This document shows positions 1-64,000 of a stretch of 64,000 bases of DNA, in pieces (position 1 is the first letter of the stretch; each line of letters begins with the position of its first letter). Source of the stretch: an uncultured Oscillospiraceae bacterium (GTDB lineage: Bacteria; Bacillota; Clostridia; Oscillospirales; Acutalibacteraceae); assembly GCA_949283785.1 (NCBI GenBank), contig CASDTR010000069.1:22897-86896 (forward strand), read 5' to 3'. The notes under the pieces are model-generated. The model saw only the letters and a program-made list of their open reading frames with translations, did no database searches and had not been told where the DNA came from. A program made the position numbers and the translations under genes.

Positions 1-1
1 T

Positions 2-886
2 AAGCGCACGGCGGATATTGAGGATCTCCAAAAGGAGATTGCCGATATGGAAGATATCCTTAACAGCCGCAGCAGGATAAAGAAGATAATCATAGAAGAG
101 CTTAAGGGAGTTGCGGATAAGTATTCTCAGCCGCGAAAGAGCGAAATATGCTATACCGCCGACCTTGAGGACGAGCCCGTAGCTGAGGAGATACCCGATT
201 ATCCAGTTACCTTCTTCTTTACAAAGGGCGGATATTTCAAGAAAATTACTCCTTTGTCACTGCGTATGAGCGGAGACCATAAGCTCAAGGACGGCGACGA
301 GATTTTTGAAGCCATAGAGGGAAGCAATCTCGACGAGCTGCTTTTCTTTACGGATAAATGTCAGGTCTATAAGGCTAAGGCCTCGGATTTTGACGATACG
401 AAGGCAAGCGTTCTTGGAGATTATGTAGCCTCAAAGCTCCAGATGGATGAGGGCGAGAATGCGGTTTTCATGGCCGTTACGAAGGATTATTCGGGCCATA
501 TGCTCTTTGTCTTTGAAAACGGAAAAGCGGCCAAGGTGCCTCTTAATTCCTATGCCACAAAGACAAACCGCAAGAAGCTCCTGAAAGCTTATTCCGATAA
601 AGCGCCCCTCACCGCCATGGTGCAGCTTTCGGAGGATAAGGATATTATACTTAAATCCTCTGCGGGAAGGCTTCTGCTTATAAATACGGGAGCGGTCAGC
701 GTAAAGAGTACTAAGGACACCATAGGCGTCGCCGTTATGAACCTTAAAAGGGGACAGAGGGTCGAAGAGGTAAGGGATTATGTACGGGGCGAGTTTACCA
801 AGGAACACCGCTACCGCACAAAGAATCTCCCTGCTCTGGGCGCGTTTTTAAGTGCTGAGGACGCAGGGGAGCAGTTAAAGCTCTAA
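2..886 (+). CDS. parC: DNA topoisomerase IV (or gyrase) subunit A, C-terminal part, 5' truncated by window edge
   Basis: The reading frame is open from base 2, so the first 45 bases (KRTADIEDLQKEIAD) belong to the same protein and the start lies outside the window; 294 residues are visible. The Leu/Glu-rich start is the end of the breakage-reunion domain coiled coil. The rest is the C-terminal beta-pinwheel that wraps DNA, with repeats of the type FFFTKGGYFKKI, LLFFTDKCQVYK, MLFVFENGKAAK and ILKSSAGRLLLI. The enzyme passes one duplex through a double-strand break to decatenate or supercoil DNA. No GyrA-box (QRRGGKG-like) is visible, which favours ParC over GyrA, but the assignment is not certain. 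The B subunit would be expected upstream. A hairpin at 956-996 probably ends the transcript. Confidence 0.85.
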   Translation, partial: KRTADIEDLQKEIADMEDILNSRSRIKKIIIEELKGVADKYSQPRKSEICYTADLEDEPVAEEIPDYPVTFFFTKGGYFKKITPLSLRMSGDHKLKDGDEIFEAIEGSNLDELLFFTDKCQVYKAKASDFDDTKASVLGDYVASKLQMDEGENAVFMAVTKDYSGHMLFVFENGKAAKVPLNSYATKTNRKKLLKAYSDKAPLTAMVQLSEDKDIILKSSAGRLLLINTGAVSVKSTKDTIGVAVMNLKRGQRVEEVRDYVRGEFTKEHRYRTKNLPALGAFLSAEDAGEQLKL

Positions 887-955
887 GCTTCAAAGCGTGT
901 CGGGCTCAGTTTCAGAGAAGCGATACATGTTTCGCAGTAATTGAATAATGACAAA

Positions 956-1008
956 AAGACGGTGCCGTGATTTTACGAAGGTCACAACACCGTCTTGCGT
1001 TATTTTTT
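956..1008 (+). terminator. Terminator after the topoisomerase gene
   Basis: AAGACGGTG (956-964) pairs with CACCGTCTT (988-996). A second inner stem GTGA/TCAC (967-970, 982-985) lies across a 2x2 internal loop. A T-rich tail with TTTTTT at 1003-1008 follows. It lies 70 bases after the stop of the topoisomerase gene. Confidence 0.65.
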
Positions 1009-1022
1009 AAAGAAGCTTCCCG

Positions 1023-1046
1023 TTTCGGCGCAGGACAGCGCCGAAA
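1023..1046. other. Perfect hairpin in the 887-1216 gap
   Basis: TTTCGGCGC (1023-1031) and GCGCCGAAA (1038-1046) form a 9-bp stem with a 6-base loop. No T run follows on either strand, so it is not a classic terminator. The gap 887-1216 holds three hairpins (956-996, this one, 1122-1151) and no credible gene; the short open frames across it run through the palindromes. Confidence 0.4.
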
Positions 1047-1099
1047 TAAATGGAAAGTCAATTCTTTAAAGTGCTTATCCGCTCTCTCTTTGTTTTTAA

Positions 1100-1151
1100 G
1101 GCATTTTCTCAAAATAAAACAGGCGGGAAAGAATAAAATTTCTTTCCCGCC
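1100..1151 (-). terminator. Terminator of the minus-strand ybjQ pair
   Basis: GGCGGGAAAGA (1122-1132) and TCTTTCCCGCC (1141-1151) form an 11-bp stem with an 8-base loop. Read on the minus strand it is followed by a T-rich stretch (complement of 1100-1121). It sits 66 bases past the stop of the YbjQ gene. Confidence 0.65.
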
Positions 1152-1216
1152 CCAATTGCAATGAACTGAAACCTCTTGAAAAACTTTGACGTCTCTTTGA
1201 TAAAAAAGAAGCTTTG

Positions 1217-1543
1217 TTATTCGTCAATGAACTTAACGGCAGTTCCGTATGCGATAACCTCGGCAGCGCCCTGCATAATGGCTGATGATGCGTAGCGGAT
1301 ATTTACTACTGCGTCTGCGCCCAATGCCTCGGCCTCCTCAACCATTCTCTTTGTGGCAAGCGCGCGGGCGTCGTTCATCATCTCGTTATATGCCTTTAAT
1401 TCGCCTCCCACCAAGGTCTTAAAGCTTTGCGTAATGTCTTTGCCGATGTTTTTAGACTGGATAGTGCTTCCCTTTACGAGCGACAATGTTTCTAATTTTT
1501 TACCGCTGATGTAATCAGTATTTACTAATATCATCTTCTTCAC
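1217..1543 (-). CDS. YbjQ/UPF0145 family protein
   Basis: 108 residues, the usual length of the YbjQ (UPF0145) family, whose members form a small pentameric alpha/beta domain of unknown function often described as putative heavy-metal binding. Visible family features are the N-terminal ILVNTDYISGKK strand, the central GGELKAYNEMMNDARALATKRM helix and the conserved EALGADAVVNIRYASSAI followed by AYGTAVKF at the C-terminus. It overlaps by 29 bases the small membrane protein gene upstream (1515-1748) on the same strand, so the two are probably co-translated. Family assignment is good; the function is unknown. Confidence 0.85.
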   Translation of the reverse strand: MKKMILVNTDYISGKKLETLSLVKGSTIQSKNIGKDITQSFKTLVGGELKAYNEMMNDARALATKRMVEEAEALGADAVVNIRYASSAIMQGAAEVIAYGTAVKFIDE

Positions 1544-1748
1544 CTTTCTTTATTTCTTTTATTCTTTCTATGCAAACTTTGACCATTACTGCTGACAGTA
1601 AAAGGGGAACGATGCTTAACACATACTTCCATATACCGTCTAACAGCGTTATCAAAAAGCCAAAATAAGCAGCATAATAAAGTACCACAATGACTGATAT
1701 CACAATCGGCGCCACCATTTTCTTTCGATGCCTGTTCACGTTTGTCAC
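1515..1748 (-). CDS. Small two-helix membrane protein, function unknown
   Basis: 77 residues. A short basic N-terminus (NRHRKK) is followed by a hydrophobic segment at about residues 11-34 and a second at about 38-57, then a charged tail ending EIKKGEEDD. It reads as an integral membrane protein with two spanning helices. It overlaps the YbjQ gene by 29 bases, so it is the first gene of that minus-strand unit. I do not recognise a family; tight coupling to YbjQ is the only clue. Confidence 0.6.
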   Translation of the reverse strand: MTNVNRHRKKMVAPIVISVIVVLYYAAYFGFLITLLDGIWKYVLSIVPLLLSAVMVKVCIERIKEIKKGEEDDISKY

Positions 1749-2241
1749 CTCAATTAATTGAGATTAGTATACGGCTTCATTTTAGCATAACGGTCTTATA
1801 AAGTCTATAAAAATATGGGAACAGTATAAGTACGGTGACACTGTACTTTAAGGCGTTAAAATTACAGAGCACTGCGGGCGATATATCACTGCTTTCAAAA
1901 GTCCGATTATGATTGCCGTGTCCTGCTTGTCAGACCGAAGCGTAATTTTAATGACAGAATAAAGCCTGCCGGACCGCCGCCTGTACAATCTCTCATTGAT
2001 TTTATTTTGCGTATAACCTAATAAGCAAAAGAAATCCCGACGGAAAAATTTCTCTTAAAAATGAAATTACCGTCGGGATATAAAACCGTTAAACCGGGCT
2101 TCCCCGAAAATTAACGGACAGCGGGGAAGCCGGCAAACGCATTTTTTTCGGCTGTTCCCTGCTGATAGTATTCTGCGCAAATAGCTTTTGAAAAATACAG
2201 GTAATTTTTGCTATAAGCAGTGATTTAAATAGAAAAATAAC
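1749..2241. other. Long intergenic stretch with two dyads, no gene seen
   Basis: Between the divergent ybjQ pair and secG there are about 560 bases with no credible gene. Two structures stand out. One is an imperfect palindrome AAGTAC...GTACTT at 1828-1848, which could be an operator. The other is a 10-bp stem ATCCCGACGG (2034-2043) / CCGTCGGGAT (2070-2079) with a 26-base AT-rich loop, which has no clear T run. An open minus-strand frame across 2089-2367 overlaps the secG start and looks spurious. Confidence 0.4.
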
Positions 2242-2270
2242 TTGCTTTTTATGTTTTGTTGTGATAAAAT
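2242..2270 (+). promoter_or_regulatory. secG promoter
   Basis: TTGCTT (2242-2247), 17 bases, TAAAAT (2265-2270): a sigma-A-like promoter ending 41 bases before the secG start codon. Confidence 0.55.
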
Positions 2271-2311
2271 TCATTAGTAAATCAGTTTCTATATTGTGCG
2301 GAGGTTTAAAA

Positions 2312-2560
2312 ATGAGCTGGTATGAAATAGTTTTAGGCGTTGCTCTTATAATACTTTCAATTGCCATTATCGTTATCGTCCTTCTTCAGCAGGGACGTCA
2401 GGCAGGCCTTTCCGGCGCTATCGCCGGCGGAGCTGAGTCTTTCCTCGGTAAGACAAAGGGTCGCAAAATGGAAGCAAAGCTAGAGCGTGCGACAAAAGCC
2501 ATTGCGATCATTTTCTTTGTCGTAACTCTGGCAGCTGCTCTTCTGTTGTTCTTCTTATAA
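2312..2560 (+). CDS. secG: Preprotein translocase subunit SecG
   Basis: 82 residues with two membrane helices (about 2-24 and 58-80) joined by the family signature loop LLQQGRQAGLSGAIAGGAESFLG. SecG is the small accessory subunit of the SecYEG channel and helps SecA-driven protein export across the cytoplasmic membrane. The start at 2312 is chosen because GGAGG lies 10 bases upstream and the protein then begins directly at the first helix; the frame is open further upstream but without a ribosome site. It is monocistronic, with its own promoter and a strong terminator at 2579-2613. Confidence 0.93.
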   Translation: MSWYEIVLGVALIILSIAIIVIVLLQQGRQAGLSGAIAGGAESFLGKTKGRKMEAKLERATKAIAIIFFVVTLAAALLLFFL

Positions 2561-2578
2561 TTCAAAATCGCAAAAGTT

Positions 2579-2613
2579 ACGGCATATCCATTTGGATGTG
2601 CCGTTTTCTTTTT
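2579..2613 (+). terminator. secG terminator
   Basis: ACGGCATATCC and GGATGTGCCGT pair over 11 bases (one G-U) around a 4-base loop and are followed by TTTTCTTTTT ending at 2613. Confidence 0.85.
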
Positions 2614-2623
2614 GTCCGAAAAC

Positions 2624-2643
2624 ATTTAGATAATTTTCTAAAT
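2624..2643. promoter_or_regulatory. Operator 1 of the sdpR-like operon
   Basis: Inverted repeat ATTTAGA-N6-TCTAAAT immediately upstream of the -35 box at 2649. It has the same sequence and spacing as the dyad at 2680-2699. It is probably the binding site of the ArsR/SdpR-type repressor encoded downstream (inference). Confidence 0.65.
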
Positions 2644-2648
2644 AACTG

Positions 2649-2677
2649 TTGACAGGGAAAAAAACGGGTGCTACAAT
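2649..2677 (+). promoter_or_regulatory. Promoter of the sdpR/sdpI-like operon
   Basis: TTGACA (2649-2654), 17 bases, TACAAT (2672-2677). It is bracketed by two identical operator dyads at 2624-2643 and 2680-2699, the second covering the expected transcription start. Confidence 0.8.
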
Positions 2678-2679
2678 AC

Positions 2680-2699
2680 ATTTAGATAAAAATCTAAAT
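2680..2699. promoter_or_regulatory. Operator 2 of the sdpR-like operon
   Basis: ATTTAGA-N6-TCTAAAT, extended to a 9-bp arm palindrome CATTTAGAT-AAAA-ATCTAAATG (2679-2700). It lies just after the -10 box, where a bound repressor would block the start of transcription. Confidence 0.7.
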
Positions 2700-2785
2700 G
2701 ACAGGAAGGAAGGAACCGATATTTGCAAAAATAACAGAATAGGCGGAGAAAGTTATTGTGATTTTTCCGAAAGAAGTGATTTAAA

Positions 2786-3145
2786 ATGAAAAATAAGAGA
2801 AAATTTGTTTTGCCCTATAATACTGCGGCTTATATGATTTCGGCCTTGACCTTTTTGTATGCCGTTTGTTTTCTCATAATCTGCTTTGTAATGATAGATA
2901 AGCTTCCCGATACGGTGCCTCTTCATTGGTCTGAGCAGAGCGGCTTTGACAGATTCGGGGACAAGTCGGAGCTTTACGCCCTTCCGATTATCTCAATGGC
3001 TATTGCCGTAATCGCTTTGCCCTGTTCTGTGCTTCTTATACGCAAAAGCTATAACGGCTTTGCCTATTTTGTAGACGGAGTTTCCGTATTTTCAACTCTT
3101 ATGACTATCCTCGCTTTCTGGCTTATGGTAAGTCAGGTAATTTAA
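2786..3145 (+). CDS. DUF1648 family membrane protein
   Basis: 119 residues with three hydrophobic segments (about 12-38, 69-88 and 95-117). The loop after the first helix, KLPDTVPLHWSEQSGFDRFGDKSE, is the DUF1648 signature also found at the N-terminus of SdpI. It is therefore a short SdpI-related protein, first in an operon with an ArsR-type repressor, a full SdpI and a DUF3784 protein. A role in resistance to membrane-active peptides is inferred from SdpI. The gene starts about 100 bases after the regulated promoter, with GAAAGAAGTG as ribosome site. Confidence 0.75.
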   Translation: MKNKRKFVLPYNTAAYMISALTFLYAVCFLIICFVMIDKLPDTVPLHWSEQSGFDRFGDKSELYALPIISMAIAVIALPCSVLLIRKSYNGFAYFVDGVSVFSTLMTILAFWLMVSQVI

Positions 3146-3190
3146 ATTTAATCGCATGGGTTAATGATGCGGATAAAGGAGGCGGTCAGA

Positions 3191-3469
3191 ATGGGGTTTC
3201 AGGATACCTTTAAAGCGCTCAGCGACCCGACCCGAAGGGAGATACTCCATATTCTTCGCGACGGGGCGAAAACCGCCGGAGACATAGCTTCCCATTTTTC
3301 CATGGCGGGGGCTACGATAAGCCATCATCTTTCCGTTTTGCGGGAGGCGGGACTTATAACCGACGACAAGCGCGGAAAATGCATTTACTATGAAATCAAC
3401 ATGTCTGTACTTGACGAAATAACCCAGTGGATTGCAGCTCTGAAAGGAGAGGAAAATCATGAAAAGTAA
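3191..3469 (+). CDS. sdpR: ArsR-family autorepressor, SdpR-like
   Basis: 92 residues, nearly all a winged helix-turn-helix: FKALSDPTRREILHILRDG, then TAGDIASHFSMAGATISHHLSVLREAGLI (recognition helix SHHLSVL), then the wing GKCIYYEIN. This layout and its place before sdpI match SdpR, which represses its own operon until the membrane-bound SdpI sequesters it in the presence of toxin. The start at 3191 is chosen for AAAGGAGG 8 bases upstream (3175-3182); an earlier in-frame ATG at 3164 has no such site. It overlaps the next gene by 11 bases. No metal-binding Cys cluster of classic ArsR sensors is present. Confidence 0.88.
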   Translation: MGFQDTFKALSDPTRREILHILRDGAKTAGDIASHFSMAGATISHHLSVLREAGLITDDKRGKCIYYEINMSVLDEITQWIAALKGEENHEK

Positions 3470-4124
3470 AAAATCCATTATAACGATGTGGGTCCTCGCG
3501 TTTATTTCACCGATAATGTTTTTGGCGGCCTATTCATATCTGCCTGAAAACGTGCCGATTCACTGGAACGCTCAGGGGCAGGTTGATAACTACGGCAGTA
3601 AGACAATGGCGGCGTTTCTGTTTTTCCTTCCCCTGCTTTTGGCGCTGATGTTCCAGTTTCTGCCTAAAATCGACCCGAAAAAGCAGAACTATGTAAAATT
3701 CCAGAAATACTACGATATATTCGCGATATTTATGACAGCGTTCTTTGATGTGGTCAACGGTGTGATGCTTACCGAAACCTTAAGGCCCGGCACCCTTTCA
3801 ATGGGTCTTATCCTTTCCATAGGCGTAAGCCTTATGCTCATAGTTCTCGGAAATATGATGGGCAAAATAAAGCATAACTATTTTATGGGAATAAAGACCC
3901 CCTGGACTCTGGCCGACCCTGACGTCTGGAACCAGACCCACCGCGTAGGCGGCATCATGTTTGTCATTATCGGAATAATCGCCCTTATAACCGGCTTTAT
4001 CTCCACTATGGCTTTCGCCATGGTCATTTTGGTCGGCTCATTGGGTTCTACAGCAGTCCTCTTCATTTTAAGTTATGTGCTGTTCAAAAAGCGCCATCCC
4101 GACGGGGACAACGATAAAAAGTAA
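3459..4124 (+). CDS. sdpI: SdpI family immunity/signal membrane protein
   Basis: 221 residues with about six membrane helices. The N-terminal DUF1648 region (YSYLPENVPIHWNAQGQVDNYGSKT, about 25-50) is followed by the SdpI domain with KHNYFMGIKTPWTLADPDVWNQTHRVGG (about 138-166), the conserved block that defines the family. In Bacillus subtilis SdpI protects against the SdpC toxin and also captures SdpR at the membrane. The gene overlaps the repressor gene by 11 bases, which fits that partnership. No SdpC-like toxin gene is visible nearby, so here it may answer to foreign peptides. Confidence 0.9.
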   Translation: MKSKKSIITMWVLAFISPIMFLAAYSYLPENVPIHWNAQGQVDNYGSKTMAAFLFFLPLLLALMFQFLPKIDPKKQNYVKFQKYYDIFAIFMTAFFDVVNGVMLTETLRPGTLSMGLILSIGVSLMLIVLGNMMGKIKHNYFMGIKTPWTLADPDVWNQTHRVGGIMFVIIGIIALITGFISTMAFAMVILVGSLGSTAVLFILSYVLFKKRHPDGDNDKK

Positions 4125-4141
4125 CTTTGGGAGATGAGGTT

Positions 4142-4459
4142 ATGCATTTTGAAGCTATACTGTATCTGGCGTTAGCGGCGATATTTATTGTTGTCGGCAT
4201 CCTTATTTTCCGTGGAAATACAGATCTCATTCACAATTACCATCAGAAAAACGTCAAGGACTTTGACAGGTACGGAAAAGCAATGGGCAAGGGTGTTATA
4301 GGAATGGGCGTGCCCTTTTTGCTCGGTGCGATCGTTTCTTTATGTTTAAACAGCGATAAGGGTACGATTGTCGGCATAGTCATTGTGCTGTCGGGCTTTG
4401 CGCTGTCCTTCATTTATATACTTAAAGTCCAGAAAAAGTATAACGGAGGTCTCTTTTAG
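4142..4459 (+). CDS. DUF3784 family membrane protein
   Basis: 105 residues with helices at about 2-22, 56-76 and 81-100. The segment LIFRGNTDLIHNYHQKNVKDFDRYGKAMGKG (about 21-52) matches the DUF3784 pattern of Gram-positive small membrane proteins that often follow sdpI. Start at 4142 because GGGAG lies 8 bases upstream; a TTG at 4127 would add five residues but has no site. It is the last gene of the sdpR-sdpI operon, which ends at the hairpin 4654-4697. Function unknown. Confidence 0.75.
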   Translation: MHFEAILYLALAAIFIVVGILIFRGNTDLIHNYHQKNVKDFDRYGKAMGKGVIGMGVPFLLGAIVSLCLNSDKGTIVGIVIVLSGFALSFIYILKVQKKYNGGLF

Positions 4460-4653
4460 AAAGACGCCTTAATAGTTTTCAGTGGTCCTGTAATTTATGC
4501 CTGCGGATAAGCTGAGCCGAAATGCGGGAAAATCCAAATAGTTAGCCCGTAAAATGCGTCAGATTTCCTTAATAGTATTTATAGGCAGAACGAAGCTCAA
4601 AAGCATTTGTGTTAAAAAGCTGTTTTGTCCATATTTAATTTAATAGATGAAAA

Positions 4654-4697
4654 CACCCCTTTTTCGGTTTGATCTGAGAAGGGGTGCTGCGTTTTTT
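4654..4697 (+). terminator. Terminator of the sdpI operon
   Basis: CACCCCTT (4654-4661) pairs with AAGGGGTG (4679-4686), extended inward by G-U and A-T pairs, followed by CTGCGTTTTTT. It lies in the 353-base gap 4460-4812, which otherwise shows only the promoter at 4741-4769. Confidence 0.75.
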
Positions 4698-4740
4698 GGG
4701 GGGATTTCGGAAGTGAAGGCCGCCGCTGTGCCGCCCTGTA

Positions 4741-4769
4741 TTGCATATGCGTTTGTCATGGGGTATACT
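4741..4769 (+). promoter_or_regulatory. Promoter of the NTF2-like gene
   Basis: TTGCAT (4741-4746), 17 bases, TATACT (4764-4769), ending 44 bases before the start codon at 4813. Confidence 0.65.
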
Positions 4770-4812
4770 TAAATTATTTTAAACTTCCAATACGGAAAAG
4801 AGCTGAGAGAAT

Positions 4813-5232
4813 TTGAACACTCACGAAGAAAAAATACAGAGATGGTTTTCTATGTGGCTGAAAAAAGATTGTAACAGCCTTGAAGATATCTTTTCGGCCG
4901 ATGCGGTATATACCGAAAGCTGGGGGCCGGAATATCATGGCACAGTTAAGATCCGCCATTGGTTTAACGAGTGGAACACAAGGGGAACGGTGCTCAAATG
5001 GGAGATAACGGGATTTTTTCATAAGGAAAATCAGACGGCTGTGCAGTGGTATTTTGAAAACAAAATGGATAGCGGCAAAACCGAGGCCTTCGAGGGCATG
5101 ACTCTTATCGAATGGACGAAGGATGATAGAATAAAGAGCCTTAAGGAATTCGGATGCAATATAAACAGATATGACCCTTATGAAATGGGAGAGACCCCCG
5201 TTTTTAGAGAAGAGAAAAAGTCATGGTTTTGA
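4813..5232 (+). CDS. NTF2-like / SnoaL-fold protein
   Basis: 139 residues starting at TTG. The order of elements fits the SnoaL-like NTF2 fold: an N-terminal helix EEKIQRWFSMWLKKD, the conserved SADAVYTESWGPEYHGTVKIRHWFNEW, then strands VLKWEITGFFHKENQTAVQWYFENK and FEGMTLIEWTKDDRIKSLKEF. Such single-domain proteins are cone-shaped binding folds with varied or no catalytic activity; the substrate cannot be told. The methyltransferase gene follows after 26 bases and may be co-transcribed. Confidence 0.75.
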   Translation: MNTHEEKIQRWFSMWLKKDCNSLEDIFSADAVYTESWGPEYHGTVKIRHWFNEWNTRGTVLKWEITGFFHKENQTAVQWYFENKMDSGKTEAFEGMTLIEWTKDDRIKSLKEFGCNINRYDPYEMGETPVFREEKKSWF

Positions 5233-5258
5233 ATTTGTTTTATTAGGGAGTGAATTAA

Positions 5259-6050
5259 ATGGAAATAAAAGATATACGCATTGATAACGGCAAGGCCTTC
5301 GACTGGGACAAGGCTTCGGCGGACTATGCAAAGTACAGGGATATTTACCCGGAAATATTTTACAGAAAAATCGCAGAAAGAAATCTGTGTGTGTCAGACC
5401 AAATGGTTTTAGATTTAGGTACGGGTACGGGAGTGCTGCCGAGAAACATGTACCGTTTCGGCGCAAAGTGGACAGGCTGCGATATATCGGCAGGTCAGCT
5501 GGAGCAGGCGGAAAAGCTATCCCGTGAGGCAGGACAGGGTATCGAATACATCCTGACCCCGGCTGAGGAAATAGATTTTCCCGACGGCACCTTTGACGTT
5601 ATAACATCGTGTCAGTGTTTCTGGTATTTCGACCATGAGAGAATAACGCCGAACCTCAAAAAGATGCTCAAAAAGGACGGAAGGCTGCTGATCCTTTATA
5701 TGTCATGGCTTCCCTTTGAGGACGAAATCGCGGGCGAGAGCGAAAAGCTAATTTTAAAATACAATCCCATGTGGAACGGCAACGGGGAGACGGTACACCC
5801 AATCGAGGTGCCTGATTGTGTTTTGAAGAGTTTTGAGCCTGTATACAGTGAGGAATACAGGTTTGATATCCCGTTTACTAAGGAGACATGGCATGGAAGA
5901 ATGAAGGCTTGCCGCGGAGTTGAGGCGTCTCTTACCGCCGAGGAGACGGCAAGGTGGGAGAGGGAGCACCGGGCTCTCCTCGAAAGAATAGCCCCCGACG
6001 AATTTAAAGTAAAGCATTACGCAGCCATGCTGGAGCTGAAGCCTCGCTGA
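5259..6050 (+). CDS. Class I SAM-dependent methyltransferase
   Basis: 263 residues. Motif I MVLDLGTGTGVLPRNM (about 50-65) binds S-adenosylmethionine, followed by GCDISAGQLEQA (motif II acidic Asp), then FDVITSCQCFWYFDHE (motif IV region) and LKKDGRLLILYMSW. This is the Methyltransf_11/25 type of Rossmann methylase that acts on small molecules; the substrate is not evident. The start follows GGGAGTG 7 bases upstream. Monocistronic or second after the NTF2-like gene; no terminator is clear downstream. Confidence 0.85.
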   Translation: MEIKDIRIDNGKAFDWDKASADYAKYRDIYPEIFYRKIAERNLCVSDQMVLDLGTGTGVLPRNMYRFGAKWTGCDISAGQLEQAEKLSREAGQGIEYILTPAEEIDFPDGTFDVITSCQCFWYFDHERITPNLKKMLKKDGRLLILYMSWLPFEDEIAGESEKLILKYNPMWNGNGETVHPIEVPDCVLKSFEPVYSEEYRFDIPFTKETWHGRMKACRGVEASLTAEETARWEREHRALLERIAPDEFKVKHYAAMLELKPR

Positions 6051-6623
6051 ACCGGAAAATGGAAAATAAATTTTAAGGCGTAAAGGCTGCGTATGTTTTG
6101 CGGCAATGTGTTTTTCTCTCCGAAAACATTTTAAAAGTTTATTAATATATATATACTGTTTATTAACTGAGCTTTTGAAGAAATGCGGTTTTTATCGTTT
6201 ATGTACAAAAAAGCAATTAATATGCGAAATCTATTGATTATTTAAGTTTTATAGTATAAACTTAAATAAAAGGAAAGTAATCAAAAAGTATAGTAAAATG
6301 TATATTTTTTCAAAAAAATGAAAATAAATCACAAATTTATTACCTGAAACTAATTTAAATTTTGAAGTTCAAATTATTGAATTAGTTTACTATATGTTAT
6401 ACAATATCAATATATATAAAATTTTGCACTTTTATAAATATTAAAAGAGAAGCATCGGGATTTCTTGTTTGGCAAATAAGCTTATAAGGATTGACACGGT
6501 GCTTTTGATTTTCGGTATGTTGTTAAAATATTGTGCTGAACACTGTATCCTTTAACGATATTTGTAGACCGAAGCAATTTTGCGATGACTAATTAATTAA
6601 AAAGGGGATTGAGGGGTATTTTT
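6051..6623. other. AT-rich leader region of the polysaccharide locus
   Basis: About 570 bases, strongly AT-rich between 6120 and 6440, with no open frame of note. A possible promoter is TTGACA (6491-6496) with TATGTT (6516-6521), but the 19-base spacing is long, so this is weak. The stretch probably holds the control region for the polysaccharide operon that starts at 6624. I recognise no known riboswitch in it. Confidence 0.4.
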
Positions 6624-8534
6624 ATGGATTTGAGAGCACTTCGTTTTTATCGCAGTAAAGAAGCCTTTTTTAAGAGTGTAGGCTTGATGCTTGTGGATGT
6701 GGCACTGATAGTTTGCTGTATGGTCGGTGCGTTGTGGATAAGATATGACTTTAGTTTCACGCTTATTGAACCGGCCTTTCTTGAGTCTGTATATAAATAT
6801 ATGTGGATAAACATTTTATGTACAGTTTTTATCAACGCTTTGTTTAAGCTGTATAAAATTCTTTGGCGTTTTGCAAGCATTGTGGAAATGCGCAATATAG
6901 TTATTGCGGTTTTCACTTCGACGCTTGTACAGTATTTAGGTATGCGACTTCTCGGACTGCGTGTGCCGCGCAGCTATATATACATATATGTATTGCTTCT
7001 TCTGTTTTGCATGATCGTGCCGAGGTTTTCATACAGATTTATGAGCATTATATTAAAAAAATACAGCGGAGGATCTCGTGCAAAGCCTGTTATAACCTTG
7101 GTTGTCGGAGCGGGTTCTGCAGGATACACGCTTGTCCATGAAATCAAAAGCAGTCCTCATTTGAATCGCAAAATACCCTGTATTATAGACGATGATCCCG
7201 AAAAGCAGGGAACTTATCTTCAGGGTATTCCGATTGTGGGCAAAAAAGAGGCGATTCCCGAAGCGGTAAAAAAATATAATATTGAAGAGATAATTATTGC
7301 AATTCCTACGCTTACTCCTGAAAAACAGAGTGAGCTTTTGGAGATATGCCAGGAAACGGCTTGTAAGGTGCAGCTTCTTCCGAGCATCTATCAGCTTGTA
7401 AATCAGGAAATAAAGGTTTCAATGCTGCGCAATGTTAAGATAGAGGATCTGCTTGGCCGTGATTCCATACAGCTTCGCATGGATAAAATTGCGGAATATA
7501 TAAGCGGCAATGTAATTATGGTTACAGGAGGCGGCGGTTCAATAGGAAGCGAGCTTTGCCGGCAGATAGCGCTGCATAATCCGCGTCAGCTTATAATTGT
7601 TGATATATATGAAAATAATGCTTACAACATACAGATGGAGCTGAAGAGAAATTATCCCGATCTAAATTTGGTTACTCTTATAGCTTCTGTTCGTGACAGA
7701 AAGAGAATCGAAACAATTTTTGAAGAATACAGGCCTGACATAGTCTATCATGCCGCCGCGCACAAGCATGTACCTCTTATGGAAGACAGTCCTAACGAAG
7801 CGATCAAGAATAACGTGCTGGGTACATATATCGTGGCTCAGATGGCCGACAAATACAAAGTTAAGAGGATGGTTTTGATTTCATCTGATAAAGCTGTAAG
7901 ACCGACTAACGTAATGGGTGCCTCAAAGCGTATGTGCGAGATAATTATGCAGGTGTTCAATCAGATTTCCGATACCGAATATGCAGCCGTACGTTTCGGA
8001 AACGTTCTCGGAAGCAACGGAAGCGTTTTCCCGCTCTTCAATAAACAGATTAAGGAAGGCGGCCCTGTTACGGTTACGCATCCGGATATCATCCGTTATT
8101 TTATGACTATCCTTGAAGCTGTCAATCTTGTTCTTCAGTGCGGCGCATTTGCTCACGGAGGAGAGATATTTATTCTGGATATGGGAGAACCCGTAAAGAT
8201 ACTTGATATGGCAAAGAAAATGATCCGTCTTTCGGGACATATTCCGGACAAGGATATAAAAATAAAATTCACCGGACTTCGTCCTGGAGAAAAGCTGTAT
8301 GAAGAGCTTCTCATCGATGAAAAGAATCTTGTACGCACCGAGAATGAACGCATTTTTGTTGCTCAGATGGGAGAAATAGATGCAGAAGGAACCCGTAAAC
8401 AGATTCTGGAAATCGTAAACAGAGCTTATGAAGAATCTGCTGATATTCGCAAGTATATTAAAGAAATAGTACCCGAATATAAGATTTGGGGAGAGAATAA
8501 CAGCAGTGAAAACAGTGAAGAAAACATAATGTAA
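6624..8534 (+). CDS. Nucleotide-sugar 4,6-dehydratase, PglF/WbpM/CapD type
   Basis: 636 residues. Four membrane helices occupy about 15-130, then a first Rossmann domain (VVGAGSAGYTLVHEI, about 163-177) and a catalytic short-chain dehydratase domain with NAD motif TGGGGSIGSELCRQ (about 299-312) and SSDKAVRPTNVMGASKR (about 419-435). The SxDK and MxxxK pattern is that of PglF/WbpM, which convert UDP-GlcNAc to the 4-keto-6-deoxy sugar. The next genes encode an aminotransferase, a phosphoglycosyl transferase and an acetyltransferase, as in bacillosamine pathways. Start at 6624 because GAGGGG lies just upstream; a TTG at 6609 is possible. Confidence 0.9.
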   Translation: MDLRALRFYRSKEAFFKSVGLMLVDVALIVCCMVGALWIRYDFSFTLIEPAFLESVYKYMWINILCTVFINALFKLYKILWRFASIVEMRNIVIAVFTSTLVQYLGMRLLGLRVPRSYIYIYVLLLLFCMIVPRFSYRFMSIILKKYSGGSRAKPVITLVVGAGSAGYTLVHEIKSSPHLNRKIPCIIDDDPEKQGTYLQGIPIVGKKEAIPEAVKKYNIEEIIIAIPTLTPEKQSELLEICQETACKVQLLPSIYQLVNQEIKVSMLRNVKIEDLLGRDSIQLRMDKIAEYISGNVIMVTGGGGSIGSELCRQIALHNPRQLIIVDIYENNAYNIQMELKRNYPDLNLVTLIASVRDRKRIETIFEEYRPDIVYHAAAHKHVPLMEDSPNEAIKNNVLGTYIVAQMADKYKVKRMVLISSDKAVRPTNVMGASKRMCEIIMQVFNQISDTEYAAVRFGNVLGSNGSVFPLFNKQIKEGGPVTVTHPDIIRYFMTILEAVNLVLQCGAFAHGGEIFILDMGEPVKILDMAKKMIRLSGHIPDKDIKIKFTGLRPGEKLYEELLIDEKNLVRTENERIFVAQMGEIDAEGTRKQILEIVNRAYEESADIRKYIKEIVPEYKIWGENNSSENSEENIM

Positions 8535-8554
8535 ACTAAAACAGCCGAATTGCG

Positions 8555-8611
8555 CCGCCCGATAAACCCATTTCCGAAAGTCTGAAGACATCGGGAGGTT
8601 TTATTGGGCGG
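8555..8611. other. Strong intergenic hairpin between dehydratase and aminotransferase genes
   Basis: CCGCCCGATAAACC (8555-8568) pairs with a run ending in TTTATTGGGCGG (8611) over about 14 bases with one bulge. The loop contains a smaller CCGA/TCGG stem. No T run follows, so an RNA-stability or processing element inside the operon is more likely than a terminator. Confidence 0.4.
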
Positions 8612-8675
8612 AAAAATTGATTTGAAAGAGCTGTAAGATAAAATGTACAGCTAATGGGAGAAAAGAGGAAGAACT

Positions 8676-9938
8676 TTGAAAGATAATCTGAAGCCGTTCA
8701 CTCAAAAGCTCTGGCTCAGCAGTCCGACTATGCACGCAGGGGCAGAGCTCGAATACATAGCCGAAGCGTATGAAACTAATTGGATGTCTACGATCGGAAA
8801 AAATATTGATGAAGTCGAACGTCTGGCGTGCGAAAAAGTAGGACGAAAATACGCCGTTGCGCTTTCTTCGGGAACGGCAGCTTTGCATATGGCTGTAAAA
8901 TTAGCAGGAGTAAAGAGAGGAGAGCGTGTATTCTGTTCCGATTTAACTTTTGCGGCAACGGTAAATCCCGTTGTCTATGAAGGCGGAATCCCCATATTTA
9001 TTGATTCGGAATATGAGACATGGAATATGGATCCATCAGCCTTAGAAAAGGCTTTTGAAATTTACCCTGACGTAAAGGCAGTGGTGGTCGCCCACTTGTA
9101 CGGAACGCCCGGAAAGGTTAAAGAGATAAAAGAAATATGTGAAAGACACGGCGCAGTTATAATAGAAGATGCCGCAGAATCGCTGGGAGCGTCTTATAAA
9201 GGCGGGCAGACGGGTACATTCGGAAAGTACAGTGCAATCAGCTTTAACGGCAATAAGATTATTACGGGTTCTTCAGGCGGTATGCTCCTTACAGATGATG
9301 AAGAGGCGGCAAAAAAGGTAAGAAAGTGGTCCACCCAGTCTCGTGAAAGCGCTCCCTGGTATCAGCACGAGGAAGCGGGCTACAATTATCGTATGAGCAA
9401 TGTTATCGCCGGTGTGGTAAGAGGGCAGTTCCCCTATTTAGAGGAGCACATAGCTCAGAAGAAAGCAATATACGAAAGATATTGCGAAGGCTTCAAAGGT
9501 CTTCCCGTTGCAATGAATCCCTATGATGCGGGATGTTCTGAGCCGAACTACTGGCTTTCATGCATGATGATTCATCCGGAAGCCGTGTGTTCGCAGGTGA
9601 GAAGCGAATGCGAAGCGCTTTATATAAGTGAAAGCGGAAAAAGCTGTCCCACGGAGATTCTGGAAACACTCAGCAAATATAACGCAGAGGGACGTCCTAT
9701 TTGGAAGCCGATGCACATGCAGCCGATTTTCCGAATGAATGAGTTTATTACGAGAGAGGGCAGCGGCAGAGCTAAGACAAACGCATATATTTCCGGAGGC
9801 ACCACAGGTAAGGACGGAAAACCCCTTGATGTGGGAATGGATATTTTCCACAGAGGCTTGTGTCTGCCCAGCGACAATAAGATGACCGCAGAACAGCAGG
9901 ATATTGTTATTGAGATTATAAAAAGGTGTTTTGAATGA
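8676..9938 (+). CDS. PLP-dependent sugar aminotransferase, DegT/DnrJ/EryC1 (PglE-like)
   Basis: 420 residues from a TTG start after GAGGAAG. The fold-type I motifs are present: SSGTAALHMAV (about 64-74, phosphate binding), IIEDAAESLGASYKG (about 162-176) and SFNGNKIITGSSGGM with the Schiff-base lysine at K194. These enzymes transfer an amino group from glutamate to a 4-keto-6-deoxy nucleotide sugar, here probably the PglF-type product, giving UDP-4-amino-4,6-dideoxy-GlcNAc. It is about 30 residues longer than PglE of Campylobacter. The next gene overlaps its stop by 4 bases. Confidence 0.9.
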   Translation: MKDNLKPFTQKLWLSSPTMHAGAELEYIAEAYETNWMSTIGKNIDEVERLACEKVGRKYAVALSSGTAALHMAVKLAGVKRGERVFCSDLTFAATVNPVVYEGGIPIFIDSEYETWNMDPSALEKAFEIYPDVKAVVVAHLYGTPGKVKEIKEICERHGAVIIEDAAESLGASYKGGQTGTFGKYSAISFNGNKIITGSSGGMLLTDDEEAAKKVRKWSTQSRESAPWYQHEEAGYNYRMSNVIAGVVRGQFPYLEEHIAQKKAIYERYCEGFKGLPVAMNPYDAGCSEPNYWLSCMMIHPEAVCSQVRSECEALYISESGKSCPTEILETLSKYNAEGRPIWKPMHMQPIFRMNEFITREGSGRAKTNAYISGGTTGKDGKPLDVGMDIFHRGLCLPSDNKMTAEQQDIVIEIIKRCFE

Positions 9939-10600
9939 TATCTGAAAAGGTAAAAGTAACGGAAAAGACGCAAGTGCCTCACAAGAAAGGATTTTACGAA
10001 AAATACATAAAGCGTCCCCTTGATTTTTTGCTTTCACTGACAGCACTTATCGTTCTTTCTCCGATTTTGCTGTTAGTTACCGTTTTGGTGCGCGTAAAGC
10101 TTGGCTCGCCTGTGATCTTCAAACAGGAAAGGCCCGGGCTTAACGGAAAAGTTTTTAACATGTATAAATTTCGCACCATGACAAATGAGAAAGATGAAAA
10201 CGGTGAATTGCTTCCTGATGAAATACGGCTTACGGCATTTGGTAAAAAGCTTAGGAGCACCAGTATGGATGAGCTGCCGGAGCTTTGGAATATAGTTCGC
10301 GGGGATATGTCGGTTGTAGGTCCGAGACCGCTGCTTATAAAATATTTATCAAGATATAATTCACATCAGGCGAGAAGGCATGAGGTGCGTCCCGGATTTA
10401 CGGGATATGCCCAGGTGAACGGGCGAAACAGCATTACATGGGAGAAAAAATTCAATTTGGACGTAGAATATGTAGATAATGTTACATTCTTTACTGATGC
10501 AGGAATTGTACTGAAAACCTTAAAAACCGTATTGGTGCGCGAAGGCATCAGCAGTGACAGCAGCGCGACAATGGAAGAGTTTATGGGTAACTGCGAATGA
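9935..10600 (+). CDS. Initiating phosphoglycosyl transferase, PglC/bacterial sugar transferase family
   Basis: 221 residues. One N-terminal membrane segment (about 28-52, after KRPLDFLLSL) anchors the protein. The catalytic block follows: VIFKQERPGLNGKVFNMYKFRTM, then STSMDELPELWNIVRGDMSVVGPRPLL with the conserved Asp-Glu pair, then RPGFTGYAQVNGRN. Monotopic enzymes of this family move a phospho-sugar from a UDP-sugar to undecaprenyl phosphate and so start repeat-unit assembly. Short length and neighbours point to PglC-like use of diacetylbacillosamine. ATGA overlaps on both sides tie it to its neighbours. Confidence 0.92.
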   Translation: MISEKVKVTEKTQVPHKKGFYEKYIKRPLDFLLSLTALIVLSPILLLVTVLVRVKLGSPVIFKQERPGLNGKVFNMYKFRTMTNEKDENGELLPDEIRLTAFGKKLRSTSMDELPELWNIVRGDMSVVGPRPLLIKYLSRYNSHQARRHEVRPGFTGYAQVNGRNSITWEKKFNLDVEYVDNVTFFTDAGIVLKTLKTVLVREGISSDSSATMEEFMGNCE

Positions 10601-11211
10601 AAAGGCTGTTTATTGTCGGCTGCAGCGGCCACGGAAAAGTGGTTGCCGATATAGCCGTAAAGACATCAAGATATGATGAAATATTTTTTTTAGATGACAA
10701 TCCGAATGTGACAGAGTGCATGAATATCCCGGTAGCGGGAGGCAGCGACAGCCGTGATTTCGGCCCTGAAGATGAGGCGGTTGTGGCCATCGGAAATTCC
10801 GAAGTTCGTCAGAAATTACAGGAAAACCTTGAAGCGAAAGGTGTTAAGATAGCTACTCTCATACATCCGTCCGCTGTTATAGGAATGAATGTAAATATAA
10901 AAGAAGGCACGGTTATTATGGCAGGTGCGGTTATTAACCCGAATACGGATATCGGAAAGGGAGTAATCATAAACACCTGTGCCTCCGCAGATCATGATAA
11001 TACGATCGGCGACTATGCCCATATATCCGTAGGTGCGCATTTGGCGGGCACGGTGACAATTGGAAAGCATACATGGATAGGCGCCGGAGCAACAGTGAGC
11101 AACAATATCAGAGTTGCCGATAATGTGACAGTAGGAGCAGGTGGGGTTGTAGTGAAAAACATTGAGCAAAGCGGCACTTATGTAGGTGTTCCTGCGAAGA
11201 GAATAAAATGA
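10597..11211 (+). CDS. Sugar O/N-acetyltransferase, PglD/NeuD family
   Basis: 204 residues. The N-terminal Rossmann-like part binds the nucleotide sugar (LFIVGCSGHGKVVADIA, about 4-20). The C-terminal half is a left-handed beta-helix of hexapeptide repeats (IKEGTVIMAGAVINPNTDIG onward). The putative catalytic histidine is in ASADHDNTIGDY (H133). This matches PglD, which N-acetylates the 4-amino group to give UDP-diacetylbacillosamine. Its start overlaps the previous stop by 4 bases, so dehydratase, aminotransferase, transferase and acetylase form one translational run. Confidence 0.9.
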   Translation: MKRLFIVGCSGHGKVVADIAVKTSRYDEIFFLDDNPNVTECMNIPVAGGSDSRDFGPEDEAVVAIGNSEVRQKLQENLEAKGVKIATLIHPSAVIGMNVNIKEGTVIMAGAVINPNTDIGKGVIINTCASADHDNTIGDYAHISVGAHLAGTVTIGKHTWIGAGATVSNNIRVADNVTVGAGGVVVKNIEQSGTYVGVPAKRIK

Positions 11212-11352
11212 AGCCGCATCGGAAATTATTTATATAATACTGTTGAAGTTTGCTGATCTACGGAAAACGCACATTTCAAGAGCGTTTCATTCGCAAACGA
11301 ATGTTAATCCGGAATTGTAATAATTCAGACTGGTAACCTGTCTGCAGGCTGA

Positions 11353-11388
11353 GCGTTATCTGTACATTGATGATAACGCATTTTGTTT
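11353..11388 (+). terminator. Possible terminator after the bacillosamine block
   Basis: GCGTTATC (11353-11360) and GATAACGC (11372-11379) form an 8-bp stem with an 11-base loop, followed by ATTTTGTTT. It lies in the 267-base gap before the aldolase-family gene and may be a partial terminator inside the locus. Confidence 0.5.
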
Positions 11389-11478
11389 AGTAAACGGCAA
11401 TTGTAAAGATTTTCGCTCATAAATTTTGTCAAGATATTTTAGCTGCCGATTTTCGTGCAGAAGAGTAAAGGAAAAATA

Positions 11479-12342
11479 ATGGGGGTAAAGAAATTGGCGC
11501 TGACATTAATGTATATAACTAATAATCCCGTTACTGCGCAAATCGCCCAAGGTGCAGGAGTGGATCGTATTTGGATTGATATGGAATATATCGGAAAAGA
11601 CGAAAGACAGGGCGGAATGGACACTGTCAAAAATCATCACACTGTTGAGGATATTCGAAAAATCCGACCGATTGTGACAAAAGCGGAATTAATGGTTCGT
11701 GTTAACCCCATTCACGAAGCTACAGCTTTTTATTCCGATTCTAAAAGTGAAATAGATGAAACGATTCAGGCTGGTGCCGATGTGCTTATGCTCCCGATGT
11801 TTAAAACCGCTGATGAGGTCGGCCGTTTTGTCAGCTATGTTGGCGGCAGAGCCAAAGTGCAATTGCTTGTTGAAACGGCGGAAGCTGTGGAAAATATCGA
11901 CGAAATACTTGCCGTTCCGGGAATAGATGAAGTTCATATTGGATTGAACGATCTCCATCTTTCGTACCATATGGATTTTATGTTTGAACTTTTATGCGGT
12001 GACATCATTAAAAATCTTTGCCGAAAAATCGGAGAGAAGGGTATAAAATACGGCTTCGGAGGTATTGCCAGAGTGGGATACGGTATGCTTCCGGCGGAAT
12101 ATATAATAGCCGAGCATTATCATCTTGGGTCTACTGCCGCTATTTTGTCCCGCGGATTTTGTGATGCAAACACAGTGAAAGATCCAAGAGAAATTGAGAG
12201 CATTTTTATTGAGGGTGTAAAAAACATAAGGCTGAAAGAAAAAGAAGTTTCAGGCTATTCTGAAGAAGAATATCAGCGTAATTTAGATGTGATTCGAGAG
12301 AAAGTAGGATTAATAGTAGAAAATAAGAAGCGGAAAAATTAA
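11479..12342 (+). CDS. HpcH/HpaI aldolase / citrate lyase beta family protein
   Basis: 287 residues with a (beta/alpha)8-type pattern. IDMEYIGKD near residue 32 and the metal/oxaloacetate-type region QAGADVLMLPMFKTADEV are followed by KVQLLVETAEAVENIDEIL, with the metal-ligand glutamate, and IDEVHIGLNDLHLSY, with the conserved Asp. The family cleaves or forms C-C bonds with pyruvate or acts on malyl/citryl-CoA. Its job in a polysaccharide locus is unclear; making an unusual acidic sugar or substituent is conceivable. Start at 11479 for AAAGGA upstream; 11455 is possible. The glycosyltransferase gene follows after 11 bases. Confidence 0.8.
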   Translation: MGVKKLALTLMYITNNPVTAQIAQGAGVDRIWIDMEYIGKDERQGGMDTVKNHHTVEDIRKIRPIVTKAELMVRVNPIHEATAFYSDSKSEIDETIQAGADVLMLPMFKTADEVGRFVSYVGGRAKVQLLVETAEAVENIDEILAVPGIDEVHIGLNDLHLSYHMDFMFELLCGDIIKNLCRKIGEKGIKYGFGGIARVGYGMLPAEYIIAEHYHLGSTAAILSRGFCDANTVKDPREIESIFIEGVKNIRLKEKEVSGYSEEEYQRNLDVIREKVGLIVENKKRKN

Positions 12343-12353
12343 GGAGCGAGAGA

Positions 12354-13517
12354 ATGAAAAAGATCTGTATATGCACAACCGTTTCAATTACGATGAAAAC
12401 ATTTGTGGTTGAAACCGCGAAGCATTTGCATGAAAATTGCGGATATGATATTACTCTTATATGCAACGAGGACGAAGATTTTGAAAAATCGCTGCCGGAA
12501 TATTTGCATTTTATTCCTGTACATATGGCAAGAGGCATCGACTTTTCAGCAATGAAATCAATAAAAGAGTTTTTGCGTATTTTTAGAGAACAGAAGTTTG
12601 ATATGGTTCAGTATTCCACGCCCAATGCAGCCTGTTATGCGAGCATAGCAGCTAAAATTGCGAAAGTTCCCGTGCGTCTTTACTGTCAGTGGGGTATACG
12701 CTATGTCGGCATGAGCGGAATATCACGCAAGATATTTAAGGCCATTGAGAAAATGGTTTGCAGAAATTCCACTGATGTCCGCGCTGTCAGTCCGATGAAT
12801 AAAGCTTTTGCCGTATCGGAAGGACTGTATCCGGAAGAGAAAGCGGTAGTGGTAGGAAAAGGCGGTACTATTGGTGTCGATATGACCCGTTATAATATTG
12901 AAAATAAGAAAGAATACCGTGAAAGTGTTCGTACAAAATACGGAATCGGCCCAGATGATTTTGTATACGGCTTTGCGGGACGAGTGTCGGCGGATAAGGG
13001 CTGCGGCGAGCTATTAGAGGCATTCAGGAAACTTTCAGATACGGAATCCGATGCAAAATTACTGCTTGTGGGTCCTGTTGAGGATAATTGCGGGATATCT
13101 CCGGATTTGATTGCATGGGCAAAAGATTCAGAGCGCGTTGTCATGACCGGCATGATTGACGGCAGCAGAATGAATGAATATTACTGTGCAATGGATGTCT
13201 TGGTTCACCCTACATACAGAGAGGGTTTCGGCATGGTGCTTCAGGAAGCGGGAGCTTTGGGGATAGCGATGATTACTACAAGGATACCCGGAGCGTCGGA
13301 AGTCATGGAAGACGGCGTATCATGTGTTCTTGTTGAACCGAAGGATTGCACCGAACTTGAAAAAGCCATGGGTATGCTGATTTCGGATCGCGACAAATGT
13401 CAGCAAATAGGTCAGGCGGCATATGACAGAACAAAAAAATATTACAGCAGAGATATAATGCTTGAAAACCAGAGAAAAGATTACATCATGATTTTAGGAG
13501 ACAAAACCGATGAATGA
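12354..13517 (+). CDS. Glycosyltransferase family 4
   Basis: 387 residues, GT-B fold. The N-terminal acceptor half starts KICICTTVSITMKTFVVETAKHLHE. The C-terminal donor half has YGFAGRVSADKGCGELLEAFRKL, VMTGMIDGSRMNEYYCAMDVLVHPTYREGFGMVLQEAGALG with the EX7E nucleotide-sugar motif (E...GFGMVLQE), and IPGASEVMEDGVSCVLV. It is a retaining transferase that adds one sugar to the lipid-linked repeat unit on the cytoplasmic face. GGAGCG precedes the start; it overlaps the next gene by 8 bases. Confidence 0.9.
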   Translation: MKKICICTTVSITMKTFVVETAKHLHENCGYDITLICNEDEDFEKSLPEYLHFIPVHMARGIDFSAMKSIKEFLRIFREQKFDMVQYSTPNAACYASIAAKIAKVPVRLYCQWGIRYVGMSGISRKIFKAIEKMVCRNSTDVRAVSPMNKAFAVSEGLYPEEKAVVVGKGGTIGVDMTRYNIENKKEYRESVRTKYGIGPDDFVYGFAGRVSADKGCGELLEAFRKLSDTESDAKLLLVGPVEDNCGISPDLIAWAKDSERVVMTGMIDGSRMNEYYCAMDVLVHPTYREGFGMVLQEAGALGIAMITTRIPGASEVMEDGVSCVLVEPKDCTELEKAMGMLISDRDKCQQIGQAAYDRTKKYYSRDIMLENQRKDYIMILGDKTDE

Positions 13518-14337
13518 ACCGAAAATATCTGTTATAATGGGAATCTATCAGTCAAAAAATAAGGATATGGTTCGCGAGGCGATACAGTCAATTATCAATC
13601 AGACTTTTACTCAATGGGAATTTGTCATTTGCGATGACGGCTCCCCTGATGATACATGGGAGTTCCTGAACAGAGAATACGGCGAAGATGAACGGTTTGT
13701 GCTGGTGCGAAACGAGGAGAACGGAGGGCTCAGAGTTGCGCTGAACAGCTGTTTGAAGGCGGCGCACGCCGAGTACGTTGTGCGGCAGGACGCGGATGAT
13801 TATTCCAGAGAAGACAGACTGCAGATTTTATATGATTACGTCGTGGAGCATCCCGAGGCCGATGTGGTAGGTACAGCTATGGTTTCTTTTGATGAGAACG
13901 GCCCGTTCGGAATTATGCATCCGAGAAAAGCGGACCCCGTGAAAATGGATTTTTTGCACGGCAGTGTCGTAGCACATGCGACTACTATCATGAAAAAGAT
14001 CAGCCTTGATAAAGTGGGCGGATACCGTGTTGCCTGGGAAACCACAAGATGTGAAGACACGGATTTGTATATGAGAATGTGCGCTGACGGGGCCGTATTT
14101 CATAATATTGACGACGGGCTGTATTATGTCCGCCAGGACAGAGCAGCATATTCCAGAAAGAAATATATGAACAGGGTAAAAGAAGCTGTTGTCAAGTATA
14201 AGGGATTTAAGGCTCTGAAGATGCCTGTAAGCGCATATGTATGGGTGACAAAGCCGCTGATTGTAGGTCTTATTCCGCAGCAGCTGCAGCGTGTTATCAA
14301 GAAAAAATTAGCCTCCCGTGAGGAGACAAAGAGATAA
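13510..14337 (+). CDS. Glycosyltransferase family 2
   Basis: 275 residues, GT-A fold. The N-terminus PKISVIMGIYQSKNKDMVREAIQSIINQTF and the FVICDDGSPDDTWEFL block bind the nucleotide sugar. VRQDADDYSREDRL carries the DxD metal motif (about 92-96), and WETTRCEDTDLYMRM supplies the ED acceptor-side acid pair. An inverting transferase for one repeat-unit sugar; donor unknown. It overlaps the preceding GT4 gene by 8 bases. Confidence 0.9.
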   Translation: MNEPKISVIMGIYQSKNKDMVREAIQSIINQTFTQWEFVICDDGSPDDTWEFLNREYGEDERFVLVRNEENGGLRVALNSCLKAAHAEYVVRQDADDYSREDRLQILYDYVVEHPEADVVGTAMVSFDENGPFGIMHPRKADPVKMDFLHGSVVAHATTIMKKISLDKVGGYRVAWETTRCEDTDLYMRMCADGAVFHNIDDGLYYVRQDRAAYSRKKYMNRVKEAVVKYKGFKALKMPVSAYVWVTKPLIVGLIPQQLQRVIKKKLASREETKR

Positions 14338-14353
14338 ACAGTGGGTATAAACT

Positions 14354-15454
14354 ATGACTTTAGTATATTGGAATATTTTTATATCGATATTTGCCGTAAT
14401 TATCAGCAGGGGAAGAACTTTTCTTTCCACAAATAACTATATTAATGAGGAAAACAATACCGGACGTTATAATAAGAGCTTTTTGCTTTTTTTCGTGTTA
14501 TGGATTGTTTACACCTTTATCTTCGGACTGCGTGAGGGATTTGTTGATACATCGACCTATAAGTCGATGGCCGAGCGTATAGGCTCTGATTTTTCAAATT
14601 TATCCAACAGCAGTATTGCGATTGTCGAGCCCGGATTCAATGCTTTTATGATACTCTGCAATAAAATTTCGGGAAACGATTCACAGTTCTTTATTTTTGT
14701 GACCACCGCCCTGACGTTTGCGGGAGCATTCATCCTGTTTCACAGAGAGTCGTCAGACAGTGCTCTGTCAGCATTTTTTTTCATTACCTTTATTTCTTTC
14801 ACTTATATTAACGGTATCAGACAGGCTATTGTAGCGGTTGTCTTTGCTTTGGTGTATTCAAAATGGAAAGATAAAAAGTTTTTAGTTATTGCGGTTTGTT
14901 TGGTTTTGGCTTTGTTCCATACAAGTTCCCTGCTTCTGATTCCGTTGTATCTGTGTATAGACGGTAAAGTGTTCAATTGGAAAATAAAGATTTTGTATTG
15001 TTTTGCATTGTTCTGTGTTGTCGGCGGAGCAAGGGTTCAGCAGATTTTAAGTACGGTTCTGAACGAGAGATACAGCGAAACATTAAACGTTATGACAAGC
15101 GGTACGGGTATTATGCGAGTATTGGTAAACCTGGTACCTGCGGCTTTGGCTTTGATTCAGTATAAAGTATGCGGCATAAGAGACAAGAGAGATGCTCAGA
15201 TTGCAAACATATTTCTCATAGATGCGGCAATCAATATCTGTTCGCTGAACTCGTCATATTTTGCTCGCATGTCGATTTATTTTGCGCTGTTTATTGCCGC
15301 ATATTATCCGCGAGTAATCCATAAGACTTTTAACACAAGATCTCAAGTAATCGCATATACGTTTTTTATCGCTTTTTATACTTTGTTTTATTTGTATCAG
15401 GCATATACTTTCGCTTCTTATGGATATATGAGAGAGTTTCATTTGGTTATATAG
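14354..15454 (+). CDS. EpsG-family polysaccharide polymerase
   Basis: 366 residues, about ten membrane helices. The early motif FIFGLREGFVDTSTYKSMAERIG (about 55-77) with Asp-Thr-x-Tyr is characteristic of EpsG/Wzy-type polymerases, as is INGIRQAIVAVVFALVYSK about 100 residues later. It would join flipped lipid-linked repeat units on the outer face of the membrane. It is the only polymerase candidate in the locus, and Wzx (21752) is the matching flippase. The start codon follows a weak site (AGTGGGTATAAACT). Confidence 0.85.
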   Translation: MTLVYWNIFISIFAVIISRGRTFLSTNNYINEENNTGRYNKSFLLFFVLWIVYTFIFGLREGFVDTSTYKSMAERIGSDFSNLSNSSIAIVEPGFNAFMILCNKISGNDSQFFIFVTTALTFAGAFILFHRESSDSALSAFFFITFISFTYINGIRQAIVAVVFALVYSKWKDKKFLVIAVCLVLALFHTSSLLLIPLYLCIDGKVFNWKIKILYCFALFCVVGGARVQQILSTVLNERYSETLNVMTSGTGIMRVLVNLVPAALALIQYKVCGIRDKRDAQIANIFLIDAAINICSLNSSYFARMSIYFALFIAAYYPRVIHKTFNTRSQVIAYTFFIAFYTLFYLYQAYTFASYGYMREFHLVI

Positions 15455-15479
15455 AATTTAATTACAGGAGGAAACTTAT

Positions 15480-16394
15480 ATGGGCAGCGTTGCGGCAGTT
15501 GTTGTGACATATAATCGTTTGGACGATTTAAAGAAAAATTTAGAGATGCTTAGGAAGCAGACAAGAGTTCCCGATGCAGTTTATGTAATCAATAACGCTT
15601 CAACCGATGCTACGACCGCATTTCTGGAGGAGTTATCGGAAAACGACAATCTGTTTCGTCACTGTCTCCTTGAAAAGAACGCAGGCGGAGCGGGAGGTTT
15701 TTCTTACGGATTGGAAAAAGCCTGCAAAGAAGGTTATGACTGGGTATGGCTCATGGATGATGACGGACGTCCGCAAAATAATGATACTCTTGAAAAGCTG
15801 ATGAATGTGGCTGAAAAGGAGTCGAATTATTCGCTTATAAACTGTAATGTGCTCTGGGACGGAAATGAATTGTCGTTCAAAATAGGAACTGAGTATAACA
15901 CTCTGGAGGAGCAAAGGCTGAATATTCCGTCAGGGATAATTGAAAACTGTGCCTGTGTTTTTAACGGTTCCTTGTTCGGCCGCGAGGTTTATGAACGTAT
16001 CGGAACCATAAAGAAGGAGTATTTTATAAGAGGGGACGAAGTTGAGTATCTAATGCGCTGCAAAAACAACGGCGTAAAAGTGTTAACGGTAATAGACTCC
16101 CTTTATTATCATCCGAAAACTGAGTATGCTCATTTGAAATTTTTAGGAAAGCCCTTTGATTATGAATGTATGGCTGTTTGGAAACAGTTCTTCTTAATAA
16201 GGAATTATGTTGCGACTTATTATACTACCGCAAACGAACAGCAGAAAAAGACCATAAAGCGCGGGCTGCAGCTTATTTTGCTCGGCGTAATTTTGCATGA
16301 CCGCAGTATAAAACGTCTTAGGTATTGCTTGCAGGCAGTAAGAGAAGGTAAAAAAGGTATTTTTGACAACCGTTTCAGAGGTGGAAAAAAATGA
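15480..16394 (+). CDS. Glycosyltransferase family 2, galactofuranosyl/rhamnosyl type
   Basis: 304 residues. AAVVVTYNRLDDLKKNLEMLRKQTRVPDAVYVINNASTD is the GT-A donor site. WVWLMDDDGRPQNNDTLEKL has a DDD metal motif as in GlfT2-like enzymes. ACVFNGSLFGREVYERIGTIKKEYFIRGDEVEYLMRCKNNG holds the acceptor-side acids. The UDP-galactopyranose mutase at 23345 makes UDP-galactofuranose, so this enzyme is the best candidate to use it (inference). AGGAGG sits 8 bases upstream; it overlaps the acyltransferase gene by 4 bases. Confidence 0.87.
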   Translation: MGSVAAVVVTYNRLDDLKKNLEMLRKQTRVPDAVYVINNASTDATTAFLEELSENDNLFRHCLLEKNAGGAGGFSYGLEKACKEGYDWVWLMDDDGRPQNNDTLEKLMNVAEKESNYSLINCNVLWDGNELSFKIGTEYNTLEEQRLNIPSGIIENCACVFNGSLFGREVYERIGTIKKEYFIRGDEVEYLMRCKNNGVKVLTVIDSLYYHPKTEYAHLKFLGKPFDYECMAVWKQFFLIRNYVATYYTTANEQQKKTIKRGLQLILLGVILHDRSIKRLRYCLQAVREGKKGIFDNRFRGGKK

Positions 16395-17440
16395 AGGAAA
16401 GAAATGGAAGCATAGATTTATTGAAATGCTTGTGTATGCTGTTTGTTGTAATCACTCATTTTATGGGGCATTCCGATTATCTGATGGCATTGACAAAAGA
16501 TACCGTTGTATATTATTGTGCCAATTATGTATCTTCTATGATAAAAGTTGCCGTGCCTGTTTTTGTGCTGATAACAGGTTATTTCGGTATTTCTTTTAAA
16601 TTGGAAAAAGCGGTAACAATGGAGATCTCTCTGCTGTTTTACAGCCTGCTTACATTTATAATTGCACTTGCGGTTTTCGGCAGCGAAATAGAACATTCAG
16701 CGACTTACATATTGAAAACCGTTTTGCCTTTTTCGTACAAGTCTTGGTGGTTTGCGACAAATTATATTGTATTAATGTTCTTTGCACCATACATTAACGC
16801 TTTAATAAATGCTATTGACCAAAAACGGCACATGTGTTTATTAGCTATTTGCTTCATACTTTTCAATGTTGTTTCCTCTTTTTCACTGGAACCGATAGAC
16901 ACGACGGGCGGATATTCCTTTGTCAATTTTATTTTTCTTTATTTGATTGGACGCTATATCAGGATCTACGGCCTTTTCGAGAAAATTAAGAGATATCAAT
17001 GGCTTTTAGGATATTTCTTCTTCAGTTTACTGATTTTGATAAGCTATCGCCTTTATGGAAATTACAAATTCGGAACATATAACAGCGTTTTGCTGTTATT
17101 ATCTTCAGTTTCACTTTTTAACGTATTTGTAAAGACGAAAATTAAAACCACGGTATTTTCACATATGGTTCCGTATACATTTGCAGTATATCTGATATCT
17201 GACAGTTTCTATATGCGAGAAATAATTAATAAGAGAATAATTGATTTTCAGCAAATGACAGATACCTGTATGTCTTTGGTGGTTATGCTTTTGTACGGAA
17301 TAGCAGTAATGGCGGTATGTATGTTAATTGATTACATATGGAAACTTGCATTCGGAAAGCTTAATAATAAAATAGTTGTGTTTTTCTGTAAAAAAGCACG
17401 CATCATTTGGAACAAAGCCGTTGCGCTATTAATGAACTGA
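16391..17440 (+). CDS. Acyltransferase family 3 membrane protein
   Basis: 349 residues, about ten membrane helices. It begins RNGSIDLLKCLCMLFVVITHFMGHSDYL, the Acyl_transf_3 signature with the conserved His in the first helix. Enzymes of this family O-acetylate (or succinylate) sugars on the polymer using an acyl donor that crosses the membrane. Its place between glycosyltransferase genes says it decorates the repeat unit. Acetyl is the likeliest group; this is not shown by sequence. It overlaps the previous gene by 4 bases. Confidence 0.87.
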   Translation: MKERNGSIDLLKCLCMLFVVITHFMGHSDYLMALTKDTVVYYCANYVSSMIKVAVPVFVLITGYFGISFKLEKAVTMEISLLFYSLLTFIIALAVFGSEIEHSATYILKTVLPFSYKSWWFATNYIVLMFFAPYINALINAIDQKRHMCLLAICFILFNVVSSFSLEPIDTTGGYSFVNFIFLYLIGRYIRIYGLFEKIKRYQWLLGYFFFSLLILISYRLYGNYKFGTYNSVLLLLSSVSLFNVFVKTKIKTTVFSHMVPYTFAVYLISDSFYMREIINKRIIDFQQMTDTCMSLVVMLLYGIAVMAVCMLIDYIWKLAFGKLNNKIVVFFCKKARIIWNKAVALLMN

Positions 17441-17468
17441 GTTTTTGAGGTGTGGAAGGAGCTAAATA

Positions 17469-18197
17469 ATGAGTATTCCGAAAATAATACATTATTGTTG
17501 GTTTGGCGGAACCATTCCGGCAAAATTTGAGAAATACATTTCCCAGTGGAAAAAGAAATGTCCGGATTATGAGTTTAAATTATGGAATGAGTCGAATGTT
17601 GATTTTGATTCTTCAGAATACTTAAAGAAAGCAGTAAGTGCCGGGAAATGGGCCTTTGTCGCTGATTTTGTTCGGTTGGAGGCGCTTTATAAATACGGCG
17701 GAATATATCTGGATACCGATGTTGAATTGCTGTCGGGCTTTGATCAGCTTCTGGAAAATCATGTTGTATTCGGATTTGAAACCAGCAAGCAGATAAACGG
17801 GGCAATTATTTTGACAGAGAAAGAAAACCCTTTTATTCTCGAAGTGATTGAGACATACAAGACATTGTCCTTTGAGGGAAAAGATATTGTTGAGAACATG
17901 ATTCCGATTCCTTATATATTAAGCAGGATGGCTGAAAAAAGGGGTGCGCAGTTAAACGGAGAAACGCAGACAGTCAACGGAATAACGCTGCTCTCCAGAG
18001 ATTATTTTTATCCTCTTTCCTTTGAAGGCGAAGGTAAATGCTTTTCGAAAAATACCATTGCCATTCACCAATATGCCGGCTCGTGGTCTAACAATATAAC
18101 GAAGCTCGACGTGTTTTTGAAGAAAAACTTTTCAATTTCCATACAGCCTATAATTCGGGGAATGTCGAAACTGAAAAGAAAATTGCTGCGAAAATAA
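17469..18197 (+). CDS. Glycosyltransferase family 32 (capsular polysaccharide synthesis)
   Basis: 242 residues. IPKIIHYCWFGGTIPAKFEKYISQWKKKCPDYEFKLWNESN is the typical GT32 start, and VRLEALYKYGGIYLDTDVELL carries the DxD metal-binding motif (about 77-82). Similar proteins transfer galactose or mannose in Gram-positive capsule loci. The C-terminus is basic (KLKRKLLRK) and may touch the membrane. GGAAGGAG precedes the start by 8 bases. Soluble cytoplasmic enzyme; donor unknown. Confidence 0.9.
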   Translation: MSIPKIIHYCWFGGTIPAKFEKYISQWKKKCPDYEFKLWNESNVDFDSSEYLKKAVSAGKWAFVADFVRLEALYKYGGIYLDTDVELLSGFDQLLENHVVFGFETSKQINGAIILTEKENPFILEVIETYKTLSFEGKDIVENMIPIPYILSRMAEKRGAQLNGETQTVNGITLLSRDYFYPLSFEGEGKCFSKNTIAIHQYAGSWSNNITKLDVFLKKNFSISIQPIIRGMSKLKRKLLRK

Positions 18198-18249
18198 AAC
18201 TCAATCAGTGAGCGTAAATGTAAGAACATCAAAGCAAGAGGGTGCTGTA

Positions 18250-19392
18250 ATGATAAAAGTATTGTTCTTTTTGCCTACTTTGGGAAACGGTGGAGCGGAA
18301 AAGGTTTTAGTGAATCTTGTGAATAATATGAATACAGAGAGATTCGATATTACCGTTATGACGCTGTTTGATGTAGGTGAAAATCGTGAACGTTTGGCTC
18401 CGCATATCAGATACATATCATGTATGAAAAAAGCACCGAAAGGTTTAAGTCAATTAATGAAGTTTGCGTCTCCCGAGATGCTTCATCGTTTGTTTATAAA
18501 AGAGTCATACGATCTCGAGATAGCGTATCTTGAAGGAATAGCGACGCGAATCATAAGCGGCTGTTCAAATTTGAAAACGAAAAAAATTGCCTGGGTACAC
18601 ACGGAATTTGCAAATGAGGCTTTTGCGGCGCATGTATACCGTAATTTCAGAGAAACCGTGGAGCGTTACAAAAAATATGATGCTGTTGCCTGTGTTTCCG
18701 AGCAGGTGCGCAGCCGTTTTTGTACGCTGCTCGGTGTCGCCGGTGAAAAAGCGGTTGTGCAGTATAATACCAATGAAAGCAGCCTTATCCGCACTCTTGC
18801 CGTTGAGCCTGTAACGGATTGTGATTTTTCGGAAAATGAGTTTAAGATTATAGCTGTAGGCAAAATTATCCGCAATAAAGGTTTTGACAGGCTGGCAAGG
18901 ACTCTGAAAAGATTACTTGACGATGGCTTAAAGGTACATATGTATATTGCCGGAGTGGGCGAGGACAAAGGCAAAATCGAAAAATATCTTGCGTCTGAGG
19001 GAATAAGCTCTGCGTTTACTTTTTTGGGCTATCAAAAAAATCCATATCGCTATGTCAGCCGATGCGACCTTTTCGTCTGCTCGAGCTATCGTGAAGGTTT
19101 TTCCACTGCGGCGACCGAAGCGCTTATAGTGGGAACGCCTGTTTTAACAGTCGATGTATCAGGGATGAGAGAACTTTTGGGCGATAACAACGATTACGGA
19201 ATCATCGTTCCCAATGATGATGAAAGCCTGTACAAAGGACTGAGAGATTATATTACCGATTCTCAATTACAGCAAAAATATAAAGAGCTGGCTCGGGAGC
19301 GCGGGAAACGCTTTGACAGAGATGTTACCGTGACCGAAACGGAAAATATGCTGCTCGATGTTGCTTACGGTACGGAGGAAATCAAATGCTGA
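18250..19392 (+). CDS. Glycosyltransferase family 4
   Basis: 380 residues, GT-B fold. KVLFFLPTLGNGGAEKVLVNLVNNM is the classic acceptor-side glycine loop. FKIIAVGKIIRNKGFDRLARTL, FTFLGYQKNPYRYVSRCDLFVCSSYREGFSTAATEALIVG (EX7E: E...GFSTAATE) and VDVSGMRELLG form the donor site. Start at 18250 is preferred because GAGGGTG lies 7 bases before; a GTG at 18208 would add 14 residues unlike the family. It overlaps the pyruvyltransferase gene by 7 bases. Confidence 0.9.
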   Translation: MIKVLFFLPTLGNGGAEKVLVNLVNNMNTERFDITVMTLFDVGENRERLAPHIRYISCMKKAPKGLSQLMKFASPEMLHRLFIKESYDLEIAYLEGIATRIISGCSNLKTKKIAWVHTEFANEAFAAHVYRNFRETVERYKKYDAVACVSEQVRSRFCTLLGVAGEKAVVQYNTNESSLIRTLAVEPVTDCDFSENEFKIIAVGKIIRNKGFDRLARTLKRLLDDGLKVHMYIAGVGEDKGKIEKYLASEGISSAFTFLGYQKNPYRYVSRCDLFVCSSYREGFSTAATEALIVGTPVLTVDVSGMRELLGDNNDYGIIVPNDDESLYKGLRDYITDSQLQQKYKELARERGKRFDRDVTVTETENMLLDVAYGTEEIKC

Positions 19393-20453
19393 AAGTTGCA
19401 ATTATTACATTTCACAGAGCTATAAATTACGGAGCGGTGCTTCAAACATATGCTTTATCAAAATACCTGAGTGACTCAGGCTATGACGTTAAGGTGCTGG
19501 ATTACCGTTCGGAAACTATTGAAAGCAGCTATAAGGTGCGTTTCAAACCGAACATGAATTCCTTTAAGCAAATGCTGTTGCTGCCTTTTTCAGAAAAGAA
19601 AAAAAGAAAATTTTATGAGTTCATTGATAAAAATATTCCTCATACCCGTCCGCTGTATACCGTTGAGGATTTGAGAGAGGAAGCCCGTAATTTTGATTTT
19701 GTAGTTACAGGCAGCGACCAGGTATGGAACAGTCAGTGGACTGCCGGGGACAACGCATTTTTGCTGAATTTCTGTGAAGATGAGCAGAAGGTTTCATACG
19801 CTGCCAGTATCGGAAAAAGCAGCATTTCAGAAGAGGAAGAAGAGCGTCTTAAAAAGCATTTGATAAATTTCCGTGCGATTTCGGTAAGAGAGAAAACAGG
19901 AAAGGATTTGCTTGATTCTTTAATTCAAAAGGATATTTCTGTAAATTGCGACCCTGTCGCATTGCTCAGCAAGGGGCAGTGGAAGCAGGCGGCGGCTGTT
20001 CCGAAGGAGAAAAATTATATTTTGGTTTACATGCTTGTTAAATCGGACAGTTTAATGAATGCCGCTGTTGAATACGGAAAGAAAAACGGCAAGCAGGTAA
20101 TTCTTATTAACGATAATATAAGAAAGCAATATCCTGTAATTTATAAGCGTTATATTTCGCCGCAGGAATTTGTGGGTCTTTTCTGTAATGCCGGCTGTGT
20201 GTTTACCAATTCATTTCACGGAACCATGTTTTCAATTATTTTTGAAAAAGAGGTTCATGTTGAATTACAGAAGTATAAGGACGCGCCGAATTCAAGATTC
20301 GTCGATCTGCTTTCACAGGTAGGAATGGAAAACTGTGTATTTGAGGGTGGACATGTTGACGATAATTATGTGAAACCGCAATATGAGTCGGTTAAAGCAA
20401 AGCTGGAGCAGATGCAGAATGAGACGAAAGAGTATTTTGAAAAAGCATTTTGA
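19386..20453 (+). CDS. Polysaccharide pyruvyl transferase family protein
   Basis: 355 residues. VAIITFHRAINYGAVLQTYALSKYLSDSGYDVKVLDYRS is the N-terminal PS_pyruv_trans signature. FVVTGSDQVWNSQWTAGDNAFLLNFCEDEQKVSYAASIGKSS, ISVREKTGKDLL and FTNSFHGTMFSIIFEK, with the conserved SFHG histidine, follow in family order. Such enzymes attach a pyruvate ketal from phosphoenolpyruvate to a sugar, adding negative charge. In many Firmicutes loci this family sits next to an FrhB-type protein, as it does here. Confidence 0.88.
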   Translation: MLKVAIITFHRAINYGAVLQTYALSKYLSDSGYDVKVLDYRSETIESSYKVRFKPNMNSFKQMLLLPFSEKKKRKFYEFIDKNIPHTRPLYTVEDLREEARNFDFVVTGSDQVWNSQWTAGDNAFLLNFCEDEQKVSYAASIGKSSISEEEEERLKKHLINFRAISVREKTGKDLLDSLIQKDISVNCDPVALLSKGQWKQAAAVPKEKNYILVYMLVKSDSLMNAAVEYGKKNGKQVILINDNIRKQYPVIYKRYISPQEFVGLFCNAGCVFTNSFHGTMFSIIFEKEVHVELQKYKDAPNSRFVDLLSQVGMENCVFEGGHVDDNYVKPQYESVKAKLEQMQNETKEYFEKAF

Positions 20454-20467
20454 GAGGGTCTGCTAAA

Positions 20468-21445
20468 ATGAAAGGTATTGATAATACTGATATTTGTGCA
20501 TATGGTGTAATCAACAAAAACAGCAACACACTTTTGCATTCATCTTCCGGAGGCGTGGTACCTGAGTTGTGCAGTAAAATTTTAAAGGAAGGCGGTTCTG
20601 TTTGCACCTGCATTTATAATTATGATTTCCATGAGTTGCGGCATGCTTTGATTAAGGATGTCTCTCAGCTCGGGAAAATGGAAAGTTCTAAATATTTTCA
20701 GTCGGATATTACCGAAATATTTTCGATTACCGAGGAATATTTAAAAGGCAACAAAAATAAAAAGCTTTTATTTATCGGTACGCCTTGTCAGTGTGCGGCA
20801 ATTAAGAGTTATTTTAATACAAAACATGTTTCCGGTGAAAATTTGATTTGTGTGGACATTATTTGTCACGGTGTGGGCAGTAATCAAATTTGGAATGATT
20901 TTACAGAAGATATTGAAAAAAAGAATAATGATAAAATAGTAAAGATAAGCTTTAAAGATAAGAGATACGGTTGGCTTATGCCATATGCAGTTGCACAGAG
21001 CAAAAGTGGAAAAGAATATGATTTGTGCGATTATATGACTTTGTATAATAAGAATCTTATTATGCGTGACGAGTGTTATGAGTGCCCCTTTTCTTCAGTA
21101 GAGAGAGAAGGCGATATTACGGTTGGCGATTTTTGGAATGTAAAGAAGGCTGTTCCTTCATTTTATAATGAAAAAGGTGTTTCCAGTGTTTTGTGTAATA
21201 CAGAAAAAGGAAAGGCATTGTTTTTATCGGTAATCGAGAAATTTTATACGGTTTTAGTTTCCACGGAGGATTGTATTCAGCCAAATATGATGCATCCGAC
21301 CGAGAAGAACCCTCTTTCTGATAAATTTTGGATAGAGTATCAAAATAAAGGTTTCAGATATGTGAGAAAAAAATATGCTTCAAAAACAATGGCAGATCGC
21401 ATTAAGCGACATTTATTTGTGAAGATTGGTTTATGGAAGGTATAA
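20468..21445 (+). CDS. FrhB-type F420 hydrogenase/dehydrogenase beta subunit domain protein
   Basis: 325 residues. It has the FrhB N and C domains: SSSGGVVPELCSKILKEGG, LLFIGTPCQCAAIKSYF, LICVDIICHGVGSNQIWNDF, MRDECYECPFSSVEREGDITVGDFWNV. The family binds flavin and Fe-S clusters and reduces or oxidises a sugar or cofactor. In capsule loci its substrate is unknown. The usual N-terminal 4Fe-4S ferredoxin domain is missing from this protein and is encoded by the separate gene that follows at 21448. Start at 20468 (GAGAGGG upstream); a TTG at 20450 overlaps the pyruvyltransferase stop. Confidence 0.85.
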   Translation: MKGIDNTDICAYGVINKNSNTLLHSSSGGVVPELCSKILKEGGSVCTCIYNYDFHELRHALIKDVSQLGKMESSKYFQSDITEIFSITEEYLKGNKNKKLLFIGTPCQCAAIKSYFNTKHVSGENLICVDIICHGVGSNQIWNDFTEDIEKKNNDKIVKISFKDKRYGWLMPYAVAQSKSGKEYDLCDYMTLYNKNLIMRDECYECPFSSVEREGDITVGDFWNVKKAVPSFYNEKGVSSVLCNTEKGKALFLSVIEKFYTVLVSTEDCIQPNMMHPTEKNPLSDKFWIEYQNKGFRYVRKKYASKTMADRIKRHLFVKIGLWKV

Positions 21446-21447
21446 GT

Positions 21448-21636
21448 ATGGTTAAAGACGGTTTCCAAATGTGCAACAAATGCTGTGGCTGCGGAGCATG
21501 CGCCGGTATTTGTCCGAAAAATGCGATAGGCATGGAAAAAAATTTTAAAGGCTTTTTGTATCCGAAGTTTGATGAAAAAAAGTGTATAAAATGCGGCTTA
21601 TGCATAGAGGTATGTCCCCTTAGAAAAACGCAATAA
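21448..21636 (+). CDS. Small 4Fe-4S dicluster ferredoxin, detached domain of the FrhB protein
   Basis: 62 residues. The two cluster motifs are C12-x2-C15-x2-C18-x3-C22-P and C46-x2-C49-x2-C52-x3-C56-P, typical of a 2[4Fe-4S] ferredoxin. This is exactly the module normally fused to the N-terminus of FrhB-type capsule proteins. Here it is a free protein encoded 2 bases after the FrhB gene, so electron transfer between the two is very likely. Start at 21448 follows GGAAGG by 7 bases; an ATG at 21433 would overlap the previous gene. Confidence 0.85.
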   Translation: MVKDGFQMCNKCCGCGACAGICPKNAIGMEKNFKGFLYPKFDEKKCIKCGLCIEVCPLRKTQ

Positions 21637-21751
21637 GTGGAATAGATTTAATTTTTTAAGTGATGCAGCAAGTTAATGTTATTTATAATAACGGATGTAA
21701 ACATGAAAGCGGTGCTTATATTCAAATAAGATTAGAGGAAAAGGAAAAATC

Positions 21752-23248
21752 ATGAGTAAGGTAAGAAAATTGTTGGCAAATCTTGGCATGAGTATAATAA
21801 GCCAAGGAGTTATTCTGTTTTTAGGTTTTATAATACCCAGGATAATAATGATTTCCTACGGTTCAGATACAAACGGCCTTACGAGCACAATAACTCAGAT
21901 TTTCACCTATATGTCTTTGCTGGAGGCGGGAATCAGCCAGGCAACAAGAAATAAGCTGTTTAAACCTATAAATGAGGAAAACAAATCGGAAATTTCTTAT
22001 TGGATGTCGGTTTCGAGGCGTTATTTCAGAAACATTTCCGCAATATATTTTTGTGCTGTAGCAGTGCTTGCCGCAGTGCTGCCGTTTATTTTAAACACGA
22101 ATGTAGAATATTGGACAATTGCGTTCTATATTCTCTTTGAGGGCTTGACGAGTGTAGTTTCATTCTATTTTATAAACACCTGGGTAGCGTTTTTGACTGC
22201 AAAAGGTGACATGTATGTTGTCAATTCCTTAACCTTATTTAATAAGGTATTGTGCTACGGCGTAAAAATAGTTTTGGCGCTGCTCGGATTAAACATTGCA
22301 CTTATTCAGGTAGGCTATTTTGCTGTTTCGATTATTCAGGTTATTCTCTATTTCCTGTATATGAAGAAAAAGTACAATTGGATAGATTATTCGGTTTCTG
22401 TTAAGGGAGCCGTGCTGCCGGACCGAAGGTCATATATCATTACGGAGATCGCCTGGACGATTTTTTCCTCGACAGATATGATTTTACTGTCAATATTTGT
22501 ATCGACTTCGATGTCCAGTGTTTATTCTGTCTATAATCTTCCCTTTGTGGCTCTGAACAGTCTGCTGAATGCGGTATATTGCGCACTGAGCTATAATCTT
22601 GGAATTACATACCACGAAGATATAAAGAAATATATGAAAGTCCACGATATATTCAACAGTCTGTTTGTAGGCGGCATGACTGTACTGATGTCGGTTACAT
22701 ATGTTTTGCTGATACCGTTTGTCAAACTCTATACAAAGGGAATAACGGACGTAAACTATATTTATCCCATACTTCCGCTGCTGTTTTGTTTGGTTCAGCT
22801 TTTGTCATGGAGCCGCTTTGTGTCCGGAAACCTGCTTGGTGTCGCTGGAAGAATTAAACCGTCAGTGAAAATCAGTGTTATTGAAGCTCTGACAAATTTA
22901 GTATTGTCTCTCGCCTTCATTCAGAAGTGGGGAATTGTGGGCGTATTGGTAGCTACTGTGGCTGCATTGCCGCTTAAGGTGATTTATTGCAATTATGTAT
23001 CTGAAAAAATCATAATGAAGCGCTCCGGAATTAGAACGATTTCTATTTTAGGAATAAATTATCTTATTTTTACAGCGACTGTTATAGTAAATATGTTTAT
23101 TGATCTTAACATTGACAGCTATATATCTTTTATATTATACGGTATGCTGATTTTTTCAGTGATATTTGTTGTTTCGGTGTTGCTCAACATATTGGTAAAT
23201 AGGGATCTGGTTAATATTAAAGCTATAATAAAAAGAAAAATCCTGTGA
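21752..23248 (+). CDS. Polysaccharide flippase, Wzx-like (MOP superfamily)
   Basis: 498 residues, 12-14 hydrophobic segments. The N-terminal LGMSIISQGVILFLGFIIPRIIMISYGSDTNGLTSTITQIFTYMSLLEAGISQATRNKL is the usual start of oligosaccharide-flippase proteins. It would carry the undecaprenyl-linked repeat unit from the cytoplasmic to the outer leaflet for the EpsG-type polymerase. AGAGGAAAAGG lies upstream of the start. There is a 115-base gap before it, so it could have its own control, though no promoter is clear. Confidence 0.88.
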   Translation: MSKVRKLLANLGMSIISQGVILFLGFIIPRIIMISYGSDTNGLTSTITQIFTYMSLLEAGISQATRNKLFKPINEENKSEISYWMSVSRRYFRNISAIYFCAVAVLAAVLPFILNTNVEYWTIAFYILFEGLTSVVSFYFINTWVAFLTAKGDMYVVNSLTLFNKVLCYGVKIVLALLGLNIALIQVGYFAVSIIQVILYFLYMKKKYNWIDYSVSVKGAVLPDRRSYIITEIAWTIFSSTDMILLSIFVSTSMSSVYSVYNLPFVALNSLLNAVYCALSYNLGITYHEDIKKYMKVHDIFNSLFVGGMTVLMSVTYVLLIPFVKLYTKGITDVNYIYPILPLLFCLVQLLSWSRFVSGNLLGVAGRIKPSVKISVIEALTNLVLSLAFIQKWGIVGVLVATVAALPLKVIYCNYVSEKIIMKRSGIRTISILGINYLIFTATVIVNMFIDLNIDSYISFILYGMLIFSVIFVVSVLLNILVNRDLVNIKAIIKRKIL

Positions 23249-23344
23249 TGATTCTTGATAAAAGGGAATGTGATTTTATTTCAAAATATATTCGCTTTGT
23301 TATTTGATTAATGCCTCATGGCTGTGATAAACAAGGAGACTGTG

Positions 23345-24454
23345 ATGAAATACGATTATTTAATTGTAGGAGCGGGTCTGTACGGTGCTGTATTTGCCAG
23401 GCAGATGATGGACCGCGGTAAAAAAGTTCTTGTGATTGATAAGAGGGAGCATATTGCGGGAAACGTATATACTGAGAAGATTGAAGGCATCAATTTCCAC
23501 AAATACGGAGCGCATATTTTTCACACGAATAATACTGAGGTATGGAATTATGTAAACCGCTTTGCCGTATTCAATCGTTTTACAAATTCACCGGTTGCCA
23601 ATTATAAAGGGGAATTATATTCATTGCCCTTCAATATGTATACTTTTAATAAAATGTGGGGCGTTACGACGCCTGAGCAGGCCTCGGCGATAATTGAAGA
23701 GCAGAAAAAAGAGATAACAGGTGAGCCGAAAAATCTTGAGGAACAGGCGATTTCACTGGTCGGACGCGATATCTACGAAAAACTGATCAAGGGATACACG
23801 GAGAAACAGTGGGGCCGCGATTGCAAAGATCTGCCCGCATTTATAATCAAGAGACTTCCCGTGAGGCTTGTATTTGACAATAATTATTTTAATGCTCTTT
23901 ACCAAGGTATTCCTGTCGGAGGCTATACTAAAATGGTTGAGAATATGCTCAAGGGCGCAGAGGTAAAGCTCGGCGTTGACTATTTGGAAGATAAAGAGCG
24001 TTATGATTCCATGGCTGAGAAGGTAGTGTTCACCGGCGCCATTGATGCGTATTTCGGGTATTCTCTCGGATATCTTGAATATCGTTCGGTTCGATTTGAG
24101 AATGAAATCATGGATATCCCGAATTTTCAGGGTAATGCCGCAGTGAATTACACGGACAGAGAAACACCGTGGACCAGAATCATTGAGCATAAATGGTTTG
24201 AATTCGGAAAAGATGAACAGGGAAACGATCTGCCTAAGACTATTATCAGCAGAGAGTACAGTTCTGAATGGAAACCGGGTGATGAGCCTTATTATCCTGT
24301 GAATGATGAAAAGAACGGAAAGCTTTATGAGAAGTATAAGAAGCTTGCGCAAGCAGAAAAGAATGTAATATTCGGCGGCCGACTTGGGGAATATAAGTAT
24401 TATGATATGGATCAGGTAATTGCGGCCGCGTTGGAAAGGTGCTTGAAGGAATAA
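23345..24454 (+). CDS. glf: UDP-galactopyranose mutase
   Basis: 369 residues. The FAD-binding start YDYLIVGAGLYGAVFARQMMDRGKKVLVIDKR is followed by the UGM signature GNVYTEKIEGINFHKYGAHIFHTNNTEVWNYV and GYTEKQWGRDCKDLP, then the active-site region IPVGGYTKMVENML. It isomerises UDP-galactopyranose to UDP-galactofuranose, so the polymer should contain galactofuranose. Start at 23345 follows AAGGAG by 8 bases; an ATG at 23318 lacks a site. A terminator at 24471-24502 closes the synthesis part of the locus. Confidence 0.95.
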   Translation: MKYDYLIVGAGLYGAVFARQMMDRGKKVLVIDKREHIAGNVYTEKIEGINFHKYGAHIFHTNNTEVWNYVNRFAVFNRFTNSPVANYKGELYSLPFNMYTFNKMWGVTTPEQASAIIEEQKKEITGEPKNLEEQAISLVGRDIYEKLIKGYTEKQWGRDCKDLPAFIIKRLPVRLVFDNNYFNALYQGIPVGGYTKMVENMLKGAEVKLGVDYLEDKERYDSMAEKVVFTGAIDAYFGYSLGYLEYRSVRFENEIMDIPNFQGNAAVNYTDRETPWTRIIEHKWFEFGKDEQGNDLPKTIISREYSSEWKPGDEPYYPVNDEKNGKLYEKYKKLAQAEKNVIFGGRLGEYKYYDMDQVIAAALERCLKE

Positions 24455-24470
24455 CGGAGGAGTCGTTTTT

Positions 24471-24502
24471 AAGTCATATAAGATTTTCTGTGTGACTTTT
24501 TT
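24471..24502 (+). terminator. Terminator after glf
   Basis: AAGTCATA (24471-24478) pairs with TGTGACTT (24491-24498) with one G-U, followed by TTTTTT. It marks the end of the polysaccharide synthesis block. Confidence 0.65.
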
Positions 24503-24531
24503 CAATACAGCTTCAAAAATCTTATCAACAG

Positions 24532-25092
24532 GTGGTAATTGATATATTTAAGGAAATACTGGTTTCGATTTACCGTTTGCCCATAGCAATACTTCTGATT
24601 TTTACGGTAATGCTGATTTTCGGAGGGCTGCTGTTCTGGCTGCACTTTATAAAAGACAAGAATAAAAGCTTTGTAAGCCTTGTGGCGCTTTTGATATCTG
24701 TATTTTTAATTTTAGCGATTACTGTCTTGAGCCGTGATTTTGGCAGCGTTCGTGAGCTTTCCCTTGTGCCTTTCTCGTCCTGGGCGGACTATTTTAAGGG
24801 CAGAAACGAGGAATATTTGCGCACCAATATTTATAATATGCTGCTGTTTATGCCTTTTGGGGCTTCCCTGTACGCCGTGGGATATCCCAACCTCTCCGTG
24901 AAAAAGTGTCTGATTATTACGGCTATGGCGGCTTTGTTCCTGAGTGTGGGGATAGAAGCGGTGCAATTTCTTTTGCAGTGCGGGGAGACTGAAACAGACG
25001 ACGTTATTCACAACGTTTTAGGTGCGGGTTTCGGGACCTTGCTTGCGGGAAACGTGTGTGATTTATACGAAAATCGCGTAAAAAGATACTGA
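24532..25092 (+). CDS. VanZ family membrane protein
   Basis: 186 residues, GTG start, four or five membrane helices. TVLSRDFGSVRELSLVPFSSWADYFKGRNEEYLRTNIYNMLLFMPFGASLYAVG and VGIEAVQFLLQCGETETDDVIHNVLGAGFG are the conserved VanZ-like blocks (SLVPF, NxxLFxPFG, ExxQ, R/TDDxxxNxxG). VanZ proteins give low-level glycopeptide tolerance in some hosts; most homologues are uncharacterised. It lies 19 bases before the nucleotidyltransferase gene and could belong to either the sugar locus or the peptide cluster. Confidence 0.85.
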   Translation: MVIDIFKEILVSIYRLPIAILLIFTVMLIFGGLLFWLHFIKDKNKSFVSLVALLISVFLILAITVLSRDFGSVRELSLVPFSSWADYFKGRNEEYLRTNIYNMLLFMPFGASLYAVGYPNLSVKKCLIITAMAALFLSVGIEAVQFLLQCGETETDDVIHNVLGAGFGTLLAGNVCDLYENRVKRY

Positions 25093-25111
25093 GATAGAGA
25101 TAGGAACATTT

Positions 25112-26359
25112 ATGGAAACTTATCACGTTTTATTTTTACAGGCTCTGGGAGCCTCACTTAAAAATAAAAAGGTTGCCTGGACCCAGGAAATCCCGTTGGA
25201 GCAGTGGGAGCGGCTGTTTGCATTGGCCGATGCACACAATGTTCTGCCAATGATATATGAAGCCGTGTATTCCTGTGAATCGGCAAAAGCCGTTCCCGTG
25301 CAGCTTATGGGAGCCGCAGCGCGTAAATCCATGCGCATGGTGTCCATGCAGGCAATGCAGACGGCCCAGTTTAAGCGTCTTTATGCCCGTTTGAGAGAGT
25401 CGGACGCGGCGCCGCTGGTTGTAAAGGGAATAGTCTGCCGCAGTCTTTATCCGAATCCCGACTACCGCTATTCGGGCGATGAGGATTTGCTTATTTCTCC
25501 CGATAAATTTCACCGCTGCCATGAGGTAATGGTGGATTTCGGTATGCGGCTTACGGACCCCGAAAAGGATATTGAAGCGGCCCACGAGCTGGGGTACGTC
25601 AAGGCGGGGAGCCCGATTTATATAGAGCTGCACAAAACGCTGTTTCCCCCCGAATCCGACGCATACGGGGATTTCAATAAGCTTTTTGCCCGTGTATGGG
25701 AGCATATTGTTGAAACGGAAGCCGAGGGCGAGCGATTTCTGACCCTCGGTTATACGGACCATTTGTTTTATCTTATCTGCCACGCTTTGAAGCATTTTCT
25801 TCACAGCGGTTTCGGCGTGCGGCAGGTGTGCGATATAGTATTGTTTGCCAAATACTACGGAAAGGATATCGACTGGCAGGACGTATATAACAGATGTAAG
25901 GCGGTAAACGGTGAAGTGTTTACGGCGGCTCTGTTTAAAATCGGCGAAAGGTATTTCGGCTTTGAGCCCGACGCAGCGTATCTGTCAAAAGCTTGGCGAA
26001 GCATTGAGACTGATGAGGAAATGCTGCTGGAGGATTTGCTTGAGGCGGGTATTTACGGCGATTCCGATTTGAGCCGCAAGCACAGCAGCAATATGACATT
26101 AAGCGCTGTGACGGCCGATAAGAAGGGGAAGAAAGCCAAAGGCGGAGTGATGAAATCGGTTTTTCCGTCGGCGAAGGCCTTGAGCGGACGTTATCCTTAT
26201 CTTAATGAAAAGCCGTATCTGCTGCCTGTGGCGTGGACTGACCGTTTGCTGAAATACCGAAAAGAGACTGCTTCAACGGCAAACAGCGATATTTCGGAGT
26301 CTTTGAAAATCGGCGGCAGGCGTGTTGAGCTTTTAAAAGAGTACAAAATAGTCAAATAA
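25112..26359 (+). CDS. PF14907-type nucleotidyltransferase of a peptide-modification cluster
   Basis: 415 residues. The core PLVVKGIVCRSLYPNPDYRYSGDEDLLISPDKFHR (about 101-135) has the GDEDLLI metal-binding acid pair (D123, D125) of nucleotidyltransferase-fold proteins in family PF14907. YTDHLFYLICHALKHFLHSGFGVRQVCDIVLF follows, and is also typical. These proteins commonly sit with PqqD-like proteins and HPr-kinase-like proteins in RiPP loci, including lasso peptide loci, where they act on a phosphorylated C-terminal serine. Here PqqD follows at 26512, and a kinase homologue is at 31092. Substrate is inferred, not seen. Confidence 0.82.
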   Translation: METYHVLFLQALGASLKNKKVAWTQEIPLEQWERLFALADAHNVLPMIYEAVYSCESAKAVPVQLMGAAARKSMRMVSMQAMQTAQFKRLYARLRESDAAPLVVKGIVCRSLYPNPDYRYSGDEDLLISPDKFHRCHEVMVDFGMRLTDPEKDIEAAHELGYVKAGSPIYIELHKTLFPPESDAYGDFNKLFARVWEHIVETEAEGERFLTLGYTDHLFYLICHALKHFLHSGFGVRQVCDIVLFAKYYGKDIDWQDVYNRCKAVNGEVFTAALFKIGERYFGFEPDAAYLSKAWRSIETDEEMLLEDLLEAGIYGDSDLSRKHSSNMTLSAVTADKKGKKAKGGVMKSVFPSAKALSGRYPYLNEKPYLLPVAWTDRLLKYRKETASTANSDISESLKIGGRRVELLKEYKIVK

Positions 26360-26412
26360 TTTCGCAAATCATGCCTATTAATGGTTATTATAATAAAAAT
26401 GCTTTTACGTTG

Positions 26413-26440
26413 TTGACAGTCAGAAAAAATATGATACTAT
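26413..26440 (+). promoter_or_regulatory. Promoter of the PqqD-precursor 1 unit
   Basis: TTGACA (26413-26418), 16 bases, TACTAT (26435-26440). It stands about 70 bases before the PqqD start and would drive pqqD and the first precursor gene up to the terminator at 27296. Confidence 0.65.
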
Positions 26441-26511
26441 ATATAGTGTTGAATTAGATACTTAACTGTATTTTTGTTATGTATCTGACACATTCAGCGG
26501 GAGGAAAAAAA

Positions 26512-26808
26512 TTGGAACAGATTTTACAGGATAAGCGCTTTAAGGCAAATCCCGATTTTCTTTTGAGGGAAATCGGCGGCGAGGCCGTACTGGTTCCCCT
26601 GGGGGATGTGGGTATTTTTGAGAACACCATGCTCTCACTTAACGAAACCTGTGCCTTTCTGTGGAAGGTTTTTCAGTCTCCTAAAACTGCTCGGGAGGCA
26701 ATCAATGAGGCTAAAGAGGCCTACGAAGGAGACGCTGCCGAAATAGAGCAGGGGGTTCTCAGTTTTATAAGAGACTACGCAAAATACAAATTATTACTGG
26801 AGGAATAA
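26512..26808 (+). CDS. PqqD-like RiPP recognition protein
   Basis: 98 residues from a TTG start placed 8 bases after GGGAGG; an ATG at 26479 would add 11 unlikely residues. NPDFLLREIGGEAVLVPLGDVGIFENTMLSLNETCAFLWKVFQSPKTAREAINEA is the PqqD pattern: two or three beta strands, then the LNETxxFLWxxL helix, then a winged helix. PqqD proteins bind the leader of a precursor peptide and present it to a radical SAM enzyme. Only 3 bases separate its stop from the precursor gene at 26812, so the two are translationally linked. Confidence 0.85.
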   Translation: MEQILQDKRFKANPDFLLREIGGEAVLVPLGDVGIFENTMLSLNETCAFLWKVFQSPKTAREAINEAKEAYEGDAAEIEQGVLSFIRDYAKYKLLLEE

Positions 26809-26811
26809 AAA

Positions 26812-27261
26812 ATGGTTAGATCAGCTTGGGTCAAGCCTATGACCCTTGTACAGAAATTTGAGGCAAATGAGTCGATAGCAGCATGCTATGAGATAGTGTG
26901 TGAAAGCGATCGAGAAGGAAAGGTTGATTGGGGTAAAGATACAACAGTTGGAAAAACTAATCATCCAGCAGACATTGATGGTTCAAATCCTTGGAATATT
27001 GATGATGATTTATGTAGTGGTTGGATTACTAAGAAGCACTCTGGCTGTAAAACAGCTTCTAATAATAATCTTATTTTCGCGAACGGTGATGTCACCTATG
27101 GTGGAAGCGATGGTTGGGTTGCACATACTGTTGATGTAAATGAAAACGGTGTAATAGATGCTGATGACCGTGTTTATTGGTGCACAGAAGAAACTTCGGC
27201 GGCATATTTTTGGCGTTGGAATCATTGGGGAACAGTTGCGCAAAGCGCCAACCGCTCATAA
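26812..27261 (+). CDS. Putative RiPP precursor 1, long core with EF-hand-like loop
   Basis: 149 residues, not a family I can name. Residues 6-20 (WVKPMTLVQKFEANE) are identical to precursor 2 at 28630 and serve as the likely leader; after it come SIAAC and C25-x4-C30. The core has five Cys in all (25, 30, 68, 79, 124), many Trp and Asn, and an EF-hand-like calcium loop DVNENGVIDADD (108-119). The end VYW...W-N-H-W-GTV...RS is shared in pattern with precursor 2. GGAGG precedes the start. Its length is large for a RiPP. PqqD is 3 bases upstream. Real gene: confident; role as precursor: inferred. Confidence 0.75.
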   Translation: MVRSAWVKPMTLVQKFEANESIAACYEIVCESDREGKVDWGKDTTVGKTNHPADIDGSNPWNIDDDLCSGWITKKHSGCKTASNNNLIFANGDVTYGGSDGWVAHTVDVNENGVIDADDRVYWCTEETSAAYFWRWNHWGTVAQSANRS

Positions 27262-27295
27262 TTACATAAAACTCTATTCAAAACCGTACATACAG

Positions 27296-27329
27296 GAGGC
27301 AGGCGAAAAGCCCGCCTCTTTTACTTTTG
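27296..27329 (+). terminator. Terminator after precursor 1
   Basis: GAGGCAGGC (27296-27304) pairs with GCCCGCCTC (27310-27318) with one A-C mismatch, loop GAAAA, tail TTTTACTTTT. Similar GGCGGGC-type terminators follow precursor 2 (29129), the micro-ORF (29710) and precede the radical SAM gene (29892). Confidence 0.85.
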
Positions 27330-27348
27330 CCCGAAATCAAGCACAAAC

Positions 27349-27970
27349 CCCGCCTCCCTTGTGTAAAGCAGGCTGAGCCTGCACCCAATTCGCGCACCTA
27401 ATTACAGCAGACGGTAAAAATATCTGCCCGCGAGCTGAAATTCAGCACTCACCCCGCCTCCCTTGTGTAAAGGGAGGTGGCAAGGCGAAAGCCTTGACGG
27501 AGGGATTGGCGGACACGTCCGCTATTCATCCGCGCACCAATTGGCAGCAGGAAACAACTATAGGTGCCCGCGAGAAGGTCTCGTATTGACGGAGGGATTG
27601 GCAGGCTGAGCCTGCACCCAAGACGCGCACCGAATTACGGTAAAAAACGGCTATAAGTGCCCACGAGACAGTTTACACATTGACAGAGGGATTGGCGGAC
27701 ACGTCCGCTATTCATCCGCGCACCAATTGGCAGCAGGAAACAACTATAGGTGCCCGCGAGAAGGTCTCGTATTGACGGAGGGATTGGCAACGTAATGCTG
27801 CACCCAAGACGCGCACCGAATTACGGTAAAAAGCGGCTATAAGTGCCCACGAGACAGTTTACACATTGACAGAGGGATTGACGGACACGTCCGCTTTCAA
27901 TCTGCGCACGTACTTACAGTAAAAAACAACTGTAAGTGCCCACGGGAGGATTCCTTTTTAACGGAGGAAT
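27349..27970. repeat. Tandem 93-bp repeat array with 186-bp higher-order period
   Basis: The motif TTGACGGAGGGATTGGC recurs with its TTGAC at 27494, 27586, 27680, 27772 and 27866, i.e. spacings 92/94/92/94, so units alternate and a 186-bp pair repeats (GGACACGTCC at 27511, 27697, 27883). Each unit carries a small palindrome after GGATTG: GCGGAC-AC-GTCCGC or GCAGGCT-G-AGCCTGC. The array opens with two further stems, CCTCCCTT/AAGGGAGG and CAAGGC-GAAA-GCCTTG (27456-27496). No open frame is credible. The same element recurs at 29181-29480, inverted at 29541-29594, and at 62298-62420. Confidence 0.85.
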
Positions 27971-28293
27971 TGCTGTTACAAAGCCGTACTAAAGTAATTT
28001 TTGGCTTTCTGCAGCGAGAAAAAGTGCAGAAAATAATTTTGTGCAGGTTGTTATATTTTCTATAACTCATCAGCATGTAGAAAATATCAATGCTGAACCG
28101 TCAGGAAGCATTGTCGTTTTCAATAAAAGCAAGGCTTTAAATTCTCTGAAAGCAATAAAAATATGGCAAAAAAGAAAAAAGAAAAAACGTTTTACCAAAC
28201 GAATATTATAGATGAAATGTAATTAATGCCCAAATAAACAAATTTTTATATAAATATTTGTATTAACAATTGCCATAAAATCTAATAATATCC
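27971..28293. other. AT-rich spacer between repeat array and precursor 2 promoter
   Basis: About 320 bases with no credible gene. It holds a perfect 8-bp stem TTTCTGCA (28006-28013) / TGCAGAAA (28025-28032) and is otherwise strongly AT-rich, which suits its place upstream of the promoter at 28294. Confidence 0.4.
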
Positions 28294-28321
28294 TTGACAA
28301 ATAATTAAAAAGTGATAAAAT
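28294..28321 (+). promoter_or_regulatory. Promoter of precursor 2
   Basis: TTGACA (28294-28299), 16 bases, TAAAAT (28316-28321), in the context TTGACAAATA...GTGATAAAATTA. Almost the same string occurs at 29809-29836 before the radical SAM gene. It implies a leader of about 300 bases ahead of precursor 2. Confidence 0.75.
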
Positions 28322-28402
28322 TACATTAAAGAAATATTTGAAATTTATTTGTTGTTGTCAGCTGTTATGTTGAAAATAACGTGTGAGAACGAAAAAGCTT
28401 CT

Positions 28403-28470
28403 AACGTTAACTTGGCTTCTATTTGGCAAGTTTTTCGGAATTTCGCTTATGCATTTATGAATTCCGAAAA
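28403..28470 (+). promoter_or_regulatory. Structured 5' leader of precursor 2
   Basis: Within the roughly 300-base untranslated leader there is a perfect 11-bp stem TTTTCGGAATT (28432-28442) / AATTCCGAAAA (28460-28470). Just before it, AACTTG and CAAGTT pair and are followed by TTTTT near 28435, which looks like a small terminator. The two share bases and could be alternative folds. This suggests attenuation or a processing site, unproven. Confidence 0.4.
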
Positions 28471-28629
28471 TCGTTGAAAGGCCTTTGCGGCTTTCGGGTA
28501 AGCTTCTGCTTCCGAGACCGACAGAGCAAATAACCTTCACGGCAGCTGCTCACGGCGGCGCATAGCGGACGTAAGTAAAGTTTTCGCTTGGCTGATAAGT
28601 TTCAAATATTAATACTGGAGGTATGAAAA

Positions 28630-29103
28630 ATGGGAAGAACAACATGGGTTAAGCCGATGACCTTGGTACAGAAATTTGAGGCGAATGAGGCTGTGGCATC
28701 ATCATGCTGGGGAGTAGGATGCGATACTGTTGCTGCGAACGCTTGGGATGGAGATCATCCTCAGTATCATCCAAACGCTGGTTCTAAGTTGTTTCCTTAT
28801 TATCCTAATCATGATCCGGCATCTTGTGGTGATATAACTCATCAGTTTTTAAGAGATATAGATGGAAACGGTACCGCTGACGTAATGTATGAGCTTAAAG
28901 ATGGTAAGGAACTTGAATGTGCCATTTATTCTGATTCGAACTACACAAATCCTATCTCTGTTGATAGCATAACACCCGGCATGACAATATATTGGACGAC
29001 AGTAACCGATACGGGTAAAATTTGGCCTAATCCGACAGAAGCAACTTGGCATCATGTAGGTACGGTTGAAGCGACTTATCCCGGTCATCCCCTTCGCTCA
29101 TAA
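28630..29103 (+). CDS. Putative RiPP precursor 2, paralogue of precursor 1
   Basis: 157 residues. Residues 6-20 are identical to precursor 1, then AVASSC with C26-x4-C31. The core differs: C66, C97, rich in Asn, Pro, His and Asp, with a calcium-loop-like DIDGNGTAD (76-84). The C-terminal pattern IYW-T...W-H-H-V-GTV and the last two residues Arg-Ser match precursor 1. The ribosome site context TACTGGAGG-AT-AAAAATG is nearly the same in both genes. A constant leader with a divergent core is the usual sign of a precursor family. It has its own promoter (28294) and terminator (29129). Confidence 0.75.
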   Translation: MGRTTWVKPMTLVQKFEANEAVASSCWGVGCDTVAANAWDGDHPQYHPNAGSKLFPYYPNHDPASCGDITHQFLRDIDGNGTADVMYELKDGKELECAIYSDSNYTNPISVDSITPGMTIYWTTVTDTGKIWPNPTEATWHHVGTVEATYPGHPLRS

Positions 29104-29128
29104 GAGTACATATTGACAGACCTATTTA

Positions 29129-29165
29129 AAGAGGCGGGCGTAAATCGTCCGCCTCTTAATTCTTT
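29129..29165 (+). terminator. Terminator after precursor 2
   Basis: AAGAGGCGG (29129-29137) pairs with CCGCCTCTT (29149-29157), extended inward by three pairs around the loop TAAAT; a modest T-rich tail (AATTCTTTA) follows. Confidence 0.8.
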
Positions 29166-29180
29166 ATAGACAAATCTTAT

Positions 29181-29480
29181 TTCAGCACTCACCCCGCCTC
29201 CCTTGTGTAAAGGGAGGTGTCAAGGCGAAAGCCTTGACGGAGGGATTGGCAGGTTAAACCTGCACACAAATCGCACACCAAGTTACTGTAATCTTAAAGC
29301 TTTCTGCCTGCGTTTAGCACAAAGCCTTGACGGAGGGATTGGCAAACTGAGGTTGCGTCCAATTCGCGTACTAAGTTACGGTAAAAACCAACTATAGTTG
29401 CCTGCGAGAAAGCTTCATTTTGACTGAGGGATGAGCAACGTAACGCTTCACCCAATTCACATATCAAGGTACGGAGCACA
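29181..29480. repeat. Second block of the 93-bp interspersed repeat
   Basis: Bases 29181-29250 match 27441-27510 almost exactly (TTCAGCACTCACCCCGCCTC onward). Three TTGAC motifs lie at 29234, 29327 and 29420, exactly 93 bases apart. Later units are more degenerate than in the first array. Confidence 0.8.
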
Positions 29481-29540
29481 ACGTATATGTCAATCGTCAC
29501 CCATAACAAAAAGCGTGAAATAATTCAGTTATATCTTCAT

Positions 29541-29594
29541 AAACAATCCCTCAGTCAGCGTTGCTGACAGCTCCCTTTACACAAGGGAGCCGAC
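29541..29594. repeat. Inverted copy of the interspersed repeat head
   Basis: AACAATCCCTCAGTCAGC through CTCCCTTTACACAAGGGAGC is the reverse complement of the head of the 93-bp element (CTCCCTTGTGTAAAGGGAG...GAGGGATTG). With 29181-29480 it makes an inverted pair, as a transposable or palindromic element would leave. Confidence 0.75.
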
Positions 29595-29642
29595 GAAACA
29601 CCTGCTTTCTGCCGTAAAATTCAATTCTGTTTGGAGAAAAAT

Positions 29643-29705
29643 ATGTTTGCACAGCTGAGAAAATATACTTTCCAAGCCGTTCATAAATACATATTAATCG
29701 TTTAA
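29643..29705 (+). CDS. Possible 20-residue micro-ORF
   Basis: ATG at 29643 lies 6 bases after GGAG (29633-29636). The frame encodes 20 residues, MFAQLRKYTFQ followed by AVHKYILIV, a basic and hydrophobic peptide, and stops at 29703. A strong terminator follows 4 bases later. No promoter is clear and no homologue is known to me. It could be a real small peptide or what is left of a third precursor cassette; chance is also possible. Confidence 0.25.
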   Translation: MFAQLRKYTFQAVHKYILIV

Positions 29706-29709
29706 TCAG

Positions 29710-29739
29710 ACAGGCGGGCGTTTTGCCCGTCTGTTTTTG
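29710..29739 (+). terminator. Third GGCGGGC-type terminator
   Basis: ACAGGCGGGC (29710-29719) pairs with GCCCGTCTGT (29725-29734) around GTTTT with one G-U, followed by TTTTT. No full gene ends here, only the 20-codon frame at 29643. Confidence 0.8.
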
Positions 29740-29808
29740 TCTGTCAGGTGCGGTTCCTGTCGGCTCCTTATTTTAATGTTTCTGGCAGCGCAAAGCCTTC
29801 TGTTACCA

Positions 29809-29836
29809 TTGACAAATACATATAAAATGATAAAAT
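29809..29836 (+). promoter_or_regulatory. Promoter before the radical SAM gene
   Basis: TTGACA (29809-29814), 16 bases, TAAAAT (29831-29836). Compare TTGACAAATA...TGATAAAATTA here with the precursor 2 promoter at 28294-28321; they share the -35, spacing, -10 and flanks. Confidence 0.75.
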
Positions 29837-29891
29837 TATAGAGATTATAATATTTTATGCCGCAGATTGTCGTCGGCCTTTCCGTAAACTC

Positions 29892-29924
29892 AAGGGGCGG
29901 GCTATTTAACTCCCGCCTCTTTTT
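29892..29924 (+). terminator. Terminator-like hairpin between promoter and radical SAM gene
   Basis: AAGGGGCGGG (29892-29901) pairs with CCCGCCTCTT (29912-29921), one G-U, loop of 10, followed by TTTT. It stands 16 bases before the start codon of the radical SAM gene, with AAAGGAG right behind it. Transcripts from 29809 would either stop here after some 80 bases or read through, so it may be an attenuator. Confidence 0.75.
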
Positions 29925-29940
29925 ATATAAAGGAGCAATT

Positions 29941-31095
29941 ATGAATCATTATACTTCTGAGGATACCCTCGAAAAAAACATGATAAAATATGCCGCCGCC
30001 AAAAGTGTGCCCATAAACGGCAGCTTCGAGCTGCTGCCTCTTTGTAACATGAACTGCAAAATGTGCTATGTGCGTCTGAGCCGCGAGGAAATGGAGCAAA
30101 AGGGCAGGCTGCGCACCGCCGACGAATGGCTTTCCCTTGCCGAACAGATGCAGAAGGCGGGAACACTTTTTCTGCTTCTTACGGGAGGAGAACCTCTCAT
30201 GTATCCTGATTTCAAAAAACTTTACATGGGTTTAAAAAAGCTTGGCGTATTTATAACAGTAAACACCAACGGAACTCTTTTAAATGAAGAGTGGGCAGAT
30301 TTCTTTGCCGCAAATAAGCCCCGCCGCATAAACATGACCCTTTACGGCGCCGACGAAAAGGCCTATGCGGATTTATGCCGCTATCCCGACGGATTTGAAA
30401 AGACCATGAACGCATTCAGGCTTCTCAAAGAGCGCGATGTGCCCGCAAAAATCAGCTTCAGCGCCACTCCCGCCAACGTTTCTTTTCTTGATGATATTTA
30501 CCGTATCGGCAAGGAACTTGATATGCTTGTTGAAACGGATACCTATATGATACCTGCTATTAAAGAGCGAGGTCTGCCGATTTCCGAGCAGTCCCGCCTC
30601 GCCCCTGAGCAGGCGGCGGCGGCCCGCGTCAGGGTGATACGTCACGATATCGGAGAGGAGAACTTCGGCGAATATGTTGATGCGGTTTTGAATCAAATTG
30701 AAAATGACGACTCCGTTCATCCCGACGGGGTCACCTGCCTTGCGGGCAACTGCGGCTTTACCGTAAACTGGAAAGGGGAAATGAAGCCCTGCGTCACCTT
30801 TGACGAGCCCGCTGTCTCTGTATTCGATGTGGGCTTTGAAGAAGCATGGCGTCAGATTTCGCAAAAGACGAAAGAGTTTCGCTTAAACCCTAAATGCGTA
30901 AGCTGTAAAATTCGGATTTTATGTCCCGTGTGCGTTGCCACCGCAAAGCTTGAAACGGGCAGTCACGACGGTGTACCCGAGTATCTTTGCCGCTACGCCG
31001 AGGAAACGCTCCGTCTGTTCAGAGAGGAGCAGAAAAATTATAAAAGCGAAAAACAGGAAGAAACGACTGTCCCCGCAAAGGAAGATGAAGAATGA
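29941..31095 (+). CDS. Radical SAM/SPASM peptide-modifying enzyme
   Basis: 384 residues. The radical SAM cluster motif is C35-x3-C39-x2-C42 (CNMNCKMC), followed by LLLTGGEPLMYPDF (about 78-91) that binds AdoMet. The C-terminal SPASM-like region has Cys at 266, 271, 284, 319, 322, 328, 331 and 350, enough for two auxiliary 4Fe-4S clusters. Such enzymes make thioether or C-C cross-links or epimers in RiPPs. Start at 29941 for AAAGGAG 6 bases upstream; the frame stays open back to ATG 29857 through the terminator hairpin, but without a ribosome site. It overlaps the kinase-like gene by 4 bases. Confidence 0.9.
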   Translation: MNHYTSEDTLEKNMIKYAAAKSVPINGSFELLPLCNMNCKMCYVRLSREEMEQKGRLRTADEWLSLAEQMQKAGTLFLLLTGGEPLMYPDFKKLYMGLKKLGVFITVNTNGTLLNEEWADFFAANKPRRINMTLYGADEKAYADLCRYPDGFEKTMNAFRLLKERDVPAKISFSATPANVSFLDDIYRIGKELDMLVETDTYMIPAIKERGLPISEQSRLAPEQAAAARVRVIRHDIGEENFGEYVDAVLNQIENDDSVHPDGVTCLAGNCGFTVNWKGEMKPCVTFDEPAVSVFDVGFEEAWRQISQKTKEFRLNPKCVSCKIRILCPVCVATAKLETGSHDGVPEYLCRYAEETLRLFREEQKNYKSEKQEETTVPAKEDEE

Positions 31096-31985
31096 TAAAA
31101 AAATGGTATCGCTTCGGTAAAACGGCCATGTACATTCAGCGCCCCGACAATATGATAATCCCCGAAAATATGAGCAAATTTGAAATCTCCGAGCCCTCCG
31201 TCGAAGATAAAAAGGTCTATTATGAAATAGAATTTGTTGACGATACGAAGCCTGTGTGTGAAAAAATAATAGCGAATGAGCCGAAAGTGCTTGCAAAGCG
31301 GATAAATTTTATCGTAATGGAAACCCCTGCGGGAGAGTGCAGATTTTTATACCTGATAGGGTGGAGCCTTCCCTTCGCTGTCGCTCTTCAAACCGCCGAG
31401 GACAAATGGAAGGTCTTTATAGATACCAAGAGCGCAGGGGAGCTTCACTGGGATACGGTATTTATTTCCGTTCTCAGTCTTGAGAAACATATAATTTCCT
31501 GGGGAGGTATGATTCTGCATACTGCCTTTTTGTGTCATAAGGGAGAAGCCATACTGTTTTCGGGTCCCTCCGAGGTGGGCAAATCAACTCAGGCAGGGCT
31601 TTGGGAAAAATACACAGAAGATTCCCGCACCGTAAACGGCGACCGCTGTCTCCTGCGAAAGGAAAACGGGGTCTGGTACGCCTGCGGCTGGCCCATATGC
31701 GGCAGTTCGGGTATTTGCAATAATGAAAAATATCCCGTAAAAGCTATCGTTATGCTCAGGCAGGCAAAGGAAAACCGCTGTGAACGTCTTTTAGGGGCAA
31801 AAGCCTTCGGTGAGGTTTTTGCGCAGCTTACGGTCAATAACTGGAACCCTGATTTTAAACGCACCGTAATTGATAATACAGAGTCATTGCTCAACGAAAT
31901 AGAAGTTTATGAGCTTTACTGCGATATTTCAGAAAACGCCGTAAAAAGTCTTGAGGAAAAGCTTTATCCGCAAAGCTCTGTTTGA
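31092..31985 (+). CDS. HPr-kinase-like protein of the peptide cluster
   Basis: 297 residues. The C-terminal half has the HprK Walker A in ILHTAFLCHKGEAILFSGPSEVGKSTQAGLW (G158 to S165) and VNGDRCLLR with a likely metal-binding Asp; the N-terminal 140 residues are not recognised. It lacks the HPr-binding features of true HprK. Homologues in the paeninodin lasso peptide cluster phosphorylate the C-terminal Ser of the precursor. Both precursors here end in Arg-Ser, so the same reaction is a fair guess. It overlaps the radical SAM gene by 4 bases. Confidence 0.82.
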   Translation: MIKKWYRFGKTAMYIQRPDNMIIPENMSKFEISEPSVEDKKVYYEIEFVDDTKPVCEKIIANEPKVLAKRINFIVMETPAGECRFLYLIGWSLPFAVALQTAEDKWKVFIDTKSAGELHWDTVFISVLSLEKHIISWGGMILHTAFLCHKGEAILFSGPSEVGKSTQAGLWEKYTEDSRTVNGDRCLLRKENGVWYACGWPICGSSGICNNEKYPVKAIVMLRQAKENRCERLLGAKAFGEVFAQLTVNNWNPDFKRTVIDNTESLLNEIEVYELYCDISENAVKSLEEKLYPQSSV

Positions 31986-32020
31986 GTATTTTGCAAGAAC
32001 CTGTAAAAATCTGTCGCCTA

Positions 32021-32049
32021 TTGCGAATTTTATATATTATTGTTAAAAT
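32021..32049 (+). promoter_or_regulatory. Promoter before the ABC exporter
   Basis: TTGCGA (32021-32026), 17 bases, TAAAAT (32044-32049), 36 bases before the start codon at 32085. It would let exporter and peptidase be made apart from the modifying enzymes. Confidence 0.5.
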
Positions 32050-32084
32050 AAACATTAAGCATTAAAAAGACAGGGAGCGTACTT

Positions 32085-33875
32085 ATGGACGAAGAAAACA
32101 AGGAAATCCAAGGCAGTAAAAGCTTTGAATCGCTTGACATACTTATACGCCGCTGGAAGGACGGTACCTTCGGCGAAATAATCGACGACTGGAAATGGAT
32201 ATTTACTTACAGCGCCCGCTATAAAAAGGTAATTGCCTTTTATTTGATTCTGGGTATTTTAAGCACTACCCTCGGTCTTGTCAGCAGTGTTGCAAGCAAA
32301 TATCTGATTGATATTATCACAGGCCACGACACGGGCAAGCTGTGGATACTTATAACCGTTGCGGTGGGCAGTACGGTTTTCAGCCTTGTTTTCGGCAGTA
32401 TTCTCAGCCGAATCAATGCGAAAATAAGCATAGATATCAGCAACGACATTCAGGCGGATATCTTTGACCAAATCGTTGACGCCGACTGGCTGGCTCTCAA
32501 TAATTATACAAACGGCGATATCCTCAACCGCTTCACGGGCGATGTGAGTACTATAAGCTCAAACGCCATAAGCTGGCTGCCATCCATAGTTCTCGCCATT
32601 TATAACTTTATCGCCACTTTCTGTCTGATTCTTTACTACGACTGGATTATGGCCCTTTTCGCCTTCGGCACCGCGCCACTTATGCTGATTATGTCCCGCT
32701 TTGTAATTAAAAAGCAGAGGGACTATAACAAAAAAATGCGCGAAATGAGCAGTGAGGTAATGACTTTTGAAGTTGATACCTTCTACAATTTCGATACTAT
32801 CAAATCTTTCGGCATATCTCATCTTTACAGCAAAAAGCTCCGCTGGTGGCAGCAAAAATTCAAGGATATCAGCCTTAAATACAATATGTTTTCAATTAAG
32901 ACGAACATCGTCATGTCGGTAATGGGCTCCGTTGTACAGTTCGCTGCCTTCGGCTACTGTCTTTTCCGTCTTTGGACAAACGGCATTACTTACGGTACCA
33001 TGACTCTGTTCTTGCAGCAGAAGAGTAAGCTTTCCAGCGCTTTCAGCAGTGTTGTTTCCATTATTCCGTCATTTCTCAACAGCTCTGTTTCTGCTCACCG
33101 TATCCGTGAGATTGTGCAGCTTCCCAGAGAAGTACATATCCCCGAGAGCAGCAAAATGGATGAGTTTATTAAAGACGGCTTTACCGTAAAAATGGAAAAC
33201 ACCAATTTTGCCTATAAAGAGGGAACTCATGTAATTACTGATTCCGACTTCATAGCGAGACCCGGCGAAATTGTCGCGCTGGTAGGACCTTCGGGTGAGG
33301 GAAAAACCACTATGATACGCCTTATTTTAGGTCTCGTCAGACCTCAGAACGGCGACGTTACTTTGTGCGCTGCAAACGGCGAGAGCGTTCCCATGAATAC
33401 GGAAACACGCCATATGTTCGCCTATGTGCCTCAGGGCAACACAATTTTGACGGGAACCATTGCGGAGAATATGCGTATGGTAAAAGAGGAAGCCACAGAT
33501 GAAGAAATAATCGAGGCACTGAAAGTTGCGTGCGCATGGGATTTTGTGGAAAAGCTTCCCGATACGATAAATACAAATATCGGAGAAAGAGGCAGAGGTC
33601 TATCTGAGGGACAGGCTCAGCGTATCGCCATTGCCCGCGCCATACTTCGTGACGCGCCTATCCTTCTTCTTGATGAAGCGACCTCGGCTCTTGACGTTAC
33701 GACGGAGCGCATGGTGCTTAAAAATATCGTGCATCAGCATCCCAATAAGACATGTATTGTCACCACTCACCGTCCCAGCGTACTTAATCTCTGTCAGCGT
33801 GTTTACAGAGTTATGCAGACTAAGGTAACTCAGCTGAGCGAAGAAGAATCAAGCCGCATGGCTATAGATTTTTAA
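32085..33875 (+). CDS. ABC exporter, fused permease and ATPase
   Basis: 596 residues. After about 45 soluble residues there are six membrane helices (about 50-330), then a nucleotide-binding domain: Walker A GPSGEGKTT (about 405-413), Q-loop YVPQGNTIL, signature LSEGQAQRIAIARAIL, Walker B ILLLDEATSALD and the switch histidine in VTTHRP. It is a half-transporter that would act as a dimer. No N-terminal C39 peptidase domain is present, so leader removal must be done elsewhere, probably by the signal peptidase gene that follows after 14 bases. Cargo is inferred to be the modified precursors. Confidence 0.9.
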   Translation: MDEENKEIQGSKSFESLDILIRRWKDGTFGEIIDDWKWIFTYSARYKKVIAFYLILGILSTTLGLVSSVASKYLIDIITGHDTGKLWILITVAVGSTVFSLVFGSILSRINAKISIDISNDIQADIFDQIVDADWLALNNYTNGDILNRFTGDVSTISSNAISWLPSIVLAIYNFIATFCLILYYDWIMALFAFGTAPLMLIMSRFVIKKQRDYNKKMREMSSEVMTFEVDTFYNFDTIKSFGISHLYSKKLRWWQQKFKDISLKYNMFSIKTNIVMSVMGSVVQFAAFGYCLFRLWTNGITYGTMTLFLQQKSKLSSAFSSVVSIIPSFLNSSVSAHRIREIVQLPREVHIPESSKMDEFIKDGFTVKMENTNFAYKEGTHVITDSDFIARPGEIVALVGPSGEGKTTMIRLILGLVRPQNGDVTLCAANGESVPMNTETRHMFAYVPQGNTILTGTIAENMRMVKEEATDEEIIEALKVACAWDFVEKLPDTINTNIGERGRGLSEGQAQRIAIARAILRDAPILLLDEATSALDVTTERMVLKNIVHQHPNKTCIVTTHRPSVLNLCQRVYRVMQTKVTQLSEEESSRMAIDF

Positions 33876-33889
33876 ATGTGAGGGACTTT

Positions 33890-34348
33890 ATGCAAAAGGG
33901 AACGCTCAATACAAGGGAATATGTAGGCATGCTAAAGGAGCTTGTGGAACAGGGTGATACGGTTTCCATGCGGATTGTCGGCAGCAGTATGTCTCCTTTT
34001 CTCATACATAACCGTGATATCATTATTTTCAAAGCTCCCGACCGAAAGCTGCGAAGAGGAGATATGGTATTTTTTCAGCGAGATTCGGGACAATATGTAA
34101 TGCACCGCATATATTCCGAAAAAAAGGACGGATACTATATTATAGGTGATGCGCAGACCGAGCTTGAAGGCCCCGTAAGGCCTGAACAGATTTTTGCACT
34201 TGTAATTAAAGTTAAGCGCAAGGACAAATGGCTTGAGCCGGGAAATTTCTGGTGGGAGTTTTTTGCAAGGGTATGGATTCGTTCAATACGCTTGAGAAAG
34301 GTTTTTACGAAAATTTACGGCGGAGTTCATAAGCTTTTCCGAAGGTAG
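33890..34348 (+). CDS. S24/S26 signal peptidase, SipW-like
   Basis: 152 residues. SMRIVGSSMSPFLIHNRDIIIFK holds the catalytic serine in GSSM (S33) and RGDMVFFQRDSGQYVMHRI holds the histidine that replaces lysine in SipW/archaeal-type peptidases; YYIIGDAQ follows. The usual membrane anchor is not obvious, but the C-terminal third is amphipathic and basic (FFARVWIRSIRLRKVF). It is 14 bases after the peptidase-less exporter and so is the candidate leader peptidase. Start at 33890 follows GAGGG; a GTG at 33878 is possible. Confidence 0.85.
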   Translation: MQKGTLNTREYVGMLKELVEQGDTVSMRIVGSSMSPFLIHNRDIIIFKAPDRKLRRGDMVFFQRDSGQYVMHRIYSEKKDGYYIIGDAQTELEGPVRPEQIFALVIKVKRKDKWLEPGNFWWEFFARVWIRSIRLRKVFTKIYGGVHKLFRR

Positions 34349-34358
34349 AGTTTGCCTG

Positions 34359-34387
34359 TTGTGAAAGAGGATAAGTTATGGTATAAT
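34359..34387 (+). promoter_or_regulatory. Promoter of the polysaccharide control operon
   Basis: TTGTGA (34359-34364), 17 bases, TATAAT (34382-34387) with an extended TGG before the -10 box. It starts a new unit right after the peptide cluster and 40 bases before the phosphatase gene. Confidence 0.75.
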
Positions 34388-34426
34388 ACATATTTATACA
34401 ACGCAAAACAAGGAAGAGGACTGCCC

Positions 34427-35185
34427 ATGGTTGATATTCACTGCCACATTCTGCCCGGCCTTGATGACGGGGCCGCCACTGTGTACGATACTTTAGATAT
34501 GGCGTATTTGGCATATAAAAGCGGAACTGAGCAGATAGCGGCAACGTCCCACTGCAATATTCCGGGACTGTATAATAATTACTATGATGACGTATACCGA
34601 AACACTTTTAAATTAGCCCAAAATGCTATTGAAAATGAAGGTATCCCCATAACACTGATGCCGGGTATGGAGGTATTTGCAACGGCGAATCTGCCGCAGC
34701 TGATAGCTGAAAAAAAGGTTATAGGCTTGAATAACACACGCAATATTTTAATTGAATTTAATTTTTCAGAGGATCCGGAGTTTGCGGATTTTATTTTAAA
34801 TAAGGTATACAGCAGCGGAATGACTCCTGTAATAGCTCACGCTGAAAGATATGATTTTGTGCAGGAATATCCCGAAAGAGTATTTCAATGGCACAGCAAG
34901 GGATATTTTGTGCAGGTAAATAAAGGAAGCTTTTGCGGCAGGTTTGGCAGAAGCGCCGAAAAAACAGCTTTTTTATTGCTTAATCATAATTTGATCACTG
35001 CTGTTGCCAGTGACGCTCACAGTCAGGTGCGTCGAACTCCGTGTATGTCTGAGGCTTACGATTATCTTGCCCCGGAGTATCCGGAAGAATATTTGAACGA
35101 TTTATTTATAACAAATCCAAGGAGACTTTGCCGCGGGGAAGCACCGATACAGTTTCAAAAAATTCCTTTTGATGAAAAGGTATAA
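34427..35185 (+). CDS. PHP-type protein tyrosine phosphatase, CpsB/YwqE-like
   Basis: 252 residues. MVDIHCHILPGLDDGA is the first PHP metal motif (HxH). ATSHCNIPG, GMEVFA, VIAHAERYD and VASDAHSQ supply the other metal ligands in the order expected for CpsB. These Mn-dependent phosphatases dephosphorylate BY-kinase tyrosine clusters and so reset capsule chain growth; two BY-kinases follow downstream. Start at 34427 because GGAAGAGG lies just before it and the strong promoter at 34359-34387 excludes the upstream TTG at 34352. Confidence 0.92.
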   Translation: MVDIHCHILPGLDDGAATVYDTLDMAYLAYKSGTEQIAATSHCNIPGLYNNYYDDVYRNTFKLAQNAIENEGIPITLMPGMEVFATANLPQLIAEKKVIGLNNTRNILIEFNFSEDPEFADFILNKVYSSGMTPVIAHAERYDFVQEYPERVFQWHSKGYFVQVNKGSFCGRFGRSAEKTAFLLLNHNLITAVASDAHSQVRRTPCMSEAYDYLAPEYPEEYLNDLFITNPRRLCRGEAPIQFQKIPFDEKV

Positions 35186-35204
35186 ATAAGAAGGAGCAGC
35201 ATCA

Positions 35205-36083
35205 ATGAAAAAAATACGAATAGCGGTTATTGCATTATTTGCCCTCTCTGTTGTGGCGTTAGCGACGTTTACAATATGGTCAAACTTAGATAAAGATGAG
35301 ACGCCTCCCGTATTGGAGTATGATGAAAGCAGCATTATTGTCAGCGTAAAAGACGGCGAAAGCGCATTGCTCAAAGGTCTGACTGCAAGTGATGATGTAG
35401 ACGGTGATATTACTGACGCCATTCGTATCTCCTCCATTTCTCATTTTGCCGAACAGGGCAAGAGAACGGTGGAATATGTTGTTTTTGACTCGTCAAACAA
35501 CTTTGCAACATGCAGGCGTACCGTACAATATAACGATTATGAGTCTCCGCGCATTTATCTGGATGCTCCGTTCAGAATCAGCATGTCAGAACTTGATTCC
35601 ATAGATACCACCTCCTGCATGAGGGTAGAGGATGTACTGGACGGGGATATTTCAAATAAGATACGCCTTTCCTTTGACGACGGATCATACATACAGGGAC
35701 CGGGGTTCTATAATGTTACGGCCCAGGTCAGCAACAGTGCGGGAGATACTGTTTCCCTGGCGCTTGAAATGAATATTATTGATTCCGGCAACAGCAGTGA
35801 AACCCAGAAATACTATCCGACGCTTTCTGATTATGTTCTGTATGTCAAAGTGGATGAGGCTGTTAATCTGAAAACGTATTTGACCGGTGTGACGAGAAGC
35901 GGGCAGCAGTATGACTTTTCCGGAGGCGAATCTGAGAGCGTACTCAATATTACCCGTGACGATATCAATATTGTCAATCATGTGGATTTCAGTACACCGG
36001 GTACATATACGGTTGATTACAGTTATACATCCCCGTCGGGTGTTACGGGGCTTACCAAGATGATTGTAGTGGTAGAGGAGTGA
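35205..36083 (+). CDS. Secreted or anchored protein with Ig-like (DUF5011-type) domains
   Basis: 292 residues. A signal-anchor helix (about 5-25) follows KKIR. Then come Ig-like units: ETPPVLEYDESSIIVSVKDGESALLKGLTASDDVDGDITDAI...VVFDSSNNFATCRRTVQY (about 35-105), a second with ESPRIYLD...DVLDGDISNKIRLSF...VSNSAGDTVSLALEM (about 107-190), and a third less clear one ending TYTVDYSYTSPSGVTGLTKMIVVVEE. The DDVDGDIT pattern is typical of DUF5011-like surface repeats. It has no LPxTG. Its presence between phosphatase and BY-kinase is odd; it might sense or hold the polymer outside the membrane. Confidence 0.75.
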   Translation: MKKIRIAVIALFALSVVALATFTIWSNLDKDETPPVLEYDESSIIVSVKDGESALLKGLTASDDVDGDITDAIRISSISHFAEQGKRTVEYVVFDSSNNFATCRRTVQYNDYESPRIYLDAPFRISMSELDSIDTTSCMRVEDVLDGDISNKIRLSFDDGSYIQGPGFYNVTAQVSNSAGDTVSLALEMNIIDSGNSSETQKYYPTLSDYVLYVKVDEAVNLKTYLTGVTRSGQQYDFSGGESESVLNITRDDINIVNHVDFSTPGTYTVDYSYTSPSGVTGLTKMIVVVEE

Positions 36084-36090
36084 AAAAAGC

Positions 36091-37539
36091 ATGAGCAAAG
36101 ACGCTAAAATTAACGATATGTTGGAAAACGGACGCATTGAGCCCTTCACAATGCTTCATGATGTGTTAGTCAATTGGTGGGTGATTGTGATTGCTTCCCT
36201 TGCGGCTGCAATACTGGCCTATGTGGGAATTGCTTTTACATATGAGCCCGATTATACCACATCTGCAACATTTGCCATAACCAGTAAATTTGAGACGGGT
36301 TCCTATTCTAATTTGACCACTGCAAATCAAATGGCTGAAACATTTCAGAAAATTTTAGAGAGTTCGGCAATGAATAAAATCCTGTGCGAAGAACTGGATG
36401 TGGATTCAATTGATGCTGAAGTAAAGAGCAGTGTTATTCCAAATACAAATTTACTGGAGCTGTCTGTCACTTCATCTTCTCCCCGTGTAGCCTACGATAC
36501 AATCCACGCAATTATGGATAATTATACAAAGGTTTCATATTTTTCTCTGGGAAATGCCGTTATGGAGCCGCTTAATAAACCGCAGATACCTATGTCTCCT
36601 TCTAATCCGCTGAATCCTCAGAGAATTATGAAGCTGGCTTTTTTAGCAGCGGCCATTTTGTCAGCAGGCGCTTTTGCAGTGCTTTCATTTTTCCGTGACA
36701 CAATTAAACAGGAGTCTGAAATAGAACTTAAACTCGATGCACGAAGCTTAGGTGAGCTTCCGTTTGAGATGAAATATAAAACGCTTAAGGATCTTATAAA
36801 GCACAGGAAAAGCGCTATATTGATAAATCAGCCGCTGGCCGGATTTTCTTTTGTGGAAGGATACAGAAAATTTGTATCGCGTCTTGAGTACAAAATGGAA
36901 AAACGCAACAGCAAGGTGCTTTTAGTCAGCAGCGTTTCGGAAAATGAAGGAAAATCGACGGTAGCGGCGAATATCGCCATCAGTCTTGCACAGCGTCAGA
37001 AAAAAGTCTTGATAATTGATGGAGATTTACGTCGTCCTTCACAGTTCCTGATTTTAAATATACAGCCTCAGGAGATAAAAGAATTAGGTGAATTCCTCAC
37101 GGATAAGGTAAGTTCCGAAGAACTGGTGACCAAAACAAATGTAAACGGATTGTTTTTCATCGGCGGCCGAAACAGCTATGCCATGAATTCGGATATTCTA
37201 CAGTCGAAGAACTTCAAGAAAATGCAAAAGCTTATCAACGCCTGCAAAAATTTAGTGGATTATATTATTATTGACAGTCCGCCGGCAAGTTTTATCGGGG
37301 ATGCCGAGCTCCTTGCCAGATGTGCCGATGAGGTGCTGCTCGTTGTGCGCCAGAACTTTATTTTAGCAGAGGACATCAACGATGTAATGGATACCTTCCG
37401 AGCCTCCGGATGCCATGTTTTAGGCGTGGTGCTCAACAGAGTAATATCATTGAAGCATCTTACTGTTCAAACACTTGGACATTACAGCTACAGTCGCTAT
37501 ACACAATACGGTAAAGATAGAGGAAAAGCCAATGAGTGA
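36091..37539 (+). CDS. BY-kinase with fused chain-length domain (first of two)
   Basis: 482 residues. A Wzz-like extracellular loop lies between two helices (about 27-49 and 180-202). The cytoplasmic kinase has Walker A SENEGKST (about 283-290), Walker A' VLIIDGDLRRPS and Walker B YIIIDSPPA. The C-terminal YSYSRYTQYG is the tyrosine cluster that is autophosphorylated. BY-kinases control chain length and polymerisation by cycling phosphorylation against the CpsB phosphatase. It overlaps the second kinase by 8 bases. Confidence 0.92.
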   Translation: MSKDAKINDMLENGRIEPFTMLHDVLVNWWVIVIASLAAAILAYVGIAFTYEPDYTTSATFAITSKFETGSYSNLTTANQMAETFQKILESSAMNKILCEELDVDSIDAEVKSSVIPNTNLLELSVTSSSPRVAYDTIHAIMDNYTKVSYFSLGNAVMEPLNKPQIPMSPSNPLNPQRIMKLAFLAAAILSAGAFAVLSFFRDTIKQESEIELKLDARSLGELPFEMKYKTLKDLIKHRKSAILINQPLAGFSFVEGYRKFVSRLEYKMEKRNSKVLLVSSVSENEGKSTVAANIAISLAQRQKKVLIIDGDLRRPSQFLILNIQPQEIKELGEFLTDKVSSEELVTKTNVNGLFFIGGRNSYAMNSDILQSKNFKKMQKLINACKNLVDYIIIDSPPASFIGDAELLARCADEVLLVVRQNFILAEDINDVMDTFRASGCHVLGVVLNRVISLKHLTVQTLGHYSYSRYTQYGKDRGKANE

Positions 37540-39016
37540 AAATAATAAAATCGAAGAAAGAAAAGTTTCCGTTCCGGAAAAAATAGATTTGATCGGTGTT
37601 TTATCGGATATTTTGTATGGCGTTAAAAAGCTGTGGATTATAATGATAGCTATTATTGCAGCCTGTACTTTGAGGTCATATATTTCCACCACGCGCTCTT
37701 ACACTCCGCAGTATGAAGCTTCGGCGACTATGGCTGTTGTAACTACCAGCGGAAGCAGTCTCGATACGCAGTCAGCGCAGCAAATGGCCTCTGTATTTCC
37801 CTATGTGCTTACAAGCGGAGTTTTGGCTGATGTAGTAGCCGATGCCATGGGAGTGAGCTCTCTCCCGGGCTCCATTCGCGTTGAAGCTGAGGAAAATGCT
37901 AACCTTTTGACGATGACTGTAACGTCCGGTGATCCGCAGAAGGCCTATGATTTGCTGCACGCGGTGATTGAGTATTATCCGCAGGTAGGTGAGTTTGTCT
38001 TTGGACAGACCAAGCTTCAGATATTGGATGAAACCGGAGTGCCCGAAAACGGAAACGAAGAGGTAGTCATTCGCGGTTCTTACAGAGACGGAGCCATACA
38101 GGGAATAGCTGTAAGTGCGGTAATTTTGGCAGCGTTTATTTTGCTGCATAAAACAGTTAAATCCACCAACGAAATTAAAAAGCGTATAAATCTTACACAT
38201 TTGGCAAGTATTCCGGCTATCAAAGTGAAAAAGCGCAAAAATCATGCGCAGGCGCCTTTGTGTGTTCTGAATCAGAGAGTACCGGATTTGTATTTGCAGT
38301 CCATGAGAAATCTCTGTATGAGGCTGATAAAGGAAGTAGAGGAACAGAATCTGAAAACACTGCTTGTCACAAGTTCTATTCCCGGTGAGGGTAAGACGAC
38401 GATCGCAGTAAATCTTGCTATATTAATGGCTCGTCAGGGCAAAAAGGTTATTTTGGCCGACTGTGACCTTCGCAGTCCGGCAGTTGCAAAGGTGCTCGGA
38501 GAAAAACATACCCATGCGGGTACATGTTCCGTCCTGAAAAACAATTCCACCCTTGAGAAAGAATTGTGTACCATACAAGTAGATGAAGAAAATACTTTGC
38601 AGGTATTATACGGCGGTGAACCGAGTAAGACAGATTCAGGACTTTTGGCCAGCAAGCAAATGGAGTCACTTGTTGAGAAGCTTTGCGAACGGGCGGATGT
38701 AGTAATTCTCGATACTGCTCCGGCGCAGCTGCTTGCGGACGCTTCCATGATGGCCCGCTATGTTGACTCGGCACTGTATGTAATAAGATACGATTATACC
38801 AAGATGAGCCGCATCAGAGAGGGCATACAGTCTCTTGATATAAGCGGAATTAACATGCTGGGATATATTTTTAACAGCGATTCAAGTACCAAGCGTAAAC
38901 GCTATAATTACGGTTACGGTTACAGCTACGGACATTACGGATATTATTCAAGTCAGGGAAAACTTCGTGATACAGGTAAGAGAGAAGATTCTTCCGGACG
39001 AATAATCAAAACCTGA
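37532..39016 (+). CDS. BY-kinase with fused chain-length domain (second of two)
   Basis: 494 residues with the same build: helix at about 33-50, extracellular Wzz-like part, helix near 190-210, then Walker A SSIPGEGKTT, Walker A' VILADCDLRSP and Walker B VVILDTAPA. The tail RKRYNYGYGYSYGHYGYYSSQ is unusually tyrosine-rich (nine Tyr in 19 residues) and is the likely phosphorylation cluster. It is a diverged paralogue of the upstream kinase. Start at 37532 follows AGAGGA; upstream ATG 37475 is inside the first kinase gene. A terminator follows at 39025. Confidence 0.92.
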   Translation: MSENNKIEERKVSVPEKIDLIGVLSDILYGVKKLWIIMIAIIAACTLRSYISTTRSYTPQYEASATMAVVTTSGSSLDTQSAQQMASVFPYVLTSGVLADVVADAMGVSSLPGSIRVEAEENANLLTMTVTSGDPQKAYDLLHAVIEYYPQVGEFVFGQTKLQILDETGVPENGNEEVVIRGSYRDGAIQGIAVSAVILAAFILLHKTVKSTNEIKKRINLTHLASIPAIKVKKRKNHAQAPLCVLNQRVPDLYLQSMRNLCMRLIKEVEEQNLKTLLVTSSIPGEGKTTIAVNLAILMARQGKKVILADCDLRSPAVAKVLGEKHTHAGTCSVLKNNSTLEKELCTIQVDEENTLQVLYGGEPSKTDSGLLASKQMESLVEKLCERADVVILDTAPAQLLADASMMARYVDSALYVIRYDYTKMSRIREGIQSLDISGINMLGYIFNSDSSTKRKRYNYGYGYSYGHYGYYSSQGKLRDTGKREDSSGRIIKT

Positions 39017-39024
39017 TTTTGGTT

Positions 39025-39073
39025 AAACATCGCATTAATGCGTTGCGGCGTATATGCGATGTTTTGCTTTTTT
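39025..39073 (+). terminator. Terminator after the second BY-kinase
   Basis: AAACATCGCA (39025-39034) and TGCGATGTTT (39055-39064) form a perfect 10-bp stem, followed by TGCTTTTTT. Confidence 0.75.
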
Positions 39074-39133
39074 CGATTTCCGTGAATTGGATTTGTTGGC
39101 TGAATTTTAAAAGCGCCTTATTACAGTATGTAT

Positions 39134-39162
39134 TTGACATTCATTTTTTGTAATGCTATAAT
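39134..39162 (+). promoter_or_regulatory. Consensus promoter of the LCP gene
   Basis: TTGACA (39134-39139), 17 bases, TATAAT (39157-39162): a perfect sigma-A consensus, 61 bases before the start codon at 39224. Confidence 0.88.
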
Positions 39163-39223
39163 ACACAAAAAAAGCAGTGAAATTTGTATATTAAAAATAA
39201 TTTTTGACAAGCGGGGAATTACT

Positions 39224-40234
39224 ATGGCTGCGAAAAAAGGGAAAAAAGGTAAAATAGTTGCTCTTATACTGATTTTTCTTGTTGTGGTTGTTTTAGCTTC
39301 GGCTTTTGTTTTTGTTAAGGGTAAGCTTAATATGATTCAATATGACGACGGAAAAAAGGATTACGATGTTTCAATAGAAGCAGGGGACGAGGATGAGATT
39401 GATCTCGACCTGTCAGGACTCGATGAAGTTGATCCTCAAGGCATTCCCAGCGGAGAAGTATACAAAGATGAAAATGTCCTTAATGTTTTGATTTTGGGAA
39501 CCGACGAAAGAACAAAAGACTTTTCTGATAATGCTCGTTCCGACAGTATGATCCTTTTGAGCATCAATAAAAAGGAACACACGGTAAAGCTTGTAAGTCT
39601 TGAGCGCGGAATGGGAGTTCCGATTTTGGAAGGTCCGTATAAGGGACAGTACGATTGGCTTACTCATTGCTTCCGTTACGGAGGAGCGGATCTTGTTATG
39701 GAAGAGGTCCGTGAGTGTTTCAAGGTTGATGTCGATCACTTTGTGCGGGTTAATTTTACCAGTGTTAAATACATAGTTGATCTTATCGGAGGAATTGACG
39801 TTAACATTACCGCCGCCGAAGCCGAACATCTTAATCTTACTCCGGGAAGAAATTTCACTGCCGGTGTAAATCATTTTAACGGAGAAGTAGCGCTGGCTTA
39901 TGCAAGGCTTCGTTCAATAGACAGTGACTGGCAAAGGGTAAAACGTCAGCAGTCTGTTATTCAGGCCTGTGCCGATAAAGTGAAGAATTCCAATATTTCG
40001 ACGCTTAACAATCTTCTTAATCAGATTCTCCCCATGATTCAGACGAATTTTACGCAGGGAGAGATTGCAAAGCTTATGTTTATAGCTCCGGATTTTCTCG
40101 GAGTTGAGTTTGAACGCATGACCATTCCGGAGCAGGGAACCTACGGCGGTATGACAGGTATGGGCGGAAGGAAAATGTTTGCTCCCGACTTTGCCGAAAA
40201 TGCCAGAATACTGAGAGAATTCCTTTACGACTGA
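39224..40234 (+). CDS. LytR-CpsA-Psr family glycopolymer ligase
   Basis: 336 residues. A basic N-terminus and one membrane helix (about 12-30) are followed by an extracellular LCP domain: NVLILGTDERTKDFSDNARSDSMILLSINKKEHTVKLVSLERGMGVPI, then INAAYRYGG-like LTHCFRYGGADLVMEEV, VDLIGGIDVNI, and ALAYARLRSIDSDWQRVKRQQSVIQACADKV with the conserved Arg/Asp. LCP enzymes move the finished polymer from its lipid carrier to peptidoglycan. Own promoter (39134) and terminator (40271); it closes the polysaccharide region. Confidence 0.92.
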   Translation: MAAKKGKKGKIVALILIFLVVVVLASAFVFVKGKLNMIQYDDGKKDYDVSIEAGDEDEIDLDLSGLDEVDPQGIPSGEVYKDENVLNVLILGTDERTKDFSDNARSDSMILLSINKKEHTVKLVSLERGMGVPILEGPYKGQYDWLTHCFRYGGADLVMEEVRECFKVDVDHFVRVNFTSVKYIVDLIGGIDVNITAAEAEHLNLTPGRNFTAGVNHFNGEVALAYARLRSIDSDWQRVKRQQSVIQACADKVKNSNISTLNNLLNQILPMIQTNFTQGEIAKLMFIAPDFLGVEFERMTIPEQGTYGGMTGMGGRKMFAPDFAENARILREFLYD

Positions 40235-40270
40235 GTTGTCATAAGGTCAAGAGATTTGCAAATAAATATA

Positions 40271-40308
40271 GTCCTTTCGATGCCTTTGGGCATTGGAAGG
40301 GCTTTTTT
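40271..40308 (+). terminator. LCP gene terminator
   Basis: GTCCTTTCGATGCC pairs with GGCATTGGAAGGGC over 14 positions (some G-U) around TTTG, followed by TTTTTT. Confidence 0.85.
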
Positions 40309-40468
40309 GTCCACAATCCACGGGAAGATGCTTGATAAAAATATCAAAAGGGTAAATTACGCATGTTTACAAACTAATTTGACATAAAACATTATAATAT
40401 TTTTTCTGAAACATTGAATAAATAAACAAAAAATGATAAAATAATCAGATATGAAAAGGGGTGTATTG

Positions 40469-42514
40469 ATGAGAAGAAGCAAATGGAAAATAGCGCAGTA
40501 CAGTAAGGAAAAAGCGGCTATGGCGGCAGAACGCTTTGAACTTGATCCCCTTGCGGCGCTTCTGACAGTTTCAAGGGGTGTTGATACTCCTGAAGCTATT
40601 GAGGAGTTTTTCTCATCGGATATAATCCTTTCCGATCCTTTTCTGTACGCCGATATGGAAAAAGCCGTTGACAGAATAAATCTTGCCATTGATAACTTTG
40701 AGCGTATAGCCGTTTACGGCGACTATGACGCAGACGGAGTTACAGCTACGGCTCTGCTTTACTCTTATTTGCAGGCAAGGGGAGCGGACGTAATCTGTTA
40801 TATCCCCGACCGTGAAGAGGACGGCTACGGTTTAAACACGGAAGCGATAAAGGAGCTTTATGATAAAGAGGTAAAGCTTATCGTAACAGTTGATAACGGG
40901 GTAAGTGCGCTGGAGGAAGCCGAATATATATCAAAACTCGGAATGGATCTTGTGGTAACGGACCACCATCAGCCGGGAGAATATCTTCCGAAAGCCGTTG
41001 CGGTTGTAGACCCTCACAGAGAGGACTGTCAGGGAGAGTGCAAATGTCTTGCGGGAGTTGGAGTTGCCTTTAAGCTGGCGACAGCCCTTGAAGATGAGGG
41101 GCCTGAGGCGCTTATCGATGAATACGCCGATATTGTGGCCCTAGGCACCGTGGCGGACGTAGTACCCCTTACGGGCGAAAACAGAATGATAGTGAAGTAT
41201 GGCCTTAAAATGATTAATGCGTCTCCGCGGCCGGGAATAGCGGCGCTTTTAAACGCAGCTGGCTGCGGCGGCAAAGCAGTTGATTCTACGACGATAGCTT
41301 TTGCCCTAGCACCGAGGATAAACGCCGCAGGCAGAATGGGAAGCGCTGGCAGAGCTTTAAGTCTTCTTCTGAGCGAGGATGAGGAGCTCGGCGAAGAAAT
41401 TGCAGGAGAAATCAGTCTCGCCAATGAGGAAAGACAGAAAACCGAACAGAATATACTTTCCGAAGCTTTGAGTATAATAGAGAAAAGCCCGTCAAAGAAA
41501 TATTCAAAGGTCATTGTGGTAAACGGCGAGAATTGGCACTGCGGGGTCATAGGAATAGTGGCGGCGAGAATTACAAGGCAGTACGGAAAGCCCTGTTTTG
41601 TAATAAGCGTCGATTCACACACGGGAGAGGCAAAGGGCTCCGGAAGAAGCATTGAAGGCTTTTCCTTATACGACGCTCTTGCCGACTGTTCTGAGCTTTT
41701 TACAAAATTCGGAGGCCACACCTTGGCGGCGGGCCTCTCAATGAGCAGAGAAAATATAGATGAATTTGAAAGACGCATAAATGCATATGCGGCAAGCTTT
41801 TCGAATATTTTCCCGACTTTGGTGCTTTCCTGCCGTCTTAACCCCTCTTACATAACTCCTTCAATCCTTCCCGTTATAGAGAGCATAGAGCCTTTCGGAG
41901 CGGAAAATCCGAAGCCGGTTTTCGGCCTTTTTAAAATGACCGTGGACAGGGTAGAGGGAATGGGCGGAGGCAAGCATCTGCGCCTTACCGCTCACAGGGG
42001 AAACGGCAGCGTTACCGCCGTAAAGTTCGGCGTTTCTCCCGAGGAGTTCGGATTTATCCCCGGCGACGTAATAGATCTTGCCGTTACCGTTGAGGGCAAT
42101 ATTTATAAAGGGGAAAAGAGGGTGAGCGTGCGCCTTGCAGAGGCTAGGCCGTCCGACGAGGACGAAGAAGAGTTTTTCTCTTCAGTTGAGCTACATGAGA
42201 AATGGCAGAGGGGAGAAATCCTTAACGACGATGAAAAGGAAAGGGCATGTCCCGTAAGAAACGATATAGCCGCTGTCTTTAAATGCGTAATCGCAAATTC
42301 GGGCTGGCGTCTCCCCGTAGAATTTTTAAGCTGGCGGCTTAAGAGATATTCTCTTGATTACTGTAAAACGGCGGTTGCTTTGGAAGTTCTCTGCGAAATG
42401 GGCATACTGAAAAGGAACGGCTCTTTTATAGAAATACACGATCCGTCCACAAAAGTAGACCTTGCAAATTCCGAAATACTTAAATCGCTGAAAAGGGGTG
42501 AGGCAAATGGATAA
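40469..42514 (+). CDS. recJ: Single-stranded-DNA-specific exonuclease RecJ
   Basis: 681 residues. DHH domain motifs RIAVYGDYDADGVTATALLYSYL (about 73-95) and DLVVTDHHQPG (about 155-165) bind the two metals. The DHHA1 domain has KFGGHTLAAGLSM (about 420-432), and an OB-like C-terminal region follows. RecJ degrades single strands 5' to 3' in recombination and repair. The C-terminal 100 residues (about 580 onward) form an extension common in clostridial RecJ. Start at 40469 follows AAGGGGTG; ATG 40451 is also possible. It overlaps rel by 8 bases. Confidence 0.92.
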   Translation: MRRSKWKIAQYSKEKAAMAAERFELDPLAALLTVSRGVDTPEAIEEFFSSDIILSDPFLYADMEKAVDRINLAIDNFERIAVYGDYDADGVTATALLYSYLQARGADVICYIPDREEDGYGLNTEAIKELYDKEVKLIVTVDNGVSALEEAEYISKLGMDLVVTDHHQPGEYLPKAVAVVDPHREDCQGECKCLAGVGVAFKLATALEDEGPEALIDEYADIVALGTVADVVPLTGENRMIVKYGLKMINASPRPGIAALLNAAGCGGKAVDSTTIAFALAPRINAAGRMGSAGRALSLLLSEDEELGEEIAGEISLANEERQKTEQNILSEALSIIEKSPSKKYSKVIVVNGENWHCGVIGIVAARITRQYGKPCFVISVDSHTGEAKGSGRSIEGFSLYDALADCSELFTKFGGHTLAAGLSMSRENIDEFERRINAYAASFSNIFPTLVLSCRLNPSYITPSILPVIESIEPFGAENPKPVFGLFKMTVDRVEGMGGGKHLRLTAHRGNGSVTAVKFGVSPEEFGFIPGDVIDLAVTVEGNIYKGEKRVSVRLAEARPSDEDEEEFFSSVELHEKWQRGEILNDDEKERACPVRNDIAAVFKCVIANSGWRLPVEFLSWRLKRYSLDYCKTAVALEVLCEMGILKRNGSFIEIHDPSTKVDLANSEILKSLKRGEANG

Positions 42515-44687
42515 AACACCGAAAGAATATTATGACGAACTGCGTCAGCTTCTTGTGACGATATTTTCTGACGAGGATGTTGAGCAAATTGACAAAGCCT
42601 TTAACGTAGCTAACAGGGCTCACGAAGGACAGCTTCGCTGTTCAGGTCAGCCATATGTCATCCATCCGATTTTAGTTGCGAAAATCGTGGCTGAACTGGG
42701 AATGGATAAAGAGTCGATCATATCGGCACTCCTTCACGACGGTGTAGAGGACACCGATTTGACTCTTGAAGACGTAACGGCAAAATTCGGAAAATCCGTA
42801 GCCGCTCTTGTTGACGGCGTTACAAAGCTCGGAAAAGTACCCCTTTCCACAAGGGAAGAGGTGCAGGCGGAGAACGTAAGAAAAATGCTCCTTGCCATGT
42901 CTGAGGATATAAGGGTAATAATCATAAAGCTTGCTGACAGACTTCACAACATGCGTACTCTTCAGTATATGCCTCCTCAGAAGCAGAGAGACATAGCTCT
43001 TGAAACCCTCGAAATATATGCGCCTATAGCACACCGCTTGGGAATCAGAGCGGTGAAGGAGGAGCTCGAGGATCTTGCGATAAAGCACCTCGATCCTGTA
43101 GGATATTCGGAAATTGAAAAGTCCCTGGAGATCAGGGGTAAGTCCCGCAGGGATTACCTTGATGAGATCAAAGGGAGAATAGAAGAAAGGGTCTGCAAGT
43201 CCGTTAAGGATGCCCATATTGACGGCAGAGTCAAGAGTATACACGGCATATACAGAAAGATGTATATGCAGAATAAAAATTTTGACGAGATTTACGACGT
43301 TTACGCCATAAGAATAATCGTAGATACGGTCATAGACTGCTATAACTGCCTCGGAATAATCCACGATATGTTCCGTCCCATTCCGGGAAGGTTCAAGGAT
43401 TACATTTCGACGCCGAAAGCCAACATGTATCAGTCCCTCCATACAACGGTTATCGGAAAAGAAGGCATTCCCTTTGAGGTCCAGATAAGGACATGGGAGA
43501 TGCACTATACGGCCGAATACGGAATCGCCGCACACTGGAAATATAAGCTGGGCATTTCGGGAACGCAGAAATTCGAGGAGCGTCTTTCGTGGATACGTCA
43601 GCTTCTTGAAAGTCAGAAGGACACTGAGGACGTTGAGGAAATAGTCCGTACAATAAAGAGTGACCTCGTACCCGAGGAGGTTTTTGTATTCACTCCCAAG
43701 GGCGACGTTATAAGTCTGCCTACGGGTGCAACGGTAATAGATTTTGCCTATGCAATCCACTCTGCCGTAGGTAACAGAATGATAGGCGCTAAGGTGGACG
43801 GCAGGATCGTGCCCATTGACTATAAGGTCAAAACGGGAGAGATCGTTGAAGTGCTCACCTCCTCACAGCAGGGCAAGGGGCCGAGCCGCGACTGGCTTAA
43901 AATCGTAAAGACAAGTGAAGCTAAAAACAAAATCAGGTCATGGTTTAAGAAAGAGAAGCGTGAGGAAAATATCGTTGAAGGCAAAGCGGAGCTGGAAAGG
44001 GAGTTTAAGCGCAATTTTATACGCCTTTACGACCAAGAACTTCAGTCATTCCTTATAAAACTGGCTGAAAGACAGCACTGTGCCACCCTTGACGATTTTT
44101 ATGCCGCTATCGGATACGGAGGAATTTCCGTTATCCGCATGATGCCTCATATTAAAGAGGAATATAATAAAATTCTTAAAGCAAAACAGGATTCTCAGGT
44201 TAAAATAGTTCCGGAAAAGAAAAAGAAGAGCAGCAACGGAGTGATCGTTGAGGGCATAGACAACTGCCTTGTTAAATTCTCAAAGTGCTGCAACCCTCTT
44301 CCGGGAGACGAGATAATCGGCTTTATTACAAGAGGACACGGCGTATCAATCCATAACAGGAACTGTACCAACGTGCCACGCGATATAGCTGCGGCTGCGG
44401 AGCCCGACAGATGGATACCCGCTTACTGGAGCAACACTGTCAAGGAGGAGTTTAAAGCGACGCTCCTTGCCACCTGTATTGACAGAGTGGGACTTATCGC
44501 CGATGTTTCGGGTCAGCTTGCAAACATGCACGTTATGATCCATTCTCTTTCAACAAGAGAGTTAAAAGACGGCAGATGCACACTGCTGATGACCATAACG
44601 GTAAACGGTGTGGAGCATCTTAACTCAGTTATAGGCAGACTGAATAAAATTAACGGCATGCTGTCCGTGGAAAGGTCCGGAATGTAA
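42507..44687 (+). CDS. rel: Bifunctional (p)ppGpp synthetase/hydrolase, Rel
   Basis: 726 residues, full length. The HD hydrolase domain shows HDGVEDTDLTLEDV (about 69-82) and LADRLHNMRTL. The synthetase domain follows (IHGIYRKMYMQNKNFDEIYDVYAIRIIVD, YISTPKANMYQSLHTTVIG, EVQIRTWEMHYTAEYGIAAHWKYK). Then TGS (FVFTPKGDVISLPTGATVIDFAYAIH), the zinc-finger region (CCNPLPGDEIIGFITRGHGVSIHNRNC) and a C-terminal ACT domain. It makes and degrades the stringent-response alarmone at the ribosome. HD motif intact, so both activities are likely. Confidence 0.95.
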   Translation: MDKTPKEYYDELRQLLVTIFSDEDVEQIDKAFNVANRAHEGQLRCSGQPYVIHPILVAKIVAELGMDKESIISALLHDGVEDTDLTLEDVTAKFGKSVAALVDGVTKLGKVPLSTREEVQAENVRKMLLAMSEDIRVIIIKLADRLHNMRTLQYMPPQKQRDIALETLEIYAPIAHRLGIRAVKEELEDLAIKHLDPVGYSEIEKSLEIRGKSRRDYLDEIKGRIEERVCKSVKDAHIDGRVKSIHGIYRKMYMQNKNFDEIYDVYAIRIIVDTVIDCYNCLGIIHDMFRPIPGRFKDYISTPKANMYQSLHTTVIGKEGIPFEVQIRTWEMHYTAEYGIAAHWKYKLGISGTQKFEERLSWIRQLLESQKDTEDVEEIVRTIKSDLVPEEVFVFTPKGDVISLPTGATVIDFAYAIHSAVGNRMIGAKVDGRIVPIDYKVKTGEIVEVLTSSQQGKGPSRDWLKIVKTSEAKNKIRSWFKKEKREENIVEGKAELEREFKRNFIRLYDQELQSFLIKLAERQHCATLDDFYAAIGYGGISVIRMMPHIKEEYNKILKAKQDSQVKIVPEKKKKSSNGVIVEGIDNCLVKFSKCCNPLPGDEIIGFITRGHGVSIHNRNCTNVPRDIAAAAEPDRWIPAYWSNTVKEEFKATLLATCIDRVGLIADVSGQLANMHVMIHSLSTRELKDGRCTLLMTITVNGVEHLNSVIGRLNKINGMLSVERSGM

Positions 44688-44688
44688 A

Positions 44689-45147
44689 ATGAAAGCAGTT
44701 ATTCAGCGAGTAAAAAGAGCAGAAGTTGCCGTTGAGGGGAAAATAACGGGAAGTATTGAAAAAGGATATCTTGTGCTTCTCGGCGTAATGGACGGAGATA
44801 CTGAGGCTGAGGCCGATTTAATGGCGCAGAAGCTCACAAAGCTCCGTGTTTTCAGCGATGAGGAAGGCAGGATGAACCGTTCGGTGATGGACCTAGGCGG
44901 CGGAATACTTGTGGTGTCCCAGTTTACCCTGTGCGCCGATTGCCGTAAAGGAAACCGCCCTTCCTTTACCGCCTCGGCGCCTGTTGATACGGCGGTGAGC
45001 CTTTATGAAAGGTTTACTCAGAATCTTAAAGATTTAGGTGTAGAAAAGGTTGAGACAGGTGTTTTCGGCGCAGATATGGATGTCTCACTTGTCAACGACG
45101 GGCCTGTTACAATAATCTATGATACTCAGGAGTGGAAAAAGCAATGA
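44689..45147 (+). CDS. dtd: D-aminoacyl-tRNA deacylase
   Basis: 152 residues, the usual DTD length. MKAVIQRVKRAEVAVEG, VLLGVMDGDTEAEADLMAQKLTKLRVFSDEEGRMNRSV, GGILVVSQFTLCADCRKGNRPSFTASAP (SQxTLxA motif) and TGVFGADMDVSLVNDGPVTIIYDT with the GPVT cross-subunit motif are all present. The homodimer removes D-amino acids (and Gly) wrongly loaded on tRNA. It starts 1 base after rel stops, and ends overlapping the next gene by 4 bases. Confidence 0.95.
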   Translation: MKAVIQRVKRAEVAVEGKITGSIEKGYLVLLGVMDGDTEAEADLMAQKLTKLRVFSDEEGRMNRSVMDLGGGILVVSQFTLCADCRKGNRPSFTASAPVDTAVSLYERFTQNLKDLGVEKVETGVFGADMDVSLVNDGPVTIIYDTQEWKKQ

Positions 45148-45776
45148 AAATATATACTCTTCCCATAGGTCCTTTGCAGGCCAACTGTTATGTGCTTGTG
45201 GATGAAACCACGGGTAAGGCGGCGGTGTTTGATCCGGGCGGATATAACGATCGCCTTGCAGCACTGGTTGAAAACGAGGAAATCGAAAGCGTAGATTATA
45301 TTTTCCTCACTCACGGTCATTTTGACCATCTTCTGGGCGTATGGGCGTTAAAGGAAAAGACGGGAGCGAAGGTTGCCGTTCACGAGCTTGACGCAATGTG
45401 CCTTGAAAGCACGGATTACAGCCTCCTGCCGACAGAAGGATACGGAGAGCAGACCTTTACAAAGGCCGACATAATCCTTCATGAGGGCGACACAATAGAG
45501 CTGGGCAGCCTTGAAATCAAAGTGATGCATACCCCGGGACATTCCCCCGGAAGCGTATGCTATATATGCGGCGACGCAATGTTCTCAGGGGACACCCTGT
45601 TCTGCCGCACCATAGGAAGAACCGACCTTGAGGGAGGTAACCCCGCGGATATGGACGCTTCCTGTCACAGGCTGGCAGCTTTGGAAAAGGATTATACGGT
45701 TTTTCCGGGTCATAACCGTTCTACGACGCTCAGTGAGGAAAAAATTAAAAACCGCTATTTGAGAAAGATAAAATAA
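45144..45776 (+). CDS. Metallo-beta-lactamase-fold hydrolase, glyoxalase II-like
   Basis: 210 residues. The metal motif FLTHGHFDHLLGVWALK (HxHxDH) at about 54-70, MHTPGHSPGSVCYIC, MFSGDTLFCRTIGRTDLEGG and FPGHNRSTTLSEEK give the complete ligand set of the glyoxalase II subfamily. Such short proteins (about 210 residues) hydrolyse thioesters or are uncharacterised; the substrate here is unknown. The rel-dtd-MBL-hemZ order is common in Clostridia. Start at 45144 overlaps dtd by ATGA, with AGGAG upstream. Confidence 0.88.
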   Translation: MKIYTLPIGPLQANCYVLVDETTGKAAVFDPGGYNDRLAALVENEEIESVDYIFLTHGHFDHLLGVWALKEKTGAKVAVHELDAMCLESTDYSLLPTEGYGEQTFTKADIILHEGDTIELGSLEIKVMHTPGHSPGSVCYICGDAMFSGDTLFCRTIGRTDLEGGNPADMDASCHRLAALEKDYTVFPGHNRSTTLSEEKIKNRYLRKIK

Positions 45777-45845
45777 GAAGAGCTGCGGAGCTGTTAGCTT
45801 TTTCACGACGATGAATTTTAAAAATTAGTTTTTACGGAGAACAAG

Positions 45846-47291
45846 ATGATTATTTTTGTTGACGGACATAAATTCCATTATGAAACTGAAAATCTTTGCA
45901 GGGTGTTTTTCCCCTTTGACAATATAAAAATCCTCCGTGAAAGCTGCGACTGGCAAATTTATACGGGAGAAAAGGTTACGGCGCAGGAGTATACAATCAC
46001 GGTTTCGGCCAGATTTTCCGATTATGCCAAAACTCTTACGGTCTCTCTCGGGCTTCAAGTCTCGGAAAGTGACCGTGAGCTTAAAATGGCCACTCTGCTC
46101 TATACCCTTCTTACCGAATATACGGGCTATACTCCAAAATGGGGACTGCTTACGGGTGTGAGACCCTCGAAGCTTATGAATTCCCTTATTGAAAAGGACG
46201 GGGAGGAAAAGGCCAAAGAGTATTTTAGGGATTCTCTGCTTGTGAGCGAGGATAAAACCCTTCTTGCGGCCACCGTCGCCGAGGCGGAAAAGGAAATTAT
46301 GGCCCGTTCAAAGCCCAATTCCTTCAGTCTCTATGTTTCGGTGCCCTTTTGTCCCACAAGGTGCAGCTACTGCTCCTTCGTCTCCCATTCGGTGAAAGCG
46401 GCGGCAAAGCTTATTCCCGAATACACCGAGCTTCTTTGCAGGGAGCTGAGGATTTTCGGAAAGACGGCGAAGGACCTCGGCTTGAGGCTTGAAACCGTCT
46501 ATTACGGGGGAGGCACACCTACAACGCTTTCGGCGCAGCAGCTGAAAACGGTGGGTGAGACCATAGAAAACTCCTTTGATTTATCCTCGGTTTCGGAGTA
46601 TACCGTTGAAGCGGGAAGGCCCGATACCGTAACCGAAGAAAAATTAAGGGTTCTCAAAGATCTCGGAGTTTCGCGAATAAGCATAAATCCCCAGACCTTT
46701 GAAGAGCATGTGCTTAAAAAAATCGGCAGATGCCATACGGGAGCCCGGACCGAGGAAGCCTTTTTACTTGCGAAAAAAATCGGTTTTGACAATATAAACA
46801 TGGATATTATAGCAGGACTTCCCGATGACACCGTCGAGGGTTTTTTCAGAACACTTGAGAAGGTGGTTTCCCTTGACCCCGAGGAAGTCACTGTTCACAC
46901 TTTGGCACTTAAGCGCTCTTCCGAAATAGTAACGGGAGGGGAATTAATAAAAACAGGCAATATGGTAGCTCAGATGCTTGACGGCGCTCAAAAGGAGCTT
47001 TCCGTCAAATATAAGCCGTACTACATGTACCGCCAGAGCAGATGTCTCGGGAATCTCGAAAATGTCGGCTGGTGCAAGGAAGGATTTGAAGGGCTCTACA
47101 ATATCTACATGATGGAGGAGTGCCACACTATTTTTGCGGCGGGAGCGGGAGCCGTTACAAAGCTTAAAGAGCCGAGAGGCAAATATATTGAGCGCATTTT
47201 TAATTATAAATATCCTTTTGAATACAACTCTCGTTTTGACGAGCTCATGAAGAGAAAAAAACGCATAAAAGCTTTTTACGATACATATTAA
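45846..47291 (+). CDS. hemZ: HemZ, coproporphyrinogen III dehydrogenase-like radical SAM protein
   Basis: 481 residues. About 165 residues of N-terminal HemZ-specific region precede the radical SAM motif PFCPTRCSYCSF (CxxxCxxC) at about 168-179. YYGGGTPTTLSAQQL, VEAGRPDTVTEEKL and NMDIIAGLPDDT then follow as in HemN-type enzymes, and the C-terminal domain has PYYMYRQSRCLGNLENVGWCKEG, typical of HemZ. HemZ is annotated as an oxygen-independent coproporphyrinogen dehydrogenase; whether heme is made here cannot be judged. GGAGAACAAG precedes the start. Confidence 0.9.
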   Translation: MIIFVDGHKFHYETENLCRVFFPFDNIKILRESCDWQIYTGEKVTAQEYTITVSARFSDYAKTLTVSLGLQVSESDRELKMATLLYTLLTEYTGYTPKWGLLTGVRPSKLMNSLIEKDGEEKAKEYFRDSLLVSEDKTLLAATVAEAEKEIMARSKPNSFSLYVSVPFCPTRCSYCSFVSHSVKAAAKLIPEYTELLCRELRIFGKTAKDLGLRLETVYYGGGTPTTLSAQQLKTVGETIENSFDLSSVSEYTVEAGRPDTVTEEKLRVLKDLGVSRISINPQTFEEHVLKKIGRCHTGARTEEAFLLAKKIGFDNINMDIIAGLPDDTVEGFFRTLEKVVSLDPEEVTVHTLALKRSSEIVTGGELIKTGNMVAQMLDGAQKELSVKYKPYYMYRQSRCLGNLENVGWCKEGFEGLYNIYMMEECHTIFAAGAGAVTKLKEPRGKYIERIFNYKYPFEYNSRFDELMKRKKRIKAFYDTY

Positions 47292-47328
47292 TCCTTTAGT
47301 GACAAGCCGCCCGAAAGGAGGTTTTTAA

Positions 47329-48237
47329 GTGGTTTATTCTTTTGAGAATTTAAACAGAGCCGTTGCCGAATGTCCTGAAAAAATAGTGGAGCGGGCTGAG
47401 AGCAAATACGACGAAAACCTTTTAAAGGTGTGCGGAAAAATTGTCTCGCAGGACATCGAAACGGTGTTTCTTGCAGGCCCCAGCGCATCCGGCAAGACCA
47501 CAACAGCCGCCAGACTGTGTCAGGATTTAGAGGAAAACGGGAAGAGATGCATAACTGTATCCCTTGATGATTTTTACCGTGTCAAGGGGGATTATCCGCT
47601 TTTGCCGAACGGCGCTCCCGATTATGAAACGGTTCACGCTCTTGATCTGCCTCTTTTTAAAAGCTGTTTTAAAGAGCTGCACGAAAGGGGAGAATCCGAC
47701 TTTCCGATTTTTGATTTTAAAATCGGCACCCGAAGCGAAGAGGTCAGGACAATAGATTATTCCTCCTACGATGTTATGATTATAGAGGGACTTCACGCTC
47801 TTAATCCCCTTATCACGGAATTGCTTCCCGAAGGGGACCGCCTGAGAATTTTCATAAATCTTACAGGCGGCTTTGCGGACGAAAGCGGAAACGAGCTCCT
47901 TTCAGGCTGGCATTTAAGATTTATCAGGAGGCTTATAAGGGATTATCACCACCGCAACAGCGGAGCGGCGAACACGTTTAGGCTTTGGGATATGGTGGTG
48001 GACGGAGAGAAGAAATATCTTTTCCCATTTGAAGGAAACCGTGACATTGCCATAAATTCCATTCACGAATATGAGCCTTGCCTGTTTGCGGGGGAGGCGC
48101 GCGAAATCCTTTCGGAATTGCCGAAAAGTGATTCGCACTTTAAAATCAGCAGGGATTTGATCGGGCGTCTCGAACTTTTCGAGAGCCTTGATGAAGATAT
48201 GGTACCCGAAAGCTCAATGCTCAGGGAATTTTTGTAA
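47329..48237 (+). CDS. Uridine kinase / phosphoribulokinase-type nucleoside kinase
   Basis: 302 residues from GTG, 6 bases after AAGGAGG. Walker A is VFLAGPSASGKTTTAARL (about 45-62), followed by TVSLDDFYRVKGDYPLLPNGAPDYETVHALDL, which carries the nucleoside-binding Asp-Asp, and VMIIEGLHALNP (Walker B-like). The P-loop is preceded by about 40 extra residues compared with Udk, and no threonyl-tRNA-synthetase-type TGS domain is present. It probably phosphorylates uridine or a related nucleoside with ATP/GTP. Follows hemZ after 37 bases. Confidence 0.85.
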   Translation: MVYSFENLNRAVAECPEKIVERAESKYDENLLKVCGKIVSQDIETVFLAGPSASGKTTTAARLCQDLEENGKRCITVSLDDFYRVKGDYPLLPNGAPDYETVHALDLPLFKSCFKELHERGESDFPIFDFKIGTRSEEVRTIDYSSYDVMIIEGLHALNPLITELLPEGDRLRIFINLTGGFADESGNELLSGWHLRFIRRLIRDYHHRNSGAANTFRLWDMVVDGEKKYLFPFEGNRDIAINSIHEYEPCLFAGEAREILSELPKSDSHFKISRDLIGRLELFESLDEDMVPESSMLREFL

Positions 48238-48255
48238 AGCTAAGGAGATTTAAAA

Positions 48256-48594
48256 ATGAGCACTTTTGATGATTTTATTCAGACCGCTAAAAACGCCGCA
48301 GCAACGGTGGGCAGAAAGGCAACTACAGCAATTAACAGCGCGGAGATTCAGAACAAAAGGAACCGCGCGTTGGAGAATATCGGCAGGCTTTACTACGATA
48401 CCTGCAAAAACGGTGTCGATCATACCGAGGAAATAAGCTTGCTCGTTGAAAGCGTGGATAATTATACCGACGCGCTGGAGAAAATCAGCAATGAGGAAAA
48501 CAGCCTTAAAAACGAGGTCGAGTGCAAGGTGTGCGGAAAGATAAACAGTGCAAATGCCAATTTCTGCTCAAACTGCTCAGCAAAGCTTAAATAA
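48256..48594 (+). CDS. Zinc-ribbon protein
   Basis: 112 residues. An N-terminal helical part (FIQTAKNAAATVGRKATTAINSAEIQNKRNRALENIGRLYYD) resembles small coiled adaptor proteins. It ends in a zinc ribbon C-x2-C...C-x2-C (CKVCGKINSANANFCSNCSAKL, about 92-112). Function unknown; widespread in Clostridia. GGAG lies 10 bases upstream of the start, and the gene is 18 bases after the kinase. Confidence 0.8.
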   Translation: MSTFDDFIQTAKNAAATVGRKATTAINSAEIQNKRNRALENIGRLYYDTCKNGVDHTEEISLLVESVDNYTDALEKISNEENSLKNEVECKVCGKINSANANFCSNCSAKLK

Positions 48595-48648
48595 GAAAAC
48601 TGAGGACAGATAAATAGGAGGATGTCAAAAAACAGCAATTCAGATTGA

Positions 48649-50412
48649 ATGGAAGTGTTGTTTTTGGCAGAAAGAAAAAAACAATCGCTGCTCAGCGGAG
48701 CTCTCGTGCTGGCTGTGTCGGCGATACTTGTCAAAGTTATAGGGCTGCTCTATAAAATCCCTCTTACCGCCCTTATAGGCGAGGTAGGCAGAGGATATTT
48801 CAGTGCGGCCTATAATCTTTTTACTCCTGTTTACGCTGTTTCAATGGCAGGCCTCCCCATTGCGGTTTCAGGTATGGTATCCCGCAATATGGCGCTGGGC
48901 AGATTCAAACAGGTAAAAAAGACATTCAGGGTTGCGCTCTCAATGTTCGCCGTTACAGGCATCGGGGGCACGGCCCTGCTTTTGCTTCTCGCCTATCCCT
49001 ATTCCTTTTGGCTTATAAATTCTCCCGAAACCTTTAAATGCATAATCGCTATCGGTCCGTCAGTGTTTTTCTGCTGTATCATGTCGGCCTACCGTGCCTA
49101 TTACGAGGGACTTGCCAACATGGTGCCAACAGCGGTGTCACAGGTGATAGAGGCGGTGGCAAAAATGGTTTTGGGTCTCGGATTTGCCTACGGTGTCATG
49201 AAATACGCCATGAATGAATACGCAGCATCGGGGACAGTGTTCGGGACGGCGGCGGAGACCTCACAGCAGGCTCAGAGCTTGCTGTATCCTTGGACGGCCT
49301 CAGCGGCTATACTGGGCGTAAGCATCGGAACGGTATCGGGATGGCTTTATATGTGGATTTATAAGAAGGTGCAAGGCGGCATATTTACGAGGACGGAGCT
49401 TATAAATTCACCGCTGGCGCAAAAGGGACGTGACACAGCCCGTGAAATGATAGCATTTTCGATGCCTGTGATGACAGGCTCGATAATTCTCAACATTACA
49501 AGTTTTTTGGATAACGTGGCGGTGCAGAACCGACTTGGCTCAGCCGTAATGCGCGATACTGCCGTAATTAAGGAAATGTACGGTGCGGCGCTGGCGGCGT
49601 CGGGAACTCTCGACAAGGATATAAGCGTATATTTGTACGGTGTCTACGGAGCGGTCATGGATTTCCGTTCCCTTGTACCCACCGTCACAATGACTCTCGG
49701 GATAAGCGCCATACCCGTAATTTCCGCAGCATGGGCCGTAAATAACAGAAAAGCTGTGCAGAGAACTGTAAATTCGGTCATAAGGACCGTAATGCTTCTG
49801 GCGCTTCCCACAGGTTTTGCCATGGCCGTGCTCTCCGAGCCTCTTCTGAGTCTCATATACGGCGGTACCCGTACTGCCAATATGGTAAAGATCGCTGCTC
49901 CAATGCTTACGGTTTACGGTTTTGCCACTCCCGTAATGGCTGTCTCGGCCCCTGTTACCCATATGCTTCAGGCTGTGGGAAGGACCGACGTTCCCGTAAA
50001 GTCGCTGATGATGGGGGCGACGGCGAAAATAGTTGCCGATTACATATTGGTGGGAAATCCGCAAATAAATATTTACGGAGCTCCCGTTGGCTCAATACTT
50101 AACGGAGTCATAGTGGTCTTCTATGAGCTCGCCTGTCTGGTAGCTGAAACGGGAGCAATGCCCGATTTTAAATCCGTATTTTTAAAGCCCTTTTTCTGCG
50201 CCTGCATAAGCACCCTGACTGCGCGGCTCACCTTTTCTTTTACTGCGGATTTGCCGTCCGTGATAAAGCTTTCGCTAAGCCTTATTGCTGCCGCTTTGGT
50301 CTATATACTGCTTCTGGTGTTTACAAAAGGCATTTCAGGGGAGGATCTGAGAATGATTCCAAAAGGAGAAAAAATTGCAAAAAGGCTTGAAAAATTCGGT
50401 CTTTTAGGTTAG
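48649..50412 (+). CDS. spoVB: SpoVB/MurJ-like lipid flippase
   Basis: 587 residues, about 14 membrane helices, MOP superfamily. SGALVLAVSAILVKVIGLLYKIPLTALIGEVGRGYFSAAYNLFTPVYAVSMAGLPIAVSGMVSRN is the SpoVB-type N-terminus. SpoVB is needed for spore cortex synthesis and is thought to flip peptidoglycan precursors. The order spoVB-mazG-hup-rqcP-yabP-yabQ-divIC-S1 confirms the locus. The start is uncertain: ATG 48649 has its AGGAGG 27 bases away, and TTG 48664 with GGAAGTG close by is an alternative. Confidence 0.85.
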   Translation: MEVLFLAERKKQSLLSGALVLAVSAILVKVIGLLYKIPLTALIGEVGRGYFSAAYNLFTPVYAVSMAGLPIAVSGMVSRNMALGRFKQVKKTFRVALSMFAVTGIGGTALLLLLAYPYSFWLINSPETFKCIIAIGPSVFFCCIMSAYRAYYEGLANMVPTAVSQVIEAVAKMVLGLGFAYGVMKYAMNEYAASGTVFGTAAETSQQAQSLLYPWTASAAILGVSIGTVSGWLYMWIYKKVQGGIFTRTELINSPLAQKGRDTAREMIAFSMPVMTGSIILNITSFLDNVAVQNRLGSAVMRDTAVIKEMYGAALAASGTLDKDISVYLYGVYGAVMDFRSLVPTVTMTLGISAIPVISAAWAVNNRKAVQRTVNSVIRTVMLLALPTGFAMAVLSEPLLSLIYGGTRTANMVKIAAPMLTVYGFATPVMAVSAPVTHMLQAVGRTDVPVKSLMMGATAKIVADYILVGNPQINIYGAPVGSILNGVIVVFYELACLVAETGAMPDFKSVFLKPFFCACISTLTARLTFSFTADLPSVIKLSLSLIAAALVYILLLVFTKGISGEDLRMIPKGEKIAKRLEKFGLLG

Positions 50413-50455
50413 TATAGTAAGGTAATATTTTCAGGTAGTTATGAAGGACGAGAAA

Positions 50456-51256
50456 ATGGTCGAAAGCTTTGAGTTTAAGCCGAATTACGGCGTTGACGAT
50501 CTTAAAGAGATAGTAAGGCTTCTGCGCGCCCCCGGAGGATGCCCCTGGGATGCGGAGCAAACCCATGAGAGCATAAAGAAAAATTTTATCGAAGAGACAT
50601 ATGAAGTGGTTGAGGCGATAAATAAAAAAGACAGTTCAATGCTTCTTGAGGAGCTGGGCGACGTATTGCTCCAGGTGGTTTTCCACACGGAAATGGAGCG
50701 CGAAAAAGGCGGCTTTACTTTGGAAGACGTGGCGGACGGAATCTGCAAAAAGCTCATTGAGCGCCATCCTCATGTTTTCGGTACCGTTGAGGTAAGCTCA
50801 ACAGACGAGGTGCTTTCAAACTGGGACGCCATAAAGAAAAAGACTAAAGGCCAAAAGAGCCAGACTCAGTCCATGCTTTCAGTTCCCCGCGAGCTGCCGG
50901 CTCTGATGCGAGCCGAGAAAATACAGCACAAGGCTGCGAAGGTAGGTTTTGACTGGGACAGCGCTGAGGGAGCTTTCGAAAAGCTTAAGGAAGAGGTAGC
51001 AGAGCTCAAAGAAGCCATGGCGGAAAAGGATGAAGACCATGTTTTTGAAGAAATGGGCGACGTTCTGTTTTCGGCAGTGAATGTTTCCAGATTCGTCGGA
51101 TGCGACGCTGAGGAAGCTTTGACAGGTGCAACCGATAAATTTTTGGACAGATTTTCCAAAGTTGAAGTTCTTGCCGCCCAAAAGGGAATTGACATGAAAG
51201 CGGCAGGCATAGAAAAGCTTGACGAGCTTTGGGATGAGGCAAAATCCAAAAAATAA
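50456..51256 (+). CDS. mazG: Nucleoside triphosphate pyrophosphohydrolase MazG
   Basis: 266 residues from 50456, where AAGGA lies 7 bases upstream; ATG 50441 would add five residues. There are two MazG domains. In the first, RAPGGCPWDAEQTHESIKKNFIEETYEVVEAI and LEELGDVLLQVVFHTEMER have the EExxE...ExxD metal sites; the second has FEKLKEEVAELKEAM...HVFEEMGDVLFSAVNVSRF. It hydrolyses NTPs to NMP and PPi, cleaning the pool and lowering ppGpp effects. Matches the C-terminal half of Bacillus YabN. Confidence 0.92.
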   Translation: MVESFEFKPNYGVDDLKEIVRLLRAPGGCPWDAEQTHESIKKNFIEETYEVVEAINKKDSSMLLEELGDVLLQVVFHTEMEREKGGFTLEDVADGICKKLIERHPHVFGTVEVSSTDEVLSNWDAIKKKTKGQKSQTQSMLSVPRELPALMRAEKIQHKAAKVGFDWDSAEGAFEKLKEEVAELKEAMAEKDEDHVFEEMGDVLFSAVNVSRFVGCDAEEALTGATDKFLDRFSKVEVLAAQKGIDMKAAGIEKLDELWDEAKSKK

Positions 51257-51320
51257 AAGTGTAAATAGGGCACAAAATTCGCCTTATATATAAAACAAAC
51301 AAATTGGAGGATCACTAAAG

Positions 51321-51593
51321 ATGAACAAAACAGAGTTTGTAGCAGCAGTTGCTGAGAAAGCAGGACTTTCAAAGAAAGATGCAGAGAATGCAGTTTCTGC
51401 CGTATTTGCAACAGTAACTGACGCTCTTGTTAAAAATGAGAAGGTACAGCTTGTCGGTTTCGGAACATTTGAGGTCCGCGAGCGTGCCGAGAGACAGGGA
51501 CGCAACCCCAAGACCGGCGAGGCTATGACAGTTGCAGCATCTAAGGTTCCCGCTTTCAAGGCAGGCAAGGCCCTTAAGGACGCTGTTAAATAA
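51321..51593 (+). CDS. hup: HU-family DNA-binding protein
   Basis: 90 residues, typical [38 protein letters not shown] forms the helical body and [44 protein letters not shown] the beta arms with the GRNPxTG tip that inserts in the minor groove. It compacts and bends DNA as a homodimer. GGAGG lies 10 bases upstream. A weak hairpin at 51613-51637 follows. Confidence 0.95.
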
Positions 51594-51612
51594 TTAAACT
51601 TAAGCTTAGGGA

Positions 51613-51652
51613 AGAGGGGATTTTATGAAGTCCTCTCTTTCTTTATTTTAAG
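51613..51652 (+). terminator. Possible hup terminator
   Basis: AGAGG and CCTCT pair around a loop containing TTTTATGAA, followed by CTTTCTTTATTTT. The stem is short, so confidence is moderate; it may let some transcripts continue into rqcP. Confidence 0.45.
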
Positions 51653-51725
51653 AATAAAATAAACCGAAAGGAACGGTACGACGCGGGGCTTAAAAGCAGC
51701 TTCTGCGATACCGTGCGTAAATAAA

Positions 51726-51968
51726 ATGAGACTGGACAAATATCTTAAGGTATCAAGAATCATAAAAAGACGCACCATAGCAAACGAAGTGTGCGATGCG
51801 GGAAAGGTCACAGTAAACTCGAAGCCGGCCCGCGCTTCTTACAATGTAAAAGAGGGAGACATTATAGAGATAACCATGGGAACGGGCACTATAAAAGCCG
51901 AGGTCCTGACAGTTACCGAGCACGCTACGAAAAACGATGCGCCGCTGATGTACAAAATAATAGAATAA
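51726..51968 (+). CDS. rqcP: RNA-binding S4 domain protein RqcP (YabO)
   Basis: 80 residues, nearly all an S4 domain: MRLDKYLKVSRIIKRRTIANEVCDAGKVTVNSKPARASYNVKEGDIIEI. RqcP binds stalled 50S subunits and helps RqcH add alanine tails in ribosome quality control. Position between hup and yabP is the conserved one. The start has only a weak ribosome site (CGTGCGTAAATAAA). Confidence 0.92.
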   Translation: MRLDKYLKVSRIIKRRTIANEVCDAGKVTVNSKPARASYNVKEGDIIEITMGTGTIKAEVLTVTEHATKNDAPLMYKIIE

Positions 51969-52040
51969 GATTTAAAAAAACGTTCTGAACGCCTTCTTTG
52001 CCGCATATATTTTTATATAACGCAAAGGAGGTTTTATTTT

Positions 52041-52328
52041 ATGGCAGAGGTAAAAAGCACGGGTGCCGTTACAATGCCCCATAATCTGATTCTGGAGGAC
52101 AGGCGTTCCCTTTCTGTGTCGGGAGTTTCCGACGTGGACAGTTTTGACGAGCAGACGGTAATAGTCTATACCGATAAAGGTGAGCTTACGGTAAGAGGAA
52201 GCGAACTGCATATAAACAGATTGAGCGTCGATACGGGAGAGCTGCTTCTTGAAGGAAATATTACTTCTCTGACATACGCGGACGAAATGCCGAAAAGCGC
52301 CGGATTTTTCAGCAGGGTGTTCAGGTAA
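52041..52328 (+). CDS. yabP: Sporulation protein YabP
   Basis: 95 residues. PHNLILEDRRSLSVSGVSDVDSFDEQTVIVYTDKGELTVRGSELHINRLSVDTGELLLEGNITSLTYAD is the YabP/YqfC beta-rich domain. It is made under sporulation control in Bacillus and works with YabQ at the forespore membrane. AAAGGAGG lies 8 bases upstream. Its last base overlaps the start of yabQ (ATGC/TAATG). Confidence 0.93.
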   Translation: MAEVKSTGAVTMPHNLILEDRRSLSVSGVSDVDSFDEQTVIVYTDKGELTVRGSELHINRLSVDTGELLLEGNITSLTYADEMPKSAGFFSRVFR

Positions 52329-52753
52329 TGCCGGTAATTTCTATTACCGAACAGACGCGGCTTTTTCTGCTTTCCTGCGGAACCGGTTTTTTGCTCGGCA
52401 TATTTTATGAGGTGTTTCGGCTTTTGCGTATGCTGTTATCGGCGAAAAAAAGAAGCGCATTCGTTTTTGATATACTTTACTGTTTGCTTGCGACTTTTTT
52501 CACTTTCGTGTTTATTCTCACTGCGAATCGAGGAGCGGTAAGATGGTACATACTCTTCGGTGTGTTTGCAGGATGGGTGATTTACTATTTTGCTTTGGGC
52601 GGAATTGCCGTGAAGTTTTCAAAAGCTTTGACTGTCTGCGTCAGGAACACATTGTCATTTGCATATAAAATCATAGCTGCGCCTTTTAAAGCGCTCGGAA
52701 ACGTATTTCGCAATATATCGGATAAATTAGTTAAAACTGCTAAAAAAGAATGA
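52328..52753 (+). CDS. yabQ: Spore cortex biosynthesis protein YabQ
   Basis: 141 residues with four hydrophobic segments in the first 100 residues. SCGTGFLLGIFYEVFRLLRMLLSAKKRSAFVFDILYCLLATFFTFVFIL is the YabQ core. Required for spore cortex formation in Bacillus. The C-terminal 40 residues are basic and cytoplasmic. Overlaps yabP by one base. Confidence 0.9.
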   Translation: MPVISITEQTRLFLLSCGTGFLLGIFYEVFRLLRMLLSAKKRSAFVFDILYCLLATFFTFVFILTANRGAVRWYILFGVFAGWVIYYFALGGIAVKFSKALTVCVRNTLSFAYKIIAAPFKALGNVFRNISDKLVKTAKKE

Positions 52754-52783
52754 AAAAATTTTTAAATAAATTCAGATTAGATA

Positions 52784-52813
52784 TTGAAACTTGAGGACAT
52801 TATATTGTATAAT
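52784..52813 (+). promoter_or_regulatory. Promoter of divIC
   Basis: TTGAAA (52784-52789), 18 bases, TATAAT (52808-52813), 49 bases before the divIC start. It separates vegetative divIC from the sporulation genes upstream. Confidence 0.6.
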
Positions 52814-52862
52814 CTACTAAACAGAGTATGTCTTCTTGTTGAAAATGAAAGAAGTTTATAAT

Positions 52863-53168
52863 ATGAAAAAAGTTAAAAATAAGAAAACAAAAAGAAAAAT
52901 GAGTTTTTTGCTCGCCTTGGGTGCTTTTGCCTTGGCGGGTTCATTTGCTATTACGCTTATCCAGCTTCAGATACAAATCAGTGATAAAAAGGACGTTCTT
53001 GCACAGGCCCAGGCTCAGTATAATGAAAAAGTTGCTGAAAATAATGAGCTTGAAAGACTTATCGAGGATGGCAGCGAAGACGAATTCATGGAACGCATCG
53101 CTCGAGAACGTTTGGGTTATGTAAAACCGGGCGAGAAAGTCTATTATGATATTTCGTACGGAAGCTGA
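52863..53168 (+). CDS. divIC: Septum formation initiator, DivIC/FtsB-like
   Basis: 101 residues: a basic N-terminus (KKVKNKKTKRK), one membrane helix (about 15-33), then a coiled coil (QIQISDKKDVLAQAQAQYNEKVAENNELERLIED) and the conserved end FMERIARERLGYVKPGEKVYYD. DivIC joins FtsL and DivIB in the divisome. Start at 52863 is preferred because the basic run begins there; ATG at 52836 and 52845 are in frame. Confidence 0.85.
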   Translation: MKKVKNKKTKRKMSFLLALGAFALAGSFAITLIQLQIQISDKKDVLAQAQAQYNEKVAENNELERLIEDGSEDEFMERIARERLGYVKPGEKVYYDISYGS

Positions 53169-53202
53169 AAGCGAAGATAAAATTGGAGGTTAATTCTTTT
53201 TT

Positions 53203-53676
53203 ATGCAGTTAGAGGTAGGAGCAATCCTGGAAGGCAAGGTAACAGGTTTAACGAATTTCGGAGCATTTATAAGTTTGCCCGAGGGCAAAACAGGAATGGT
53301 GCACATCTCAGAAGTAGCGCCTACATATGTAAAAGAAATTCGTGATTTCCTCAGTGAGAATCAAGAGGTTAAGGTTAAGGTCATGAGCATCGGCGAGGAC
53401 GGAAAGATAAGTCTTTCTATCAAGCGCGCTCAGGAACCCGAACGTGCGGAGCATAATGAGCGTCCGAGAGGAGGACAGCGCCGCGGTTCAAGGCAGGGCA
53501 GGCCTGCTGCCAATGTTTGGCAGGGACAGAAATCCGCCTCTACCGAAAACATGTCTTTTGAAGATATGATGGCTCGCTTCAAGCAGGTAAGTGAGGAGAA
53601 GATGTCTGATTTAAAGCGTTCCTCGGAAGCTAAACACGGTGGCTTTTCAAAGCGAGGCTCTTCAGGCAGACAGTGA
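53203..53676 (+). CDS. S1 RNA-binding domain protein (YabR-like)
   Basis: 157 residues. The first 75 form an S1 OB-fold (VGAILEGKVTGLTNFGAFISLPEGKTGMVHISEVAPTYVKEIRDFLSENQEVKVKVMSIGEDGKISLSIK). The rest is a disordered basic tail rich in Arg and Gly (RPRGGQRRGSRQGRP), which probably binds RNA. YabR homologues stand after divIC in many Firmicutes. GGAGG lies 12 bases upstream. A perfect terminator follows at 53697. Confidence 0.92.
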   Translation: MQLEVGAILEGKVTGLTNFGAFISLPEGKTGMVHISEVAPTYVKEIRDFLSENQEVKVKVMSIGEDGKISLSIKRAQEPERAEHNERPRGGQRRGSRQGRPAANVWQGQKSASTENMSFEDMMARFKQVSEEKMSDLKRSSEAKHGGFSKRGSSGRQ

Positions 53677-53696
53677 TCTGCAAAGCAGAAAATATT

Positions 53697-53724
53697 ACGG
53701 AGTGTTTTCGCACTCCGTTTTTTT
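53697..53724 (+). terminator. Terminator after the S1 gene
   Basis: ACGGAGTG (53697-53704) and CACTCCGT (53711-53718) form a perfect stem around TTTTCG, followed by a run of seven T. Confidence 0.9.
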
Positions 53725-53749
53725 GATATTGATTTAAGAGGTGCTGAAA

Positions 53750-54592
53750 ATGAGAGAAATCGACGTTTCGCTGATTTCGGAAACAGTTAAGGAACTTTGC
53801 ATAAAGGCCAATAAGGTGTTGCCGCAGGATCTTGCTGCAAAAATCGAAGCTGCCTACGGGAAGGAAAGTGACGCTCTGCCCAGATCCATCATGTGCGATT
53901 TGTGCGAAAATCTGAGGGCGGCCGATGAGCTGGATGTGCCCATATGTCAGGATACGGGAATGGCTGTGATTTTTGCCGAGGTAGGTCAGGATGTCCATAT
54001 AGTAGGAGGAAGCTTTGAGGACGCGGTAAATAAAGGCGTCCATGACGGCTATGTGGACGGACTTCTGCGCTGTTCGGTAGTCGGAGATCCCCTTGAAAGA
54101 GTCAATACGGGGGATAACACTCCTGCTGTCATCCATATAAGGATAGTTCCGGGAGACAGAATTTCAATTACGGCGGCGCCCAAAGGCTTCGGAAGCGAAA
54201 ATATGAGCCGCCTAAAAATGCTTACTCCCGCAGCTTCATCTGAGGATATCGTGGATTTTGTTGTGGAAACCGCCCGCCTTGCGGGAAGCAATCCATGCCC
54301 GCCCATGGTACTGGGCGTCGGCATCGGCGGCAATTTTGAGGGCTGTGCTTTCTTGGCTAAAAAAGCTCTCTGCCGTCCCGTGAGCGAAAAAAATCCCAAC
54401 CCGTTTTACGCCCGCATGGAGGAGGAGATCATCGAAAAGGTGAATGCTCTGAATATAGGTCCACAGGGCTTCGGAGGCAAAACCACCGCTTTAGCGGTAA
54501 ATATAGAGGCGGGAGCGACGCATATCGCGGGACTTCCCGTATCGGTAAACGTTGGCTGCCACGTTACACGCCACGCCTCCAAAATCATATAA
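53750..54592 (+). CDS. Class I fumarate hydratase / tartrate dehydratase alpha subunit
   Basis: 280 residues, the length of the alpha chain in two-subunit enzymes. MCDLCENLRAADELDVPICQDTGMAVIFAEVG and NTGDNTPAVIHIRIVPGDRISITAAPKGFGSENMSRLKML, then GSNPCPPMVLGVGIGGNFEGCAFLAKKAL and GPQGFGGKTTALAVNIE, are diagnostic. The oxygen-sensitive 4Fe-4S cluster is held by Cys in these blocks. It interconverts fumarate and malate (or tartrate). The beta subunit normally follows directly but is absent here; the next gene is hpf. Confidence 0.9.
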   Translation: MREIDVSLISETVKELCIKANKVLPQDLAAKIEAAYGKESDALPRSIMCDLCENLRAADELDVPICQDTGMAVIFAEVGQDVHIVGGSFEDAVNKGVHDGYVDGLLRCSVVGDPLERVNTGDNTPAVIHIRIVPGDRISITAAPKGFGSENMSRLKMLTPAASSEDIVDFVVETARLAGSNPCPPMVLGVGIGGNFEGCAFLAKKALCRPVSEKNPNPFYARMEEEIIEKVNALNIGPQGFGGKTTALAVNIEAGATHIAGLPVSVNVGCHVTRHASKII

Positions 54593-54638
54593 AAACAATA
54601 ATTTATTCATATTATATCTATACTTTTCTGTGTATATG

Positions 54639-54647
54639 TGCTACAAT
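54639..54647 (+). promoter_or_regulatory. Extended -10 promoter of hpf
   Basis: TG-C-TACAAT (TACAAT 54642-54647) is an extended -10 element with no good -35 box, 69 bases before the hpf start. Confidence 0.4.
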
Positions 54648-54715
54648 ATAAACACGGAAACAAAGTTTCCGGCAAATCAGGTGAAAGGTTTCACCGTTTT
54701 AAAGGGGATGGAAAT

Positions 54716-55240
54716 ATGAAGATTACAGTTATCGGACGCAAATGCACACCGAGAGAATCCTTTAAAGAGCGAGTCGCAAAGAAGCTCAGCAAGATTGAGC
54801 GTTTTTTCGGTGACGAGGCGGAGGCCAAGGTTACGGCCACCGTGGATAAAACATCCCAGGCAGTTGAAATCACCGTTTTTAACAGCGGAATGATTTTCCG
54901 TGCCGAAGAGAGAGCGGAAACCCTCAATGAGGCTCTTGACAGATGTGCAGATTCCCTGATAAGACAGATGAGAAAAAATAAGACGAGAATCGAGAAGAAG
55001 CTTCGCCAGGGCGCCTTCGAGGCCTATGCCGATGAAGAGCCGATAGCAGAGGAAGTGGAGTATGATGTGGTAAGAACAAAGCCTGTCAATCTTCGTCCCC
55101 AGAATGTTGAAGAGGCAATTCTTCAGATGAATATGCTCGGTCATCAGTTTTATATGTTCCTTAATGCTGAATCAGGCGATGTAAACGTGGTTTACTCCCG
55201 TAAGGACGGCGGCTACGGCGTTCTTGAGCCTGAAAGATAG
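54716..55240 (+). CDS. hpf: Long ribosome hibernation promoting factor
   Basis: 174 residues. The N-terminal domain MKITVIGRKCTPRESFKERVAKKLSKIERFFGDEAEAKVTATVDK binds in the 30S decoding centre. A linker (about 100-115) leads to the C-terminal dimerisation domain VVRTKPVNLRPQNVEEAILQMNMLGHQFYMFLNAESGDVNVVYSRKDGGYGVLEP. The long form dimerises 70S ribosomes into inactive 100S. Start at 54716 follows AAAGGGG; upstream ATG lacks one. A strong terminator follows at 55253. Confidence 0.93.
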   Translation: MKITVIGRKCTPRESFKERVAKKLSKIERFFGDEAEAKVTATVDKTSQAVEITVFNSGMIFRAEERAETLNEALDRCADSLIRQMRKNKTRIEKKLRQGAFEAYADEEPIAEEVEYDVVRTKPVNLRPQNVEEAILQMNMLGHQFYMFLNAESGDVNVVYSRKDGGYGVLEPER

Positions 55241-55252
55241 ATGTGAATATCG

Positions 55253-55281
55253 GGCGGGGCTTGTGCCCCGCCTGTTTTTTT
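55253..55281 (+). terminator. hpf terminator
   Basis: GGCGGGGC (55253-55260) and GCCCCGCC (55265-55272) around TTGT, then TGTTTTTTT. Confidence 0.9.
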
Positions 55282-55357
55282 GGTAAAATCTATATTGCGA
55301 TTTGCCTGAAACGCAACGAACAGGCGGCGCAATGCTTGAGCAAGGGATGTTGAAATT

Positions 55358-56473
55358 ATGGATATAAATATGTCAGCTCCGTGTCTTTTGGGACTTGAAG
55401 GTCTCGTAGCTGAAGAGCTGAGAAATATGGGGGCGGAAAATGTAGCTGCCGAGAACGGAAGGGTATTTTTTGAGGGCGATGAGTATATTCTTGCCCGCGC
55501 CAATATATGTTCGCGATATTCCGAACGTATACAGATTGTATTGGGTTCTTTTGAGGCAAAAACCTTTGATGAACTTTTCGAGGGAACAAAGGCTCTCCCG
55601 TGGGAAAACTGGATTTCAAAAACCGATACTTTTCCCGTAAAGGGATATTCCCTTAACTCAAAGCTGTTCAGTGTAAGCGACTGTCAGGCTATTGTAAAGA
55701 AGGCCGTAGTGGAAAGGCTGCGTTCAAAATACGGTGTTTCATGGTTTGAGGAAAGCGGACCCGTTCATCAGATACAGTTTTCGATAATGAAAGACAAAGC
55801 TCTCCTGCTTCTTGATACGTCGGGGGTCGGGCTTCATAAGAGGGGATATCGCCCTGCTTCGTCTGCCGCTCCGATAAAAGAAACCCTTGCGGCGGCAATG
55901 GCGAATCTTTCACGCCTGAGAGGATATCACACCTTATATGATCCTTTCTGCGGTTCGGGCACCATTCTCATAGAGGGAGCCATGCTGGTGCAGAATATAG
56001 CCCCGGGCCTTAACAGAGCTTTTGCCGCTCAAAGGTGGGAGAGCGTTGAAGAGGCTGTTTGGGAGACTGAGCGCTACAGAGCGGAAGATTTAATACAGTA
56101 TAATCCCGATTTTACGGCCTTCGGCTCAGATATAGACGAAGAGGCGCTTCGCCTTACGAGAATAAACTCAAAGAGGGCGGGAGTCGAAAAAAATATCGTG
56201 CTCAACTGCCGTGATATAAGGGATTTTGAGCCGCAGACGGAGAGGGGAACGGTAATCTGCAATCCTCCTTACGGCGAGAGACTCCTTACCGTTAAGGAGT
56301 GTGAAGAGATATATCGGATTATGGGTGAGAAGTTTAAGCAAAGAAAGGGCTGGAGCTACTGCACCATAAGCCCGTCGGAGGAATTTGAAAAATTCTTCGG
56401 TAGAAAGGCGGATAAACGCCGCAAGCTTTATAACGGAATGATAAAATGTCAGCTTTATATGTATTTTAAATAA
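55358..56473 (+). CDS. THUMP-domain RNA methyltransferase, RlmL/YpsC-like
   Basis: 371 residues. The N-terminal THUMP-type region (PCLLGLEGLVAEELRNMGAENVAAENGRVFFEGDE...) is followed by the UPF0020 methylase with LYDPFCGSGTILIEGAMLVQNIAPGLNR (AdoMet loop, about 197-224), AFGSDIDEEALRLTRINSKRAG and VICNPPYGERLL (NPPY catalytic motif, about 312-323). The substrate is probably 23S rRNA guanine (N2), as for RlmL-type enzymes, judging by family only. Monocistronic between two terminators. Confidence 0.9.
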   Translation: MDINMSAPCLLGLEGLVAEELRNMGAENVAAENGRVFFEGDEYILARANICSRYSERIQIVLGSFEAKTFDELFEGTKALPWENWISKTDTFPVKGYSLNSKLFSVSDCQAIVKKAVVERLRSKYGVSWFEESGPVHQIQFSIMKDKALLLLDTSGVGLHKRGYRPASSAAPIKETLAAAMANLSRLRGYHTLYDPFCGSGTILIEGAMLVQNIAPGLNRAFAAQRWESVEEAVWETERYRAEDLIQYNPDFTAFGSDIDEEALRLTRINSKRAGVEKNIVLNCRDIRDFEPQTERGTVICNPPYGERLLTVKECEEIYRIMGEKFKQRKGWSYCTISPSEEFEKFFGRKADKRRKLYNGMIKCQLYMYFK

Positions 56474-56496
56474 AATTTAATTTACTGTTTTGTGCG

Positions 56497-56530
56497 GCCG
56501 ATAAAGTTTCTCTTTGTCGGCTGTTTTTTT
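56497..56530 (+). terminator. Terminator after the RNA methyltransferase
   Basis: GCCGATAAAG (56497-56506) pairs with CTTTGTCGGC (56512-56521) around TTTCT with one G-U; TGTTTTTTT follows. The rest of the 362-base gap to 56835 is AT-rich with only the promoter at 56713. Confidence 0.85.
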
Positions 56531-56712
56531 AGAAAAAAGCTTTATTATGCTGAAAAATCAGTTTTTTGCTTTGATGCGGTATGTACTGCCGTCTTTCAGA
56601 AAAATTTATTTCATTTTGCCGTTTTTCAGAATTAATGATTTTACAAATATATTTGTACGCATATTCGCACTTGTAAATAATAGACAAATTAATAAAAACT
56701 CTATTAAAAAAA

Positions 56713-56741
56713 TTGACAAAATCATTTAAATGGTTTATTAT
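56713..56741 (+). promoter_or_regulatory. Promoter of the lipid kinase gene
   Basis: TTGACA (56713-56718), 17 bases, TATTAT (56736-56741), 94 bases before the start codon. Confidence 0.65.
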
Positions 56742-56835
56742 ACTAAAGTCCAAAGGTGCAGAACTGATTACAATAATCATATTAATAATTATCAACGTCG
56801 CCTTAAAAGGAAGACAGAATTTCAGGAGGAGCGCT

Positions 56836-57792
56836 ATGAAGTACTATTTTTTAATCAATCCCAACGCCGGAAAGGGAAAGGCGGCGGAATTCATAAAGCC
56901 AAAAATCGAGGAATATGTTGCACAGACGGGAATAGACGCGGAAATATATATGCCCTCTTCAGGAAGCGACGGAAGGGAGTTTGTACATAACAAATGCATG
57001 ATGGGAGAGCGAATAAGAGTATACGCATGCGGAGGAGACGGAACCCTTTTCCAGATAATAAACGGAGCATACGGCTTTGACAACGCCGAGGTAGGAATAA
57101 TCCCTCTCGGTTCAGGAAATGATTTTGCGAAAATGCTCGGCGATAAGGAGACTCTTCTCGACGTTAAAAATCAAGTTGAAGGAGCAGCGGTAAAATTTGA
57201 TCTTGTGAAATCAGGCGACACAGTCGGCATAAGTCACTGCTCAGTCGGAATTGATGCTGTTATCTGTGCCAAAAAAGATGATTTCAATAAATTTTCTTTT
57301 ATGACAGGCGAAATGGCCTATGTGGCTTCTACTCTTTATTGCTTCCTCGGCAATATTGCGAGAAAAATCACTGTGAGAATTGATGACGAAGAGCCATTTA
57401 CGATAAATTCCATTTTCTGTCTTGCTGCTAACGCCCAGTGGTACGGCGGCGGTTTTAAGAGCGCACCTTACGCAAGCCTCACCGACGGAAAGCTTGACTT
57501 TATCGTAGTTGAGAAAAAGCTTTCAAAGCTCAGGCTTTTCCCGATTATTGCAGCTTATAAGTCGGGCAACCACCTCAAGGGTCAGTATGACGATTTTGTA
57601 ACGTTTAAGCAGGGCAAAAAGATAACTGTTCACAGCGATACCCCGATCCCCATGATCTGCGACGGAGAAAGCACTACCATCACCGACGCAACCTTTGAAA
57701 TCGTAGAAAAGGGCATTAATTTTATAGTTCCTAAAAACTGCGAGTATTACAATACTCACAAGGATGAGTTCCTTACCCCTGCAAACGTGTAA
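56836..57792 (+). CDS. Diacylglycerol kinase family lipid kinase
   Basis: 318 residues. YYFLINPNAGKGKAAEFIKPKIEEY (N-terminal, about 3-27), ACGGDGTLFQIINGAYGFDNAEVGIIPLGSGNDFAKMLG (GGDGT and GSGNDFA, about 66-104) and the later KSAPYASLTDGKLDFIVVEKKLSK place it in the DAGK_cat/YegS-DgkB family. It phosphorylates a lipid, often diacylglycerol, at the inner membrane face. GGAGGAG lies 7 bases before the start; frames open further upstream run through the promoter. Confidence 0.9.
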   Translation: MKYYFLINPNAGKGKAAEFIKPKIEEYVAQTGIDAEIYMPSSGSDGREFVHNKCMMGERIRVYACGGDGTLFQIINGAYGFDNAEVGIIPLGSGNDFAKMLGDKETLLDVKNQVEGAAVKFDLVKSGDTVGISHCSVGIDAVICAKKDDFNKFSFMTGEMAYVASTLYCFLGNIARKITVRIDDEEPFTINSIFCLAANAQWYGGGFKSAPYASLTDGKLDFIVVEKKLSKLRLFPIIAAYKSGNHLKGQYDDFVTFKQGKKITVHSDTPIPMICDGESTTITDATFEIVEKGINFIVPKNCEYYNTHKDEFLTPANV

Positions 57793-57835
57793 ACAGTATA
57801 AATCGAGGCAAATAACAGCTTTTAGAGGCTGTTTC

Positions 57836-57871
57836 ATAAATCCGCGCCTTAGGGAGCGGATTTATTTTTTT
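57836..57871 (+). terminator. Terminator after the lipid kinase
   Basis: ATAAATCCGC (57836-57845) and GCGGATTTAT (57856-57865) form a perfect 10-bp stem with a run of seven T. Confidence 0.9.
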
Positions 57872-57876
57872 ACCGT

Positions 57877-57910
57877 CTTGTCAACTAAATTTAGTTATAT
57901 GGTTGACAAG
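57877..57910. promoter_or_regulatory. BirA-type biotin operator
   Basis: CTTGTCAAC (57877-57885), 16 bases, GTTGACAAG (57902-57910), a perfect inverted repeat fitting the BirA operator form TTGTnAAC...GTTnACAA. The right arm contains the -35 box of the bioY promoter, so BirA-biotinyl-AMP would block it. A second palindrome AACTAAATTTAGTT lies in the middle. Confidence 0.85.
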
Positions 57911-57931
57911 ATGAAACGCAAAGCTTATAAT
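57903..57931 (+). promoter_or_regulatory. bioY promoter
   Basis: TTGACA (57903-57908), 17 bases, TATAAT (57926-57931): full consensus, with its -35 box inside the BirA operator. Confidence 0.85.
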
Positions 57932-57997
57932 AAGCAGGCGATGAAAAATATGCATAACATTTTATCGGTAATATCCTGACTTTACGGAGTGATTCAA

Positions 57998-58546
57998 ATG
58001 GCTGAAAAATCCCAAAAAATCTATTATCTTTGTGCCTGTGCCGTTTTTGCCGCCCTTATTGCGGTGTGCTCACAGATACAAATCCCCCTTCCAATGGTAC
58101 CCATTAACCTTGCCCTGTTTGCGGTAAATCTCGCCGGAGTGCTTTTAGGCGCTAAATACGGAACACTGAGCGCAATTGTCTATGTGCTTCTGGGACTTGT
58201 CGGAGTGCCTGTATTCAATGGCTTCTCGGGCGGAGCAGGCGTCCTTTTCGGAAAGACCGGCGGATACATAATCGGCTATATATTTGCCGCCCTGATAACC
58301 GGACTTTTCGCAAAAAGGTTTAAGGAGTCGCCTGTTAAGCTGTATCTTGCCATGACATTGGCTACCCTGACCTGCTACGCCTTCGGTACGGTTTGGTTTA
58401 TGGTAATAAACAATTCGGGCCTCTGGGTCACCCTTACATATTGTGTTTTCCCCTTTATCCCAGGTGACCTGATAAAGATGCTGGCCGTTGTTTTGATAAG
58501 CAGAAAGCTCATGAAGCCTTTGGCTAAATTCCTTCCGAAGCAATAA
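57998..58546 (+). CDS. bioY: Biotin ECF transporter substrate-binding protein BioY
   Basis: 182 residues, six membrane helices. CSQIQIPLPMVPINLALFAVNLAGVLLGAKYGTLSAIVYVLLGLVGVPVFNGFSGGAGVLFGKTGGYIIGYIFAALITG contains the BioY signature GLxGxPVFxxFxGGxGxLxGxTGGY. It binds biotin with high affinity and works with an energising EcfAAT module. Start at 57998 with CGGAGTG upstream; a GTG at 57989 is in frame. Regulated by the BirA operator at 57877. A terminator follows at 58576. Confidence 0.95.
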   Translation: MAEKSQKIYYLCACAVFAALIAVCSQIQIPLPMVPINLALFAVNLAGVLLGAKYGTLSAIVYVLLGLVGVPVFNGFSGGAGVLFGKTGGYIIGYIFAALITGLFAKRFKESPVKLYLAMTLATLTCYAFGTVWFMVINNSGLWVTLTYCVFPFIPGDLIKMLAVVLISRKLMKPLAKFLPKQ

Positions 58547-58575
58547 ATCATATAAAGACAGTTTTTCCGACTGAA

Positions 58576-58607
58576 AAGACCGCTTTTGAGCGGTCTTATT
58601 TTATTGT
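58576..58607 (+). terminator. bioY terminator
   Basis: AAGACCGC (58576-58583) and GCGGTCTT (58590-58597) around TTTTGA, then ATTTTATTG. Confidence 0.8.
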
Positions 58608-58672
58608 ATAACGAAAACCACGCGATAGTCGCGTGGTTCAAAAGAGCTTAAGCGATGAACAAGAAATAAAAA

Positions 58673-58735
58673 CTCCTAATGTGTTAGAATGAAAACGTGA
58701 CCTGCCAGTTACGCAAAAATAAACACATTAGGAGG
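58673..58735 (+). promoter_or_regulatory. tnpA 5' hairpin that hides the ribosome binding site
   Basis: CTCCTAATGTGTT (58673-58685) pairs perfectly over 13 bases with AACACATTAGGAG (58722-58734), which includes most of the AGGAGG site (58730-58735) of tnpA. An inner stem CGTGAC/GTTACG lies in the loop. In the folded mRNA translation would be blocked, as known for IS200 of enterobacteria. Confidence 0.75.
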
Positions 58736-58743
58736 ACATTAAA

Positions 58744-59214
58744 ATGCAAGAGCAAAATAATGTTGTAAAAAGTTTAGCACATACAAAATGGAATTGCAAA
58801 TACCACATAGTGTTTGCGCCCAAATATCGAAGGAAAGTATTTTATCAAGAGAAAAGGGAAGCGATAAGAGATATCATAAGGACATTATGTGAATGGAAAG
58901 GAGTAGAAATTATAGAAGGAGAAATATGCCCCGATCATATCCATTTGTTAGTAAGTATACCACCAAAGATGAGTGTATCAGGTTTTATGGGGTATCTAAA
59001 AGGAAAAAGTAGTTTGATGATATTTCAAAGATATGGAAACATGAAGTTTGCATATAGGAACAGAGAATTTTGGTGCAAAGGATACTATGTAGATACGGTA
59101 GGTAAGGATACCGCAGCAATAAAATCATACATATCAAATCAATTGAAAAGGGATAGAGAAAGTGATCAGCTAAGCTTCTTTGACCCAAGAGACCCGTTTA
59201 CGGGTAGCAAGTAA
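58744..59214 (+). CDS. tnpA: IS200/IS605-family transposase TnpA
   Basis: 156 residues, full length for Y1 HUH transposases. HTKWNCKYHIVFAPKYRRKVFY is the usual start. CPDHIHLLVSIPP has the HUH histidines (about 60-64), and AAIKSYISNQ holds the catalytic tyrosine in the YIxxQ motif. It cuts and joins single-stranded DNA at the element ends. All motifs intact, so it may be active. It ends DPFTGSK. Confidence 0.93.
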   Translation: MQEQNNVVKSLAHTKWNCKYHIVFAPKYRRKVFYQEKREAIRDIIRTLCEWKGVEIIEGEICPDHIHLLVSIPPKMSVSGFMGYLKGKSSLMIFQRYGNMKFAYRNREFWCKGYYVDTVGKDTAAIKSYISNQLKRDRESDQLSFFDPRDPFTGSK

Positions 59215-59424
59215 TCCCATGCGTGGCTGGCAGGCCAAGAAAAGACGCACTTGTGCGTTGCCTGTAGTATTAGGGCTATGCCCGAAAAAGAAAAACCACC
59301 CGCTATGCGGGTGGATATTTATTTTCCCTCTCATCCGAAAACATGGTTTATTTTTCAGCGCAATCGGCGGGAGTATTTTTCTCACTTTAATATGGCATTA
59401 TGCAGTCAAACTTACCAATTTATA

Positions 59425-59453
59425 TTGAAAAAATGACGCTTCTCCTGTATAAT
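59425..59453 (+). promoter_or_regulatory. Promoter of the DUF3795-mmcQ unit
   Basis: TTGAAA (59425-59430), 17 bases, TATAAT (59448-59453), 38 bases before the ATG at 59492. Confidence 0.7.
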
Positions 59454-59491
59454 CTGGTTATGCTGCTTTAATGCATAAACGGAGGAATTTT

Positions 59492-59749
59492 ATGACGGAA
59501 TACAGTATGTGCGGAATAGTTTGCGAAAGCTGCAAATTTAAATCGGAGCAAGGCTGCCATGGATGCAGGAACGGAAAGGGAAAGGTTTTCTAGGGAAAAT
59601 GCGAGCTTTATGAGTGCTGCAATGAAAAATCCCTTGAGCACTGCGGAGAGTGTGATGATTTCCCGTGTGATAAGCTCAGGGAGTGGGCCTCTTCTCAAAA
59701 TCCTGAGAGAATAGATAATTTAAGAAAGCTGAGAGCTGATTTAAGATAA
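59492..59749 (+). pseudogene. DUF3795 protein gene with an in-frame amber codon
   Basis: The frame from ATG 59492 (GGAGG 7 bases upstream) reads 33 codons with the DUF3795 zinc/cysteine pattern (CGIVCESCKFKSEQGCHGCRNG), meets TAG at 59591-59593, and continues in the same frame for 51 codons (GKCELYECCNEKSLEHCGECDDFPCDKLREW) to TAA 59747. Both halves belong to one family protein of 85 residues. The stop most simply arose from TGG (Trp), since FWGKC fits. So it is probably a recent pseudogene; readthrough is not excluded. The mmcQ gene follows after 13 bases. Confidence 0.8.
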
Positions 59750-59762
59750 AGCAGGTGAATGT

Positions 59763-60146
59763 ATGCGATACGGGTGGATTGACGATTACCTTATGGAAAA
59801 GAAAGGTGTCACAAAGGACTTTAAATCTGAATGGAACTGGATACGCTATCAGATCGGCGGAAAGATGTTTGCGGCGATTTGCCTTGACAGCGACGGAAAG
59901 CCTCATTATATCACTCTGAAACTTGAACCGTCTGAGGGAGAATTCCTGCGTGGGCAATATAAAGACATAATCCCCGGTTACTATATGAATAAAGTCCACT
60001 GGAATTCCGTAAATCCTGACGGAGAAGTACCCGACGGACTGCTCAGGGAAATGCTGGATAAATCATATCTGCTGGTTTTTAACGGACTCAGCAAAAAGCT
60101 CCGTGAGGAAATATCGTCGCAGCAGCTTGTTTGCAGCAAGGTGTGA
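59763..60146 (+). CDS. MmcQ/YjbR family protein
   Basis: 127 residues. WIDDYLMEKKGVTKDFKSEWNWIRYQIGGKMFAAICLDSDGKPHYITLKLEPSEGEFLRGQYKDIIPGYYMNKVHWNSVNPDGEVPDGLLREMLDKSYLLV is the MmcQ/YjbR pattern (WNxxRYxVGGKMFA, PGYYMNKxHWNSV). The fold is described as DNA-binding-like (double wing), but function is unknown. Start follows GCAGGTG; it is likely co-transcribed with the broken DUF3795 gene. Confidence 0.88.
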   Translation: MRYGWIDDYLMEKKGVTKDFKSEWNWIRYQIGGKMFAAICLDSDGKPHYITLKLEPSEGEFLRGQYKDIIPGYYMNKVHWNSVNPDGEVPDGLLREMLDKSYLLVFNGLSKKLREEISSQQLVCSKV

Positions 60147-60245
60147 CGGGCAGCTAAAAACAGGATTTTATCAATAAAATAAACAGGCTCAGCGCGGTTC
60201 GGCTAAGGCTGCCGCCGAGTCAATGATTGTAAATTGGAGGAGAGT

Positions 60246-62195
60246 ATGAGAAATATTAAAATAACCGAAAACGAAATACTGTTTTCAAGGAGCGGAGAGC
60301 TTGTGCGTCTGACGGCTTGTTCTGAGAATGCCATAAGGTTTCAGGGCTTTCCCGATTGCTCCGTTATTGATGAAAATTACACCCTCATGCCTGTGCAGAC
60401 GGATTGTGAAATAGAGGAGAGCGGCTCGAGGGTGGCAATGACATGCGGAAAAATGAAGGCCGTGCTGGAGGAGAGCGGAAAAGTGTCCTTTTATTGCGAG
60501 GAAAGGCTTATTCTCGAGGAGCAGCCGGAGCTTACCTTCCACAGCGGATACAGGAATTATTTGAATAAGCACAGCGGTATATGGAAATGCAGGGTCACCT
60601 TTGAGCCCAACGAAAATGAGCACTTTTTCGGCTTAGGCCACAGCATGAATAACCCCTTTGATTTAAAGGGCGGAGTTTACGATATACTCAACACAAACGC
60701 AAACTGCGTGATACCCTATGTCTATTCGTCACTGGGTTACGGATTTATCTGGAACAATCCTTCCGTGGGTACCGTGGAGCTTGCTCTGAACAGAACACGC
60801 TGGAGCAGCGAGGCGTCAAAATTTATCGACTATGTTGTGATCGGCGGAAATCCGAAGCAGGTGAGCGAGACCCTTGCCGATCTTACGGGCCACGCCCCTG
60901 AGATACCGTACTGGGCAACGGGCTTTTGGCAGTGCAGGCTCCGCTATGAAACTCAGGAAATGCTCCTTGAAGTTGCGAGAAGATACAGGGATGAAAAAGT
61001 TCCCCTTTCGGTTATCATAGCGGACTATTTCCACTGGACAGAGCAGGGAGATTACAAATTTGACCCGAAGTATTGGCCCGATGTCAAGGGCATGGCAGAT
61101 GAGCTTCACTCCATGGGCACAAGGCTTGCGGTATCCGTGTGGCCTACGGTAAACGAAAACAGCGAAAACTACCGTTATATGAAGGACAGAAATTTGCTTA
61201 TGCGAACTGCCCGAGGCTCTGACAGGGTTTTCGAGTTTTACGGCTGGCAGGCTGAAATCGACGCCACCAATGAGGAGACACGGGAGTTTGTCTGGAGCAA
61301 GCTTAAAGAAAACTACATCGATAACGGAGTTGACACACTCTGGTTTGACGAGGCGGAGCCTGAAATACATCCAGAACAGTTTGACAATCTGCTGATGAAA
61401 AAGGGCAGAGGCGACGTGATAGGGCTTCTCTATCCCTATTACTATGCAAAAATGGCTTATGACGGATTTAAGAGCATGGGCCGTGACGACATAATCACCC
61501 TTACGCGGTGCGCATATCTCGGCAGCCAGAAATTCGGAGCATTGGTGTGGTCTGGAGATATTGAATCCACTTTTGAAAGTCTCAAATGTCAGGTGCATGC
61601 AGGCATGAATATGGCCATGTGCGGTATTCCCTGGTGGAACACGGATATCGGCGGATTTTATAACGGTGACACCACAAGCGACTATTTCAGGGAGCTGATT
61701 GTGCGCTGGTTCCAGTTCGGAGTCTTTTCACCTGTTATGAGACTTCACGGCTCGAGAATAAGGCATATTGAAAAAAGCGATCTGAAGGAGCCCAGCGGAG
61801 ACCCCAATGAGATATGGTCATTCGGTGAGGAAAACTTTGAAACACTCAAAAATCTCATTATGCTCAGGGAAAAGCTCAGGCCCTACATAAAAAATCAGAT
61901 GGATATTGCAAGCGAAAAAGGCTATCCCATTGTGCGCCCTATGTTCTTTGAGTATCCCGACGACGAAATCTGCTATACCCTTGATGAGCAGTATATGTTC
62001 GGTGACGATATTATCTTTGCGCCCGTTGTAAATCGGGGACAGAAGGTAAAGAGGTTTTATGTGCCGCGGGGCGAATGGGTGCTTACCATGGATAAAAAGG
62101 CTTATTCACAGGGCTGGCATGAGACTGAAGTTGATATAAGGGACTTTGTAGCTCTTGTCAAAAAGGGAAGCGTCGCCGCAAATTGCTTTGATTAA
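60246..62195 (+). CDS. Glycoside hydrolase family 31 (alpha-glucosidase/alpha-xylosidase)
   Basis: 649 residues. An N-terminal beta-sandwich (to about 215) precedes the catalytic barrel: PYWATGFWQCRLRYETQEMLLEVARRYRDEKVPLSVIIADYFHWTEQGDYKFDPKYWPDVKGM, nucleophile Asp368 in LWFDEAEPE, acid/base near Asp438 in VWSGDIESTFESL, then PWWNTDIGGFY. It removes terminal alpha-linked glucose or xylose; YicI-type alpha-xylosidase is a possibility. No signal peptide, so it acts inside the cell. Start at 60246 for GGAGG 6 bases upstream; TTG 60234 also open. Terminator at 62239. Confidence 0.92.
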   Translation: MRNIKITENEILFSRSGELVRLTACSENAIRFQGFPDCSVIDENYTLMPVQTDCEIEESGSRVAMTCGKMKAVLEESGKVSFYCEERLILEEQPELTFHSGYRNYLNKHSGIWKCRVTFEPNENEHFFGLGHSMNNPFDLKGGVYDILNTNANCVIPYVYSSLGYGFIWNNPSVGTVELALNRTRWSSEASKFIDYVVIGGNPKQVSETLADLTGHAPEIPYWATGFWQCRLRYETQEMLLEVARRYRDEKVPLSVIIADYFHWTEQGDYKFDPKYWPDVKGMADELHSMGTRLAVSVWPTVNENSENYRYMKDRNLLMRTARGSDRVFEFYGWQAEIDATNEETREFVWSKLKENYIDNGVDTLWFDEAEPEIHPEQFDNLLMKKGRGDVIGLLYPYYYAKMAYDGFKSMGRDDIITLTRCAYLGSQKFGALVWSGDIESTFESLKCQVHAGMNMAMCGIPWWNTDIGGFYNGDTTSDYFRELIVRWFQFGVFSPVMRLHGSRIRHIEKSDLKEPSGDPNEIWSFGEENFETLKNLIMLREKLRPYIKNQMDIASEKGYPIVRPMFFEYPDDEICYTLDEQYMFGDDIIFAPVVNRGQKVKRFYVPRGEWVLTMDKKAYSQGWHETEVDIRDFVALVKKGSVAANCFD

Positions 62196-62238
62196 GTGCC
62201 GGAGCTGCGGAGAAAATACAGACAAATTATCAAAATAA

Positions 62239-62262
62239 AAAAGCCACCGTTCGGTGGCTTTT
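62239..62262 (+). terminator. GH31 terminator
   Basis: AAAAGCCACCG (62239-62249) and CGGTGGCTTTT (62252-62262) form a perfect 11-bp stem; symmetric A and T runs let it work on both strands. Confidence 0.85.
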
Positions 62263-62297
62263 GAGACTGTCGATAAAACTAAAATTTAGCACACACC

Positions 62298-62420
62298 CTT
62301 GTCTCCCTTGTGTAAAAGGAGATGTCAAAACGCAGTTTTGACAGAGGGATTGGCAGGCTGAGCCTGCACCCGATTCGCGCGCTGAATTACGGTAAAAACT
62401 AATTATACCCGCCCGAAGGA
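62298..62420. repeat. Distant copy of the 93-bp interspersed repeat
   Basis: CTTGTCTCCCTTGTGTAAAA, then a TTTTGACAGAGGGATTGGC block, the GCAGGCT-G-AGCCTGC palindrome and GAATTACGGTAAAAACTAATTATA match the unit structure at 27349-27970. This copy lies between GH31 and metA, so the repeat is dispersed in the genome and not special to the peptide cluster. The gap 62196-62612 otherwise holds two terminators. Confidence 0.8.
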
Positions 62421-62561
62421 CGGCTTTCATATTTACATCATGGATTGTATATGGAAAAACCTCGATACTGCGCTGTTCTCTGTGCCGCATTGAGTTTTCC
62501 CATGATCGTGCAAAACGGCAATTCTGAAATTGTTTAAGCATAAAAACAACTTTATTGACAA

Positions 62562-62589
62562 GCAAAAGCCGCCGAAAGGCGGCTTTTGC
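62562..62589 (-). terminator. metA terminator
   Basis: GCAAAAGCCGCC (62562-62573) and GGCGGCTTTTGC (62578-62589) form a perfect 12-bp stem around GAAA, 23 bases past the metA stop on the minus strand. Confidence 0.8.
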
Positions 62590-62612
62590 AGTCTTGGCAA
62601 TATAGAGAGCTT

Positions 62613-63527
62613 TTAAAGATTTGATAAATCATAGGGTGTTTTCTGGTAGACGAAATAGTTGAGCCAGTTTGAAAAAAGCATGTTTCCCGTTTGTCTCCAT
62701 GTCATCGGCGGAACTCTGTTGGGGTCGTCGTCGGGGAAATAATTATAGGGCAGCTTCGGGTTGAGGCCGCGGCGCAGATCTCTGAAATATTCGTTCGAAA
62801 GGGTGTTTCTGTCATATTCAGAGTGGCCCGTGGCGTAGAAGTTTCGGCATCCCATATCTGAAATCAGATGAACCCCTGCCATATCTGAGAAGGAAAGTAT
62901 CTGCAAATCCTTAACAAGGGCGATGTCTGAGCGCTTTGTCTCTGTATGCCTCGAATGGGGGACGTAGTATATATCGTCAAAGCCGCGCATAATGGGATGA
63001 TTTAAATCGAGAGGCCAGTGAGGGAATACCCCGAAGCATTTTTCTTTAAGAGGATGCTTAGGCACGCCGTAGTGATAATAAAGAGCGGCCTGTGCTCCCC
63101 AGCAGATATGGAAGGTGGAATAGACGTTTGTCTTGCTCCACTGCATAATTTCACACAGCTCAGGCCAGTAATCCACCTGTTCAAAGGGCAGATTTTCGAC
63201 GGGAGCTCCCGTTATAATCATGCCGTCGAACTTCTCATACTTGACCTCATCAAAGGTCTTGTAGAATTTGAGCATGTGCTCCTGAGAAGTGTTTTTCGCC
63301 TTATGTGTAGCGGTGTGCAAAAGTTCAACCTCAACCTGAAGGGGAGTATTACTGAGCAGACGCAGTATCTGGGTTTCAGTTTCGATTTTTGTAGGCATCA
63401 GGTTAAGGATTATAATTTTAAGGGGACGGATATCCTGAGCGACAGCTCTGTCCTCCGACATAACGAAAACGTTTTCGAGCTCAAGCACATGTTTGGCAGG
63501 CAAAGCGTTATCTATTTTAATAGGCAT
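62613..63527 (-). CDS. metA: Homoserine O-acyltransferase MetA, probably acetyl-CoA dependent
   Basis: 304 residues. [23 protein letters not shown] is the MetA start. Nucleophile Cys142 lies in [21 protein letters not shown], and [13 protein letters not shown] gives the catalytic His and Glu. It acylates homoserine, the first committed step of methionine synthesis. Residue 111 is Glu (GAPVE), the residue linked to acetyl-CoA use in Bacillus MetA, where succinyl-CoA enzymes have Gly. Start chosen for AAAGGGGTG on the minus strand; longer frames lack a site. Promoter at 63570-63598. Confidence 0.95.
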
Positions 63528-63569
63528 ACCGAGCACCCCTTTCTTATCCATAATAGTAGAACAGCTATA

Positions 63570-63598
63570 AGTATAACAGAAGCGAAGGAGCAGTGCAA
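63570..63598 (-). promoter_or_regulatory. metA promoter
   Basis: On the minus strand TTGCAC (63593-63598), 17 bases, TATACT (63570-63575), giving a short leader of about 40 bases. No T-box or SAM riboswitch fits in that length. Confidence 0.7.
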
Positions 63599-63628
63599 GA
63601 AAAAATAAGGAAAAAATGAAAAAAGGTG

Positions 63629-63657
63629 TTGACAAAGGCAAATCCTTATGGTAATAT
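63629..63657 (+). promoter_or_regulatory. rRNA promoter P1
   Basis: TTGACA (63629-63634), 17 bases, TAATAT (63652-63657), about 290 bases before the 16S gene. Confidence 0.8.
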
Positions 63658-63729
63658 GTACAAGTCGCCGCAAAACGGAGGCGCCCAAAAGCGGGAACGA
63701 AAAAAGAACGGAAAAGTTCAAAAAAGTTC

Positions 63730-63758
63730 TTGACAAGGGCGGGAAGCTGTGATAAAAT
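63730..63758 (+). promoter_or_regulatory. rRNA promoter P2
   Basis: TTGACA (63730-63735), 17 bases, TAAAAT (63753-63758), 101 bases after P1. Tandem promoters are usual for rRNA operons. The stretch 63759-63949 is the transcribed leader (antitermination and processing region). Confidence 0.8.
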
Positions 63759-63949
63759 AATCAGGCTTCAACCGACGAGGCGAAGCGACAACGGACCTTG
63801 AAAATTAAACAACGAGAGACAAAAAGGAACCCTGAAAGAATTTGAGATTCAGTATTCTGATGGATACGAAAGAAATGCGATACGTCAGTATCGAATGAGC
63901 GAACAAAAGCTCTGAATTAGGTTAGAACACTAAGGTGTTTTGATAGAAT

Positions 63950-64000
63950 AATTTAGAGAGTTTGATCCTGGCTCAGGACGAACGCTGGCGGCGTGCCTAA
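63950..64000 (+). rRNA. rrs: 16S ribosomal RNA, 5' end only
   Basis: AGAGTTTGATCCTGGCTCAG at 63957-63976 is the universal 5' segment of bacterial 16S rRNA (positions 8-27 in E. coli numbering), followed by GACGAACGCTGGCGGCGTGC. The gene runs off the window; its start is estimated from the distance to that segment. GCGTGCCTAA is common in Clostridia. Confidence 0.95.

Follow-up and report, generated by a model that had tools for sequence, protein, structure and literature searches.

The window (the whole stretch of DNA analyzed, 64,000 nucleotides) carries at 25112 to 34348 eight genes that an earlier note had described. All eight are intact open reading frames on the plus strand at the positions given in that note, and Pfam matches back the roles it had assigned (PF14907, PqqD, Radical_SAM, an ABC exporter without C39, and Peptidase_S24). 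The genes, with the accompanying sites and the conserved downstream neighbor, are as follows:

25112..26359, plus strand, PF14907 nucleotidyltransferase (Pfam E 1.6e-48)
26413..26440, plus strand, promoter-like site TTGACA-N13-TGATACTAT, before pqqD-preA
26479..26808, plus strand, PqqD-like putative leader-binding protein (RRE) (Pfam E 1.4e-11)
26812..27261, plus strand, precursor A, 149 amino acids, type 1, ending in ...NRS, with loop DVNENGVIDADD
27301..27317, plus strand, weak terminator-like hairpin of 5 pairs, after precursor A
28294..28321, plus strand, promoter-like site before precursor B
28630..29103, plus strand, precursor B, 157 amino acids, type 1, ending in ...LRS, with loop DIDGNGTAD
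29129..29157, plus strand, terminator-like hairpin of 12 pairs, after precursor B
29809..29836, plus strand, promoter-like site before the radical SAM, HPrK, ABC, and peptidase genes
29892..29926, plus strand, hairpin and U-run directly before the radical SAM ribosome site
29941..31095, plus strand, radical SAM enzyme, 384 amino acids, with CxxxCxxC and eight C-terminal cysteines (Pfam 4e-27)
31092..31985, plus strand, HPrK-like kinase (ScmC match 2.2e-7; HprK/P-like predicted fold)
32085..33875, plus strand, ABC exporter (Pfam ABC_membrane and ABC_tran; no C39 domain reported)
33878..34348, plus strand, S26/SipW-like Ser-His peptidase (Peptidase_S24 E 1.7e-7)
34352..35185, plus strand, CpsB/CapC phosphatase, kept as downstream neighbor (Pfam E 5.7e-56)

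The analysis supports reading these genes as a dedicated make-modify-export set with precursors that occur together with PqqD and radical SAM; the PqqD-like protein is proposed as the leader binder. The radical SAM gene likely starts at 29941, behind an AAGGAG ribosome site, rather than at 29857. A capsule operon surrounds the gene set, and CpsB is followed directly by two Wzz/Wzc-like proteins and an LCP protein (Pfam). The promoter-like pattern, which was built after the fact, has just three matches in the 64 kb. The hairpin at 29892 to 29926 has a fold z of −2.3, equaled by 5 of 200 shuffles, and with its U-run is a possible attenuator; Rfam gave 0 matches within 25000 to 35300. The capsule operon setting, the three matching promoter-like sites, the near-invariant C-terminal serine, and the multimodule loci described below are additions to the earlier note.

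A precursor-seeded search gave 102 pattern matches, of which the 13 loci confirmed by tblastn are counted here and the other 89 are left out. Both PqqD and radical SAM genes lie beside the precursor in 12 of these 13 loci, which speaks against the possibility, raised in the earlier note, of precursors occurring widely without such neighbors; the sole orphan precursor (L017) and the complete cluster L016 are found in one assembly. PqqD, radical SAM, HPrK, ABC, and S24 peptidase genes are all present in 11 of the 13 loci, CpsB directly follows the S24 peptidase in 10, and 6 contain at least two precursor-radical SAM modules. The ABC exporter is 77 to 80% identical in 10 of the 13 loci and 95% identical in the genus-mate L016. 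The peptidase has one serine and one histidine that are invariant across 11 aligned sequences, a pair that we take to resemble that of SipW-type enzymes; no transmembrane-like stretch is present in its sequence, and it therefore may cut inside the cell. The radical SAM enzyme also served as a query, so that this search did not depend on the precursor, and it gave matches in 26 of 397 genomes. The 28 regions drawn from part of these matches span all 26 genomes, and HPrK is present in 25 of them; L120 has a related radical SAM enzyme with no HPrK within 19.9 kb. The culturable commensals Mediterraneibacter catenae and Merdimonas faecis (L019 and L020) also have the cluster. Precursor relatives were absent from the viral contigs and plasmids searched. 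Two simpler accounts were ruled out: chance open reading frames, as the precursor cores are kept across genera and their predicted fold is largely confident, and a plain two-gene duplication outside any system, as the neighbors are kept across genera.

The two precursors had been described as sharing an identical leader. This holds for a 15-residue stretch, WVKPMTLVQKFEANE, whereas residues 1 to 24 are just 75% identical between A and B. The leader follows the pattern [WY]xxP...F, then N-E-x-[VI]-A (the latter in long precursors), and is followed directly by a conserved pair of cysteines. The core comprises about 120 to 125 residues, and comparing the precursor model with PDB structures by Foldseek yielded nothing usable (best E value of 0.54). 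The loop that had drawn attention to these proteins is calcium-like by sequence pattern, and it exceeds chance, with 14 of 34 long precursors carrying it against a shuffle mean of 0.23; it occurs in 11 of 701 background open reading frames and in 0 of 10 short precursors. Calcium binding was set aside as a defining trait because of this distribution among long and short precursors. Both window precursors end in serine, as do 42 of 44 distinct precursors (18 of 20 within the radical SAM-seeded set alone), the exceptions being those of L098 (...NASV) and L110 (...SST). The background is 35 of 700 open reading frames of at least 200 amino acids (5%) and 3 of 243 neighboring enzyme open reading frames.

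The eight cysteines in the C-terminal region of the radical SAM enzyme, part of the original description, can be read from its sequence, and its SPASM match is subthreshold (18.5 bits versus a Pfam cutoff of 21.5). In the radical SAM tree, all 7 type 1-labeled enzymes and that of the window form one clade (99/99), and 10 of 12 type 2-labeled enzymes form a separate clade (99/99), with those of L098 and L099 sitting outside it. L012 and L022 have type 1 precursors, yet only a type 2 radical SAM enzyme is present. The phylogeny thus largely follows precursor type, and the pairing is not strict.

Among solved structures, the best sequence match of the radical SAM enzyme is SkfB (E value of 2.3e-11), which is in line with a secreted, bacteriocin- or toxin-like RiPP made in the style of sactipeptides or ranthipeptides. 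The enzyme would then form thioethers at the cysteine pair, the tail tag added by the kinase and nucleotidyltransferase would serve immunity or export, and the capsule locus would be a convenient genomic niche rather than the function. The most frequent cysteine count in long precursors, four (24 of 34), points the same way, and conserved leaders with divergent cores are expected under antagonism: between the window and the genus-mate L016, leaders are 79 to 96% identical and cores are 29 to 44% identical, versus 77 to 95% for the cluster enzymes and CpsB. However, capsule markers occur in 13 of 28 radical SAM-seeded regions, whereas 37 other stretches, taken from 19 of these 26 genomes, contain none (the 15 regions with no capsule marker include some short contigs), and the position directly upstream of CpsB is kept in 10 of the 13 precursor-seeded loci. 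Sactipeptide cores are usually shorter than those found here, which run to approximately 125 residues and whose predicted fold is largely confident, and no immunity gene was recognized by Pfam among 10 proteins scanned. This reading is possible but somewhat unlikely.

The same capsule neighbors (CpsB, the two Wzz/Wzc-like proteins, and the LCP protein), together with the precursors' own promoter-like sites, could also be explained if the modified peptide were a signal or regulator of capsule synthesis, sensed by the adjoining CpsB/Wzc phosphorylation system. Long, folded, fast-diverging cores fit such a role poorly, and Pfam scans of 30 window proteins, which are part of the window's genes, turned up neither a dedicated receptor nor a response regulator; a signaling function is quite improbable.

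The HPrK-like homologs match NCBIfam ScmC in 14 of 14 cases and HprK-related kinase A in 4 of 14, the window protein scoring 30.5 bits with ScmC, far under the cutoff of 125. Pfam gave no significant HPr-kinase match (1 of the 14 homologs reached an E value of 0.034). The predicted fold matches PEPCK and HprK/P structures, and the P-loop residues G163 and K164 are invariant in 14 sequences. Sequence searches of the PDB returned 0 hits for the kinase profile and 0 for PF14907, and the single kinase sequence gave an insignificant match only (E value of 0.27). In the PF14907 protein, the motif KG...S-x-DED is invariant across 12 aligned sequences. Among 391 genomes of the class surveyed, kinase and PF14907 co-occurrence is 83/90 versus 26/301 (raw counts that ignore kinship), and both were found together in 83 genomes. 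The near-invariant C-terminal serine of the precursors suggests a job for this pair. In the pseudomycoidin lasso peptide, such enzymes (PsmK and PsmN) phosphorylate the C-terminal serine and add hexoses, according to the reviews PMC9266682 and PMC8498205, which also cover the chemistry of PadeK; by analogy, a PsmN-like role is proposed for the PF14907 enzyme of the window.

A further set of 13 regions was chosen for closely spaced kinase and PF14907 genes. A radical SAM gene is present in only 3 of them (L180, L181, and L187); PqqD, kinase, peptidase, ABC, and PF14907 genes occur together without it in L184, L186, L189, and L190, and L182 lacks both it and the ABC gene while having the other four. 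By eye, seven short leader-like peptides were selected in these more distant clusters (three in L180, two in L181, and one each in L186 and L188). Their last residues are V, K, K, I, N, F, and P, with serine in 0 of 7, and the pair therefore may act elsewhere. The kinase and nucleotidyltransferase might then act on a lipid or glycan carrier, the serine being kept for export or processing, to which the arrangement in one genome, G589, adds weight: its capsule locus contains PF14907 and PqqD, and its radical SAM, HPrK, and precursor genes lie on another contig. This explanation is nevertheless quite improbable: the known site of the lasso HPrK homologs is the C-terminal serine (PMC9266682 and PMC8498205), and in the precursors the terminal serine is kept while the other C-terminal residues vary.

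Clostridium-related gut bacteria carry, in a capsule locus, a conserved kit that seems to serve for making, modifying, tail-tagging, and exporting unusually long small proteins. The preferred reading, with a probability of roughly 0.5, is a RiPP-like pathway in a capsule/exopolysaccharide locus, in which a folded protein undergoes radical SAM chemistry, receives a phospho-glycosyl tail tag of the lasso type, and is displayed at the capsule. We infer its chemical steps, cleavage site, secretion, and capsule association as follows. PqqD would bind the leader and hand it to the radical SAM enzyme, which has codiverged with the precursor and would alter the core, most likely near the cysteine pair just past the leader. 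The HPrK-like enzyme would phosphorylate the C-terminal serine, and the PF14907 enzyme would add a sugar or sugar-nucleotide to the phosphate, as PsmK and PsmN are reported to do in pseudomycoidin. The ABC exporter would export the product, and the SipW-like peptidase would cleave a small-residue site at the leader end (I-A-A in A and V-A-S in B). The product would be a folded domain of about 120 residues, in many cases bearing a calcium-like loop, that is displayed on the capsule or tied to it. An unlikely extension is that a phosphodiester at the C-terminal serine links the mature proteins covalently to capsular polysaccharide. The kinase would form the phosphoserine, the PF14907 enzyme would add the first sugar, and extension or ligation of the glycan would fall to the capsule machinery, giving a bacterial capsule phosphoproteoglycan with radical SAM-modified, calcium-loop peptide heads.

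If the preferred reading is right, RiPP modification and capsule biosynthesis, which are studied separately, would be linked in gut Firmicutes, and radical SAM and PqqD chemistry would reach protein-sized folded substrates. It would also give the PF14907 and HPrK-like pair a testable role, the tagging of C-terminal serines of exported peptides. How gut commensals decorate their surface matters for recognition by phage, host, and neighbors, and specificity would naturally reside in the divergent cores. The accessible parts of the literature on RiPPs, PF14907, SynChlorMet, and capsule contain no description of this gene cluster, and those of PMC4289311 and PMC10036551 hold nothing describing it.

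At the gene level, the window has the general RiPP arrangement of a leader-bearing precursor beside a leader-binding domain and a modifying enzyme. As in sactipeptides and ranthipeptides, the radical SAM enzyme has a C-terminal cysteine cluster, a PqqD-like partner, and a cysteine-bearing core as putative substrate, but the very long folded precursor, the C-terminal serine, the kinase, and the nucleotidyltransferase set the window apart. The leaders weakly resemble the StsA (streptosactin) precursor family NF045558, with 13.6 and 14.0 bits under a cutoff of 42. The SynChlorMet cassette (NCBIfam ScmA-F) brings together PqqD-like, HPrK-like (ScmC), and radical SAM/SPASM proteins, as does the window, whose scores miss the cutoffs for ScmC (30.5/125 bits), ScmE (67.2/400), and ScmF (44.1/400). 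Membership among the lasso peptides was ruled out, as Pfam found neither a B2 leader protease nor an asparagine-synthetase-like lasso cyclase among 30 window proteins; in their place are a radical SAM enzyme and an S26-like peptidase, and a core of about 125 residues in a capsule locus contrasts with the short lasso core. The pseudomycoidin and paeninodin pathways use a PqqD-type leader binder, an HPrK-type kinase, and an ABC exporter, with a nucleotidyltransferase in pseudomycoidin. The window shares the first three, including an HPrK-homologous kinase, and a precursor ending in serine with both pathways, and with pseudomycoidin also a nucleotidyltransferase, which in the window is a PF14907 protein.

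The cluster at 25112-34348 is conserved and RiPP-like, and is a new variant made up of known parts. The earlier note claimed eight genes, encoding a PF14907 nucleotidyltransferase, a PqqD-like protein, precursors A and B (preA and preB), a radical SAM enzyme (rSAM), an HPr-kinase-like protein (HPrK), an ABC transporter and an S26/SipW-like peptidase (S24); all were found in the window with open reading frames on the + strand. Every product named is backed by a match in Pfam or NCBIfam except the two precursors, which matched no Pfam family. The rSAM gene probably starts at 29941, preceded by the ribosome site AAGGAG. Its product is a radical SAM protein as claimed, while the proposed SPASM domain scores slightly under the Pfam cut-off (18.5 versus 21.5 bits). 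The peptidase is anchorless. The leaders described as identical are so over WVKPMTLVQKFEANE but not over residues 1 to 24, where identity is 75%.

Pfam does not call the HPrK-like kinase. In NCBIfam, each of its 14 aligned homologues has a match to ScmC (E up to 0.01), the window kinase scoring under the family cut-off. Foldseek searches with its AlphaFold model (pLDDT 87) matched PEPCK folds (best E of 1.0e-6) and HprK/P folds (1kkl, E of 6e-6; 1jb1, target-normalised TM of 0.55), with poor global rmsd values. In the P-loop, G163 and K164 are invariant.

Searches with the precursors show the system to be rare. When a profile built from four of them was run against the titled-genome collection, it retrieved 13 loci in 12 assemblies from Anaerofilum, Mediterraneibacter, Merdimonas, Blautia and uncultured Firmicutes; these are tblastn-confirmed, and 89 other pattern matches without such confirmation were left out of the count. 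In the window's family, a single-sequence query was positive in 2 of 300 genomes; precursor searches were positive in 1 of 391 genomes of its class (the window's own) and 2 of 3 of its genus. PqqD, rSAM, HPrK, ABC and S24 occur together in 11 of the 13 loci, and S24 is followed by the phosphatase gene cpsB in 10. Locus L011 has PqqD, precursor and rSAM, with no HPrK within the stretch, and L017 is an orphan precursor whose assembly also carries the full cluster L016. This orphan (also L006, 1240-1647) has the same leader and a C-terminal NRS, and lies near glycosyltransferase-like and MATE-like genes, named by eye. Between the window and its genus-mate L016, identity is 77 to 95% for the cluster enzymes and CpsB, 79 to 96% for leaders and 29 to 44% for cores. 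Six of the 13 loci contain two or more rSAM genes, typically as a PqqD-precursor type 1-rSAM unit plus a PqqD-precursor type 2-rSAM-HPrK-ABC-S24 unit; the window has one PqqD, one rSAM and two type-1 precursors.

An rSAM query of the family of genome G589 matched 26 of 397 genomes, from which 28 regions were taken, covering every matched genome, not all matches. HPrK homologues are present in 25 regions and missing from L120 and from the short contigs L099 and L108. In the 53-row rSAM tree, seven type-1-labelled rows group with the unlabelled window, L016 and L020 sequences in one 99/99 clade, and a second 99/99 clade holds 10 of 12 type-2-labelled rows, those of L098 and L099 falling outside it. 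The rSAMs of L012 and L022 are solely type 2, yet their precursors are type 1. More distant rSAM-HPrK clusters (L109-L123) have mostly short precursors (79 to 108 residues; 146 in L117), frequently ending in F-x-S, and capsule genes adjoin some of them (L114, L117, L121 and L122). L107 encodes, at 2748-3038, an additional 96-residue leader-bearing peptide with a C-terminal Ser, outside the candidate pattern and adjoining a second HPrK and rSAM.

Precursor candidates were chosen by leader pattern and adjacency, blind to the C-terminal residue. Ser is C-terminal in 38 of 40 distinct leader-bearing candidates, in 42 of 44 precursors once the window pair, L101 and L017 are added, and in 18 of 20 from the rSAM-seeded set alone; the background is 35/700 for ORFs of ≥200 amino acids and 3/243 for neighbouring enzyme ORFs. 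Invariant residues include three Cys, one His and this Ser in type 1 (13 sequences), and three Cys and the Ser in type 2 (10 sequences). Of 34 long precursors, 14 contain the calcium-like loop D-x-[DN]-x-[DN]-[GNDK]-x-x-[DE], against a mean of 0.23 after shuffling, and none of 10 short ones does. The preB model, built on an alignment of only 13 sequences, predicts a beta-rich domain (mean pLDDT 80, pTM 0.71; pLDDT of ≥80 in 9 of the 10 ten-residue blocks from 31 to 130), without a PDB match.

Several candidate regulatory and repeat features lie between the genes.

26413, + strand, promoter-like site before pqqD-preA
28294, + strand, promoter-like site before preB
29809, + strand, promoter-like site before the rSAM gene
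29892-29926, hairpin and U-run directly 5' of the rSAM ribosome site
27333-27972 and 29181-29600, intergenic repeats on both sides of preB

The three promoter-like sites are nearly identical, with an extended -10 and the common form TTGACA-N13-TGATAMWAT. This pattern, built from the sites themselves, occurs nowhere else in the 64-kb window and, outside the window's genome, only in L021, some 35 bases 5' of pqqD (190 loci compared). Terminator-like hairpins follow preA (weak) and preB, and the one at 29892-29926 is possibly an attenuator. Overall, 33 promoter-like and 18 terminator-like sites were observed, versus 19.5 and 11.3 in shuffles. The repeats are of two kinds, one of 70 nt that matches 44 times in the genome and one a tandem unit of 186 nt present twice, and may have aided precursor duplication.

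The cluster sits inside a run of capsule/exopolysaccharide genes, all on the same strand, and its product may decorate the capsule.

Upstream: aminotransferase, sugar transferase (PF02397), glycosyltransferases, EpsG, pyruvyl transferase, UDP-galactopyranose mutase
Downstream: CpsB, Ig-like surface protein, two ATPases, LytR-CpsA-Psr

We take the two ATPases to be Wzz/Wzc-like; their Pfam match is to the AAA/ParA part. Sixteen capsule proteins, used as tblastn queries (E of 1e-15), matched in 13 of the 28 rSAM-seeded regions (448 kb), or 12 with a stricter marker set. For comparison, 37 arbitrary stretches (557 kb), drawn from 19 of the 26 genomes behind those regions, gave no match; 15 of the 28 regions had no capsule marker at this threshold. 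In genome G589 the genes are divided between separate contigs (L054 and L116), one with PF14907 and PqqD in a capsule locus and the other with rSAM, HPrK and precursor. L059 has CpsB, Wzz/Wzc-like genes, ABC (42% identity) and PF14907 in a single capsule operon, and L060 has CpsB, ABC and PF14907; both reach contig ends.

PF14907 relatives occur in 90 of the 391 genomes of the window's class, presumably Clostridia (E of 1e-10), and HPrK-like relatives in 109 (E of 1e-15). Both were found in 83, PF14907 only in 7, the kinase only in 26 and neither in 275 (Fisher P of 1e-52, genomes taken without phylogenetic correction), and the two genes lie ≤8 kb apart in at least 22 genomes, including the window's. 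Among 13 regions chosen for this proximity (L178-L190), only three showed an rSAM. Inspection by eye of L180, L181, L186 and L188 yielded seven leader-like peptides, whose last residues are V, K, K, I, N, F and P. The pair is therefore not everywhere tied to rSAM or a C-terminal Ser. An rSAM-less HPrK-PqqD-S24-PF14907 module occurs in L182, L184, L186, L189 and L190, with ABC in all except L182, and in L182, L184 and L186 it adjoins large proteins that carry repeat domains of the LRR or InlB type.

The closest parallels come from passages in two reviews (PMC9266682, PMC8498205), in which PadeK is reported to phosphorylate the C-terminal Ser of the paeninodin precursor and, for pseudomycoidin, PsmK to phosphorylate and PsmN to attach one or two hexoses. 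Because of this chemistry, we propose by analogy that HPrK would phosphorylate the C-terminal Ser of the window precursors and that the PF14907 enzyme would then decorate the phosphate.
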